Virus record (IMG/VR): IMGVR_UViG_3300028563_000334
Location: 1-47,403 of that record
Length of the DNA stretch: 47,403 bases
Strand: one strand, 5' to 3'
Origin: a virus
Shown: piece by piece, positions 1-47,403 of the stretch
Numbering within the stretch: the first letter of the stretch is position 1
How the letters are laid out: each line of letters starts with the position of its first letter
Notes under the pieces: generated by a model
The model's database searches: none
What the model saw: the letters and a program-made list of their open reading frames with translations, nothing else
What the model was told of the DNA's origin: nothing
Made by a program: the position numbers and the translations under genes

Positions 1-1346
1 TTTTCACTAAATATTTTACTTATTCCATTTTTTAAATCTGGAATATTATTAAACATCTTAGTTAAAAACATTAATGTAGAAACTTTATCATATAAAGCCA
101 TGTATCCGCCATTTTCTTCATAATTTAGCATTCCTTTATTAATAATATCATTTTTATATTTATCAATTTCGATATTCCAATATTCAATAAGTTTGTCAAT
201 ATTTTTAAAATCTCCAATCATTTCATTTAATGATATTCCAATATCAGATCCTTTAATTGTTGCTTTCTTATGTTTTAAAAGATAATAGAAGAATAGTTTA
301 ACTAATGGAGCTGTTGTTCTACATAATACAAAATCACCTGAATTTGCCTCTTCTAAGACGTTTCCTTCACGTACAATACCATCAGGAGCATTTGGCATTG
401 CATTTATACCAGGAACTATTTTTTGAGCTTCATTAACTATATTTTTAGCACACCTAAATGTTGTTGATAATGGTAATATTTTGGTGTTTGGGAATTTTTT
501 GAACCAATTAAAGGAGTTTTCATCAGCTCCAGCGAAATTATAAATTGCCTGGAAAGGATCTCCAACAATAGCAAGCCTTCCAGTAGTTTTTAATGTTTTT
601 CTATCTTTCTTAATAATCTTCTCTACTATCCTTTCTTGACATCTAGAAAAATCCTGTGCTTCATCTATTATTACAAAATCATATTGAAACATCCATATTT
701 TAGGATCAACAGCAGGTTTAAAAACCATATCAACATAATCATATGTTTTATTATCATTCATACATGTTTCTAAAACTGATAATATTCTTTTAATATCTTT
801 AGTTTCATTATATTTAAATTCATACTTATCGCAAATATATTGAACTGATTTAATATCCATTGCTAATGATAATCTGCAAAGATCAACAGCTTTTTTTATT
901 GTATCAGTATATTTACTATGTTCATTAGTATAATTTTTAAGCTCTTCTTCTAATTTCCAGTTATGTTTCTTTTTACTAATAATTTTATCAATTTTAAATT
1001 CATCAAATTCAATATCTTTATATTTTCTTTTTAACGAACTTAAGCCCAACCCATAGGTTGTGAAACAATAAACATATTCAGGTAATTTGGTTTTAAGCTC
1101 TTCTTGAATATGCTTATTAAATGCTAAGAATATTATTGATTTATCTTTTGGAATATAATCAATTGATTTAACAATAGTTGTAGTTTTTGCGCAACCGGCA
1201 AAAGCTTGTATTAATAAATTTTCACTATCATTTTGAATTGAATTAAATATATCTAATTGTTCTTGAGTATGAACAATATTATTTGACTTAGTATTATTAT
1301 CAGAAACATAATTTATTAATTCCTCATCAGTATTTTTATTAGGCAT
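1..1346 (-). CDS. UvrD-like superfamily 1 DNA helicase, C-terminus cut by window edge
   Basis: I translated the minus strand from an ATG at 1346; the frame stays open to base 1, giving 448 residues without a stop, so the C-terminus lies outside the window. A Walker A-like loop AFAGCAKTTT sits at residues 48-57, followed by the Walker B box IIDEAQD, motif III-like VGDPFQAIYNFAGAD and motif IV-like TTFRC. This order is typical of UvrD/Rep/Dda-type ATP-driven 3'-5' or 5'-3' helicases used in phage replication or recombination. The usual Gly of GKT in Walker A is Ala here. It lies 18 bases downstream of the formylglutamate amidohydrolase-like gene on the same strand, so probably co-transcribed. 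Family assignment is firm; polarity and exact role are not known. Confidence 0.9.
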   Translation of the reverse strand, partial: MPNKNTDEELINYVSDNNTKSNNIVHTQEQLDIFNSIQNDSENLLIQAFAGCAKTTTIVKSIDYIPKDKSIIFLAFNKHIQEELKTKLPEYVYCFTTYGLGLSSLKRKYKDIEFDEFKIDKIISKKKHNWKLEEELKNYTNEHSKYTDTIKKAVDLCRLSLAMDIKSVQYICDKYEFKYNETKDIKRILSVLETCMNDNKTYDYVDMVFKPAVDPKIWMFQYDFVIIDEAQDFSRCQERIVEKIIKKDRKTLKTTGRLAIVGDPFQAIYNFAGADENSFNWFKKFPNTKILPLSTTFRCAKNIVNEAQKIVPGINAMPNAPDGIVREGNVLEEANSGDFVLCRTTAPLVKLFFYYLLKHKKATIKGSDIGISLNEMIGDFKNIDKLIEYWNIEIDKYKNDIINKGMLNYEENGGYMALYDKVSTLMFLTKMFNNIPDLKNGISKIFSE

Positions 1347-1364
1347 ATTATATATTTTAACAGA

Positions 1365-2117
1365 TTAATTAATTAAACTTAATGTAAGTTCATTTATTAT
1401 ATTTTTAATATTTTCAAAGTTATTATTTTTTTCAATAGTATTTTCATTCATATATAACTTTTTATTTATTTCAATCATTATTGAATCTACATTATATTTG
1501 AGTTTATATTGATCTGTCATAATAGAGCCAGAGAATGGATTATTAAATCCAATACTATAGCCTTTCTCAATAAAAAATTCTCTAACATAATTTAATGTTG
1601 TATTAAATCTATTAGAAATATTATCATTAAAACCAATGCATATATCAGGTCTATTTAAATCTTTATTAAGATCCATTGATAATGGTATTGAATTAAAACT
1701 ATGACAATCAATTATTAAGCAATTATTATATTTTTCTAATAACAATTTTATTTTATTATTAAATTCAATATAATAATTATCATATATATTTTTTATTTTA
1801 TTAAAATCAATTTCACTTTCATTTCTTATTTTATTTCCATTACAAGTATTTTTATATATTACACCATGACCAAATTTTGACATTATTTCTAATTCATCAT
1901 TCCAATATCTTTCAACATCACAGTAAAATCTACTATAATTATGTATTTGAGATAATATATTTACATTATTTGAAATGTCAAATATTTCATCAATATAATG
2001 ATCTGTTAATATTTCTATTTCAGATAGTAGTTCAATATCGTTATAATATTCATTATAATCAAGTATAAATTTACTTGAATGTGGAATATTTAATAATATG
2101 GAATTATTTTTAAACAT
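1365..2117 (-). CDS. N-formylglutamate amidohydrolase-like protein
   Basis: The 250-residue protein matches the N-formylglutamate amidohydrolase (FGase, HutG-like) pattern: IPHSS at residues 11-15, an SRFYCDVER segment at 62-70 where the family has SRxxxDxNR, GHGVIY at 83-88, and the IDCHSF box at 136-141 that carries metal or catalytic residues. Near the C-terminus SIMIEIN matches the family's final Glu strand. Known FGases hydrolyse N-formylglutamate to formate and glutamate, or related amides; the substrate of phage copies is not established. The start overlaps the end of the upstream 244-residue gene by 8 bases, implying translational coupling. Family likely, enzymatic role inferred. Confidence 0.75.
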   Translation of the reverse strand: MFKNNSILLNIPHSSKFILDYNEYYNDIELLSEIEILTDHYIDEIFDISNNVNILSQIHNYSRFYCDVERYWNDELEIMSKFGHGVIYKNTCNGNKIRNESEIDFNKIKNIYDNYYIEFNNKIKLLLEKYNNCLIIDCHSFNSIPLSMDLNKDLNRPDICIGFNDNISNRFNTTLNYVREFFIEKGYSIGFNNPFSGSIMTDQYKLKYNVDSIMIEINKKLYMNENTIEKNNNFENIKNIINELTLSLIN

Positions 2118-2844
2118 GTTGACGATAAATAATATCTGGTTTACCTTCTTTATATCTATTTACAACAGATTTTAATTCATCAGGAAATTCATCAAACGAT
2201 TTATATTTTTTCAATTCTTCAGCATATATTGATGTTTGTGGATTATATGGGTCTATAGGTTCATATTTCCATCCGGCAGGTGCATAATCATCATTCCATT
2301 CGTCATGACTAACAACTTTAAAACCAAGACTATTATAAAAACTACTTAAAAACCCATCAAAATGATCTAGCTTTTTACCGCCATTCTTTATTGCTGCTTT
2401 TATTAATTCTTTTCCAATACCACCAATACCAGTATTATTATGAACTGAAACAATATCTCCATCATTCTTAACAGCAAATCCGGCATTATAACCCTTAACC
2501 TTAAAGGTTTTCATTCTACTTAAATCTTCGTCACTATATGGAGTTAGAAATTCAGCTCTATTTCCAGATTTCATCGAATTGACAAATTCTTTGTTATTAT
2601 TTATATCAAAATCATTATTATTTAATTTATTTATAACATCTTCCTTACTTACAGAAGATGTTATAAATTCATCTAGCGGTTCTATCAAAGACAACATTTC
2701 AAACAGCCTTTGATTATATCTATTTATTTCATGTTCATTCATGAAACTTTCCATAAGTAGCTTTTGATCATTTCTTTGGCCATATTCTACTAGATATTTA
2801 AATTTTAATTTTGATGACTTACTCAAATGTTTATTATTATTCAT
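2110..2844 (-). CDS. hypothetical protein with a possible GNAT-like fold
   Basis: The 244-residue protein has no strong signature. Residues about 110-175 read as a strand (AGFAVKNDGDIVSVHNN), a glycine-rich turn GIGGIGKELIKAA, then HFDGFLSSFYNSLGFKVV. This order resembles the acetyl-CoA-binding turn and the final 'FYxxLGF' strand of GNAT N-acetyltransferases. The N-terminal 100 residues are charged and helical, without motif. It is the first gene of a unit that runs into the FGase-like gene (8-base overlap). I regard acetyltransferase as a hypothesis only; a structural or regulatory phage protein with a degenerate GNAT fold is equally possible. Confidence 0.5.
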   Translation of the reverse strand: MNNNKHLSKSSKLKFKYLVEYGQRNDQKLLMESFMNEHEINRYNQRLFEMLSLIEPLDEFITSSVSKEDVINKLNNNDFDINNNKEFVNSMKSGNRAEFLTPYSDEDLSRMKTFKVKGYNAGFAVKNDGDIVSVHNNTGIGGIGKELIKAAIKNGGKKLDHFDGFLSSFYNSLGFKVVSHDEWNDDYAPAGWKYEPIDPYNPQTSIYAEELKKYKSFDEFPDELKSVVNRYKEGKPDIIYRQHV

Positions 2845-2881
2845 ATTACTATATTTAATTTAAATACTATACGAAAAATTT

Positions 2882-4519
2882 TCATATAATGTTACAACTA
2901 AAACAATATTTTTTAATATTTGAATGTAATAATTTATTTACTACAACAAAATTATTATTACTAACATCATTTATTGTAGCTCGGTATCTGAGTCCCGACG
3001 TTTTCACTTTATTGAAAATATCACGCCAATTATTGTTATGATCTTTTAAAAATGAAACATCCCTCAACTCATTGAGTCTACTCATGGTGTTCATTATAGT
3101 GCCAATATTAATTGATGGATAAAAACTATTATTTTTAATGAATTTAAATATACCTCTTCTTCCTATTTCAATACTTGCATTTACTGGATCAATATAATTA
3201 TAATTTAAATTTCCAATGAATGAGGTATAAACTGGATTTATTTCTATTTTAATAATACCTAACTTGTTACAATATTTATTAATTAATTTACTAGATAATT
3301 CTCTATACCAAACATTATTTACTTTTCTATTACCTGTTTTATTATCTAAATTATTACTTTTAGATATATCATTTAAATCTTCTAAAACTAAATAACCACA
3401 ATTATAATATTTAAATATTTCGAATATATCTTTCCAAATATGATTTATTCCATGTTTTCTTTTATTATTAAAATGAGTTCGGTCAATATTTAATAATGTT
3501 CTTGGTAGTTTTAAATTATTATTAGTTAAATCATAGCAAAAAGTATGTATTATTTTAATATCACTATCATTAATTTTATCAATTATTGAACATCCAATAT
3601 AATCAGGGTTAGTGTCTATACTTAAATATCTATAACTTAATTTATTATATAATTTTTTTTGTCTTAATTCTTCATAATATTTATTATAAACTGATTTAAT
3701 TAATTCAGTTTTAGTTTCTTTATTTATGTGCTCTTTCTTAATAATTTCTACTTCTTTTTTTCTTTCAATAAAGTTTAAATTATAATCATTAAATTTTTCA
3801 TCATCAAAAATAATAAAAATATGATCTTTCGATAATTGAATAGTAATAGCTATTTCTTTATTATTTATTAGTTCCTGTAGTTTGTATAATTCCTTATGAT
3901 AATTTTTATAATCATATAATTCAATATTAATCTTAATATTCTTATTAGGTTTATAAACAATATTATTATTTAAAAAATCAAATTTGAAAAATCTATTACC
4001 GCTTTGATTCGCTTCACCTAAATAATAGACGGGCAATATTCTATTGTTAGAATATTCGTTTTTCTTTTTTAAAATTTTATCTTTATTATTTAGTTTATCA
4101 TTATTTAAATAAGATATTTCAGATAATATTTTTTTACTTCCAAACACAATATCATAAGATAAGCTTTTATTCTTATAACTTAGTTTTTTATTTAACTTAA
4201 ATATTTTTCTTGTTATCTTTTTAGTTCTTTTCTTAGATTTAAAGCATAATATTTCTTTTTTAATGTCTAATATTGATTGTTCTAAATTCTTTTTAATAGT
4301 TAAAGTTTGTTTATATTTTGTTTGAACTTCATTAATTAATGATCTTAATTCAATATCAGTTAAGTAAAAATTACACTTTAGATATTTAAAATATTCAACA
4401 ATTTTTATCTTATCAATATTTTTCCATAACTTCCTAAATGCATAAGAATAATTATTCTGTTTATTTATAACATAATTAACATCACTTATTTCTTTTATTT
4501 TTAACTTAATTGTTTTCAT
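2882..4519 (-). CDS. TnpB-related RuvC-fold nuclease, 545 residues
   Basis: I chose the ATG at 4519; an in-frame TTG six bases upstream would add two residues. The C-terminal half carries three RuvC-like acidic motifs: SIDTNPDYIGCSII (Asp 302), LVLEDLND (Glu 380) and DPVNASIEIGRRG (Asp 444), with INPVYTSFIGNL just before the last. This order is that of TnpB/Cas12-type nucleases, and the sequence fits the divergent TnpB-related family found in phages and Firmicutes. The TnpB zinc ribbon (two CxxC) between motifs II and III is missing; one CFSC occurs at the extreme C-terminus. No TnpA gene is nearby. A good host-type promoter lies upstream at 4552-4583. RNA guidance is an inference; it could also act as a homing nuclease. 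Confidence 0.8.
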   Translation of the reverse strand: MKTIKLKIKEISDVNYVINKQNNYSYAFRKLWKNIDKIKIVEYFKYLKCNFYLTDIELRSLINEVQTKYKQTLTIKKNLEQSILDIKKEILCFKSKKRTKKITRKIFKLNKKLSYKNKSLSYDIVFGSKKILSEISYLNNDKLNNKDKILKKKNEYSNNRILPVYYLGEANQSGNRFFKFDFLNNNIVYKPNKNIKINIELYDYKNYHKELYKLQELINNKEIAITIQLSKDHIFIIFDDEKFNDYNLNFIERKKEVEIIKKEHINKETKTELIKSVYNKYYEELRQKKLYNKLSYRYLSIDTNPDYIGCSIIDKINDSDIKIIHTFCYDLTNNNLKLPRTLLNIDRTHFNNKRKHGINHIWKDIFEIFKYYNCGYLVLEDLNDISKSNNLDNKTGNRKVNNVWYRELSSKLINKYCNKLGIIKIEINPVYTSFIGNLNYNYIDPVNASIEIGRRGIFKFIKNNSFYPSINIGTIMNTMSRLNELRDVSFLKDHNNNWRDIFNKVKTSGLRYRATINDVSNNNFVVVNKLLHSNIKKYCFSCNII

Positions 4520-4551
4520 CAACAATAAATTATAATTTTAGTATTAAACCA

Positions 4552-4583
4552 CAAAGATAAATCAAATATTCTTAATAACCAAA
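4552..4583 (-). promoter_or_regulatory. Bacteroidota-type promoter for the TnpB-related gene
   Basis: On the minus strand TTTG (4583-4580) is followed after 20 bases by TATCTTTG (4559-4552). This fits the -33/-7 consensus TTTG-N19/21-TAnnTTTG known for the primary sigma factor of Bacteroidota. The -7 box ends about 30 bases before the ATG at 4519. Confidence 0.7.
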
Positions 4584-4588
4584 TTTTT

Positions 4589-4598
4589 AGTATTTATA
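4589..4598 (+). promoter_or_regulatory. putative phage late promoter motif, neck operon
   Basis: AGTATTTATA, 16 bases before the ATG at 4615. The surrounding TTTTTAGTATTTATAT is repeated almost exactly in front of the tail sheath gene at 26776-26791. It is one of at least thirteen copies upstream of transcription units in this window. Confidence 0.5.
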
Positions 4599-4614
4599 TT
4601 AAAATATTAATATA

Positions 4615-5733
4615 ATGTCATTAATATCCAAGCAAGATAGAGATAAATTATTTCAATTTGTTAAACATGAATTGGGGTATCCGCTTAGACCATTTGAAAT
4701 TAAAGAAGAAATGATGCTATCATATCTTGAAATGGTAATAGAAGATTATTCTTCATATATGAACGAATGGCTTACTAGAAATCAATGGATAAACTTAGAA
4801 GGTCAAGATAGAGAAAATACTGATTTTATTTATGCTTTTACAACAAAGACTAATGATTATATGAATTCATTTACTTATTCATATTCTAAACAAATTGGTA
4901 TGGGTACTAATGCTCCCGCTGCTAAAGGTTGGGAACTAAAAAGAGATTATATTACAGTTGTTGCAGATACACAACATTATATTATACCTAAAGGACGAGA
5001 AGTAAATGATTTATTATGGGAAACTCCTCCACAAATAGGTACTGGTTTTGTTGATCCATTTGCAACAAGTGCATTATCTCCAGGAACTTTTGGATGGTCT
5101 TATTTTGGCCGTCCTGCAATGTATATGCAGCCAACATATAGTACTTTACTAGCTGCTCAAGATTTTCGAATGAAACAGAGAGTAATGCAATCATTATTAA
5201 CATATAAAATTACTGGACTTGAAACAGGTGAAAAAGTATTACATTTATATCCTATCCCAGGAAGTAGAAATGAAATAGGTACTGCATGGGTAAAACATTT
5301 TGAAGGTTCAAAAGTATGGTATTGGTATTATGATGTTAATAAAGGAGGTAAAAAAAGATGTCAAAAAGATAATCCTGATGTAGTTGTACTTCCATCAGAT
5401 CCTATACTGGAAGTATTAAAATGGGATAAATTAAATAGTGTTGCTAAACAAATGATTCGTGATTTGCTTATCGCAAAGGTTAAGATAACAATTGGAGGTA
5501 TTAGAGGATTTTATACTGGAGATGTTAGTGCTTCTGAAAAAGTTCTTACAATGGATTATAGACATTTACTTGATGAAGGTAAGGAACTTAAAGAAGCTAC
5601 ATTAACAAGATTAACTGAAATGCTTGATAAATTAAATCAGGTTAATTTAACAGGCGAAAGAGCTACTATTGCACAAAATCTTAATAATAATTTACAATTC
5701 CAACCCTTTAAGAAGCCAATAACACATTTTTAA
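4615..5733 (+). CDS. neck/head-tail connector protein, T4 gp13-like
   Basis: The 372-residue protein opens the plus-strand neck module and is followed after one base by the next gene. The N-terminus is helical (FELKEEM..YLEMVIEDY type pattern) and rich in Trp and Tyr, and the middle has a long Gly/Pro/Phe-rich insertion (about residues 140-185) before a conserved-looking LHLYPIPGS strand. Size, position before a gp14-like protein, and composition fit the neck or head-completion proteins of T4-like phages, which bind the portal and receive the finished tail. I cannot show residue-level homology to T4 gp13, so this is a call by family resemblance and context. The start follows a late-type motif by 16 bases. 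Confidence 0.55.
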   Translation: MSLISKQDRDKLFQFVKHELGYPLRPFEIKEEMMLSYLEMVIEDYSSYMNEWLTRNQWINLEGQDRENTDFIYAFTTKTNDYMNSFTYSYSKQIGMGTNAPAAKGWELKRDYITVVADTQHYIIPKGREVNDLLWETPPQIGTGFVDPFATSALSPGTFGWSYFGRPAMYMQPTYSTLLAAQDFRMKQRVMQSLLTYKITGLETGEKVLHLYPIPGSRNEIGTAWVKHFEGSKVWYWYYDVNKGGKKRCQKDNPDVVVLPSDPILEVLKWDKLNSVAKQMIRDLLIAKVKITIGGIRGFYTGDVSASEKVLTMDYRHLLDEGKELKEATLTRLTEMLDKLNQVNLTGERATIAQNLNNNLQFQPFKKPITHF

Positions 5734-5734
5734 T

Positions 5735-6190
5735 ATGCATAATAAATTAAAAAAACTTAGAAATAGATTATTTGAAAACATTATTTATCTTAATAAAAAA
5801 GATAAAATTAAAGAAGGTGTAGAAAGATTAACAAGTGATGATGGAGATATACACTATTTTAGAGATGATAGTGCAATTACTTATGCTTTTGGGTATATAA
5901 ACAATGATTTAATATTATCTAAGAATCATGGTACACATGGTGAAGCAGTAATGCAATATTTAGATATGAAGAGTAATGAGATTGATTATACGATGTTTGA
6001 TAAAGTTATAAAAACATTAAAGTATGAAGGAAGATTATGGTTAAATTTTGATACTATATCATTTAGAGATCAATATATACCAAATAATATAATTAATCAA
6101 GTAGAACAAGATCTTAAAAAATATTTCCCGAATAAAGATTTTACTAAATTTAATATAGATATTAAAAAATATCAATCAATATATGCCTAA
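5735..6190 (+). CDS. hypothetical protein between neck genes
   Basis: A 151-residue, Lys/Asp-rich soluble protein with no motif I recognise. It starts two bases after the stop of the neck gene and overlaps the gp14-like gene by 8 bases, so it is translated as part of the neck operon. It contains NHGTHGEAVMQYLDM near residue 70 and ends in a helical, charged segment. In other T4-like phages no gene separates the two neck genes, so this may be an inserted accessory gene, or a lineage-specific structural partner. Confidence 0.7.
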   Translation: MHNKLKKLRNRLFENIIYLNKKDKIKEGVERLTSDDGDIHYFRDDSAITYAFGYINNDLILSKNHGTHGEAVMQYLDMKSNEIDYTMFDKVIKTLKYEGRLWLNFDTISFRDQYIPNNIINQVEQDLKKYFPNKDFTKFNIDIKKYQSIYA

Positions 6191-6740
6191 ATTAAAAAAA
6201 ATAAAAAATCAATATATTGATCCAAATGAACATAGATATGGTTTATTTATGTCAGATGAATCGTTTGATCTTGATATATTATATGGCAGAACTTGGTTAG
6301 TATCTGATAATGTTCAAGAAGTATATATTCATAAGATTAATATTATTGAAACTAAATCTCATAGTTTATATGGTCAAACTAAAGCAACTAATAAGAAATT
6401 TTTTGCTCCAGTTAAAATATCTGCTTTTGTTAATGTAGGTGCCAATCAACAAAGTAATTATGCCGACGAAAAAAATGGTATTCCAAGAAATGATACTGGT
6501 AATATTACTTTAAATATTTATCTTAAAGAATTAGAAGAAAAAAATTTAGTTATTGATAGAGGTGATATTATTCAATATAATATATCTGGAGAAAAGAATA
6601 GATATTATGAAGTTGACAATGCTATGAATGTTACTGATAGTACTGAGAATACAAGAGGCGGATTTCGCACAGTACTAAAGAAGGTGACAGGAGTACCCAT
6701 AAAAGAAGACTTAATACCTTTTCTTAAAGAAACTAATTAA
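6183..6740 (+). CDS. neck protein, T4 gp14-like
   Basis: A 185-residue beta-rich protein. The segment HSLYGQTKATNKKF followed by strands (FAPVKISAFVNV), then ERGDII-like VIDRGDIIQYN and RYYEVDNA, matches the layout of gp14 neck proteins: a 'xxYGE/Q' motif, a central strand pair, and an 'eGDfi.y....YeI' strand. gp14 forms the second ring of the T4 neck, sealing the head and attaching the tail. It is the last gene of the plus-strand neck operon and is followed by a strong hairpin terminator at 6798-6834. Assignment rests on pattern and position. Confidence 0.55.
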   Translation: MPKLKKIKNQYIDPNEHRYGLFMSDESFDLDILYGRTWLVSDNVQEVYIHKINIIETKSHSLYGQTKATNKKFFAPVKISAFVNVGANQQSNYADEKNGIPRNDTGNITLNIYLKELEEKNLVIDRGDIIQYNISGEKNRYYEVDNAMNVTDSTENTRGGFRTVLKKVTGVPIKEDLIPFLKETN

Positions 6741-6797
6741 ACATTATATTTAAAATTAACACAATAAACTAAATTTCATACAGCATAATAAACTAAA

Positions 6798-6834
6798 AAA
6801 TGCACAATAAATTATATTAGTTTATTGTGCATTT
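6798..6834. terminator. bidirectional intrinsic terminator
   Basis: A perfect 14-base-pair stem (6798-6811 with 6821-6834) closes a 9-base loop. It lies between the convergent gp14-like gene and the 96-residue membrane protein gene. Being flanked by A on the left arm and T on the right arm, it can stop transcription from both sides. Three near-copies of ATAATAAACTAAA-like sequence precede or form part of it. Confidence 0.8.
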
Positions 6835-6850
6835 CTACTTTATTGCTTTA

Positions 6851-7141
6851 TTAAGCAACAGGCTTGTCAGGTGGCGTAGTTGGCTCAGCACTTGCTGCTG
6901 TAGAATTAGCTGTAGTAACTTTACTAACTTTAGCAAGTTTATCTTCTAATGTTTTAATTTTCTTAAGAAGATCTTCAACTTTTACATCCACTTTTTTTAC
7001 TAAAGATGTTTCAACATCTTTTACTTTAGATTCTAACCCTGTAACAAGAGTTTTTAATTTACCATGTTTAATAAACACATAAGCTTCATATGCAACAAAT
7101 GCAAGAGCTTCTACTAATAATACCACTAAAACAGTGCCCAT
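6851..7141 (-). CDS. small membrane-anchored coiled-coil protein
   Basis: The 96-residue protein has one N-terminal membrane segment (residues 2-24, VLVVLLVEALAFVAYEAYVF), then a Lys-rich heptad-like region (about 28-75) that should form a coiled coil, then an Ala/Thr/Pro-rich tail. Its composition and codons (more GC-rich Ala and Val codons) differ from its neighbours. It could be a spanin-like, holin-like or superinfection-exclusion factor, but no family can be named. It stands alone between a terminator and an 83-base AT-rich leader. Confidence 0.7.
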   Translation of the reverse strand: MGTVLVVLLVEALAFVAYEAYVFIKHGKLKTLVTGLESKVKDVETSLVKKVDVKVEDLLKKIKTLEDKLAKVSKVTTANSTAASAEPTTPPDKPVA

Positions 7142-7224
7142 AATTTTTTTTAAATTTTTTTAATTATTATATATAATTTATAAGTTATAAATATAACATA
7201 TATTTTTCATATATGCAAGGAATT

Positions 7225-7461
7225 TTATTCTTCCTTTTTAAAATATCTTTCTCGTAATTTTTTAAGTTCATTAATTATTACATCATGGTGCTCTTTCGGA
7301 ATTATATCTAAACTATCACCATAGGTTAAATACATATCCAAAGTGAAGTCTATGAACTCTTTTTCCTTTTTTGATAAATATGTTGCTTTCCTTGCTACAT
7401 AATAAATTATATAACAAAGAGAGCAACAAAGAATAAGTAATAATATTATTATACATATCAT
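7225..7461 (-). CDS. small membrane protein, hypothetical
   Basis: A 78-residue protein with a hydrophobic, Cys-containing N-terminal segment (residues 2-22) followed by a charged helical region ending KKEE. The start ATG overlaps the stop of the DHFR gene (ATGA at 7461-7458), so it is translationally coupled to folA. No function can be assigned. Confidence 0.65.
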   Translation of the reverse strand: MICIIILLLILCCSLCYIIYYVARKATYLSKKEKEFIDFTLDMYLTYGDSLDIIPKEHHDVIINELKKLRERYFKKEE

Positions 7462-7940
7462 TTTCTACTTAATTCAATAAACTTTATAGTAATATTATCT
7501 TTTGTTAATATTTGTTCATGATTCAACATATTCCAATCATCAATATTAAAATGATGAAAAAATTTATCACAATCATACTTATGAAAGATTTTTGTTAAAT
7601 ATATTTTATCAACAATATTTATTGTTTTATTATATAATGATGTTCCTCCAGCAATAAAAATTTCATCATCATTTTTATAATCGCAAAAAAATTCATCAAT
7701 ATTATTATAAATATTATCACCCTTAAGGGTGTTACTTAATACACAAATATTTCTATTTGGTAACATTTTACCATTAGTTAATTTATATATTGAGTCAAAT
7801 GTATTTCTTCCAATCAATATTGTTTTATTCCAAGTTTTTTCTTTAAAAAATTTTAAATCTTCAGATATATACCACGGCAATTGATTATTTAAACCAATGC
7901 CGTGATTAATATCCATTGCAACAATAATGCTTTTTATCAT
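7458..7940 (-). CDS. folA: dihydrofolate reductase
   Basis: DHFR reduces dihydrofolate to tetrahydrofolate with NADPH, replacing the folate oxidised by thymidylate synthase. The protein shows the family landmarks: SIIVAMDINHGIGLNNQLPW at the start (Met20-loop Trp and active-site region), LKFFKEKT with the acidic residue just before (SED), ILIGRNTFDSI (the GRxT motif) and IFIAGGTSLY (the GG NADPH turn). I chose the ATG at 7940 because it gives a standard N-terminus of 160 residues and starts two bases after the upstream endonuclease stop; an in-frame ATG at 7973 would overlap that gene. With thyA and dut it forms a dTMP-supply module. Confidence 0.93.
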   Translation of the reverse strand: MIKSIIVAMDINHGIGLNNQLPWYISEDLKFFKEKTWNKTILIGRNTFDSIYKLTNGKMLPNRNICVLSNTLKGDNIYNNIDEFFCDYKNDDEIFIAGGTSLYNKTINIVDKIYLTKIFHKYDCDKFFHHFNIDDWNMLNHEQILTKDNITIKFIELSRK

Positions 7941-7941
7941 A

Positions 7942-8673
7942 TTAAATATATTTATAATTTTTAAATTTTTCATTTTTTGACTTCAGTCTCCAACTTATTG
8001 TTGGGATGGGTATGCCAAGTTTAATGGATGCATCGCCAAGCGAAAAATATTCTACATCATCAATAGTAAATCGTATATTTTGATTACCAATATATTTACC
8101 TTTTCGTTCTTCAGACATTATTTTCTTGAATTCTTCACTGTGTTTTTTATTATAAAATGGATTATTATTTAAACTTCTAGGTCTACATTTATTACAATGT
8201 TTAGAATTAGACTTAATCTGTTTACCACATACACAATAATTATATGAACAGCCATTTTTCCAATTAGGGTTATTTTCCATTGGCCTTGAATATTTTAATT
8301 TTCTTTCTGTATCACTCATTTTTTCAATAGTATTATTGAGTGTTTGTTTTATATTTGAAATAATAGTATTCCTATTAGGATTATTCGTTAAATTATCACC
8401 GCCACTCGCATTCATGCCAATGTTATATTCAGGCTTTAAATTTAAATATTTTTGTTCTAACGCTAATAACATCTCAATACTACATTCTTCAAGAATATTA
8501 AATGAAAAATTTTCTTCGCCATATTTATTCCATGCTCTTTGTAAGATTATATTTTCATGTTCATTATGTCTTAAACCATATTTATGTCTTCTCCATCTTC
8601 TTTTAATATCTTTAGCTGAACCAACATACGATTTACCGTTAATATTATTTTTTATCTCATATATTCCACTCAT
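7942..8673 (-). CDS. GIY-YIG homing endonuclease with NUMOD modules
   Basis: The 243-residue protein begins with the GIY-YIG nuclease core: GIYEI at 3-7, SYVGS at 15-19, an Arg-rich helix (KRRWRRH) and the Glu-bearing ALEQKYL helix. A Cys cluster (CVCG...CNKC, about 147-165) suggests a zinc finger. Then follow a NUMOD3-like NNPFYNKKHSEEFKK and a C-terminal NUMOD1-like helix-turn-helix (SLGDASIKLGIPIPTISWRL). Such genes are free-standing homing endonucleases, cutting a homologous phage lacking the gene. It sits between thyA and folA, which recalls I-TevI inside the T4 td gene, but both neighbours here are intact, so it is not in an intron. Confidence 0.93.
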   Translation of the reverse strand: MSGIYEIKNNINGKSYVGSAKDIKRRWRRHKYGLRHNEHENIILQRAWNKYGEENFSFNILEECSIEMLLALEQKYLNLKPEYNIGMNASGGDNLTNNPNRNTIISNIKQTLNNTIEKMSDTERKLKYSRPMENNPNWKNGCSYNYCVCGKQIKSNSKHCNKCRPRSLNNNPFYNKKHSEEFKKIMSEERKGKYIGNQNIRFTIDDVEYFSLGDASIKLGIPIPTISWRLKSKNEKFKNYKYI

Positions 8674-8714
8674 AACTTTTAATTTATGATAAATACTATC
8701 ACAAATTAAAAGTT
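8674..8714. repeat. 12-base inverted repeat around the start region of the endonuclease
   Basis: AACTTTTAATTT (8674-8685) and AAATTAAAAGTT (8703-8714) are perfect inverted copies separated by 17 bases that contain a late-type motif in the gene's direction (AGTATTTATC, 8697-8688). The left arm touches the endonuclease ATG. It may act as an operator, or form a leader hairpin that occludes the start codon. Confidence 0.6.
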
Positions 8715-8731
8715 GAATGAAATACCTAGAT

Positions 8732-9814
8732 TTATTTTTTTAATCCAACAAATAATTCATATTTAATTGTTGGATGTGAATTATAATTAATTAATTCAAA
8801 ATCATTTATGGATAAATTAAGAATATCATCAAGTGAATTTAAATCTTTATTTATTTTCATTTGAGGTAATTCATAAGGTTCTCTTTTTAATTGTTCTTTT
8901 ACATCATCAATATGATTAACATATAAATGCGTATCACCACCAATCCATGTAGCAACACCTTCTAACATATTACATGTTTTAGCAAAAATTTTTAAAAGGC
9001 AACTCATTGATGCTAAATTAAATGGTGCACCACATGCAGTATCAACACTACGTTGATACATATTAAGGTCAAGATAAAATCTTGGAATATTAGCTTCATC
9101 CATTAATATATGAACATGTTCATCTGAATCATTTGGATTCATTTCACCTCTTTGTTCTTCATTAAAATTATGAATTTTAGCATAATAATCTTCTCTTTGA
9201 TATGAATTTAATGGTCTCACAATAAATTGATACATTAAGTGACATGGAGGCAGTGCCATTTCTTTAAAATCTACTTTATTCCATGTATCAATTATTTGAT
9301 ATCGTGAATATGGATTTGATTTTAAATTATCCAAAACTTCTTTAATTTGATCAACGCCATTTTGATTACGCCATTGATAACCATAAACTTTACCAAGATT
9401 ACCAATAATATATTGACTGTCCCATTCACCTTCTTTACCCGCAATAATATCTTCTTTTGTAGCACTATATGATTTTATAGCTTCAATAAAAGATTCAATT
9501 GATTTATATTTTGGTTCAAAACCTCTATCATCAGCATTTTTCAAATACCATCTATATGCATCTTGATCCCATATGTGAACATTATTATCAACTAAATACT
9601 TGATATTAGTATCTCCACGAAGAAACCATAATAATTCATGTACAATTCCTTTCCAATACATTTTTTTTGTAGTTAATAATGGAAATCCTTTTTGTAAATC
9701 CATTTGAATCACACCATGTGAAATACCAATAGTATTTGGCATATTAGCTCTACCACTTTCTTTTTCAACACCATTATTTATGATGTTTTGTAATAAGTCT
9801 AAATATTGTTTCAT
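8732..9814 (-). CDS. thyA: thymidylate synthase
   Basis: ThyA methylates dUMP to dTMP with methylene-tetrahydrofolate. The 360-residue protein carries the whole family frame: GFPLLTTKK, ELLWFLRGDTN, GNLGKVYGYQWR, the catalytic Cys191 in ALPPCHLMYQF, QRSVDTACGAPFNLAS with the substrate-binding Asp and Asn, and GDTHLYVNH. It is longer than the 264-residue bacterial form because of insertions at about 100-135 and 200-240. The motif usually written QRSxDxxLGxPFN has CGAPFN here. It is the upstream partner of the GIY-YIG gene and folA. An AT-rich gap of 73 bases separates it from the HNH gene. Confidence 0.97.
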   Translation of the reverse strand: MKQYLDLLQNIINNGVEKESGRANMPNTIGISHGVIQMDLQKGFPLLTTKKMYWKGIVHELLWFLRGDTNIKYLVDNNVHIWDQDAYRWYLKNADDRGFEPKYKSIESFIEAIKSYSATKEDIIAGKEGEWDSQYIIGNLGKVYGYQWRNQNGVDQIKEVLDNLKSNPYSRYQIIDTWNKVDFKEMALPPCHLMYQFIVRPLNSYQREDYYAKIHNFNEEQRGEMNPNDSDEHVHILMDEANIPRFYLDLNMYQRSVDTACGAPFNLASMSCLLKIFAKTCNMLEGVATWIGGDTHLYVNHIDDVKEQLKREPYELPQMKINKDLNSLDDILNLSINDFELINYNSHPTIKYELFVGLKK

Positions 9815-9887
9815 AAAATTTATTATTTAGTTTTAAAATACATATTTATTTGTTAATTTATTTTTATTAAAATGTTTTTTTCATATA

Positions 9888-10406
9888 TCAATTTGCTATC
9901 TTAATAAATTTTCCTGTTTTATCATCTCTGATAATTATTTTATATTTATTATGATATTTGGTATGTTCACTCAATGTCATTAATTTTAAATTTTCAAGTC
10001 TATTATCAGTTTTTATTTCATTTATATGATGTGGTATATAATCATCTTTTAATACTCTAGTTCCATTAATAAAATCAAAATAAATATCATTATAAATTTC
10101 ACTTTTTTCTATAACATATCTGTGTTCTCTATATCTACCATATTCATCAGATTTAGGATGATTTGGTAAATATATCATAATATATCCATATTGATTTATT
10201 ATTTTATCATCAATAAATGATGAATTTAAATTTCCTTTTAATCCATATTGATGATTACCACTACCCTTCATATAAATAGCTTTTAATTTATATGAACAAT
10301 TTTTTGAACATGTAATTCCATTAACAACTCTTTTTAATCTAAATGGTTTTAAATACATTATTTTACCACATATTAAACATTTACAATTAGGTTCTTTATT
10401 ATTCAT
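9888..10406 (-). CDS. HNH homing endonuclease
   Basis: The 172-residue protein has an N-terminal Cys cluster (Cys8, 10, 13, 33, 37) typical of a zinc-binding module, a NxxYGLKG segment, then an HNH core: IPHHINEIKTDNRLENL (126-140) followed by SEHTKYHN (147-153). This is the HNH_3-type nuclease of phage free-standing homing genes. It lies between dut (2-base gap) and thyA, so it interrupts the nucleotide module. No intron boundaries are evident in either neighbour. Confidence 0.9.
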   Translation of the reverse strand: MNNKEPNCKCLICGKIMYLKPFRLKRVVNGITCSKNCSYKLKAIYMKGSGNHQYGLKGNLNSSFIDDKIINQYGYIMIYLPNHPKSDEYGRYREHRYVIEKSEIYNDIYFDFINGTRVLKDDYIPHHINEIKTDNRLENLKLMTLSEHTKYHNKYKIIIRDDKTGKFIKIAN

Positions 10407-10408
10407 AA

Positions 10409-10879
10409 TTAATTAGTTGATCCAAAACCTCCTCTATTATTATCTCCAAGATCATCAACTTCAATGAAAGTATATTTATTATCAAAGATCCATTTAAGTT
10501 TAATATACCATGGAGCTTTCATGGTAGGTCTTATCTCAAATTGACATAATCTATCTCCTTTATTAATAGTCGTATCTTTGAATGCTAATGCTCCGAATTT
10601 CCAAATATCATTATTACCTGAATAACCAATATTATTACTATCAGGCCCATCAATTACACCATAATGATTATGCTGAATAATATGTTTTTTTATAAAAGTA
10701 CTGCTCCTCGGTACAATATTTGCTTGAAAATATTTAGGTAATTTCATTGATACACCTAGTGATATTAATTTGAATTCAAAAGGTTTTAATGTAACATTTT
10801 CGGCAGATTTTAAATCAATCCAATTTCCAAATGTTTCTAATTTACAAACAGGATTATGATATTTTATATATATTTTCAT
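10409..10879 (-). CDS. dut: dUTPase (deoxyuridine 5'-triphosphate nucleotidohydrolase)
   Basis: The enzyme hydrolyses dUTP to dUMP, preventing uracil in DNA and feeding thymidylate synthase. The five motifs of the trimeric family are visible in order: IDLKSAEN (motif 1), VPRSSTF (2), GVIDGPDSNNIGYSGN (3), KGDRLCQFEI (4) and the C-terminal RGGFGSTN (5). Motif 3 has an insertion between GVID and the GY, making it longer than the usual GVIDxxYxGE. The 156-residue length is normal. The gene begins directly at the stop of the preceding 85-residue gene. Confidence 0.95.
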   Translation of the reverse strand: MKIYIKYHNPVCKLETFGNWIDLKSAENVTLKPFEFKLISLGVSMKLPKYFQANIVPRSSTFIKKHIIQHNHYGVIDGPDSNNIGYSGNNDIWKFGALAFKDTTINKGDRLCQFEIRPTMKAPWYIKLKWIFDNKYTFIEVDDLGDNNRGGFGSTN

Positions 10880-11137
10880 TTATTTAAAATTATTTAAAAA
10901 TTCATCAATATTATCTTCAATTTTATTATTTTTTAAATATTCTTCTAATTCATCTTGAAAATTTTGTTTCATTGTCATTAAATCATTAACTTGATTTATT
11001 ATTATTCTTGCTTGATTACCATTATCATTAATAATATTATTGTTTTTATAGTTATTTTCATCACTATAGAAAATTAATGATTGTTTCATTAATTCTATAA
11101 TACCCAATAATTCATCAATATCATAATTATTCATCAA
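10880..11137 (-). CDS. hypothetical small helical protein
   Basis: An 85-residue acidic, Asn-rich protein, predicted mostly helical from its heptad-like leucines and charged residues. No motif is recognised. It overlaps the KTSC gene by 11 bases and abuts dut, so it is part of the same transcript. Confidence 0.6.
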   Translation of the reverse strand: MMNNYDIDELLGIIELMKQSLIFYSDENNYKNNNIINDNGNQARIIINQVNDLMTMKQNFQDELEEYLKNNKIEDNIDEFLNNFK

Positions 11138-11480
11138 GTTTATTATTATCTTTTTTTGACTTATATTCTTTTATTAAAACTTTTGTTTCTTCAACTTCGC
11201 TTGGATATAATGTAAACTCTTTCCTAACTGGATAGTCATTTGGTTTATTTCTTATGTTAGATGCAAAAAATTTACCTTGAGAATCACTATTTTCAAATTC
11301 TTTATATAAATCTTCATTAATGTTTGAATAAGAGTATGTTCCTCCAGTTCTGTTGAAGCTTATATATAATCTTTTCAACATTGGAAAATAGGTTGTCTTG
11401 AGTACATTTGTTGAATCATATATGCATTCTATATATGTTCCATTGGCTTCAGTGCCATATTCTTTTTTTTCTAGTATCAT
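11127..11480 (-). CDS. KTSC-domain protein
   Basis: Residues about 15-75 match the KTSC domain: IYDSTNVLKTTYF, then LYISFNRTGGTYSYSNI, a Tyr/Phe helix (LYKEFENSDSQGKFFASNIRN). The domain is small, often in phage and bacterial proteins next to DNA-processing genes, and its biochemical role is unknown. The C-terminus is Lys-rich. The gene overlaps its downstream neighbour by 11 bases. Confidence 0.75.
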   Translation of the reverse strand: MILEKKEYGTEANGTYIECIYDSTNVLKTTYFPMLKRLYISFNRTGGTYSYSNINEDLYKEFENSDSQGKFFASNIRNKPNDYPVRKEFTLYPSEVEETKVLIKEYKSKKDNNKLDE

Positions 11481-11514
11481 AATTTAATTATTTATTGTTG
11501 TTATTTTTTAATAT

Positions 11515-11817
11515 TTAACACATATTTTCAATTTCATCTTGAAAGATAAAAACCTGTTCTTTAAGCCACATTAAATCGTCATAATGATTTGCTCTATCAT
11601 CAGCAAAATTTTTAATTAAATTATGAACTCTTTTTATTTGTTCATTACCACCAATTTCACTCCATTCTGGATGAAAATAATTTACATATACTAATGCATA
11701 ACCTATTTCTTTAAACATTAATTTATCTAAATCTTTACAATTATTAGGCAAATAATTATATGTTTCAGGATCATCAAGATCTACTTTTTCTCCAAAGGCA
11801 CAAATAAACTTTCTCAT
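11515..11817 (-). CDS. hypothetical protein
   Basis: A 100-residue acidic protein with several aromatic residues (ALVYVNYFHPEW) and a charged helical C-terminus. Unrecognised. Sits in the row of small minus-strand genes between dut and the accessory island, with short AT-rich gaps. Confidence 0.6.
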   Translation of the reverse strand: MRKFICAFGEKVDLDDPETYNYLPNNCKDLDKLMFKEIGYALVYVNYFHPEWSEIGGNEQIKRVHNLIKNFADDRANHYDDLMWLKEQVFIFQDEIENMC

Positions 11818-11858
11818 AATATTATTTTTTAAAAAACTTAAATTTTTCCATAATATAA

Positions 11859-12152
11859 TTATTTTAAAATATTTAATGATTCGTATAATCCATCAATTAA
11901 TGCATCTAATTCATCATGATATAAACCAGATTTTTCATCAGATTCTGGTGATTCAATTATTCCCCATATATATCCAATACCAATATTTTTATTAGTTATA
12001 TACATTACATTAAGATGAATATTATACTTTGATAACCATTTTTTTATTAAATATAATTCAGAATATACCATATCTTCATCAGAATAAGAATATTCTAACC
12101 TACTCATATATCCTTTTTCCTTAGCTAATTTAAATATATTTTGTGATGTCAT
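11859..12152 (-). CDS. hypothetical protein
   Basis: A 97-residue protein with alternating strands and helices (WLSKYNIHLNVMYI ... GYIWGIIES) and a final acidic helix, resembling small phage proteins of unknown role. Its first base is the last base of the upstream gene's stop codon (TAATG-type junction), which implies coupling. Confidence 0.6.
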   Translation of the reverse strand: MTSQNIFKLAKEKGYMSRLEYSYSDEDMVYSELYLIKKWLSKYNIHLNVMYITNKNIGIGYIWGIIESPESDEKSGLYHDELDALIDGLYESLNILK

Positions 12153-12445
12153 TATTTTTTACATTTACAGTCAGTACAACTACAAGACTTACTTTTATTT
12201 GGTTTAGCAAATAAATCATATTTATTAACAGTAAAATAATTTGGTGTAAGAGGTTTATTAAATGTTAATAATTCAACATATAGTTTACCTGTAAGAAATA
12301 TTTTTAGTCTTTCATAGAAAGTTAATTTCCAACAAGATATTACTTCACCTTGATCTGAATTATTTTTAAATGCTGGTAAGGGTAAATATTCGGGCTGATT
12401 TTCAGCATAAACTATATTTTGTTCTTTAAAATTTATAGGTTTCAA
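12152..12445 (-). CDS. conserved small phage protein with C-terminal Cys cluster
   Basis: The 97-residue protein fits a family widespread in tailed phages: an N-terminal MKPINFKEQN, a PLPAF segment, then ISCWKLTFYERLKIFLTGKLYVELLTFNKPLTP. Function of the family is unknown. The C-terminus ends in CSCTDCKCKK, a Cys cluster that could bind metal and is not typical of the family. Confidence 0.7.
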   Translation of the reverse strand: MKPINFKEQNIVYAENQPEYLPLPAFKNNSDQGEVISCWKLTFYERLKIFLTGKLYVELLTFNKPLTPNYFTVNKYDLFAKPNKSKSCSCTDCKCKK

Positions 12446-12488
12446 ATTATTAATATTATTTAATATTTATAAAGTTATTATTTTATAA

Positions 12489-12809
12489 TTAGTTACTATT
12501 ATAAAAATTTCTCGAACGAGAAAAATTTCTATCAATCCACATTCCTAATTTTTCGGGACATGGAATAGCAATTACCCAACGAAAAAATGGTAATAATCCA
12601 ATAATACCAATGCCCCAATGTGTATTAGCAACTATTGTAAGTTCAAAACTTGGGCTATCAATAGTCCATATTGTAAATATTAACCATTTAAAAGTAAATC
12701 CACTAGTATTATACACGTTTGCTTTCTTAAATTCCAAAGTTGGAATTAATGGAAAAATATGTTTATTATACCATTTTCTAGGTTTGAAATAAGATACTAT
12801 TTCTTCCAT
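12489..12809 (-). CDS. conserved small phage protein, hypothetical
   Basis: I start at the ATG at 12809 (106 residues), since upstream in-frame sequence contains the promoter and has no conserved feel. The protein has FTFKWLIFTIWTIDSPSFEL, then THWGIGIIGLLPFFRWVIAIPCP, a pattern I recognise from small proteins of unknown role in many phages. Two hydrophobic stretches may be buried strands or membrane contacts. A host-type promoter lies 30 bases upstream. Confidence 0.7.
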   Translation of the reverse strand: MEEIVSYFKPRKWYNKHIFPLIPTLEFKKANVYNTSGFTFKWLIFTIWTIDSPSFELTIVANTHWGIGIIGLLPFFRWVIAIPCPEKLGMWIDRNFSRSRNFYNSN

Positions 12810-12838
12810 AATAATATTTTTAGTTATTAATAATTTCA

Positions 12839-12870
12839 CAAATATAATAATTTTATAATTATCATCCAAA
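12839..12870 (-). promoter_or_regulatory. Bacteroidota-type promoter
   Basis: On the minus strand TTTG (12870-12867) and TATATTTG (12846-12839) are 20 bases apart, matching TTTG-N19/21-TAnnTTTG. It would drive the 106-residue gene and the small genes downstream. A late-like CTATTTATA overlaps the upstream edge on the other strand (12871-12879). Confidence 0.65.
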
Positions 12871-12956
12871 CTATTTATAAAAAATATTAATATTATTGGT
12901 TCAACTCTAAAATATGGTTGGTATAATAAATATAAGGAATAAAAATAGGGAATAAA

Positions 12957-13163
12957 ATGACAGGGCATACAGAAACGGAAAATTTAGTAATAAAAACCTC
13001 ATATTTTAGTGAGGAATTTATTGAAATGTATAAAAATTCAACACAAATAAACAAAGATTATATAATTGCACTTTTTTATGGATTTGTAGATGTACTTGAA
13101 GATTATCTTCCATTACTTAGGGATAATTTTGAAGCCAGAATACTCTTTCTCAAGAGTCTTTAG
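12957..13163 (+). CDS. hypothetical small protein
   Basis: A 68-residue acidic, helical open frame on the plus strand. Its 3' end overlaps the end of the convergent 107-residue gene by 51 bases, which lowers confidence. An A-rich leader precedes the ATG, and an ACTATTTATA copy lies about 80 bases upstream (12870-12879). No family is recognised. Confidence 0.4.
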   Translation: MTGHTETENLVIKTSYFSEEFIEMYKNSTQINKDYIIALFYGFVDVLEDYLPLLRDNFEARILFLKSL

Positions 13164-13436
13164 AAGTTCATCTATTGTAATATAATCTATATTAATTCGT
13201 TGAATAAATTCATCATCGTTTAAATTTTGTATTATATTTTTAAATGAGCGAAGCATATCAGCCATTCTAGGAACTAGAATTGTATAATAAAGATTATCGT
13301 CAATAACAGTATATTTGCCATTTGCTAAATCTTTTACTTTTTTAAAAATAAAATAAGTATAAGAATCAAATTGTTGCTTGTTAAACAATTCTTTTAACTT
13401 CTCAGTTTCTTCAACACTGAATTTATTATCAATCAT
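13113..13436 (-). CDS. hypothetical helical protein
   Basis: A 107-residue, mainly helical protein with a charged N-terminus (EETEKLKELFNKQQF). No motif recognised. It lies 12 bases after the 240-residue secreted protein gene on the same strand, as the last gene of the accessory unit, and overlaps the convergent plus-strand frame. Confidence 0.6.
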   Translation of the reverse strand: MIDNKFSVEETEKLKELFNKQQFDSYTYFIFKKVKDLANGKYTVIDDNLYYTILVPRMADMLRSFKNIIQNLNDDEFIQRINIDYITIDELLKTLEKEYSGFKIIPK

Positions 13437-13448
13437 AATTATAAATAA

Positions 13449-14171
13449 TTATTTATTAATATTAGTTTCAAAAAAATCACCTAACTCATCTTTAAAAGAG
13501 ATATTATATTTTGAATCATCTAACTTAAAATTAAGAATAATATTGGTTTTATCATTCATACTAACAATATATTCATTAGTATTTATTTCTGACATAGTTA
13601 AAGCATATCTTTTATCGATTCTTGTAGGTAAGAATTTCACCATATTAAAATCATAACAATTATTACATGTACTTGGAATTAATAAAACAAAAATTGGATA
13701 TGAATAATGTCTCCCTTCAAAATATTCTCTATAGTTTGATGTAATTAATAGATCTCCATTACTTAATTGAAATGTACTTGCGCAGCCACCTCTTTTAATG
13801 GAATAATCATTAAAATCAATTGTAAAATTATTATTCGTTAAACTGGTATAAATAGAAGTTGGAGTAGTTATAGTCCATTTATTATCAGATGATTTTTTGA
13901 ATAAATAAATATTCCTTTCTTTAGGTTTTGTAATAAATAACTTATTATCAGTATCGGTTATGGTATCATAAGATAAAATCAATGGTGAATCCTTATGTTT
14001 AATGCTTATACAAAGATCGTTTATATAAGAAGTAGGGTCAATGCCTTTCTTTTCTAAATTAATAATATGGGTTACATTAGATTCAATTGCAGTAATATTT
14101 TGAGAATAAAGATTTGTCGAGAATGAAAAAATAAGAATTAAAATAACTATATGTTTATATTTTAGTTTCAT
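13449..14171 (-). CDS. secreted protein with signal peptide
   Basis: The 240-residue protein has a clear Sec signal peptide: KLKYKH, a hydrophobic core IVILILIFSFS, and a likely cleavage after NLYSQ, as seen in flavobacterial proteins. The mature part is beta-rich with four Cys (CAST, STCNNC), which may form disulfides. No family is recognised. It overlaps the upstream zinc-ribbon membrane protein by 17 bases. Such proteins are typical of host genomes, so acquisition from the host is likely. Confidence 0.75.
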   Translation of the reverse strand: MKLKYKHIVILILIFSFSTNLYSQNITAIESNVTHIINLEKKGIDPTSYINDLCISIKHKDSPLILSYDTITDTDNKLFITKPKERNIYLFKKSSDNKWTITTPTSIYTSLTNNNFTIDFNDYSIKRGGCASTFQLSNGDLLITSNYREYFEGRHYSYPIFVLLIPSTCNNCYDFNMVKFLPTRIDKRYALTMSEINTNEYIVSMNDKTNIILNFKLDDSKYNISFKDELGDFFETNINK

Positions 14172-14553
14172 ACGATTTATTTTTTATATTAATAATAGTC
14201 ATAATAATTCCTAAAATTAACCCAATAATATTACCAAATAAAATAATGCCATACCATTCAGGATTTTTTTCAGGATCTGTTAATATTTGATTGATTATTA
14301 ATAATGTAATAGCGGAAATAATACTTCCAATACCCCACCATATAGCATATTTATTTTTCTTTCTATAGCTGAATATAGCTTTAATTCCAAATACTATTGA
14401 AATAACTGCCAAAAGAAATAAAAAAAATAGTATTATAATAATAGTAAATCCTCCTGTAGAAGTATCTTCAACTTCTTCACCACAATTAGCACAGTTATAT
14501 CCTGGTGTTGCAGGATAATAACCGCAATTATTACATTTTATATAATCTGACAT
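14155..14553 (-). CDS. zinc-ribbon membrane protein
   Basis: I take the ATG at 14553 (132 residues), because it places the CNNCGYYP...YNCANCG zinc ribbon near the N-terminus, as in related bacterial proteins; an upstream ATG at 14622 would overlap the lipoprotein gene. After an acidic linker come three hydrophobic segments (about residues 34-58, 72-90, 102-122) suggesting an inner-membrane protein. Role unknown. It lies within the island of exported proteins. Confidence 0.7.
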   Translation of the reverse strand: MSDYIKCNNCGYYPATPGYNCANCGEEVEDTSTGGFTIIIILFFLFLLAVISIVFGIKAIFSYRKKNKYAIWWGIGSIISAITLLIINQILTDPEKNPEWYGIILFGNIIGLILGIIMTIINIKNKSYETKI

Positions 14554-14578
14554 AATAAGTTTTCTTGAAGTTTTAGTT

Positions 14579-15073
14579 TTAATTGGAAATATCTTTTTTA
14601 TTTTCGTATATAACTTTCCCATTTAGTTTAACGATTAAATATTCCTTACAATCAAATGCACCAGAACAACTTGAAAATGTTGACATTTCCATTAATCCGT
14701 TTTCAATAAACATAATTACACCTTTTGTTATATTGCCACCGCTACCAGTTTCAGGAGTTTGAAATTGCCAAACATTATCATTATCTAAACTGTTAAAAAT
14801 ATACTCAATAGAATAACCTTCATTATTTGTTTCATCTTTAACATATAAAGCATATTTATCACCAGCTATTATTTCCTTTAATTCATAAATTTTATGCGGT
14901 TTATTTGGAGAATATTTATCAATAAGATTTATCTTTTCTTTGATTGATTTAGGAATGTTAATTGATTTAGAAGTATTTGTTATTGTCTTTTCTGTTGGGT
15001 TAGAATGCTTATTTGAACAGGAAATATTAATAAAAAGTAATAAACTAATAGTTATTTTATAATTATTTTTCAT
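14579..15073 (-). CDS. putative lipoprotein
   Basis: The ATG at 15073 gives 164 residues starting with a lipoprotein signal: KNNYK, a hydrophobic core ITISLLLFI, then NISC|S with the lipidated Cys at about residue 19. The mature domain has strands and a pair FSSCSGAFDC that may form a disulfide. It follows the FISUMP-like lipoprotein by one base. No family recognised. Confidence 0.7.
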   Translation of the reverse strand: MKNNYKITISLLLFINISCSNKHSNPTEKTITNTSKSINIPKSIKEKINLIDKYSPNKPHKIYELKEIIAGDKYALYVKDETNNEGYSIEYIFNSLDNDNVWQFQTPETGSGGNITKGVIMFIENGLMEMSTFSSCSGAFDCKEYLIVKLNGKVIYENKKDISN

Positions 15074-15074
15074 A

Positions 15075-15782
15075 TCAATTGGTGTTTTTAATACATAAAA
15101 CATAACAATTATCAAATAAGGGACGTTCTGTAACATAATAGATATGATAATCTATATCTCCTGTATATGAAATATGAAACACAAATGGTTTGTTATTAGA
15201 AGTAGATAAAGCCAAAAAATCCCATTCTTTTTGTTTAAGTCCATATTGATTTTTAAAACTAACACAAGCACCTGTAAAAAAAGTTTCTTTATCACTAATA
15301 ATAGTTGATCCTGAGAAAATTTGTTTTGTATAATATTCTATGACTTTTTTCCACTCCTCAACATTTGGTAATCGCCAGCCATCAGGACAAATATTTTCTA
15401 ATTCAGTTTTTGAATAAACTGCATAACGATATGGCTTGTTAAATTGTAACTGAGTTGACATCCATATTTGATTATTAACTTTTGTCCAGCCATAGTGCTT
15501 AGAATCTCTTTTATCAATAAAATGCCCAGAATTAGCATTTTCAAATAGCCAATTTTCTGCTAATGAATAATATGGACTTTTTGGGTATTTTCCAAGGTAG
15601 TATTCGTAATAAAGTGAATTATTTGTATTTTTTATTACATCCCAATTATTTTTATATATTTTTGACCAAGCAGAATCAACATATTTTCCTGAAATATATT
15701 TATTTATAAATTTTTCATTTTCGCTTTTACATGAAATAATGATTAATAGAAGTAAAAGCCCAATTTTCATTAACTTTTTCAT
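15075..15782 (-). CDS. FISUMP-like lipoprotein
   Basis: With the ATG at 15782 the protein has 235 residues and a lipoprotein signal: KKLMK, LLLLLIIIS, Cys at about 18-19. The mature part has WTKVNNQIWMSTQL and ICPDGWRLPNVEEWKKVIEY, the hallmark of the Fibrobacter succinogenes major paralogous (FISUMP) domain common in Bacteroidota surface proteins. Such domains are thought to be surface ligand-binding folds. The gene heads the minus-strand lipoprotein unit, divergent from the XRE regulator gene, with a palindrome in between. Confidence 0.75.
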   Translation of the reverse strand: MKKLMKIGLLLLLIIISCKSENEKFINKYISGKYVDSAWSKIYKNNWDVIKNTNNSLYYEYYLGKYPKSPYYSLAENWLFENANSGHFIDKRDSKHYGWTKVNNQIWMSTQLQFNKPYRYAVYSKTELENICPDGWRLPNVEEWKKVIEYYTKQIFSGSTIISDKETFFTGACVSFKNQYGLKQKEWDFLALSTSNNKPFVFHISYTGDIDYHIYYVTERPLFDNCYVLCIKNTN

Positions 15783-15832
15783 AATTGATTCATTTTTTAA
15801 AGAAGGTATATTCAAAAGTAATAAAAAAACAA

Positions 15833-15854
15833 TTGCACATACAGGCATGTGCAA
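15833..15854. promoter_or_regulatory. putative operator (inverted repeat)
   Basis: TTGCACAT and ATGTGCAA are perfect inverted 8-base arms around a 6-base spacer. It lies in the 115-base gap between the divergent FISUMP-like lipoprotein and XRE genes, 44 bases from the XRE start. This is the expected place for an autoregulated XRE repressor's site. Binding by the XRE protein is an inference. Confidence 0.6.
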
Positions 15855-15897
15855 AATAATTTTCAAAAAGCATTACTTGTGAGATATTACAAGCGAT

Positions 15898-16125
15898 GTG
15901 AAAACGCCAATTGAACTATATGTCATCAATAGAATTTTGGTATTGAGAAAGCAACAGAATCTTTCTCAGGCTGGATTGGCTTATTGTATAGGAGTATCGA
16001 AAAGCTTTATTGCTAACGTTGAAAATCCTAAAAACAGGGCTAAATATAATATTTCACATCTTAATGAGATAGCAAAGGCTCTGAATTGCTCATTTAAAGA
16101 ATTTTTTCCTGAACAGCCGCTTTAA
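15898..16125 (+). CDS. XRE-family transcriptional regulator
   Basis: The 75-residue protein starts at GTG (15898) and is a single Cro/CI-type helix-turn-helix: LRKQQNLSQAGLAYCIGVSKSFIANVENPKNR, with the recognition helix at SKSFIANVE, and INEIAKAL-like helices after. It most resembles small host XRE regulators of toxin-antitoxin or defence loci. It is followed by the protease gene after 33 bases, and a palindrome lies just upstream. Base composition is somewhat richer in G+C than neighbours, hinting at transfer. Confidence 0.85.
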   Translation: MKTPIELYVINRILVLRKQQNLSQAGLAYCIGVSKSFIANVENPKNRAKYNISHLNEIAKALNCSFKEFFPEQPL

Positions 16126-16126
16126 A

Positions 16127-16150
16127 TTTTCTATAAGTATTTATAGAAAA
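16127..16150. promoter_or_regulatory. hairpin overlapping a late-type motif
   Basis: A perfect 10-base-pair AT stem (16127-16136 with 16141-16150) with loop GTAT follows the XRE stop codon. Its right half includes the late-type motif AGTATTTATA (16136-16145), 13 bases before the protease ATG. It may be a weak terminator, an operator or chance in AT-rich DNA. Confidence 0.45.
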
Positions 16151-16158
16151 TTAATAAT

Positions 16159-16668
16159 ATGATTTTTAGTTATTTTGAATCAGAAGATAAGCGAGAATAT
16201 AATTCTGAATTATTTGAAAGAAGTTTATTTAATTTAAAATATGGTAAATATATGAGTAAAACTCCTTTTTCATTTATTGAAAGTAATCTTCCTTCTGATA
16301 ATTTTAAAAAATTACCAGTAATTCCAATAAGTATAAAAAATAAAAATAGTGAGCAAGATATTATCCAAGGTCTTATAGATACAGGCTCTGATATAAGTTT
16401 TATCGATGTTTTTGTTGCAAAACAATTAAACCTTTCAATAATTGATACCATATCCGCATCAGGCATCACATATTCAATGGAAAGAAAACCTGTTTGTAAT
16501 GTAAATATAAGTAATGAGGCTATGGATGGAAAATGGCTTAACCTTAATGTTGGTGTAACAGATACTCATCATCCTAATGCACAAATTATTTTAGGTAGAG
16601 ATTTTATCAATACATTTAAATCAGTTACATATGATATAATTAATAATCGAATGATACTTGATTATTAA
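16159..16668 (+). CDS. retropepsin-like aspartic protease
   Basis: The 169-residue protein carries the clan AA signature: GLIDTGSDISFID at 71-83 with catalytic Asp74 in DTG, and IILGRDFIN at 143-151, matching the ILG-(R)-DF strand of gag-type proteases. A single DTG per chain implies that it acts as a dimer. It is preceded by the XRE regulator on the same strand, and the transposase gene ends four bases after it from the opposite side. Bacterial retropepsin-like proteins exist, but their role in phages is not established. It might cleave the linked regulator or host proteins; this is speculation. Confidence 0.8.
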   Translation: MIFSYFESEDKREYNSELFERSLFNLKYGKYMSKTPFSFIESNLPSDNFKKLPVIPISIKNKNSEQDIIQGLIDTGSDISFIDVFVAKQLNLSIIDTISASGITYSMERKPVCNVNISNEAMDGKWLNLNVGVTDTHHPNAQIILGRDFINTFKSVTYDIINNRMILDY

Positions 16669-16672
16669 TTGT

Positions 16673-17827
16673 TTAGTTGTATAATTGCAATACAGAATTT
16701 ATTTCTTCAAACTCACTTATTACTTTTACATATTTACTATAGTAATGATTATTACAATTACCGTAATTCGTCCTGCCATTATTGTGTAAGAACTTCAAAA
16801 AAGCCAATTCAGTTTCCCTATAAGACATTAATCCTTCTTTATCTTCCAGTATCTTCCTACAAATTAAAGTAGTTGTATCAAATTGAAGCTTATTATTGGT
16901 TTCACTATAATATTTCATAAAACTTTTTACTTGTACAATAAATTCATACCATTTGGCATAAGTACCTAAATATTTAGTCGATACACCTTTTAAATGACGA
17001 TTTACAAAATCCTTAAATCCCTTTGTATATGCATTCACTGTTTGGTTATGTACTACAGGATTTTGAAAATTGATATGTTGTTTGGCCATGAATGTCTCAT
17101 GATTTAAGTCATTAATATTATCCTTGAAATATGACTTATATGTCGGGTGCTTATCGGTATAAATATTTGAGTTATTAAATCTGTCATTTCCAAAATATTT
17201 CTTTAAATCTTCTTTGCTTGTCCTACCCATATGAGATTTATATAATTCTAAATTACCTTGTTTCCTGCCATAAGCAAAGAATAGTTTTACATTATAATTG
17301 GAATCACCTACTTGATTTCTTCTCCAATTTTTATAAGCCCTTTTATCATCCGATAAATTTAATTTTCTTCCTTTTCTACTTATCATAAAATATGCCTCAT
17401 CAAATTCAATATCTTCATTATTAAATGAAGGTGATACAATATTCATAGCTGATATAAGCTTTTGTCTCCAATTAAATACCGTCTGTTCAGAGACATTTAA
17501 TTTCTTTTTTATGACTTTTAACGAACTAATATTCAGGCTAAGAAAATCATCAACAAAATCATTCCATTTATTCAATTTATGAATACCAGATAATACAGAT
17601 TTTGATTTATAAGTAAAAGATTTCTTACAATCCTTACATAAAAACCTGTTAATACCATTTCTCGTACCATTTTTAATAATATTCTTTGAACCACAATGAG
17701 GACAAACGGACATATCAGTATGATGTTCATCAAATATACTATATGTAGATTTGATATAATTTATCAATTCCCTTTTCTGATTAACATCTAAGTTTTCAAT
17801 CTTGTCTTTTATACTTTCAATTTTCAT
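16673..17827 (-). CDS. IS1595-family transposase (ISXO2-like DDE)
   Basis: The 384-residue protein has a CPHC...CKDC zinc ribbon at 42-67, a helix-turn-helix around 105-120, and the ISXO2-like catalytic domain: IEFDEAYF (Asp143), NIYTDKHPTYK (Asp225) and NQTVNAYTKGFKDFVNRHL, where the third residue is Asn or Glu in this family. The full length suggests an intact enzyme. I found no clear terminal inverted repeats or target duplication within about 150 bases on either side, so it may be an insertion sequence with degenerate ends or a domesticated transposase. Confidence 0.88.
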   Translation of the reverse strand: MKIESIKDKIENLDVNQKRELINYIKSTYSIFDEHHTDMSVCPHCGSKNIIKNGTRNGINRFLCKDCKKSFTYKSKSVLSGIHKLNKWNDFVDDFLSLNISSLKVIKKKLNVSEQTVFNWRQKLISAMNIVSPSFNNEDIEFDEAYFMISRKGRKLNLSDDKRAYKNWRRNQVGDSNYNVKLFFAYGRKQGNLELYKSHMGRTSKEDLKKYFGNDRFNNSNIYTDKHPTYKSYFKDNINDLNHETFMAKQHINFQNPVVHNQTVNAYTKGFKDFVNRHLKGVSTKYLGTYAKWYEFIVQVKSFMKYYSETNNKLQFDTTTLICRKILEDKEGLMSYRETELAFLKFLHNNGRTNYGNCNNHYYSKYVKVISEFEEINSVLQLYN

Positions 17828-17951
17828 AATAATATAATTTATACAATATTATACGAAAATCATTACTTAAATGTTACAAAATGTTTGATAAATTTTATAT
17901 TATTTTAAACAATAAAAATTATAAATAATTATAATTTTTTATAACTGACAT

Positions 17952-17961
17952 AGTATTTATA
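17952..17961 (+). promoter_or_regulatory. putative late-type promoter motif
   Basis: AGTATTTATA, 7 bases before the ATG at 17969. The 141-base gap between the transposase and this gene otherwise contains an AT-only hairpin (17914-17923 with 17930-17939). Confidence 0.35.
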
Positions 17962-17968
17962 TGAAATT

Positions 17969-18511
17969 ATGAATATTATGAAAACTTTAAAATTTATTTT
18001 CTTAACTTGGCTTATTAATGCTTGGAAATATATACAAGAAAAGATAAGACTTATGATAATTAGGACATTAAAGAATGTTTCAGATAGTTTGTTAAAGTAC
18101 TACTATATAGAATTTAGATTTTTTACGATGGACAATCAAAATTCATATAAACTACCTATGATTACTCATGTTGTAGATTTAAATGAAGCCATTCATTTAC
18201 AACAAAATATATATGATGCTTTAAGGGATAGAAAATTTAACGTTACTGATACTAAATCACCTCAAGAAATATTTGACCTTAATAAAACTATTGAAGAAAT
18301 AAATGTTTCACAGCAAATAAATGGTTATGTTACAATAAGGATAATATTAGACACAATTGATATTAAAAATGGTATAACATCTGTATATCACAAAAACAAA
18401 AAAGATATAAAAGAATTCAAAGTAAATATCATTGGAAAAGAAAAAATACCCTTTGAATTAATCAAAGATTTATTTGTAATTGAATTAAATAAATCAGCAT
18501 TAGAAAGCTAG
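17969..18511 (+). CDS. hypothetical protein with N-terminal hydrophobic segment
   Basis: A 180-residue protein. Residues 6-20 are hydrophobic (LKFIFLTWLINAW) and may insert in the membrane, followed by a basic stretch; the rest is a soluble alpha/beta region rich in Lys, Asp and Ile. Ends with a TAG stop. No family recognised. It lies in the accessory island between the transposase and another membrane-anchored protein. Confidence 0.6.
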   Translation: MNIMKTLKFIFLTWLINAWKYIQEKIRLMIIRTLKNVSDSLLKYYYIEFRFFTMDNQNSYKLPMITHVVDLNEAIHLQQNIYDALRDRKFNVTDTKSPQEIFDLNKTIEEINVSQQINGYVTIRIILDTIDIKNGITSVYHKNKKDIKEFKVNIIGKEKIPFELIKDLFVIELNKSALES

Positions 18512-18569
18512 AATTTATTATGACCGATAGCATTGCTAATAATTTGAAATAATTGCATTAATCGAAATT

Positions 18570-19202
18570 ATGACTATAGATACAAACATTTCTATTGCTA
18601 ATATTTTGCAAATATTTATTAGTCTAATAACACTTTGTTTAGCCTTTAAAATATCAAAAAAATTATTGCCTGATGAATTAAAAAAGAGACAATTAGAATC
18701 AGTTTTAGATCTTATAAAGGAATTAAATAATTTTTCTTTTAGCATTGAAATAAATCGAATAAATAAAAATATGTCTGGTTCTTCTTTTGGTTTGAATAAC
18801 ATGAATTTATTTGTGTTCTCAAGATACATAGAAGGACTTACAACACCAGGAATAATGGAAGCAGAAGTTATATTTAAAGATTGTTCTCAATTATTTAATG
18901 CGAGTAAATATCTTAGTAATCCGTTATTGCCCGCACAAATTGCTAATCAAATTGAAGCTATTTTTAATAAAGGTATGATTAATTTTGATTATAGCGATAT
19001 TGAAAATGAAGAACTATATGTTGTAATTATAGATGCATATAATGATATTCAATATAATGGACAAGGAAATTTATTTCGTGCCTCATCGTTATGCTTTTCT
19101 CATTTAAAAGAACTTATTATTGAAGTTGATAAATTAAACTTCATACTAAAAAAATGGTGTGATAAAAATAATTTAAAAAATCTTAATTTTAAAAATAACT
19201 GA
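18570..19202 (+). CDS. membrane-anchored hypothetical protein
   Basis: A 210-residue protein with one N-terminal membrane span (ILQIFISLITLCLAF, 12-26) and a helical cytoplasmic-looking domain with several Phe and Tyr. The layout resembles bacterial DUF4760-like proteins of unknown role. No firm family. It is the last gene of the accessory island before the tail genes resume. Confidence 0.6.
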   Translation: MTIDTNISIANILQIFISLITLCLAFKISKKLLPDELKKRQLESVLDLIKELNNFSFSIEINRINKNMSGSSFGLNNMNLFVFSRYIEGLTTPGIMEAEVIFKDCSQLFNASKYLSNPLLPAQIANQIEAIFNKGMINFDYSDIENEELYVVIIDAYNDIQYNGQGNLFRASSLCFSHLKELIIEVDKLNFILKKWCDKNNLKNLNFKNN

Positions 19203-19238
19203 TCTTATAGCTTTAATAATCAATTTATCTAAATAATA

Positions 19239-19248
19239 ACTATTTATA
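19239..19248 (+). promoter_or_regulatory. putative late promoter motif
   Basis: ACTATTTATA followed by TATACT, 46 bases upstream of the gp15-like start at 19295. Same motif as in front of the sheath and tape measure genes. Confidence 0.5.
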
Positions 19249-19294
19249 TATACTATCAACCATATTTTAGAGTTGAACCATATTATTTTACATA

Positions 19295-20068
19295 ATGCAA
19301 AAAAATATTTATCAGCATAAGCCTAAATATACATTAAATCTTGATCCTCCAAAACCTGGAAATGAATATCTTAAATATGGGTTTGATAGAATTGAAGAAT
19401 TGATGAAATTAACAGACCAAAAAACAAAATATTTTCCAAGGACAATATTATTAGAAAATATAGATCAATCAGTATTTGATTATGTTAATGATGATAAGAT
19501 GAAATTATATCTTAATGGCAAACAAGCACCTGTTTTTTATCTTGAGAATGAAAGATGGGGGGATTTTCAAAAGACTTGGAAATTTATGGATAATGATAAT
19601 AATGTTCCGACACCATATATTACTATTCGAAGAATAAATAAAGAAATAGGTACAAGATTAGGACTTAAATATCGTGTTCCACAACCAAGAAAATTTGCTT
19701 ATTTAGATGTGCCGATATTAGATAATGGTCAAATAATATATCTTCGTTTTAAAATTCCTGAACCTACTAATGTTGATTTAACTTATGATGTATCATTATT
19801 TACTAAATATAGAGAAGATGTAAATCTTTATGATGAACAAATATTAAAATTATTTACTTCTCGTCAAACATATACTTTTATTAAAGGAAATCCATGTCCA
19901 ATATTACTAGAAGGAATGATGGAAGCTAATACAATTGAAAATATTGATGGTGATAAATTTTATATGGCCAAATATACCATTAAAATCTTAGGCTTTATTC
20001 AAGATGAAAAAGAATTTGAAATTGTTAAAACAAGTAGAAAACCTACAATAGGAATTGGATTAATATAA
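19295..20068 (+). CDS. tail sheath stabiliser/terminator, T4 gp15-like
   Basis: The 257-residue protein has FPRTILLENIDQSVFDYV near residues 47-64, PTPYITIRR, then a beta-rich core with YLDVPIL, IIYLRFKIPEPTNVDLTYDVSLFTKYREDVN, FTSRQTYTFI and PILLEGM...AKYTIKILGFI. This order fits the gp15-like tail completion family of T4-like phages, which caps the sheath-tube end and joins it to the neck. Support is from the layout of strands and the position within tail genes, not from a computed alignment. The 3' end overlaps the following minus-strand 58-residue gene by 9 bases. Confidence 0.55.
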   Translation: MQKNIYQHKPKYTLNLDPPKPGNEYLKYGFDRIEELMKLTDQKTKYFPRTILLENIDQSVFDYVNDDKMKLYLNGKQAPVFYLENERWGDFQKTWKFMDNDNNVPTPYITIRRINKEIGTRLGLKYRVPQPRKFAYLDVPILDNGQIIYLRFKIPEPTNVDLTYDVSLFTKYREDVNLYDEQILKLFTSRQTYTFIKGNPCPILLEGMMEANTIENIDGDKFYMAKYTIKILGFIQDEKEFEIVKTSRKPTIGIGLI

Positions 20069-20236
20069 TGGCGGATATGTAACCCAAGGATTATCGTTTA
20101 GATTATTTTTTAATTCCACATAAGCTTTTTCGATTAAATATATTAGCCTTAATGATACATCATTATAATTATCTGAATCAATTATATTATTTATAAGATA
20201 ACATAATTTAAGTGATAATAATTTAGTTTTTTTCAT
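20060..20236 (-). CDS. small hypothetical protein, 58 residues
   Basis: A short frame that starts MKKTKLLSLKLCYLIN and ends WVTYPPLY. It shares codon use with neighbours. Its ATG overlaps the stop of the upstream 55-residue gene (ATGA), a typical coupled junction, which supports both being real. Both start MKK(T/S)K and have an LCY, so they may be diverged paralogues. Function unknown. Confidence 0.5.
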   Translation of the reverse strand: MKKTKLLSLKLCYLINNIIDSDNYNDVSLRLIYLIEKAYVELKNNLNDNPWVTYPPLY

Positions 20237-20400
20237 TTAATATAATTTAAGTCAATATGATAATAATAGATACTCTTTTGATAAATATATAAATCATAAT
20301 ATGAAACATATTTAGGTTTTAATATTATTGGATATGAATTAATATCATAGTCAATACCATAACATAACTGCATTATCAAATTATTTTTAGATTTTTTCAT
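20233..20400 (-). CDS. small hypothetical protein, 55 residues
   Basis: Short Tyr-rich frame starting MKKSKNNLIMQLCYGIDYD, coupled by ATGA to the 58-residue frame. A TAnnTTTG-like box (TATTTTTG) sits just before the ATG, but no matching -33 box is clear. The upstream 200 bases carry the repeats listed separately. Confidence 0.5.
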   Translation of the reverse strand: MKKSKNNLIMQLCYGIDYDINSYPIILKPKYVSYYDLYIYQKSIYYYHIDLNYIK

Positions 20401-20415
20401 TTTACAAAAATACTA

Positions 20416-20444
20416 AAAAGTATCGTATAATGCACCTTTTATAT
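20416..20444. repeat. 29-base imperfect direct repeat, copy 1
   Basis: AAAAGTATCGTATAATGCAC followed by CTTTTATAT. The copy at 20478-20506 matches at about 25 of 29 positions, and a partial third copy (AAAGTATCATATA) is at 20581-20593. Each copy contains an inverted AAAAGT...ACTTTT (AAAAGT...ACCTTTT here), so it could be a protein-binding site or RNA hairpin. Confidence 0.6.
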
Positions 20445-20477
20445 AATTTTTTTCATGATTTATATTCAATAGCATAT

Positions 20478-20506
20478 AAAAGTATCGCATAGTGCACTTT
20501 TCATAT
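20478..20506. repeat. 29-base imperfect direct repeat, copy 2
   Basis: AAAAGTATCGCATAGTGCAC followed by TTTTCATAT. It pairs as AAAAGT/ACTTTT around a 12-base centre. The stretch 20401-20602 holds no gene that I can support. Confidence 0.6.
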
Positions 20507-20602
20507 TAAAAAACATATAATAATATTATTCATGATGCATTTAGCATAAAATTATTTAATTATTATGATATATTTAGCATAAAGTATCATATATAATAAT
20601 TT

Positions 20603-21394
20603 TTATTGATCAAAATAAGTTTGAGTTAAATAATTAAATGTGTTACCTGAAGGAAAATTCTGTTGTTTTTGTGGTAGAATATCTAATGATCTATTAAACT
20701 TATCGATATAATTATTATTTACAACTTCAAGAGGTGTTATATTTGCTATGTTAGTAACAAAATTAAAACTTCTATTACTAATATTAATATTTACTTTATA
20801 ATAATATTTTTCATCAGTAGGCATATTAACATTTTCGTTATTATAAAATAAATGCAATTTACCTAATTTAGCATTAAAAAAACTATATCTTATATAATAA
20901 TTAATGGTATTACCTGTTATACTATTAATAATATTTATTGGAATATATAATAATGATAATTGTTTATTAGCTGCTATAGATATGTTATATATTGAATTAG
21001 TATCATTTCCTAGAATAGTAAAATAGTTAGTTGTTATCTTATTTTGAGTATTTGCATTAAATGAATCATATAAATCAATAATATAAAAACTATTTTTATA
21101 ACTAGTTCTATTAAATATAATATCATCATTAATAAATCCAATAGCAGTATAATTAGTAATATATGAAGTAATACCACTATAATTAAAACTTATATTTATA
21201 TTGTCATAATTTTTAAATTTAAATTTTTCAATATCATTGCTTTCATTAATACTATCATTTGTGGCTTTATTAATATAAGAATCTAATGCATCTTGTTCAC
21301 CAACAGTGCTAATATTATATGATAAAGGAATATTAATACTTTTATCTAAACCATTATTTAAAAATTTAAATTGTGTAATTTTCATATTATTCAC
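20603..21394 (-). CDS. putative tail/baseplate structural protein
   Basis: A 263-residue, Asn/Ile/Tyr-rich beta protein with no motif recognised. The composition (many Asn, Ser, Tyr; few Cys) is that of tail fibre or baseplate proteins, and it follows the 386-residue structural gene after six bases. It probably forms part of the same particle. Function by context only. Confidence 0.5.
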   Translation of the reverse strand: MNNMKITQFKFLNNGLDKSINIPLSYNISTVGEQDALDSYINKATNDSINESNDIEKFKFKNYDNINISFNYSGITSYITNYTAIGFINDDIIFNRTSYKNSFYIIDLYDSFNANTQNKITTNYFTILGNDTNSIYNISIAANKQLSLLYIPINIINSITGNTINYYIRYSFFNAKLGKLHLFYNNENVNMPTDEKYYYKVNINISNRSFNFVTNIANITPLEVVNNNYIDKFNRSLDILPQKQQNFPSGNTFNYLTQTYFDQ

Positions 21395-21400
21395 TGTATT

Positions 21401-22561
21401 TTATGCACATGGTTTACCGATATTTGTTAAATCACTATTAGGCAAATTGCTTGTTATACTTGGATCACCATATTTAATACTACTAAATATTCTATTTGTA
21501 GTATCATCATTTAAATATGGTATAACATCAAAGATTATATTAGCAAACAAATATCTTTTTTTATTAACAAATGGATAATCTACACCTATTCCAGATATTG
21601 GATCTATAAATCCTTGATCTAAAATATCTCTCCAAACATAATTTCCATTTTCAATATTTGTTGCATAATTTGGAATACTTGCTACTTCATCATATGTTGT
21701 ACCAGAAATATTAACAAGACTTAAATCATCTGAAAAATATCTTAATTTTAATGGTATTAATGGTTCATATTTCCACATCACATTAACAATAGTATTACCA
21801 GAAATTATAGGGGTTTTTATATAATATTCTTGGTTTTGTAATTGTGTTTGAAAAAATTGAGTACTAATATATTGAATATTATCACCATATATTCTATCAT
21901 TAATATTTAATGTTTGACCAGTAAATCCAATTATTGAGGTATTTCCACTAATATCAAATTTGGTACTGTATGTAGTCTCAGTATTACCACTACCATTACT
22001 AGTAGGCTTATATTGTAAATAAAGATAAAGATCAGTTAATGGAAAATTAAAATTATCTCTATAATCTATTACATCAACATCAATATTAAGATTAAAAGCA
22101 ATATCTTGATCATTATATATATTTGTTGAGAATCCGGCAGTATATAATTCAATATTATTTGGTTTTCCAATTACATCAAAATATCTTATATATTGATTTA
22201 TTCCTGATATTGTAGTTAATTGTGTATAACCTGAAAAACTTGGTTTAACTAAGTAAATATCAAAACTATTGAATAGATTTTTATTATTAATTGCTTTTGG
22301 TAAAAATAAGTCAGAAATATTACTATAATTTAGTGTTAAACCATTTAATAATGATAAATATTGTATTTTTCCATATAATCTATAAATTTCAGTTGCTTGT
22401 CTCTCATTATCAAATACTTTACTCACATCCAATACATTTCTTGCATCAAATTCAGTTAATAAATCATTATTCTGAGATAATTGTAATTTAATATAATTAT
22501 CTGCATTAACTGAATTTGTATTTTTTGCTGAACCTAATTGAATAGAATATTGATAATCCAT
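21401..22561 (-). CDS. putative baseplate/tail structural protein
   Basis: A 386-residue protein dominated by strands and rich in Asn, Thr, Gly and Tyr. It contains repeated 'ISGNT' turns (about 200-300), common in beta-sandwich modules of tail fibres. A late-type motif lies 24 bases upstream and the preceding gene ends in a strong terminator, so it starts its own transcript. No family identified. Confidence 0.5.
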   Translation of the reverse strand: MDYQYSIQLGSAKNTNSVNADNYIKLQLSQNNDLLTEFDARNVLDVSKVFDNERQATEIYRLYGKIQYLSLLNGLTLNYSNISDLFLPKAINNKNLFNSFDIYLVKPSFSGYTQLTTISGINQYIRYFDVIGKPNNIELYTAGFSTNIYNDQDIAFNLNIDVDVIDYRDNFNFPLTDLYLYLQYKPTSNGSGNTETTYSTKFDISGNTSIIGFTGQTLNINDRIYGDNIQYISTQFFQTQLQNQEYYIKTPIISGNTIVNVMWKYEPLIPLKLRYFSDDLSLVNISGTTYDEVASIPNYATNIENGNYVWRDILDQGFIDPISGIGVDYPFVNKKRYLFANIIFDVIPYLNDDTTNRIFSSIKYGDPSITSNLPNSDLTNIGKPCA

Positions 22562-22585
22562 TTATAAAATAATATAACCTTTTGT

Positions 22586-22595
22586 TATAAATAGA
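22586..22595 (-). promoter_or_regulatory. putative late promoter motif
   Basis: In the direction of the 386-residue gene it reads TCTATTTATA, 24 bases before the ATG. Confidence 0.45.
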
Positions 22596-22602
22596 TTAAA
22601 AT

Positions 22603-22637
22603 AAAAAACTCCCCACGATAATTAGTTAAGGGAGTTT
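22603..22637 (-). terminator. intrinsic terminator after the lipoprotein gene
   Basis: On the minus strand AAACTCCC (22637-22630) pairs with GGGAGTTT (22613-22606) around a 16-base loop, followed by a T-rich tract (TTTTTTATTTTA from 22608 down). It ends the 133-residue lipoprotein transcript 20 bases after its stop. Confidence 0.8.
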
Positions 22638-22658
22638 AATTATATATAAATTTTAATA

Positions 22659-23060
22659 TTATTGTTTTTGATAAACAAAAGTTAAATTATAATTATTATA
22701 TAAATATAATAATCCTTGATTAATATTTGAACTTTGTGTTATTGTAAAATCATATGCAACACCAGTTATATCATCAAATTGATAAATAAGTAAATGTTCA
22801 TTTTTTATTTCCCATATTAAATTTTGATATTCTCCAGTTGTTGTTAAATCTTTATTTAAGCCAAATGTTTTAACAGTAAAATTTTGTTGTATACCTTTAG
22901 AATCTAATACTTTTGTTAATTTCCAAGTACCAACATATGGTAGCCAAGAAGGATTAATTGTTTTAATAACCGATTGATCTGGAGAAATATTTTCTTTTTT
23001 ACAATTTGTAAATATTGTTACAAATAATATTAAACTTACAAAATAAATAATTTTTTTCAT
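22659..23060 (-). CDS. putative lipoprotein, lipocalin-like
   Basis: The 133-residue protein starts KKIIYFVSLILFVTIFTNC, a lipoprotein signal with the lipidated Cys at residue 20. The mature part (VGTWKLTKVLDSKG...) has the opening strand of lipocalin-like DUF proteins of Bacteroidota. It has its own terminator and lies between baseplate genes. A phage lipoprotein in the host envelope may act in superinfection exclusion; this is an inference from similar cases, not shown here. Confidence 0.65.
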   Translation of the reverse strand: MKKIIYFVSLILFVTIFTNCKKENISPDQSVIKTINPSWLPYVGTWKLTKVLDSKGIQQNFTVKTFGLNKDLTTTGEYQNLIWEIKNEHLLIYQFDDITGVAYDFTITQSSNINQGLLYLYNNYNLTFVYQKQ

Positions 23061-23146
23061 GTTTTTAAATTTTTAATTATTAATATTTTTTATTTGTATA
23101 TATGTACGAAAAAAATATTTTTTTGTTATAAAAAAATATAAATATT

Positions 23147-25300
23147 TTATATTAAATTTAATATTAATTTAATAAAGTTATTATTAAATGAACCTTTAAA
23201 TATGTATGCACTACCAGTATTTCCAGTATATGGATGCCCATACCATACATCCCACGCAGATTGATCATAACCTCTTGGGTCTAAAACAATATTTGGTTTT
23301 CTATATTTATATAATGACGTATCAATATTAACGCCATAACTATTTCCATCAATTATAGCATTTATTCCTTTTTTTGGAATGAGATTTAGCTTAGATATTT
23401 CACTACTTGTAAGTTCCACAAAATCCGTTTGCATTGCTTTACTTGTTATCCAATTTTTAGTGTTTGTTAATCCGGCAAATATTGGCTGTGTATTATCAGA
23501 CATATTATAGTTTTGGGTACTTTGAAAGCTTTCAAACACAATATCTGAGGTGATTTGCGAACGACTAGGATCAACATTATGACCAGCAGTAATATAATTT
23601 ATCATAGTGATGAGACCATTAATCCATTGGCCACCAAAAAATTTATTTCCTAATGAATCAACAGCATTATATGCCATATCATACTGAAAAGTCGAACCAG
23701 TGGTATTTGGATTTATTATATAATTTAATGTATCAATATCTGTTTGTGTAATTTTATTACTTCCAGCAACTTTGGCGTACATTCCGCCAATATAGTTAGT
23801 ATTACCACTTAAAATATTACTAGAATATGGTATATTATATATATTTCCTAATTGTGAGGGTGTAATATATTTTGTTGGCCAAAATTGTGCTGGCATATAA
23901 ATAAACCCTGCTTTAAATTCTTTATGTTCTTTACGCCATAAATAATTATCAATATCATGTAAATGTGACTCTTCAAATAATCCTCTATTTTGTGGTATTT
24001 TTATAAAAGATTTATTATTTATTTCAGGTATATTAACATATGAAAAAACTTTATTAAAACCAACATCCATTGGTAATTCTGGACTTTCAAAAACTAACAT
24101 ACCATAAAATCTAGTAAATATACCAAAAGGACTATTATCATCAACAACAATTTCATTACCTGAGTTATCAAATACAACCTTTCTTCTATTACAAGTAATA
24201 TTTAATAAAAAATCACCGTTATCATTAAATTCAAAATATTCTTCTGAAGGTATTTGAAAAACATCTTTAGTAAAATCAATACCTAAAGTATCTCCACTTA
24301 ATATATCTATAGGTACGTTTGTTTGATAACTAAAAACACTTATTTTAGGTGTAAAGCCCGTTCTATATGTTCTAATATCTGTTGCATTATCTTGATCTTG
24401 ACCATATAAATAAAATCCATCATCTAATGATATTATTGATGAACCGAATCTAGTTCTATCTGGATTACCAATTGTTGTTAATCTTCCCATAGATATTGCA
24501 GTTCCTGCAATTGTAAAAAATCCATTAATTTTACTTTTTATTTTAAAGTCTTGTCTTGTTATACCAATTTGAAAATTATTTACATCACCCCAAAATGGTA
24601 TAATATTAATTGCTAATTCTTGAACTTCAATATTTGGTAAACTATTTAAATCATTACTTTCCTTTATTTTTGTTGCATTATTAATAAATAAATTAGGAGA
24701 ATATCCAAGGGCAGTTATCATACTCTGTGGATTCATTGAATATTTACCTATGTCAGTTATATCTACCGATAAATGAATTGTTTGAGTATTAATAGGTATT
24801 CCAAACATCATATAATCGCCATAATTATTTGTTAAACAAGTAAATTTAAAATAATTTTTATATACTTCCAATAATGTTTTATTTACCATTAATTCTTCTT
24901 TAATTGGAAAAGATCCGAAAGGTTGTTTGGGCTTATAAACACCTGTTTCAAAATTGTACGAGGCTGTACGAGGCAACAAATTATAACGCTTATTATTATT
25001 TTTATCTGTTGGTAAAGTATATGGATATATAGAAGTAATATCCGAATTTAACGAATCTTCATCTGTTAATGGTATAAATACAGATAGTTTAGCATTTGGT
25101 ATACCAATACCATTATCTGAAACTACTCTGCCAACAAGTACACCAAAATCACTATTCATACTTTGATAAATATCTTTTTGATCTATCTGTAAACTTAATA
25201 TCTCTAAGGTTTTGATATCTTGTTCAAGTTTAACAAAAATATATTTATCTTGATCAATATTATCATCATTTAAAATAACTTTTTGGGTTTTATTTGACAT
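23147..25300 (-). CDS. baseplate/tail protein with carboxypeptidase-regulatory-like domain
   Basis: A 717-residue protein. Residues about 52-82 (FGVLVGRVVSDNGIGIPNAKLSVFIPL) read as a CarboxypepD_reg-like beta-sandwich (VxGxVxDxxGxPIxxAxVxL), continued at 155-180 (TNNYGDYMMFGIPINTQTIHLSV). The remainder is strand-rich with many Asn and Gly. In contractile phages of Bacteroidota such large proteins sit in the baseplate or fibres. A late-type motif lies 15 bases upstream, so it is the first gene of its unit. Exact role is inferred. Confidence 0.55.
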   Translation of the reverse strand: MSNKTQKVILNDDNIDQDKYIFVKLEQDIKTLEILSLQIDQKDIYQSMNSDFGVLVGRVVSDNGIGIPNAKLSVFIPLTDEDSLNSDITSIYPYTLPTDKNNNKRYNLLPRTASYNFETGVYKPKQPFGSFPIKEELMVNKTLLEVYKNYFKFTCLTNNYGDYMMFGIPINTQTIHLSVDITDIGKYSMNPQSMITALGYSPNLFINNATKIKESNDLNSLPNIEVQELAINIIPFWGDVNNFQIGITRQDFKIKSKINGFFTIAGTAISMGRLTTIGNPDRTRFGSSIISLDDGFYLYGQDQDNATDIRTYRTGFTPKISVFSYQTNVPIDILSGDTLGIDFTKDVFQIPSEEYFEFNDNGDFLLNITCNRRKVVFDNSGNEIVVDDNSPFGIFTRFYGMLVFESPELPMDVGFNKVFSYVNIPEINNKSFIKIPQNRGLFEESHLHDIDNYLWRKEHKEFKAGFIYMPAQFWPTKYITPSQLGNIYNIPYSSNILSGNTNYIGGMYAKVAGSNKITQTDIDTLNYIINPNTTGSTFQYDMAYNAVDSLGNKFFGGQWINGLITMINYITAGHNVDPSRSQITSDIVFESFQSTQNYNMSDNTQPIFAGLTNTKNWITSKAMQTDFVELTSSEISKLNLIPKKGINAIIDGNSYGVNIDTSLYKYRKPNIVLDPRGYDQSAWDVWYGHPYTGNTGSAYIFKGSFNNNFIKLILNLI

Positions 25301-25315
25301 ATTATATTTATATAA

Positions 25316-25325
25316 TATAAATAGT
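25316..25325 (-). promoter_or_regulatory. putative late promoter motif
   Basis: In the direction of the 717-residue gene it reads ACTATTTATA, 15 bases before the ATG. Confidence 0.5.
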
Positions 25326-25381
25326 ATGTTATAGAATGATAATTATAAAATTTTATAATTCATATATTTTCATATAACACT

Positions 25382-25414
25382 TTATTCAGTAATCTTAATA
25401 GTTTCTCTTTTCAT
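25382..25414 (-). other. possible gene remnant, 10 codons
   Basis: Nine bases after the TnpB stop there is a frame MKRETIKITE followed by TAA. The beginning resembles phage proteins that start 'MKxxxIxITES(D/E)L'. It could be a 5' remnant left by insertion or deletion, or chance. Confidence 0.25.
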
Positions 25415-25423
25415 AGTATTTTA

Positions 25424-26668
25424 TTATGAAACAAGTTTATAGGGATTAACCCTTATTGGGTGAACTACAACACCCTCTATCCCATCAACAAATGCATTTG
25501 GGAATACTTTTCTAATTATATTGCCGCTTCCATTACAATCAGCATTTATAATTATACCTTCATTTGAAATAAATAAACCTCGATATTTTCTATTACCCAA
25601 ATAATTATCGTGGCGACATAATTCCTCAAAATCGATAAAACTACATTTACTAGTATAACTTTCTTCAGTGAGAATAACATCAATACCAACCAATTCAGCT
25701 TTATATTTAATTATATCAATTAATCTGGCATGTGGAATATTAACAAAATTTTGATTATTACATTTACCAATATTAGATTCTTGTTTCCATAAAAGATTTT
25801 TACCAATTACTAATGTGCCAATATTATTAGATATTAAATGAGTAATAATATATCTACTTGTATTATGTAAATAATTATCGACCTTTTTATTTCTTTTATT
25901 AGTTAATTTTATTATTCTATTAGAGTTTTTATTACCAACAAATGATTGAAGTTTTGCTTTCTTTTTATTATAATATTGATTTATTGCTTTTAGTGGTCTA
26001 CCGTTAATCAATAATGGTTTTACATTATTTTGATTTGATGTTATAGCACACAAATTATTTATTCCAATATCAATACCTATAATATTATCCTTCTTTAATT
26101 TTAAGTCATTAATATTTTTCTCATAAATTATTTCTATTACATATTCTTTATTTTTAGGTATTATTCTTACTTGATTAATATTTTTTTGTTTTGTTAGTAT
26201 TCTAATATTAGTTCCAGATAAATGAACAATATCATTTTTTAATTCTTTTTCATATATTGCTTGAATAGTATAAATTAATAAATTTCTGCCTTTAATTTTA
26301 TCTCTGTATTTAGGTAATTTAGGTCTTCCATTATATTTATGAGGATTTATTTTATAATCCTTAATACTTTTAAAAAATGATTTCCAATTTTTATCTAATA
26401 ACATTAATATTTGTTGACTTACTTTAGCTGGTAAATTTTTATAATCAACATCTTTATTATTTTGTAATTGTTTTTGTATGTTATAATAATTAAGATAATT
26501 AGCATGATCAACTAATCCATCCTGTTTATCTTTACTTGTTTTAATAAATTCTTGTCTTATAATATAGTTTGCCTTATTATAAAGATTTTTCGATAAAAAA
26601 CACAATTCATCTAATTCCTTATAATAAGGATGATTACTACTAATTTTATGCTTTTCTATTAATATCAT
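25424..26668 (-). CDS. tnpB: TnpB-family RNA-guided nuclease homologue (IS200/IS605 OrfB)
   Basis: The 414-residue protein is a full TnpB: an N-terminal helical domain, the KINPHKYNGRPKLPKY segment (107-121) typical of OrfB, RuvC-I IGIDIGINNL (Asp200) and RuvC-III INADCNGSGNI (Asp377). At the usual RuvC-II place there is LVIGKNLLWKQ: the standard Glu is not present. A Glu pair at 335-336 (EESYTSKC) is the best candidate for a shifted catalytic Glu, as reported for some TnpB groups. The zinc ribbon has only scattered Cys (342, 351). No TnpA is near. It has its own host-type promoter, and lies between the sheath gene and a baseplate gene. Confidence 0.88.
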   Translation of the reverse strand: MILIEKHKISSNHPYYKELDELCFLSKNLYNKANYIIRQEFIKTSKDKQDGLVDHANYLNYYNIQKQLQNNKDVDYKNLPAKVSQQILMLLDKNWKSFFKSIKDYKINPHKYNGRPKLPKYRDKIKGRNLLIYTIQAIYEKELKNDIVHLSGTNIRILTKQKNINQVRIIPKNKEYVIEIIYEKNINDLKLKKDNIIGIDIGINNLCAITSNQNNVKPLLINGRPLKAINQYYNKKKAKLQSFVGNKNSNRIIKLTNKRNKKVDNYLHNTSRYIITHLISNNIGTLVIGKNLLWKQESNIGKCNNQNFVNIPHARLIDIIKYKAELVGIDVILTEESYTSKCSFIDFEELCRHDNYLGNRKYRGLFISNEGIIINADCNGSGNIIRKVFPNAFVDGIEGVVVHPIRVNPYKLVS

Positions 26669-26721
26669 TTATTATCCTCAATTGTTTTTATTCTATTTCA
26701 AATAATTTAATATATAATTTG

Positions 26722-26752
26722 CAAAGATAATGATAAATTTATTAAATACAAA
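26722..26752 (-). promoter_or_regulatory. Bacteroidota-type promoter for tnpB
   Basis: On the minus strand TTTG (26752-26749), then 19 bases, then TATCTTTG (26729-26722). The -7 box is the same as that of the TnpB-related gene promoter at 4552-4559. Confidence 0.75.
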
Positions 26753-26780
26753 CAAATTAATTTTCTTTCGAAATATTTTT

Positions 26781-26790
26781 AGTATTTATA
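26781..26790 (+). promoter_or_regulatory. putative late promoter motif, tail sheath gene
   Basis: AGTATTTATA within TTTTTAGTATTTATAT, 50 bases upstream of the sheath ATG. The 16-base context is shared with the neck operon at 4584-4599. Confidence 0.6.
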
Positions 26791-26840
26791 TAAAAATAAT
26801 TGAATAATAATAAAAATTAATACTAATAAAATAAATTAAA

Positions 26841-29564
26841 ATGGCAAATTTCGTTTTTACATCTCCTGGCGTAAAGTACAAGGAGACTGATTTATCGACC
26901 GTAGCTAAAACAGTGGGAATTACTACATTAGGTTTAGTTGGTGAAACTCTTAAAGGCCCTGCTTTTGAACCAATAGCTATTGATTCACAAGCAACATTTC
27001 TTAATAGGTTTGGTGGTCAAAGTATAGATAAATTTAAAGGTAATGGTCAATTACAATATCAATTACCATATGCAGCTAATACTTATTTAACAGAATCTAA
27101 TCAACTTAATGTAACAAGAGTTTTAGGTTTAAGTGGTTATAATGCTGGTAAAGGATGGGCAATAGTATTAAATGCTGGTATTGATCTTACTACAACTGGA
27201 ACAACAGGTTCTCCATCGAGTGATACTGCTTCATTTAATAACAATATTTATTTAGGAACTGCAATTTATCATATTGGCGATACTGGTACTTTTTTTAGTG
27301 GTTTTACTAAAACATCAGCAACCCATTTTACTGGTTTAAAAGTAGCATTTACTGCAAGTACATTATCTAATGGTTCTGGTACTGTTGCAACAAAAACATA
27401 TACATTAACTGGTAGTTCTTTCAGCGCGTATGAAAATATGGTACTTGCTGTAGTTAGATCAAGAGCAACAGTTCAAGATAATATTAATGCCGCTCCTACA
27501 ACAATATTTGATACAACAAATTTAACAATATCTGCAAATACAACAAATATTGGTGCTGGTGATATGTTTGGTAATTTTACTTTAACAGCAGCTAAACCTT
27601 CTGGAACAACTGAAACATATCAAGTATCATTAAATCCAAATAACGGTAATTTTATAACAAGTGTTATTGGTCAAAAACCTAAAGATAAAAGCACCAAAAT
27701 TTGGGTTGAAGCAACATTTCCTGATTTATTAAAGAAATTAGATGCTGATGGTATAGGTTATGGTATTAAAACTACTTTAGTTGATTTAAATAGTGCTGCA
27801 TATACTGATTATAAAGTACAATTTCAAACACCTGAAACTCCTTGGGTTGTTTCACAGCTTCGTGGTAATACATTAAGTAAATTATTTAAATTTATTAGTA
27901 TATCTGATGGTAATTCAGCTAATCAAGAAATAAAGGTAGAAATATTAAACATCAACCCTTTAACACAAAGTTTTGATATCTATGTTCGTGATTTTAATGA
28001 TACTGATGATAATCTTAATATTTTAGAATCATTTACTAATTGTTCAATGATTAATGGAACAAATAATTTCGTTGCTCAAAGAATAGGAACTGTTGATCAA
28101 GTATATAGTAAACAAAGTCAATACATAATGCTTGAAATGCATGATGGAATACCTGATGATGCATATCCTGCTGGATTTGAAGGTTACAATTTTAAAGATT
28201 TTAGTATCAGTGGAACAAGTACCACATCTGGTATTAATGCTGTTAAACCTAAAATATTTTATAAACAATCATACTTATCAACCGAAAGGCCTAATAAAGT
28301 TTGTTTAGGTATAAGCAATTTAGGTTATAGTAGTACATCCTTAAAAGGAACTGGTATAAATCAAAATTATTATAATTTTAATGGTCAATCTGGTTTTAGT
28401 AAAACTAAAGGTTTTCACCTTGATAGTAATGCTACTGGAAATTATTTTGAAGGCACTGAATTAATTGGGCAATTTGAAGTAGGTGCTGGTGGATTTACAA
28501 TTAATGACGTTTTAAATCCTGTATCTCCTTATTTTAATATTATTACTAGAAAATTTGTTTTAGTTCCTGCTGGTGGTTTTGACGGCTGGAATGTTAATAG
28601 AGATATTAGAAGTTATGGCGACTTGTATAATCAAGGTAATGTATTTGATGGCGTAAATGTTGGCGAAACTGCAACAAATGATTTCCAAGCATGGACAACA
28701 GCTATTAATACTTTTAGTAATCCTGAACAAGTAACTATTAATCTTTTAGCTACTCCTGGTATTAATTGGAGTGATCAAAATATTTTAGTTAAGAATACTA
28801 TTGATATGATCGAAAATCAAAGAACTGATACTCTCTATGTTATTGATTCTCCTGATGTAACTATTCAAACAAGTATTGGTGATGATAAACCAGATGTATT
28901 AGCTTCTCAAGATATTGCTGATCTTTTAGATACTGCTGATATTGACTCAAGTTATTCAGCAACATATTTCCCTTGGATACAAGTACGTGACACACAAAAC
29001 AATGTTAATGTATTTATTCCACCAACAGGTGAAGTTGTTAAAGCTGCTGCTTTCACCGATAATACAAGTTTTCCTTGGTTTGCAGTTGCTGGTTTAACTA
29101 GAGGTGTAACAGGTGCATTGAAATCTAAATATAAATTATCATTGGATGCCAGAGATGTTCTATATACTGCTAGAATTAATCCTATTGCAGATTTTCCAGA
29201 TGTTGGAACAGCTATATTTGGTCAAAAAACTTTACAAGTTAAAGATTCTGCTTTAAATAGAATAAATGTTAGACGTTTAATATTACAAATGAAAGTATTA
29301 ATTTCTAACGTAGCAGTAAGGTTGTTATTTGAACAAGATGATCAAACTACTGTAGATCAATTCTTATCTAAAGTTAATCCTATATTGGATAATATTAGAA
29401 GAGAAAGAGGTTTGACTAATTTTCAAATACAAATGGCGGTAAATCCTGAGGATCAGGATCGTAACCAATTATTTGGCACTATTTCCATACAACCGACTAG
29501 AAGTCTGGAGTTTATAGGAATTGAATTTGTAATTACTCCTACTGGTGCAAGTTTTAGTGCTTAA
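26841..29564 (+). CDS. tail sheath protein, T4 gp18-like
   Basis: The 907-residue protein forms the contractile outer tube. The N-terminus FTSPGVKYKETDLSTV is the sheath hallmark (SPGVyvxE), followed by GLVGETLKGPAFEPI and FLNRFGGQS. The C-terminal domain has NPIADFPDVGTAIFGQKTL, NRINVRRLILQMK, FEQDDQTT, and ends GIEFVITPTGASFSA; these are the conserved strands that link neighbouring subunits. It is larger than T4 gp18 (659 residues); residues about 110-480 form an expanded variable domain that would be exposed on the tail. Strong late-type motif upstream and terminator downstream mark a single-gene transcript. Confidence 0.95.
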   Translation: MANFVFTSPGVKYKETDLSTVAKTVGITTLGLVGETLKGPAFEPIAIDSQATFLNRFGGQSIDKFKGNGQLQYQLPYAANTYLTESNQLNVTRVLGLSGYNAGKGWAIVLNAGIDLTTTGTTGSPSSDTASFNNNIYLGTAIYHIGDTGTFFSGFTKTSATHFTGLKVAFTASTLSNGSGTVATKTYTLTGSSFSAYENMVLAVVRSRATVQDNINAAPTTIFDTTNLTISANTTNIGAGDMFGNFTLTAAKPSGTTETYQVSLNPNNGNFITSVIGQKPKDKSTKIWVEATFPDLLKKLDADGIGYGIKTTLVDLNSAAYTDYKVQFQTPETPWVVSQLRGNTLSKLFKFISISDGNSANQEIKVEILNINPLTQSFDIYVRDFNDTDDNLNILESFTNCSMINGTNNFVAQRIGTVDQVYSKQSQYIMLEMHDGIPDDAYPAGFEGYNFKDFSISGTSTTSGINAVKPKIFYKQSYLSTERPNKVCLGISNLGYSSTSLKGTGINQNYYNFNGQSGFSKTKGFHLDSNATGNYFEGTELIGQFEVGAGGFTINDVLNPVSPYFNIITRKFVLVPAGGFDGWNVNRDIRSYGDLYNQGNVFDGVNVGETATNDFQAWTTAINTFSNPEQVTINLLATPGINWSDQNILVKNTIDMIENQRTDTLYVIDSPDVTIQTSIGDDKPDVLASQDIADLLDTADIDSSYSATYFPWIQVRDTQNNVNVFIPPTGEVVKAAAFTDNTSFPWFAVAGLTRGVTGALKSKYKLSLDARDVLYTARINPIADFPDVGTAIFGQKTLQVKDSALNRINVRRLILQMKVLISNVAVRLLFEQDDQTTVDQFLSKVNPILDNIRRERGLTNFQIQMAVNPEDQDRNQLFGTISIQPTRSLEFIGIEFVITPTGASFSA

Positions 29565-29587
29565 AAATAAAATAATAAATAATGAAG

Positions 29588-29619
29588 CCCAATTAGATAA
29601 ATTTCTAGTTGGGTTTTTT
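29588..29619 (+). terminator. intrinsic terminator after sheath gene
   Basis: CCCAATTAG (29588-29596) pairs with CTAGTTGGG (29605-29613), with one G-T pair, around an 8-base loop and is followed by TTTTTT. It sits 24 bases after the sheath stop. Confidence 0.85.
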
Positions 29620-29652
29620 ATTTATTAAAATAAAAAATTATATATTATACAA

Positions 29653-29686
29653 AAAAACCATAAATGATAAAGCATTTATGGTTTTT
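29653..29686. terminator. bidirectional hairpin terminator
   Basis: A perfect 14-base-pair stem (29653-29666 with 29673-29686) closes a 6-base loop, flanked by A on the left and T at the right. It lies after the tail tube gene (minus) and backs up the sheath terminator. Confidence 0.8.
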
Positions 29687-29713
29687 ACTAAACAATATTA
29701 TGTAACTAATTGA

Positions 29714-30199
29714 TTATACGTTTAATATACACGTAGCTGGCTGAATTACCAACTTCAAAAGTTGGATCGCATCGCTGGAATAATCATTTGATCCTGCATC
29801 AAAGCTAACTATCTGACAATCAGTAAGTGACCACTTCTCGATTTCTAAACCTGTTGGATCTGTTGACTTTAAGAGTAAAGTTTTTTGATATCCAGCCGCA
29901 TAACCTTCTCTGCCAGTGAGACTTTCAGCATGTAATCTAACCCATTCCATTAACTGTTGCGATGTTGATGGTCCAATTGGATCTATAAATGTTAATTCCA
30001 TTTCATCCCAATTAAATTTACCAGCAACATATCTTTCAGTATTAAAATAAGGTATAACTACTTTATTTATTTTCATTGAAGGTCTTTTAAATGCTTGAAT
30101 TTTCCATACTTCTATTCCTAATTCAGCAGGAAATTCACAAAAAAACCTATTTTCTCTTTTTGGCTCGTATTGAAAAGGTACTCCTCTTATTTGTTCCAT
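29714..30199 (-). CDS. tail tube protein, T4 gp19-like
   Basis: The 161-residue protein builds the inner tail tube. FQYEPKRENRFFCEFP at the start, FKRPSMKINKVVIPYFNTERYVAGKFNWDEMELTFIDPIGPS in the middle (the typical 'kRP......i.y.N...y..G...w....v.f.D' pattern), and the C-terminal LKLVIQPATCILN strand match T4 gp19 and the related phage-tube family. Length is as in T4 (163). It lies beside the sheath gene as in T4, but on the opposite strand. Its base composition is less AT-rich than the neighbours. Confidence 0.9.
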   Translation of the reverse strand: MEQIRGVPFQYEPKRENRFFCEFPAELGIEVWKIQAFKRPSMKINKVVIPYFNTERYVAGKFNWDEMELTFIDPIGPSTSQQLMEWVRLHAESLTGREGYAAGYQKTLLLKSTDPTGLEIEKWSLTDCQIVSFDAGSNDYSSDAIQLLKLVIQPATCILNV

Positions 30200-30202
30200 T
30201 TT

Positions 30203-30212
30203 ACTATTTATA
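30203..30212 (+). promoter_or_regulatory. putative late-type motif, endonuclease gene
   Basis: ACTATTTATA on the plus strand, 57 bases before the ATG at 30270. A TATCTTTG host-like -7 box (30228-30235) lies between them but has no good -33 partner. Confidence 0.4.
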
Positions 30213-30252
30213 TTAAAATATTTTTATTATCTTTGTAAAATATAATTTTTAT

Positions 30253-30262
30253 TATAAATAGT
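30253..30262 (-). promoter_or_regulatory. putative late promoter motif, tail tube gene
   Basis: On the minus strand ACTATTTATA, 53 bases upstream of the tube ATG at 30199. Together with the plus-strand copy it forms a symmetric pair in the 70-base divergent gap. Confidence 0.5.
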
Positions 30263-30269
30263 ATTAAAT

Positions 30270-31994
30270 ATGAAAAATTTATCAAAAGAAGAATTAATTA
30301 ATTATTTTTTAACTAATAATGTTAATGGTCGTAAAACAAATGAAAAACATTTAAATAAAGTTTTTCCAAATTTAATTAATGAAATAAATGATTTTATCGA
30401 AAAAAGTGAATATGATATAAGCATTCATTTTACACAAAAATTATATAATTATTTATATAATATTAATAAAATACAGAAATGTAATAATTGTGGATGTCAA
30501 ATAAAATGGAATAATAGATTTACTGAAGGATATAGAAAAACATGTTCATATAAATGTTCTTTTAATAGTAGTGAAGTTAAAGAAAAATCAAAACAAACAA
30601 ACTTAGAAAAATATGGATCTGAATGTTATTCAGGAACTGATGAATATAAAGAAAAAATAAGACAAATAAATTTAAATAAATATGGCGTTGAACATATATT
30701 TCAAGCTGAAGAAGTTAAAGAAAAGATGAAACAAACTAATTTAGAAAAATATGGTAATGAAAGTTATTCAAAGACAGAAGAATTTAAAGAAAAAAGATTA
30801 GAAACAAATATGGAAAGATATGGAGTTAGTACTGCATCTAAATTAGATATTACAAAAGAAAAAATGAAACAAACAAATTTAGAAAGATATGGAGTATCAT
30901 GTACTATGTTAGTAGATGAATTTAAAAACAAATGTGCAAATTCAAGAAGAAATAACACAATACAAAAATATATTACTCATTTTAATAATCCAAATATTAT
31001 AATATCTACACATAAAAAAAATGAATTTTTAATAGAAAATTATTGTAAAATACATAATAAATTTATTATAAATAGAAATATTTTAAATCAAAGAGTTTTT
31101 GGATATAAATTAGAAAATATATGTACAATATGTAATCCTGTTGGGTCATTTAATTCTTCAGGAAGAGAAAAAGATTTAAAAAATTTTATTGAAAATAATA
31201 TTAATTCAATATTAAATAAATTAATTATTTTAAAGAAGGAATTTGATATTTATATACCTAACTATAATTTAGCTATTGAATTTAATGGTTTATATTGGCA
31301 TTCAGATAGATTTCTATCTAAGAGTTATCATTTAGAAAAAACAATACTTTGTGAAGAAAACAACATTCAATTATTACATATATTTGAAGATGAATGGATA
31401 TTTAAGCAAGAAATTATTAAATCATTAATTTTAGAAAAATTGGATATTTATAGTGATATTATAAATTTAGATGATGATAATTATAATATTTTAGAAGTTG
31501 ATAATGATATTTCCTCTAAATTTTTAGATAATAATCATATTCAAGGAAATACTAATTTAAATATTAAGTTAGGCTTATTTTATAATAATGAATTAGTATC
31601 AGTTATGTGTTTAAATAAATTAAATGATAATGAATATGAAATATTAAGATATTGTAATAAACTTAATATTAATGTAATAAATGGATTTAAACATCTAATT
31701 GATTATTTTAATAATAATTATAATCCGAATAACATTATATTTTATGCTGATAGAAGATATTATAATAATTCTAATTATGAAAAATTAGGATTTAAATTAA
31801 TTACATATACTGAACCTAAATATTATTATGTAAACAATTCGCAAACAAAAAAATATAATAATATCGAAATTCATAAAGACCAACTAATAAATAAAGATAT
31901 TTTTGAAAATCAAATTGAACCTTTAACTACTTATGAAAAGAAATTTTTAAAAATCTATGATTGTGGGGATATAAAATTTGAAATGAGATTTTAA
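30270..31994 (+). CDS. large composite homing endonuclease with NUMOD-like repeats
   Basis: The 574-residue protein has an N-terminal Cys pair module (CNNCGCQIKW...CSYKC), then about five repeats of the form KxKQTNLEKYG spaced by some 26 residues (about 110-230), as in DNA-binding NUMOD-type repeats. A nuclease-like core follows at about 320-375: FDIYIPNYNLAIEFNGLYWHS and LLHIFEDEW, resembling the PD-(D/E)xK/Vsr-like fold of phage homing enzymes. The C-terminal 190 residues resemble an acyltransferase-like (GNAT) fold with ADRRYYNNSNYEKLGF. It lies between the tail tube and baseplate genes, and its end overlaps the opposite gene by four bases. Confidence 0.75.
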   Translation: MKNLSKEELINYFLTNNVNGRKTNEKHLNKVFPNLINEINDFIEKSEYDISIHFTQKLYNYLYNINKIQKCNNCGCQIKWNNRFTEGYRKTCSYKCSFNSSEVKEKSKQTNLEKYGSECYSGTDEYKEKIRQINLNKYGVEHIFQAEEVKEKMKQTNLEKYGNESYSKTEEFKEKRLETNMERYGVSTASKLDITKEKMKQTNLERYGVSCTMLVDEFKNKCANSRRNNTIQKYITHFNNPNIIISTHKKNEFLIENYCKIHNKFIINRNILNQRVFGYKLENICTICNPVGSFNSSGREKDLKNFIENNINSILNKLIILKKEFDIYIPNYNLAIEFNGLYWHSDRFLSKSYHLEKTILCEENNIQLLHIFEDEWIFKQEIIKSLILEKLDIYSDIINLDDDNYNILEVDNDISSKFLDNNHIQGNTNLNIKLGLFYNNELVSVMCLNKLNDNEYEILRYCNKLNINVINGFKHLIDYFNNNYNPNNIIFYADRRYYNNSNYEKLGFKLITYTEPKYYYVNNSQTKKYNNIEIHKDQLINKDIFENQIEPLTTYEKKFLKIYDCGDIKFEMRF

Positions 31995-32887
31995 TTTATT
32001 ACAATATTATTTTGTAAAATAGCATTAAAGTCAATTTTTTCAAGATCAGATATTGAATTTGATTTATCTGCTGAAATTGTTGCATGTGGATGAATATGCT
32101 GCATTACTGCTCTTCTTATTATTTCTAATGCTGCAACTAAAGTATCACCTCTAGGTATAGGATGACCACCACCATCACCAAATAATTTCTCTCTGTCTGT
32201 ATTATTTAAAGTATTTGATTTAAATTTAGGTACTCCAGAATGAGAAATTAAGGCTATTTTATCGGCCATTAAAACATTATAGCTTGTGAAATCACTATTA
32301 TTACTATTTTGTTGAAATGTTAATCTTATTGAGCTTGGGTTCTTTTTATTTAATGCTAATATATTACCATCTTCATGTTGGCCAGCTCTAAGTTCAAGAT
32401 CGTTTGTTCTTAAAATAATATCACTATTATTTCTGCCTAATATTGCTATATCTTCAATATTTGGAAATACACCTACAGCATCTGGATATGTTGATGGTGC
32501 CTTTTCTGGAGCAGTTGCACCAATATTTGTTGTAGATAATGCAGTATATATACTATCAAAATTTATTTTATGTGGTTGTGAAATAATACTTCCTATCCAA
32601 AATCTACCTCTTTGCGTATATTTATTATCTTCAATATATATTCTAACCATTTCACCCACTTTTGGATATATATGAAAAAATTTAGGAAGCATTGGGTATG
32701 CATCAGGTAAATCGCTATTATTTGTTTTATTATCTATATTAGGTATTCTAACTTTAATACGACCACCATCAGTAGAATCGTCAATTAATACAACTTCACC
32801 ATAAAAAACATTTCGGCTATTACTAATATTTATGCCTTCTCTTTTAAATGGATCTGACTCATATGTTTTTTTGGTTTCGTACGACAT
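31991..32887 (-). CDS. baseplate hub/spike protein with gp5-like OB fold
   Basis: The 298-residue protein has an OB-fold like region at 25-105: FYGEVVLIDDSTDGGRIKVRIPNID, then MLPKFFHIYPKVGEMVRIYIED and RGRFWIGSIIS. This is the layout of gp5/VgrG N-terminal domains at the baseplate hub. A conserved GGHPIPRGDTLVAALEIIRRAVMQHIHPHA follows at 235-265. No lysozyme domain is seen, so it is not a full gp5. It overlaps the upstream 76-residue gene by one base. Confidence 0.65.
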   Translation of the reverse strand: MSYETKKTYESDPFKREGINISNSRNVFYGEVVLIDDSTDGGRIKVRIPNIDNKTNNSDLPDAYPMLPKFFHIYPKVGEMVRIYIEDNKYTQRGRFWIGSIISQPHKINFDSIYTALSTTNIGATAPEKAPSTYPDAVGVFPNIEDIAILGRNNSDIILRTNDLELRAGQHEDGNILALNKKNPSSIRLTFQQNSNNSDFTSYNVLMADKIALISHSGVPKFKSNTLNNTDREKLFGDGGGHPIPRGDTLVAALEIIRRAVMQHIHPHATISADKSNSISDLEKIDFNAILQNNIVIN

Positions 32888-33117
32888 TATTTATTTCTGT
32901 TATTTAATTCTTCAATAAGTAAGACATAATTATTTTCTAATTTATTTAATTCTGGTATTAGATTAATGTTAATAATATTACCATATTTTTCAATAATATC
33001 TTCATGTTCTTTAATAATATCTAAATGAGATAATATTTCTTTTTTAAGATTTTCATGATTATCTTTAGTTTTATTGATTAAAATTAATAATTCAGTTGGC
33101 GTTAAATTTTCATACAT
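32887..33117 (-). CDS. small coiled-coil protein
   Basis: A 76-residue protein, almost wholly heptad-like helix (LINKTKDNHENLKKEILSHL...). No family. Placed between two baseplate genes on one transcript, with a one-base overlap downstream. It could be a chaperone or a minor baseplate piece. Confidence 0.6.
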   Translation of the reverse strand: MYENLTPTELLILINKTKDNHENLKKEILSHLDIIKEHEDIIEKYGNIININLIPELNKLENNYVLLIEELNNRNK

Positions 33118-33132
33118 ATATTATGTTTTTAA

Positions 33133-33543
33133 TTACTGTATAACTCCATATCCATTCATTATATTTATAACAGAACCAACGACAGCAACAGGCCCGCCAC
33201 TATTTGCACCAGCACCATTGATTATACCGCCTGGAGCAATAGCAACTGTTATTTTTGCTTCCTGTTGTATCGCTTTAATTATTTCTTCTATCATTATTCT
33301 AATCATTATATCATTAGGATCAATAACACCACTAGGCAATGTTCCAGTAGCAGGTAAACCAGCTTCAGGTTTTCTCGATATAACTCTTGCAGCAATTTTA
33401 TTAGCCGATAAACCATTTCTATTAGGTACACCAAATAGCACCAATGGAGCAGGAACTTTAGGTGATTTATTAAATGATTGTAATTTTAAAATTTTATTAA
33501 AACCACTTAATATTGAATTTATATTTAAAAAATCTACAGCCAT
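33133..33543 (-). CDS. putative baseplate protein
   Basis: A 136-residue protein with a Pro/Gly-rich middle and a C-terminus rich in Gly and Ala (IAPGGIINGAGANSGGPVAVVG). It is located in the unit 31991-35273 with other baseplate genes. A longer frame on the opposite strand (33074-33622) has no support from family or codon features. Function by context. Confidence 0.55.
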   Translation of the reverse strand: MAVDFLNINSILSGFNKILKLQSFNKSPKVPAPLVLFGVPNRNGLSANKIAARVISRKPEAGLPATGTLPSGVIDPNDIMIRIMIEEIIKAIQQEAKITVAIAPGGIINGAGANSGGPVAVVGSVINIMNGYGVIQ

Positions 33544-33554
33544 TACATTATTAT

Positions 33555-34874
33555 TTAAATTTTTAATAAACTTTGAATTATACCTGTATAATTATTTATT
33601 CTTTCCATTGCTATTTTTTTAGCTGCTGGAATTATTAATGCTAACATTGCTTTTTTAATAGTATCAAATAAAAATTTATTTATTGCTGATTTAACAGTAT
33701 TACTAATACAATTAATTAATATAGAATTATTTTTAATATCATTTTCAGGATTACCATTAATATTTGATTGACCATTATTGTTTAATTTAGATATTAATAT
33801 TTGTAATAATTTTATTTGAGGTGTTGATGTAACTGATTGTGTAACTGTTAATATAATAAGTTTTATTATTCTAGTAAAAAATCCATCTTTTATTGTTTGT
33901 TGATTATTAGTTGTGGTATCTGAATTACTGTTATTATTTATTGTAGATGAAATAGTGTTATCAAAAGTATTTGATATTAATGTTGGGTCAGTAGATCCAC
34001 TGATTACACTTACTGCTGATGTTAATCCACTAAATGGCAAATTTAGTGATAATATACCACACCCAACATCATTATAAGATACTCCATTATTAAGTTCATC
34101 TGCTTTATTTTCAATATCATTTAATTCACTATTGTTAATAGTTAAATCAGTATTATTATCAATTACTTTTTGAAGTAACGTATCTGTTTTTATTTCATTT
34201 ATTAGTTGTGATTTAGTTTTATTTTGTTGAAATGTTACTGTTCCAAATAAATTATTTAATATTTTAGCTACAAGTTCTTTAATGCTAAATAATATTAAAC
34301 CATCAATAAATAGTATTAAAAAATTACTAATATTATTTGATGATGCAGATGGCGTTGGTTTAACATTTATGATATCTAAATTATCATTATAATTAATAAT
34401 CATCGTATTATTATATATAATGTCAGTATTTGGATTAGCTATCGCTTGATGTACATTATAATCAAAATCATTATTTTGTTTATTATATAATAAGTCACCT
34501 GCATTTGAATTAGGGTTTGTTTTATATTTACCATAAGTGTCAATGTCACTTAATTGAATAACATATCCACCATTTTTAAAATCATTAGGTAATTTATTGT
34601 TTGAGGATGGAGTAACTGCTTGTTTTTTTAGTTGAGTTTTTAAATCAGGTTCTATTTTTTGTAGAACATTAGTGAACATCTGACCAGTAGATTTTTTTAC
34701 TGCTTCACTTCCATTAATTAATTTTAAAAGATCAACTAAATATCCTGATATATCATTACTATTATTAACAGATGTAAATGCATTAGTACTATCGGGCAAT
34801 TTTTGTTGTTCTCTTAATGAGTTGTATGCGCCAATTTCAGTAAATACATTTTTTTTATCATCTACTAATCCCAT
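33555..34874 (-). CDS. putative baseplate structural protein
   Basis: A 439-residue protein, rich in Asn, Ser and Thr, with two hydrophobic segments (FLILFIDGLILFSIKEL at about 185-201 and a C-terminal FLFDTIKKAMLALIIPAAKK). No motif recognised. The order (126, 439, 136, 76, 298 residues) and the single late-type motif ahead of the first gene suggest a baseplate assembly unit. Confidence 0.5.
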   Translation of the reverse strand: MGLVDDKKNVFTEIGAYNSLREQQKLPDSTNAFTSVNNSNDISGYLVDLLKLINGSEAVKKSTGQMFTNVLQKIEPDLKTQLKKQAVTPSSNNKLPNDFKNGGYVIQLSDIDTYGKYKTNPNSNAGDLLYNKQNNDFDYNVHQAIANPNTDIIYNNTMIINYNDNLDIINVKPTPSASSNNISNFLILFIDGLILFSIKELVAKILNNLFGTVTFQQNKTKSQLINEIKTDTLLQKVIDNNTDLTINNSELNDIENKADELNNGVSYNDVGCGILSLNLPFSGLTSAVSVISGSTDPTLISNTFDNTISSTINNNSNSDTTTNNQQTIKDGFFTRIIKLIILTVTQSVTSTPQIKLLQILISKLNNNGQSNINGNPENDIKNNSILINCISNTVKSAINKFLFDTIKKAMLALIIPAAKKIAMERINNYTGIIQSLLKI

Positions 34875-34892
34875 GTAATATAGTTACTTATC

Positions 34893-35273
34893 TTAATTTT
34901 TATTCGATTTATTATTATTTATACCTTTTTCAATCATTTCAATCAATTCTTGTCTTCTTTGTGGTGTAACGGTTCCTTGATCATCATCATCTTTTTCTTT
35001 AGAATTTGTTTTAGTAGCATAAACAACTTCTTTTAAGAATTTTAAAAGCATAATTTTTTGATCTTGATTTTTTCCTTGTGCTGAAATGAGTTTAATAATA
35101 GTATCACCTATTGCAGCAATTTCACTATTTTCTTTAACATCTTTTTCCCATTTAGTAAAAAGCCTTGTAATATTAGCTTTTATAATATGAGATTCATTAT
35201 ATATCTCTTGAAGAAGTTTATTTGCACTATCTTCATCATTAAATTTTATTTTAAATCTAGTAGGTCTTGGCAT
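34893..35273 (-). CDS. hypothetical helical protein heading baseplate operon
   Basis: A 126-residue basic-then-acidic helical protein. No family recognised. It starts 13 bases downstream of a late-type motif and precedes the 439-residue gene, so it is the first gene in the baseplate unit. Could be a chaperone. Confidence 0.6.
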   Translation of the reverse strand: MPRPTRFKIKFNDEDSANKLLQEIYNESHIIKANITRLFTKWEKDVKENSEIAAIGDTIIKLISAQGKNQDQKIMLLKFLKEVVYATKTNSKEKDDDDQGTVTPQRRQELIEMIEKGINNNKSNKN

Positions 35274-35286
35274 ATTTATATTTTAT

Positions 35287-35296
35287 TATAAATACG
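35287..35296 (-). promoter_or_regulatory. putative late promoter motif, baseplate operon
   Basis: In the minus direction CGTATTTATA, 13 bases before the ATG at 35273. Confidence 0.45.
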
Positions 35297-35317
35297 ATAT
35301 ATAATAAAATCTATTTA

Positions 35318-36097
35318 TTATTCATCATTATCTGCTAGATAATCTGATTTTTCTAAAAAATATAAATCTTTAAATGGTTTTAATGATTGTCGAATATCTT
35401 TAGTTGAAAGGTTAGTTAATTCTTTAAGATAAAGTATAATTTTATTTTTTGCAAATTTATTTGTAACTTTTTTATTATATTTACCACTAGGGGTTTCTTC
35501 TAAAAATAATATATGCCAATTATTTAATATGTTAATAACAGCTTCACCTACAATAATTTCATTTTCTTTTAAAAGTTTATTATTTTCAATGGTATCTTGA
35601 ATTTTATCTATTAAACTTTGTAAAAAACATTCCATTTCATTATTTTCAATATTATCAATTTCTACTAAATATTCATCTTTTGCTTCAACATCATCAATAT
35701 AGTCATCAAAAAATAAATTTGTTTTTTTATCTAAATATGTTTTTTTTGAATGATCTTTACAATAATTTCTTACAATTGTTTGACAATAACTATAGGCTTT
35801 TGTTTTATTTCCCTTTTTACCTATTCGATTAGGATCGAATTTTATCATGTGTTCCAAAAGATGTGATAAAGCATTATTTTCTACATCAGTAATATCATAA
35901 CCACCTAAATGAATGGGATATCTACGTATAATAGATTCAATCATTTTTTTAAAAGGTATTCTTAATATTTCATTATATATTTTATTTTTTTCTTCAAATG
36001 TTTCTGACACATTATAATCAAAAACTGCTTTCTCTTCTTTATCACCAAAGTACATATTATTTACTAAGGCTGTTACTTCTTTCTTTTTACGTCCCAC
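35318..36097 (-). CDS. gp55-like RNA polymerase sigma factor for late transcription
   Basis: The 259-residue protein starts at GTG (36097). Residues about 49-118 (IPFKKMIESIIRRYPIHL, DITDVENNALSHLLEHMIKFDP, KAYSYCQTIVRNYCKDHSKK) follow the region 2 layout of sigma factors: a core-binding helix, an acidic turn, an FDP motif, and an Ala-Tyr-x-Tyr helix that contacts the -10 element. T4 gp55 (185 residues) has the same 'L..FDp....pyaYf...' pattern and directs RNA polymerase to late promoters. A second helical part (190-250) could act as region 4 or clamp contact. No other sigma factor is seen in the window. Confidence 0.7.
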   Translation of the reverse strand: MGRKKKEVTALVNNMYFGDKEEKAVFDYNVSETFEEKNKIYNEILRIPFKKMIESIIRRYPIHLGGYDITDVENNALSHLLEHMIKFDPNRIGKKGNKTKAYSYCQTIVRNYCKDHSKKTYLDKKTNLFFDDYIDDVEAKDEYLVEIDNIENNEMECFLQSLIDKIQDTIENNKLLKENEIIVGEAVINILNNWHILFLEETPSGKYNKKVTNKFAKNKIILYLKELTNLSTKDIRQSLKPFKDLYFLEKSDYLADNDE

Positions 36098-36178
36098 TAT
36101 ACATTCTATATTACATATATGTTATTTTTTAAAGGGTTAAACAAATAAAAACTATATTAATTATATATTTTTAATAAA

Positions 36179-36430
36179 CTAATGTTTATCACAACCTTCA
36201 CCTAACTGACTTTTTTCATCTTCTGGAATATATGGTATTTTACTTATAGTAATATTTCTTCCATTTGGCTTACCTCTTCCATACCATTCTTCTCTGGCTT
36301 GTAATGTATCATCAAAAGTTTTTAAACAATTAGTTAGATAATCTGCTAAAATAAAATCAGGAGTATCACTACCATTTTCTAAAGAAAATTTATTAATTAA
36401 TATTTCCAATTCTTTTCTAAAATTTTTCAT
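36179..36430 (-). CDS. conserved small phage protein
   Basis: An 83-residue protein with the pattern 'LINKFSLENGSDTPDFILADYLTNCLKTFDDTLQAREEWYG', which I recognise as a widely distributed phage family of unknown role. It is followed by 81 bases without a gene or visible hairpin before the sigma factor gene. It ends six bases from the next gene's start. Confidence 0.75.
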   Translation of the reverse strand: MKNFRKELEILINKFSLENGSDTPDFILADYLTNCLKTFDDTLQAREEWYGRGKPNGRNITISKIPYIPEDEKSQLGEGCDKH

Positions 36431-36436
36431 AGTAAT

Positions 36437-37234
36437 TTATTTATTTAAACCAGTTATATCGATTATTCTATCATTAATAAAATTACTTTCTTTCTTAGCT
36501 GTTTCAAACCAAAATTTTCTTTCCGTAATATTTATTGTTTTTAAATAAAAATCTGTAAGACTATTTTCTCTTAATGACAAATGTTTATATAGAAATTTAG
36601 ATACTGTAAAAAGTTTACCAGCATTATTTAATAATCGATAAATAAATTCAAGCATGAAAGTCATTTTAATATTAGATTTAAATCCACCTATATCAATAAA
36701 TGATTTTGTTTTAATTAATGCTCCAGATAATTTAAAGTCAGTATATTGATTTAAAATATTATTATTTAAAAATCCTGCTTCACCATTTTCACCAATTAAT
36801 TGCTGTGCCCAAGATCCTTCATTAGTAAATTTAATATAATTACCATTATTATCAACTTCAACAATTATTGGTAATAAAACGTCAACATTTTTATAATATT
36901 CTATATATTTAGACATTGATTTTACATATGTTGGGGCATATTCATCATCAAATTCTAATATCGAAAAATACTCAGTTTCAACATTTTTTACTGCTAAATT
37001 AATCTGTGTTTGAAAATCAGATTCATTTTTGTTTTCAATTAATTTAATTGTACTATCAAAACTATTTTTTTGAAAAAGTTTAGAAATATCATTACCAGTA
37101 TTAGTAGAATATACTAAAATAACAGGTATATCTGATTTTTGATTATCAACGCTTTTAATAGCATTAACTAAAAGCGATTCAATTGTTTCGTTTAATTCGT
37201 GAACTGGTATAATTACTGTTACTTTATTATTCAT
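36437..37234 (-). CDS. family 2-like glycosyltransferase (GT-A)
   Basis: The 265-residue protein begins KVTVIIPVHELNE, the usual GT2 first strand, and has the acidic DXD-like EFDDEYAP (Asp96-Asp97-Glu98) for the metal and sugar nucleotide. The part FKSNIKMTFMLEFIYRLLNNAG fits the acceptor-side helices. Cytoplasmic enzyme that would move a sugar from a nucleotide donor to an unknown acceptor, perhaps DNA, capsid or a host glycan. It overlaps the 104-residue gene by 8 bases. Confidence 0.8.
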   Translation of the reverse strand: MNNKVTVIIPVHELNETIESLLVNAIKSVDNQKSDIPVILVYSTNTGNDISKLFQKNSFDSTIKLIENKNESDFQTQINLAVKNVETEYFSILEFDDEYAPTYVKSMSKYIEYYKNVDVLLPIIVEVDNNGNYIKFTNEGSWAQQLIGENGEAGFLNNNILNQYTDFKLSGALIKTKSFIDIGGFKSNIKMTFMLEFIYRLLNNAGKLFTVSKFLYKHLSLRENSLTDFYLKTINITERKFWFETAKKESNFINDRIIDITGLNK

Positions 37235-37541
37235 TATAGTTTAAAATTTTAAGTTCAATATTATTATTTATTTTTATTACATCAACGGTTTCATTAGTAA
37301 ACACAAATTTATAATTATTATATGTCATTGTTTCTTTATTATAAAATGATAATGATTCAATTAATGTTTTATATTTTATCGGAACTATACAAATAACTAT
37401 TTCAACATTATTTTTAATGTTTTTTGTTATAACATTTAATGTTGTTATTAGTGTTTGATTCCAATCTATTTGAAATATAAAATCATTATCTTTATTATAT
37501 TTTGAAGGGATCTTGTAATCCCAAGTAAAATTATTTTTCAT
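37227..37541 (-). CDS. hypothetical protein between glycosyltransferases
   Basis: A 104-residue protein with alternating strands and helices, Asn/Thr-rich; no motif recognised. It is tightly coupled to both neighbours (8-base overlap with the GT-A gene, six bases after the GT-B gene). It could help one of the transferases. Confidence 0.6.
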   Translation of the reverse strand: MKNNFTWDYKIPSKYNKDNDFIFQIDWNQTLITTLNVITKNIKNNVEIVICIVPIKYKTLIESLSFYNKETMTYNNYKFVFTNETVDVIKINNNIELKILNYNE

Positions 37542-37546
37542 ATTAT

Positions 37547-38671
37547 TTAATTTTCTTCTTCTATTATTTTTTTAAATATTATTGCTTTTTCATTTAAAAA
37601 TTCTAAATAAGCATTTTGCACTTGTTTCTCAGATCCTTCAACCGAATATTTATCAGAAATATTTTTCATTTGTTTATATATTTCATCGCCAATTGAATCA
37701 TCTAAAAATTTAGTAACAACATCGCCAATTAATATTGGTAATGAATAAAGATCAGTTGTCCAAGCACCAGTATTTTGTTGATAAGCTGTTTTATCATCAG
37801 TCAATAAATATTCTGGTGTAACATCTGGTTTAATAGCAATTGGAATTACTCCACTTTTCATACATTCAAGAGGAAATGTTCCAAACGATGCAATTCTATC
37901 AATCCATACAGCAGCAAAATTAGTTCTAAGTCTTTCAGCAAAATCAATTCTTCTCATTGATTGAGGTGGATTTGCTTTCGTTAACATATTATCAAATGTA
38001 ATAAACGTATATTGAGGATATTTAGCATAAAATAATTTAACTATTTTTCCTACTTCATTTTGATTCCTTCCAACAATTGAAATAATTGGGTTTTGTGGTT
38101 TATTTGAATTACTAAAATAATCTGGAATACCAATATTATATGTTTTAATATTAAATTTATTATTATAATAATTAGTAACAAATTCTTTAAGAGTATTTGA
38201 TGTAGTTATTATATTTTGAACACCAAACATACTCCAATCCATTCCTGGTAATAAACCGCTCGTCATATAATCTACAGATTGTAAAAATCCAATTCTAATA
38301 CATGGCAATTCTTTCGTTTGTTCCATAATATTAGAAAATACTTCTGGAATTACCATTACATCTTCAGGCCCAACAGAAATATTAGTATTTTCCATTGAAA
38401 TATGTTCAAGATCCATTAAATTATCATCAACCCAAAATGGTTTTACAAAATCTTTCTTTTCAGTTAATATTTTAACATCAAATCCAAGTTTTTTCATCGA
38501 TGTAGCATGAAAATAAATTTCATAACTAGATGCATTAGGAATATTTGAATCTGGTATACAAAAAAGAAATTTAGATGTTTTACTTTCAATCTTTTGTAAT
38601 GATGATTTTATTTTTTCAATTTTAATATCATCAAATTCTTTTATTTCGTTGTTAATTAATTCTTCTGACAT
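37547..38671 (-). CDS. GT-B fold glycosyltransferase
   Basis: The 374-residue protein shows two Rossmann-like halves. The N-half has FLFCIPDSNIPNASSYEIYFHATSMKKLGFDVKIL, typical of GT4-like starts. The C-half has PIISIVGRNQNEVGKIVKLFYAKYPQYTFI and the donor-binding DRIASFGTFPLECMKSGVIPIAIKPDVTPEYL (the E of the EX7E-like motif). It probably transfers a sugar to a phage or host acceptor. With the GT-A enzyme it forms a glycosylation module near the late sigma gene. Confidence 0.8.
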   Translation of the reverse strand: MSEELINNEIKEFDDIKIEKIKSSLQKIESKTSKFLFCIPDSNIPNASSYEIYFHATSMKKLGFDVKILTEKKDFVKPFWVDDNLMDLEHISMENTNISVGPEDVMVIPEVFSNIMEQTKELPCIRIGFLQSVDYMTSGLLPGMDWSMFGVQNIITTSNTLKEFVTNYYNNKFNIKTYNIGIPDYFSNSNKPQNPIISIVGRNQNEVGKIVKLFYAKYPQYTFITFDNMLTKANPPQSMRRIDFAERLRTNFAAVWIDRIASFGTFPLECMKSGVIPIAIKPDVTPEYLLTDDKTAYQQNTGAWTTDLYSLPILIGDVVTKFLDDSIGDEIYKQMKNISDKYSVEGSEKQVQNAYLEFLNEKAIIFKKIIEEEN

Positions 38672-38715
38672 AATTTATTATTTATATAGTTTTATATTTA
38701 TTTAATTTTTATATT

Positions 38716-38910
38716 CTATGAATTATATAATTCATCTTTTTTAAAAAGATATTCACATAATTCGGGTATAGATACTTTAAAAGATTCAATTTTTTTATTA
38801 GGTGTAAAATTTACTTGTGTATATAAAAATTTTATCTGAGCTAATTTAAATAATTCATAGTCATTTTCTGGAAAAAATAAAATTAAACTATCTTCTATTT
38901 GTATTTTCAT
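38716..38910 (-). CDS. hypothetical small protein
   Basis: A 64-residue protein with a strand-helix-strand look. Unrecognised. Located between the GT-B gene and a 119-residue gene with AT-rich gaps of about 45 bases. Confidence 0.55.
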   Translation of the reverse strand: MKIQIEDSLILFFPENDYELFKLAQIKFLYTQVNFTPNKKIESFKVSIPELCEYLFKKDELYNS

Positions 38911-38958
38911 ATATTTATTTTTTATATTTAATTAATTTTTCAAATTCCTTATTATCAT

Positions 38959-39318
38959 TTAAATATTATTTAATAATTTATTTCTTTTAATATAAGCAAA
39001 GCATTTATCTGATTCATAAAACCAATTATCAGATTCATAATCTGGATGTTTTACATCATTTTTATATTCTTCTTCAAAATCTCTTTTACAGCTAAATATT
39101 TTATTATCAATAGTAATTGTAACTAATATAGTACCAATCCATGAAGTTGGTTCAATTTCAGTTAATTTATCATTACTTTTAATAACAGTAATTTTAACAT
39201 CATTTCTATTAAAAACTTTGGGAAACATATAATTCATATGTTGTTCTAAAGTTTTTGGAGAGCCATCAATTAAACCATATAATTGATTAATTATAAATTC
39301 TTTATATTCTTTTTTCAT
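38959..39318 (-). CDS. hypothetical protein
   Basis: A 119-residue alpha/beta protein with a C-terminal FYESDKCFAYIKRNKL. No motif recognised. Its start lies inside the end of the HAD-like gene (17-base overlap), which suggests coupling. Confidence 0.6.
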   Translation of the reverse strand: MKKEYKEFIINQLYGLIDGSPKTLEQHMNYMFPKVFNRNDVKITVIKSNDKLTEIEPTSWIGTILVTITIDNKIFSCKRDFEEEYKNDVKHPDYESDNWFYESDKCFAYIKRNKLLNNI

Positions 39319-40066
39319 TATATTTTATTAATTTTTCAAATTCTTTATTATCATTTAAATCTTTTAATTGTAAAATATTAATATAACCCTTTTTAATATT
39401 TTGATTATATGGTCTATCTGCTTTAATTACTTTTTTATTCCAAGGAATATTATCTAATAATTCTGGATCAGTTGTTATTAATATATCAATATCTTTCCAA
39501 AGTTCTTTATTTGTTTGAGGAAATAATATTTTTCTTGCTCTAAACATTACTTTTGATAAAAAGAATAATGTTGGAGGTATTGTATATCCATTTTCTTTAG
39601 AAATAATAATAAATTCAGCAAAATTAGAATATTTTTGATAAAATTTTTGTACATCATTTTCAAGTCCTTTGTACATTGCAGGTGCTAAACCATGAATTTC
39701 AAAAAGATAGTCTTCATACATAAATTTATTAAATACTTCAACAGCTGTTAAATTTATTGTTTGTTTTCTAAATGCCATTGAATCAACATCTGCTTTACCT
39801 GTTTCAGGATCTACTTGATAATATTTAGGATGAATATCTTCTGGCAATTCTTCATTTAAAAAATTTTCTTCTTTTGAAACACCTTCAAATTTATATGTTT
39901 TAAAAAAATCATATGAATAAGGATTTCCTTCTGGAATACCTTCTTCTCCAAATTCTTGAACATAATATTTATCAAATGTCATCCATCGGCATCTCAATAT
40001 CTCATTAATATCAATGCCAATTTTTAATTTATTTTTATTAAATATTTTATTGATTATTAAGTTCAT
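39302..40066 (-). CDS. HAD-like hydrolase/5'-nucleotidase-like protein
   Basis: The 254-residue protein has KIGIDINEILRCRW (14-27), resembling HAD motif I DxD with Asn in place of the second Asp, FIIISKENG (about 152-160, motif II-like Ser), NKKVIKADRPYN (motif III/IV region with Lys) and an ITTDPELLD loop. The order fits 5'(3')-deoxynucleotidase-like HAD proteins of phages. Change of the second Asp would weaken phosphatase chemistry, so it may be inactive or have another role. It overlaps the upstream 90-residue gene by 20 bases. Confidence 0.5.
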   Translation of the reverse strand: MNLIINKIFNKNKLKIGIDINEILRCRWMTFDKYYVQEFGEEGIPEGNPYSYDFFKTYKFEGVSKEENFLNEELPEDIHPKYYQVDPETGKADVDSMAFRKQTINLTAVEVFNKFMYEDYLFEIHGLAPAMYKGLENDVQKFYQKYSNFAEFIIISKENGYTIPPTLFFLSKVMFRARKILFPQTNKELWKDIDILITTDPELLDNIPWNKKVIKADRPYNQNIKKGYINILQLKDLNDNKEFEKLIKYNEKRI

Positions 40067-40319
40067 TATCTAATTTTTTTAATTGTTCTTGATGTTTATT
40101 TATTAATTCTTGATCAGTAATATACATTGGGTTAATACATTCGATTCTTGTATTATATTCATATGCTGGTAAATAAATAGTTTTACCATCGAAAAGATCT
40201 GAAGGTATATTTTCAACAAAATTTAAAATATACTCTTCAATTTCTGGAATGACTTTATTTGTCTTAATATCTAAAACTCCTATATATATAACATAAATTT
40301 TTTCTTCTTTCTTTTTCAT
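40047..40319 (-). CDS. hypothetical protein
   Basis: A 90-residue protein with a first strand KIYVIYIGVLDI and a helical acidic part. Similar short proteins occur in T4-like phages next to phoH, of unknown role. It follows phoH after three bases and overlaps the HAD-like gene by 20 bases. Confidence 0.6.
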   Translation of the reverse strand: MKKKEEKIYVIYIGVLDIKTNKVIPEIEEYILNFVENIPSDLFDGKTIYLPAYEYNTRIECINPMYITDQELINKHQEQLKKLDNELNNQ

Positions 40320-40322
40320 TTA

Positions 40323-41153
40323 TTATTTAGTTTTATTATATATTTTTTTATTATTTGTATTTGAAAAAGTATTATTATATTCATTAAATTTATTTTCAAT
40401 AATATTAATAAGAGGATTACGTACACTAGTATCATTATAATCCATTTCAACAACACCAATATTTTCAGTATTTTTAAACATTTCTAATAATACTGACAAT
40501 GAACTTTCATTTCTATTTTTTAAATCAACTTGATTAATATCGCCAAGTATAATCATTTTAGAATTTTCACCTATACGACTTAAAAAAGTTTTGGAATTAG
40601 ATACAGAAATATTTTGACATTCGTCTAAGATTATAATACAATCATCTAAACTAGCTCCTCTAATATAAGCTAGTGGAAGCGGTTTAATATATTTTTTATC
40701 TAAAAGAGATTTTAAAGTCGATTCAGATATTACCTTCTCAATATTAATGTAATATGAGAACATGTATGGAAAAATTTTAGAATTTTCATCTCCAGGTAAA
40801 AAACCTAGCTCTTCTCCAGGTAATGATGTTACAGATTTTACTAAATATATTCTTTTATATGGACTTTCTTTCTTTTTTAAGAGGTTTAATGCATAACTAA
40901 CTGATATAAAGGTCTTTCCGCTTCCTGGGAGACCTGCACAAATAGTAATTTCATTATTTTTAATAGACTGAATTAATTCTTTTTGTGATTCATTTTTTGC
41001 AATTAACTTTATTTCTTTATTAAGAATTTTATTAATTTCATCTTTACATGTAATATCAATATTTTTATCAACACTATTTCTCAATTCTTCGAAATCTCTT
41101 TCCTCAATCTGACTTTTAATAATTTTATTTCCGTTACTTCTTTTATTAGCCAT
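40323..41153 (-). CDS. phoH: PhoH-like ATPase
   Basis: The 276-residue protein is a PhoH-family P-loop ATPase: Walker A AGLPGSGKT at 73-81, Walker B IIILDECQN at 173-181, and a GDINQVDL motif with the sensor region after. Related proteins are RNA- or nucleotide-linked ATPases, common in T4-like phages, with uncertain substrate. It starts a minus-strand unit that runs through the HAD-like gene, driven by a host-type promoter at 41208-41239. Confidence 0.93.
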   Translation of the reverse strand: MANKRSNGNKIIKSQIEERDFEELRNSVDKNIDITCKDEINKILNKEIKLIAKNESQKELIQSIKNNEITICAGLPGSGKTFISVSYALNLLKKKESPYKRIYLVKSVTSLPGEELGFLPGDENSKIFPYMFSYYINIEKVISESTLKSLLDKKYIKPLPLAYIRGASLDDCIIILDECQNISVSNSKTFLSRIGENSKMIILGDINQVDLKNRNESSLSVLLEMFKNTENIGVVEMDYNDTSVRNPLINIIENKFNEYNNTFSNTNNKKIYNKTK

Positions 41154-41207
41154 TCAGCATAATACTAAAACTTTATATGTTATTTTTTAAAAACTTTCTT
41201 TACATTA

Positions 41208-41239
41208 CAAATATAATTAAAATAAATAAATAATGCAAG
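41208..41239 (-). promoter_or_regulatory. Bacteroidota-type promoter for phoH
   Basis: On the minus strand CTTG (41239-41236), then 20 bases, then TATATTTG (41215-41208). It fits the TTTG-N19/21-TAnnTTTG pattern except for one base in the -33 box. The same -7 box occurs at 12839-12846. Confidence 0.6.
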
Positions 41240-41277
41240 TAATTTTATTAAGTATTTTATAAATAATTTTATTAATA

Positions 41278-41287
41278 CTATTTATAT
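41278..41287 (+). promoter_or_regulatory. putative late-type motif upstream of second tnpB
   Basis: ACTATTTATA on the plus strand, 30 bases before a 13-codon frame (41318-41359) and 75 before the TnpB ATG. Probably the original late promoter of the downstream chaperone unit, now separated from it by tnpB. Confidence 0.4.
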
Positions 41288-41317
41288 AAAAAATAATAAA
41301 AATTTATAATAAATAGT

Positions 41318-41359
41318 ATGATTGAAAAATTACCAATATTTGAGCTAATAAAAATTTAG
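41318..41359 (+). other. short leader or remnant frame, 13 codons
   Basis: MIEKLPIFELIKI then TAG, starting 30 bases after a late-type motif and stopping three bases before the TnpB start. Either a leader peptide, or the 5' end of a gene broken by insertion of tnpB; I cannot decide. Confidence 0.3.
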
Positions 41360-41362
41360 AAT

Positions 41363-42619
41363 ATGAAATTAGTTTATAGTTTTAATATTAATAATGATAA
41401 TAATATTCTTGATCTATGTAAGATTTCTAAGAATCTTTATAATCAAGCATTATATGAAATTAATACTAATCTAAAAGATAATAAATTTTTATTCTATAAT
41501 GATTTAAATAAAATTATGATTTCTAAATTTAATTTAGAAAATCAAATTAATTATAAATTATTAAAAGCACAAATATCACAACAAATCTTAATGTTATTGG
41601 ATAAAAATATTAAATCATATTATAAAAGCATTAAAGATTATAAAATAAACCCTCATAAATATAAAGGAAAACCTAAATTACCAAAATATAAAAAGAAATA
41701 TAATTTATTAATTTATACTAATCAATGTTCACAAATCAAAAATAGTTATATTATTTTATCAAAAGATTTAAAAATTTGCATACCACAGTGGAATAAATAT
41801 AAAAACAGTATTAAATCTTATAACCAAATAAGAATAATACCTAAACTAAATTATATTAAAATAGAAATTGTTTATAATAAAGATATTGAAAATAATAATT
41901 TAGATTATAATAATTATAGCTCTATCGATCTTGGCATAAATAACTTAGTTACATTGATCAGTAATAATAATTTAAAACCTTTACTTATTAGTGGTAAACA
42001 AATTAAATCTATTAATCAATATTTTAATAAGCAATTAAGCAAATTACAAAGTATAAAAGATAAACAAAAAATAAAAGGATTAACAAATAAAATAAAAATA
42101 TTATATGAGAAAAGAGAAAACATAATAAAGGATTTATTTCATAAAATAAGCAGATTTATAATAAATTATTTAGTTAAGAATAAGATAGGTACATTAATCA
42201 TCGGATATAATAAAGGATGGAAAGACTCCATTGCTTTGGGTAGAAAGACAAATCAAAAATTTGTTCAAATTCCATATCTAAGATTAATAGATTATCTTAA
42301 ATATAAATCTGAATTAATAGGTATTAAATTAATATTAAATGAAGAAAGTTATACCTCTAAATGTGATGGTTTAAGTTTAGAAAAGATATCTAAACATGAT
42401 AATTATTCTGGTAAAAGAATAAAGAGAGGCTTATTTCAATCGAATAAAGGAGTATTAATAAATGCTGATATAAATGGAGCGTTGAATATTTTACGAAAAG
42501 TAGTTGGTGATTCTCAAACAAGTATATTTGAGATAATTAATAGTGGGTTATTGTTTAACCCAATAAAAATAAGAGATTTATTCAACATGAATAATCTAAA
42601 CTTTTTATTAAAAAATTAA
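41363..42619 (+). CDS. tnpB: TnpB-family RNA-guided nuclease homologue (second copy)
   Basis: The 418-residue protein is clearly related to the one at 25424-26668: shared SQQILMLLDKN, KINPHKYKGKPKLPKY, SIDLGINNL (Asp189), TLIIGYNKGWK in place of the RuvC-II Glu motif, EESYTSKC (327-334) and INADINGALNILRKV (Asp369). It retains only one Cys of the zinc ribbon, so that domain is degenerate. It is inserted between the phoH promoter region and the tail chaperone gene, without TnpA. The two copies differ at many positions, so they are not a recent duplication. Confidence 0.88.
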   Translation: MKLVYSFNINNDNNILDLCKISKNLYNQALYEINTNLKDNKFLFYNDLNKIMISKFNLENQINYKLLKAQISQQILMLLDKNIKSYYKSIKDYKINPHKYKGKPKLPKYKKKYNLLIYTNQCSQIKNSYIILSKDLKICIPQWNKYKNSIKSYNQIRIIPKLNYIKIEIVYNKDIENNNLDYNNYSSIDLGINNLVTLISNNNLKPLLISGKQIKSINQYFNKQLSKLQSIKDKQKIKGLTNKIKILYEKRENIIKDLFHKISRFIINYLVKNKIGTLIIGYNKGWKDSIALGRKTNQKFVQIPYLRLIDYLKYKSELIGIKLILNEESYTSKCDGLSLEKISKHDNYSGKRIKRGLFQSNKGVLINADINGALNILRKVVGDSQTSIFEIINSGLLFNPIKIRDLFNMNNLNFLLKN

Positions 42620-42652
42620 AATAAATTTTAATTAATTTAAAAATTTTATAAC

Positions 42653-43561
42653 ATGAAAAAAAATCAAGAAGAATTACAGGAAGCATTAAATAATTATAAA
42701 GAATCAGCTAATTTAAATATTCAAAATCCTGAAAATAAAGCACAATTAGCAGCTACAAATATTCCGATTGCCAATACTTTTAATAGTAATGATTATCAAA
42801 AACAATTAGAAAAGGAAACTGATACTGATCTTATAACAGGATATGAAATAATTAAATTACCTTCTGAAGGATTATATTATTCTCATCGTATTTCTGAAGT
42901 AACAATTGAATATATGACATCTAAAGATGAGGATGTATTAACAACTCCTTCATTAATTGAAAATGGAACAGTATTAGATGTATTATTAAAAAGAAAAATT
43001 AAAACTAAGGGTATTAGTGTTGATGAATTATTACCTGGAGACAAGGATGCTTTATTATTATTTCTAAGATCAAGTTCATATGGTTCAGAATATAAAGTTC
43101 AAGTCTATGATCCAAGAAATGGTAATCCATTTAATAGTGAAGTTGATTTAACTAAATTAAAATATAAAGAAATTGATGAAAAACCTGATGATAATGGTTT
43201 ATTTTTTGTTGAATTACCCATGCGTAAAAAGTTTGTTAAATTTAGATTATTAAAATCAAATGAAACAAATCAATTATTTAAGAATGCTGAAGCAATTAAA
43301 GAAGCATATAATCAAGAGCATAATGAATATAATACAATGAAATTAAAAGCTTCAATAGTTGAAATTAATGGCAGAAATGATAGAACATATATTGATAAAT
43401 TTGTTGATGCAATGCCAGCTAAAGATGCATATACTGTTAGAAAAAAAATACTAGATGTTTCACCTGGAATAGATATGAGATATGAATTTACAACCAAGGA
43501 TGGATATAAATTTTTATCAACATTAAGTATGGGTGTGGATTTTTTTTTCCCAAATCTTTAA
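42653..43561 (+). CDS. tail assembly chaperone/baseplate protein, T4 gp26-like (zero-frame product)
   Basis: The 302-residue protein has LPSEGLYYSHRISEVTIEYMTSKDEDVLTTPSLIENGTVLDVLLKRKI, then ELLPGDKDALLLFLRSSSYGSEYKVQV and a C-terminal FTTKDGYKFLSTLSMGVDFFFP. This matches the T4 baseplate protein family (gp26-like), which has 'lPS.G.fY......i.v...t..de..L.......g...d.ll.......dll.gDr..ll..lR..syG'. It ends seven codons after GAT in a run of nine T. It lies directly before the tape measure gene, where tail assembly chaperones with programmed frameshifts are usual. A coding extension continues in the -1 frame. Confidence 0.7.
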   Translation: MKKNQEELQEALNNYKESANLNIQNPENKAQLAATNIPIANTFNSNDYQKQLEKETDTDLITGYEIIKLPSEGLYYSHRISEVTIEYMTSKDEDVLTTPSLIENGTVLDVLLKRKIKTKGISVDELLPGDKDALLLFLRSSSYGSEYKVQVYDPRNGNPFNSEVDLTKLKYKEIDEKPDDNGLFFVELPMRKKFVKFRLLKSNETNQLFKNAEAIKEAYNQEHNEYNTMKLKASIVEINGRNDRTYIDKFVDAMPAKDAYTVRKKILDVSPGIDMRYEFTTKDGYKFLSTLSMGVDFFFPNL

Positions 43562-43749
43562 CGGGTAATTATAAGAAAATGATTGAAGAAGAATTATATA
43601 TACTTGTTAAACATGCAAATTTTGGATATGATGAAGCAAAAAATTTACCAGTTTATAGTAGAAGACTTCATCTAGGATTTTTACAAAAAGAGCTTAAAGA
43701 AACCAAAGAAATACAAGATGCTGAAGCAGCAAAAATAAGAAGAAAATAA
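43540..43749 (+). CDS. -1 frame extension of the tail chaperone
   Basis: In the -1 frame from the T run (43540-43548) the reading goes FFFPKSLTGNYKKM and on without a stop to 43749, adding about 69 codons. The heptamers T-TTT-TTT and T-TTT-TTC, followed by CCC, are good slippery sites. The segment after the internal ATG (43579) is 56 residues, charged and helical (HANFGYDEAKNLPVYSRRLHLGFLQKELKE), like the T domain of lambda gpGT by position, not by sequence. Separate initiation at 43579 is possible but lacks a visible ribosome site. A homopolymer sequencing error could produce the same picture. Confidence 0.65.
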   Translation, partial: FFFPKSLTGNYKKMIEEELYILVKHANFGYDEAKNLPVYSRRLHLGFLQKELKETKEIQDAEAAKIRRK

Positions 43750-43776
43750 TTTGTAATATATAATAAAAAATAATAT

Positions 43777-43803
43777 AATCCGGTCATTTTGGTCGGATTT
43801 TTT
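43777..43803 (+). terminator. intrinsic terminator after chaperone
   Basis: AATCCG (43777-43782) pairs with CGGATT (43794-43799), then a run of T. It separates the chaperone from the tape measure transcript, which has its own late-type motif. Confidence 0.65.
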
Positions 43804-43808
43804 ATTTA

Positions 43809-43818
43809 ACTATTTATA
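43809..43818 (+). promoter_or_regulatory. putative late promoter motif, tape measure gene
   Basis: ACTATTTATA, 19 bases before the ATG at 43838 and directly after the terminator. Confidence 0.55.
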
Positions 43819-43837
43819 AGAAATATCATATTATAAT

Positions 43838-46405
43838 ATGGCACAAAAAGCTAAGATTGGAGATTTACGTAAAGAATTTAATGAAACAAATGCTCTCCAA
43901 GATAAATTATTAGAACTTCAAAAAGCTGAAATTAATAACATTTCTGACATATATAATATGAAAAAGAAATTATTAACAGCACAAACTGAATATAATGCTG
44001 AACAACAAAAATTAAATAATATTGTAGATGCTTATCAAAAAAAGATTAATGATGGCTATACAACAACAAAACAAACAAAAGATGCTCTCGACAAGGAATT
44101 AAAAGCACAACAAAATCTTGTAAATGCTGCTGATAAAAAATTAAAGACCCAACAAAAAATAAATAATGCTTTATCAGTAATGAAATTAAATTATGATGCT
44201 ATTGGTAAAGGTGTTACATCAATATATAAATATTTACAAGATTCAGATAAGATAATAAGACAAACAACATTACAATTAGGTTTAAGTGGTCAAAAAGCAG
44301 ATATGATGAGATCTTCATTTGAAGATTCTGCTGGGTTTGCTGCAAGATTAGGCGCAAATATTGGTGATATTCAAACAGTTATTACAACATTTGCTGATGA
44401 AACTGGTCGTGCTAAAATATTAACTTCTGAAATGCTTAAAGATTTTATAATGATTGGTAAAGGTACTGGTCTTGGCGTTGAAGAAGCAGCTAAATTAGGC
44501 GGTCAACTTGAATTAATGGGTTTAAATGCCAGAGCAAGCATGGAATATGTTCAAGGTATTGTTATTAATTCAGAAAAAATGGGAGTTAATACATCTCAAG
44601 TATTAAAAAATATATCATCTAATTTTAAAACATTACAAAAATTTACATTTCAAGCAGGTGCAGCAGGTATTGCTAAAATGGCTGAATATTCTGCTAAATT
44701 TAAAGTTGATATGAGTCAAGCATTAGATTCGGCTCAAACAGCTAGAAGCCTTGAAGGTGCAATAAATTTAATGGCAAACTTACAAGTTATGGGTGGAGAA
44801 TTTGCTAAAGCAGATCCATTTGAAATGTTATATTTATCTCGTAATGCTCCTGAAGAATATGCTAAGAAAATAAATGAAATGACAAAGGGTATTGCTAATT
44901 TTAGAAAAACAGCAAGCGGTGTATTTGAAACATTTATTTCTCCTATGGATATGGATCGTTTAGAAACTGTTAGTAAAACATTAGGAATAGATAAAACACA
45001 ACTTGTTGAGCAATCTAAAAGAATGGCCGAAATTCAAAGAATGCGTCAACAAATGATTGCTTCACCATTATCTAAATCACAAAAAGAAATAGTTGAAGGA
45101 TTAGCACAATTTGATAGTAGAACTGGTCAATTTTTTGTTAAAATTGGTGATAGTGTTAAAGACATATCAAAAATTGGTGCTAATGAAATAAAAGTTATAC
45201 AACAACAATCTAAAACATTAGAACAAAGAGCAATGGCAGCTCAAACATTTGATGAAGCATTTAAAGCAACAATTAATGAATTAAAAGCAGGACTACTACC
45301 CTTTTTAAAAGGTATAAATAGTGTATTAGATACTATAAGGCCAATCATGACTCAATTAGGTGAAGCATTTAATAAATTAACAAATGCTACAGGGCCTTGG
45401 ACTAAAATTGCAATAGGAATTGGAATACTAGGCACAAGTAAAGTTTTAATGCCATTAGCATCTATATTAAAAACTAATATTGCTAATAGAATAACACCTA
45501 ACTTTATTAAAAATGCTAGAACAGCAACAGCAGGTAAAGGAGTAAGAGGTATTGCAAGTAAAGGTGGTGGATTAGGAGGATTAGCTACAGGTGCAGGTAT
45601 TGGATTAGCAGGTTTAGGCGTTGGTGAAGGTTTAAATTTAGCAGCACAAGGTATTAGTAGTATTGGTGATGCTTTAGCTAAATTATCGCCAGAACAAGCA
45701 AAAACATTTTCGAGTATTATATCATCATTAAGTATTGTTGTCGGTATAGGTGCAGCAGCAGCAGCAGCAATAATGATATTTGGAACAGCATCAACAGCAG
45801 CATCTGTTGGATTATTAGCATTTGGTGCATCTGTTGCATTAGTAGGTGTTGGAATAGGTGCAGCCGCAGCAGGTATTGGAATAATGGGTGAAGGTTTATC
45901 TAAATTAGTAAATGCTGGTAAAGATTCTGGAACATCATTATTAAAAGTGGCAGCAGGTATTGGAGCAATACAATTAGCAATGGCAGCAGGTGGAATAGCT
46001 ACAATATTAACTGGAGGTTCTGGTATAATGGCGTTTACTTCTACTATGAATAACTTAAGTAAAAATGCTCCAGCATTAGCTAATGTTGGTGATGCGTTTA
46101 AAAGTATTGGAACTGTATTAACTGGAAGTAAAGATCAATTTTCTAATATAACTGCAATGATTAATGCAATTAATACAATGGATAGTAAAAAAATGTCACC
46201 ATTATCTGACTTAGCAAATATGCTTAAACAACCTCTTAAAGTTGAATTTGCTAATAAAGAAGTAGCAATTGTTTCAAATGTAACTTTAAATATTGATGGA
46301 AATAAAGTAGCATCAAGTATCAATATTGGAGGCACTGGAATGATTCAATTGGATGGTCAAAGAACAGGCAAAATACCACCTAAAACAATTAATAAATATG
46401 GATAA
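43838..46405 (+). CDS. tail tape measure protein
   Basis: The 855-residue protein begins with a long heptad-rich coiled coil (about 1-125), has a central helical domain, and a C-terminal region with Ala/Gly-rich membrane-like helices (about 550-720: AAAAAIMIFGTASTAASVGLLAFG and similar). This is the classic tape measure layout: it sets tail length and crosses the host membrane. Position after the chaperone with frameshift supports it. The C-terminus (VTLNIDGNKVASSINIGG) is a strand pair seen at the ends of many tape measures. Confidence 0.9.
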   Translation: MAQKAKIGDLRKEFNETNALQDKLLELQKAEINNISDIYNMKKKLLTAQTEYNAEQQKLNNIVDAYQKKINDGYTTTKQTKDALDKELKAQQNLVNAADKKLKTQQKINNALSVMKLNYDAIGKGVTSIYKYLQDSDKIIRQTTLQLGLSGQKADMMRSSFEDSAGFAARLGANIGDIQTVITTFADETGRAKILTSEMLKDFIMIGKGTGLGVEEAAKLGGQLELMGLNARASMEYVQGIVINSEKMGVNTSQVLKNISSNFKTLQKFTFQAGAAGIAKMAEYSAKFKVDMSQALDSAQTARSLEGAINLMANLQVMGGEFAKADPFEMLYLSRNAPEEYAKKINEMTKGIANFRKTASGVFETFISPMDMDRLETVSKTLGIDKTQLVEQSKRMAEIQRMRQQMIASPLSKSQKEIVEGLAQFDSRTGQFFVKIGDSVKDISKIGANEIKVIQQQSKTLEQRAMAAQTFDEAFKATINELKAGLLPFLKGINSVLDTIRPIMTQLGEAFNKLTNATGPWTKIAIGIGILGTSKVLMPLASILKTNIANRITPNFIKNARTATAGKGVRGIASKGGGLGGLATGAGIGLAGLGVGEGLNLAAQGISSIGDALAKLSPEQAKTFSSIISSLSIVVGIGAAAAAAIMIFGTASTAASVGLLAFGASVALVGVGIGAAAAGIGIMGEGLSKLVNAGKDSGTSLLKVAAGIGAIQLAMAAGGIATILTGGSGIMAFTSTMNNLSKNAPALANVGDAFKSIGTVLTGSKDQFSNITAMINAINTMDSKKMSPLSDLANMLKQPLKVEFANKEVAIVSNVTLNIDGNKVASSINIGGTGMIQLDGQRTGKIPPKTINKYG

Positions 46406-47170
46406 TTAAAAATAATTTAATTTTTTTGACTAAAATATATAAAAATCGTAGGATTTCTCAAAAATAAAAACTAACTTTGCTAAATGAAAGTTTTAAGCAA
46501 TTTTAATTATTTATTACTTCTTATAAAGATAATAAAGTTAATAATAAATATTTTTAATTAAAATTTAATTATTATTTTACTTACCGCAAATTTAATTTTC
46601 AAACAATATAAGGCATAATATATTCTTTTTGTTTTTTAAATCCTTCCTTTCATTTATTAATTTAATTAACTAGTATGATATACTTTTAAATTGAAAGTAA
46701 TAATATAGTTTTATTTATTAATATTAAAATTAATATAAAAGTTGTATAATTTGTTTAATTAATTTACTTAAATTAAATATTAATGTTAAACAAAATAACA
46801 AATTATAATTATATCAACTAGTAAGAATAATATTATAAATTATAACTTATTTATTACTTTTACTTATAAATTACAATTGTAATTTAGTATTTACTTAATA
46901 ATATTAAAATTATTAAGATTTAACTCAATAATTAAAATGATACTTATTTCAACTTAATTAAGTTGAAAAGTAATGGTATATATTATTTATGTTATTTTAT
47001 ATAAAATATAATTATTTAAAGTATTCATATTATATACCCAAAAATTTTTATTTTTTAAAAATAAGAATATATAACCGCCACCGTACCACGACCCTCCTCT
47101 CAGTGTTATTAAAATAACAGAAAATAATATTATTTTAAAATAACTATTTATTATAAATATGACAAAATAA
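46406..47170. other. long AT-rich non-coding stretch
   Basis: 765 bases without a supported gene. It contains a perfect 16-base palindrome CAACTTAATTAAGTTG (46950-46965), a weak hairpin near 46471-46494, and a G+C-rich island (47074-47104, about two thirds G+C) in otherwise nearly pure A/T. A late-type motif at 47143-47152 ends it. No tRNA cloverleaf was recognised. Confidence 0.7.
47143..47152 (+). promoter_or_regulatory. putative late promoter motif
   Basis: ACTATTTATT, 18 bases before the ATG at 47171; one base from the common form. Confidence 0.4.
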
Positions 47171-47403
47171 ATGTCAAGATTAGAGAGTAATTCAATAAAT
47201 TTAAGAAATTCATTAGAAAGTAGAAATCTTTATACACCTGATAATGAATATCAGTTAGGCACTAATAAAGTAGTTCAAACATTAAACACTTTAGCTGATA
47301 TACTTATACCATTTAAATCTATTGATGTTAGTAATACATTAATTGGAAGATTAGCATTAAATGATAGTCCATTGGGTAAGATAGGTGTTAAAATGTTAGG
47401 AGT
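47171..47403 (+). CDS. partial gene, probable tail/baseplate protein
   Basis: An open frame starting MSRLESNSINLRNSLESRNL that runs off the right edge with 77 codons visible. Contains NKVVQTLNTLADILIPFKSID and LIGRLALNDSPLGKIGVKML, the Asn/Leu-rich style of structural proteins. It is preceded by a late-type motif and follows the tape measure gene, so a baseplate or hub protein is likely. Function unknown. Confidence 0.6.
   Translation, partial: MSRLESNSINLRNSLESRNLYTPDNEYQLGTNKVVQTLNTLADILIPFKSIDVSNTLIGRLALNDSPLGKIGVKMLG

Follow-up and report, generated by a model that had tools for sequence, protein, structure and literature searches.

Evidence for a programmed −1 frameshift extending a gp26-like tail assembly chaperone in a clade of uncultured large phages

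The gp26-like gene and its slippery site

The window analyzed here is the whole of the 47,403-base virus record IMGVR_UViG_3300028563_000334, and its relevant features are collected in Table 1. Near the 3′ end of a 302-aa gp26-like gene, nine Ts (43540–43548) are followed by CCC (43549–43551). The frame-0 codons at the site are GAT (43538–43540), TTT (43541–43543), TTT (43544–43546), TTC (43547–43549), CCA, AAT, CTT and TAA (43559–43561), and two overlapping heptamers, T_TTT_TTT (43540–43546) and T_TTT_TTC (43543–43549), present the X_XXY_YYZ pattern of a canonical −1 signal in frame. In the −1 frame the window reads FFFPKSLTGNYKKMIEEELYILVKHANFGYDEAKNLPVYSRRLHLGFLQKELKETKEIQDAEAAKIRRK*, open up to 43749. 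An earlier note on this DNA, made from the letters of the window, had placed the T-run, the frame-0 stop and the end of the −1 frame at these positions, and all three agree with the sequence. The predicted −1 fusion is 365 aa long versus 302 aa for the frame-0 product, and would contain a junction peptide such as FFFPKSLTGNYK. By chance, 0.09 occurrences of TTTTTTTTTCCC are expected per window. As for a second gp26-like copy, the protein has a single match in the 47-kb record, which may be a fragment.

Table 1. Features of the window around the predicted frameshift site
Feature	Position	Strand	Basis
TAC-N, gp26-like (T4_baseplate), frame-0 product of 302 aa, predicted short tail assembly chaperone	42653–43561	+	PF12322, phrog_150, 80 related loci
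Slippery run T9-CCC with overlapping heptamers	43540–43551	+	sequence; same site in 72/72 relatives reaching it
TAC-C, −1-frame C-terminal extension of 66 codons past the slip, with stop TAA 43747–43749	43549–43749	+	pN/pS, HMM match to shifted-frame extensions of other phages, predicted fold
Putative stimulatory stem of the window, 43557–43567 pairing with 43601–43611, 11 bp, 7 nt past T_TTT_TTC	43557–43611	+	weak, z −1.1 to −1.8
Frame-0 stop TAA, starting 10 nt past the end of T_TTT_TTC	43559–43561	+	sequence; conserved in relatives
Terminator-like hairpin and T tail, between the −1 stop and the tape-measure candidate	43777–43799	+	sequence
Candidate tape measure, 855 aa, next gene downstream	43838–46405	+	position and length only

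Conservation of the site in relatives

A scan of IMG/VR yielded 80 relatives: four contigs that stop short of the site, four distant loci with other sites, and 72 loci that carry it. Together with the window these make 73 loci, two of them on contigs that break off inside the extension, and removal of near-identical sequences left 53 dereplicated sequences, the window included (52 relatives). All 73 loci have a correctly phased T8–T9 run at the same codons, with a frame-0 stop and a −1 extension beyond it. The slippery run and the −1 frame, which the earlier note had proposed to compare in homologues, are both conserved in every one of the 72 relatives that reach the site.

Among the dereplicated sequences, the site is T9 in 48, GAC-T8-CCC in three, T8-CCCC in one and T8-CTCC in one. 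All five T8 variants retain one complete heptamer in phase, namely T_TTT_TTC alone in the three GAC-T8-C sequences and T_TTT_TTT alone in the two others, where CC or CT follows T8, and at least one heptamer is found in 53 of 53. Two overlapping heptamers, as first remarked upon, are present in the window, but just one appears to be needed. The first and second Phe codons of the site are TTT in all 53 sequences, while other invariant Phe columns hold 4–16 TTC each. Given the pooled TTT usage of 80%, such uniformity would have a probability of about 3 × 10⁻¹¹ if the sequences were independent, which, being related by descent, they are not. Shared descent makes column counts overstate independence; the invariant Phe columns elsewhere in the gene are the better control. 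The frame-0 stop is TAG in 50 of 53 sequences and TAA in three, at an identical distance from the site in 52. At the level of sequence comparison, we regard the conservation of the site as the decisive evidence that the signal is real.

The −1 extension

Past the frame-0 stop, pN/pS is 0.28 in the −1 frame versus 0.93 and 1.40 in the other two frames, and stops occur at 0 of 3150 codons versus 143 and 410. The Leu codon of the −1 frame that overlaps the frame-0 stop is TTA or CTA in 51 of 51 sequences. These values indicate that the extension is under purifying selection, and in the −1 frame only. With the −1 frame selected and the frame-0 stop retained, the short and the long product therefore both appear to be maintained. 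AlphaFold2 predicts a confident three-helix domain for the extension (mean pLDDT 89.5).

No relatives turned up when bacterial genomes were scanned with the 69-aa extension, and neither TAC-N nor the extension has a sequence match among solved structures. We also considered, and rejected, the possibility of a frame left open by chance: the 69-codon open frame survives in 11 of 20,000 dinucleotide shuffles of the window, and no relative has a stop in the −1 frame.

RNA structure downstream of the run

In many relatives, single-sequence folds give a helix that begins 6–7 nt after T_TTT_TTC, together with an inner hairpin (mean z −1.9). Covariation was counted on the 53-sequence alignment, where the two-helix structure has 48 cells with both sides changed, as compared with 24 ± 4 in shuffles (0 of 500) and 6–18 in slid versions. 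As a guard against shared G+C drift, all 427 variable column pairs were ranked by correlation, and the helix wobble pairs 47–68, 20–83 and 26–77 took ranks 1, 2 and 4. As judged by these counts, the relatives keep a covarying RNA helix at this spacing 3′ of the heptamer.

The relatives’ helix is not kept by the window and several other divergent members. The putative stem of the window starts at the same place with other 3′ partners, and its 11-bp pairing shows no covariation support. RNAalifold consensus folding of 18 or 53 sequences gave nothing useful, because the slippery Ts pair with As and the divergent members lack the stem; a search of Rfam returned nothing of note.

Relationship to T4 gp26 and gp51

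The window protein matches PF12322 (T4_baseplate) with an E-value of 4.9e-9 (36.6 bits, curated cut-off 24.5) and PHROG 150 (phrog_150) with an E-value of 3.1e-10. T4 gp26 and gp51 also match both profiles and are clearly related to each other by profile comparison. On these matches, the window protein belongs to the T4 gp26/gp51 family. In positions of the phrog_150 profile, the match spans 14–235 for gp26 and 13–280 for gp51, and 18–233 for the frame-0 product and 18–282 for the −1 fusion. The extension raises the PHROG score of the window protein little, from 41.0 to 44.1 bits (~3 bits), and the match of the fusion thereby reaches the part that is present in gp51; in a direct profile comparison, the similarity of the extension to gp51 was not significant. 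The pair is best read as TAC-N and TAC-NC, a function suggested by family and position.

The extra C-terminal part of gp51 would then correspond to the −1 extension of the window. In T4 each of the two forms has its own gene, the two lying on opposite strands, whereas the window would produce both from one gene by a frame shift. T4 gene 26 (L085, 5803–6429) is itself annotated with a shorter product, 26′, that shares its stop, and is another two-product member of the family.

Direction of the shift across the family

Further scans and annotated phages brought the survey to 264 loci in which the TAC-N stop could be read; a few of these represent the same contig twice. An extension HMM, built from the −1 clade and a +1 clade, places the extension in a shifted frame in 256 of the 264: in the +1 frame in 176, in the −1 frame in 80, and in frame 0 in none. 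The remaining eight comprise the cut contig L047 and loci below the HMM cut-off, most of them with weak matches. Immuto-like and related phages (MW353176, PP395634, about 170 IMG/VR loci) have a TAC-N and an extension homologous to those of the window, but with the extension in the +1 frame, mostly at TT[TC]-[TC]TT-TNN-CC, the commonest site being TTT-TTT-TGG-CCT. The homologous extension is 60–100 codons long in the +1 examples L092–L171, L083, L082 and others. A +1 slip of the tRNA, from YTT to TTT, would fit these sites.

In three further loci, L086–L088 (GXN1, LIS04 and SP-15), TAC-N ends in xCC-CGA and the extension continues as ...PD... in the +1 frame; conceivably, a +1 shift takes place at the CGA codon, which may be slow.

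On a tree of 178 dereplicated TAC-N proteins, the −1 loci fall into three separate groups of 46, 3 and 2 members (three parsimony changes). In the two-member group (L272 and L278) the extension is an apparent separate ORF with its own ATG just past the TAC-N stop, and L272 is also without the T-rich site; this lineage appears to have given up the frameshift. We lean towards the view that, in the gp26/gp51 family, (i) the direction of the shift has switched between +1 and −1, with the window clade using −1 and a covarying helix, (ii) one lineage has dropped the shift for a separately started C-terminal gene, and (iii) the two genes of T4 represent another way out. Ranging from −1 and +1 shifts to a separate ORF and two genes, these arrangements form a natural series that bears on why two forms are kept and on how a recoding signal changes direction.

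The long form is absent from the public annotations examined (Mel-JY01, immuto, LIS04, SP-15, BRock and LuckySocke); after a gene labeled ‘baseplate hub’ or hypothetical, they show either a small hypothetical ORF or a gap. Recognizing the shift would mend the annotation of many uncultured and cultured contractile phages.

Proposed mechanism and alternatives

Building the tail tube around the tape measure requires tail assembly chaperones. We consider it highly probable that the gp26-like gene makes a short and a long tail assembly chaperone by a programmed −1 ribosomal slip, a proposal of the earlier note that now has strong support from conservation, selection and covariation. The gene would encode the TAC-N of a contractile-tailed large phage, the label “jumbo” deriving from relatives in contigs of 300–366 kb, the window itself being 47 kb. 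A minority of ribosomes would slip back one base at TTT TTC in T_TTT_TTC, or at TTT TTT one codon earlier, bypass the frame-0 stop and add 66 residues to give TAC-NC. Stimulation of the slip would come from an RNA helix lying within a few nucleotides of the site on its 3′ side. As for lambda gpG/gpGT, binding of the tape measure would fall to the short form and recruitment of the tube protein to the extended form.

Alternatively, the polymerase could add one U at the T9 run in some mRNAs, whose normal translation would then yield the long form. Transcriptional slippage at nine Ts has been described in bacteria (PMC5009743), and T9 is found at 48 of the 53 dereplicated sites; however, the other five sites have only T8, with the heptamer kept in phase. 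The preference for GAT at the preceding Asp codon (50:3 in the dereplicated sequences) is not unusual among invariant Asp columns, and therefore T9 is not clearly selected over T8. Furthermore, outside the clade, the sites of most relatives are T7 or TTTCTTT, and their shift is +1. The main argument comes from the covarying helix, which lies 3′ of the run and would not yet be formed when the polymerase slips; it would thus act on the ribosome rather than on a polymerase still transcribing the run, which favors ribosomal slippage and makes the transcriptional route unlikely.

Translation of the −1 frame as a separate small gene, from its own ATG (KKM, 43579–43581) and with no fusion, is far less probable still. 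Of 52 sequences, 47 have the ATG as codon 14 of the extension, the extensions of L272 and L278 have their own ATG past the TAC-N stop, and T4 uses separate genes; but the ATG is absent in five of the 52, and neither the invariance of the TTT TTT codons nor the helix would be explained. Between the site and the ATG, the −1 frame is conserved at the protein level, its codons changing synonymously (Tyr and Lys in 52 of 52, Leu in 51 of 52), and we reject a separately started gene because the conservation of the −1 frame begins ahead of the ATG. Finally, a homopolymer error in sequencing or assembly that split one continuous frame, the caveat first attached to this site, is hardly credible: nine Ts are error-prone and the window is from a metagenomic collection, but the 52 dereplicated relatives remove the concern, with run and frame break recurring in 72 loci from many separate metagenomes in the variants GAC-T8, T8-CC and T8-CT, the frame-0 stop itself conserved, and homologues with a fused single frame, which were looked for, found at 0 of 264 loci.

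Comparison with known systems

Frameshifting is reportedly conserved in several T4-like groups, and T4 is said to use genes 26 and 51. The earlier note had taken a frameshift in the T4 gp26 family to be new, but the subject was treated by Vladimirov, Gautam & Davidson 2022 (Virology 566:9–15), who, according to two later papers (PMC12846349, PMC10885494), identified the chaperones of T4-like phages. In these papers, T4-like phages are described as using a short gene and a separate fused gene (PMC10885494, citing Vladimirov et al. 2022), and polyT −1 signals are described in TAC-N genes of T4-like phages (PMC12846349, citing Vladimirov et al. 2022). Since a frameshift is reported in T4-like TAC genes, the window is a further case of a known kind. 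What is apparently new is the uncultured clade, its RNA helix, the family-wide mix of −1 (in the clade) and +1 (in most relatives), and the two loci with an extension start codon of their own; our literature search, which took in a minority of the subscription papers, found neither the covarying helix nor the +1/−1 mix reported for the gp26/gp51 family.

In lambda gpG/gpGT, too, the reading of a chaperone gene that precedes the tape-measure position shifts by −1 close to its 3′ end, at a slippery site that differs from that of the window. We know of no kinship between the lambda proteins and those of the window. The extended form of lambda makes up a low share (PMC5009743), and, among long-tailed phages, T4 is the stated exception to conservation of the G/GT frameshift (Atkins et al. 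2016, PMC5009743). Another comparison is with the TAC genes of Vandenendeviridae and Andersonviridae (phage Adele), other phage families in which, as in the window, a T-rich −1 site lies at the end of TAC-N; the motif is an invariant GTTTTT, the −1 frame is open for >200 bp in all genomes and routinely unannotated, and RNA structure goes unmentioned in the available text of that source (PMC12846349).

Neighboring genes

The 855-aa candidate tape measure had no match in Pfam or PHROG, and none by tblastn in the phage collection. An 857-aa gene stands at the corresponding place in L006, and the annotations of immuto, SP-15 and LIS04 assign the tape measure to the next large gene. Given the terminator-like hairpin upstream of it, transcription of the candidate gene may start from a separate promoter or depend on readthrough. 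On the other side, 33 nt separate the TAC-N ATG from the end of a lone TnpB/OrfB_IS605-like gene (PF01385, PF07282; 41363–42619). This gene is missing at that place in L006, where a PhoH-like gene directly adjoins TAC-N, which suggests that it was inserted into the tail module.
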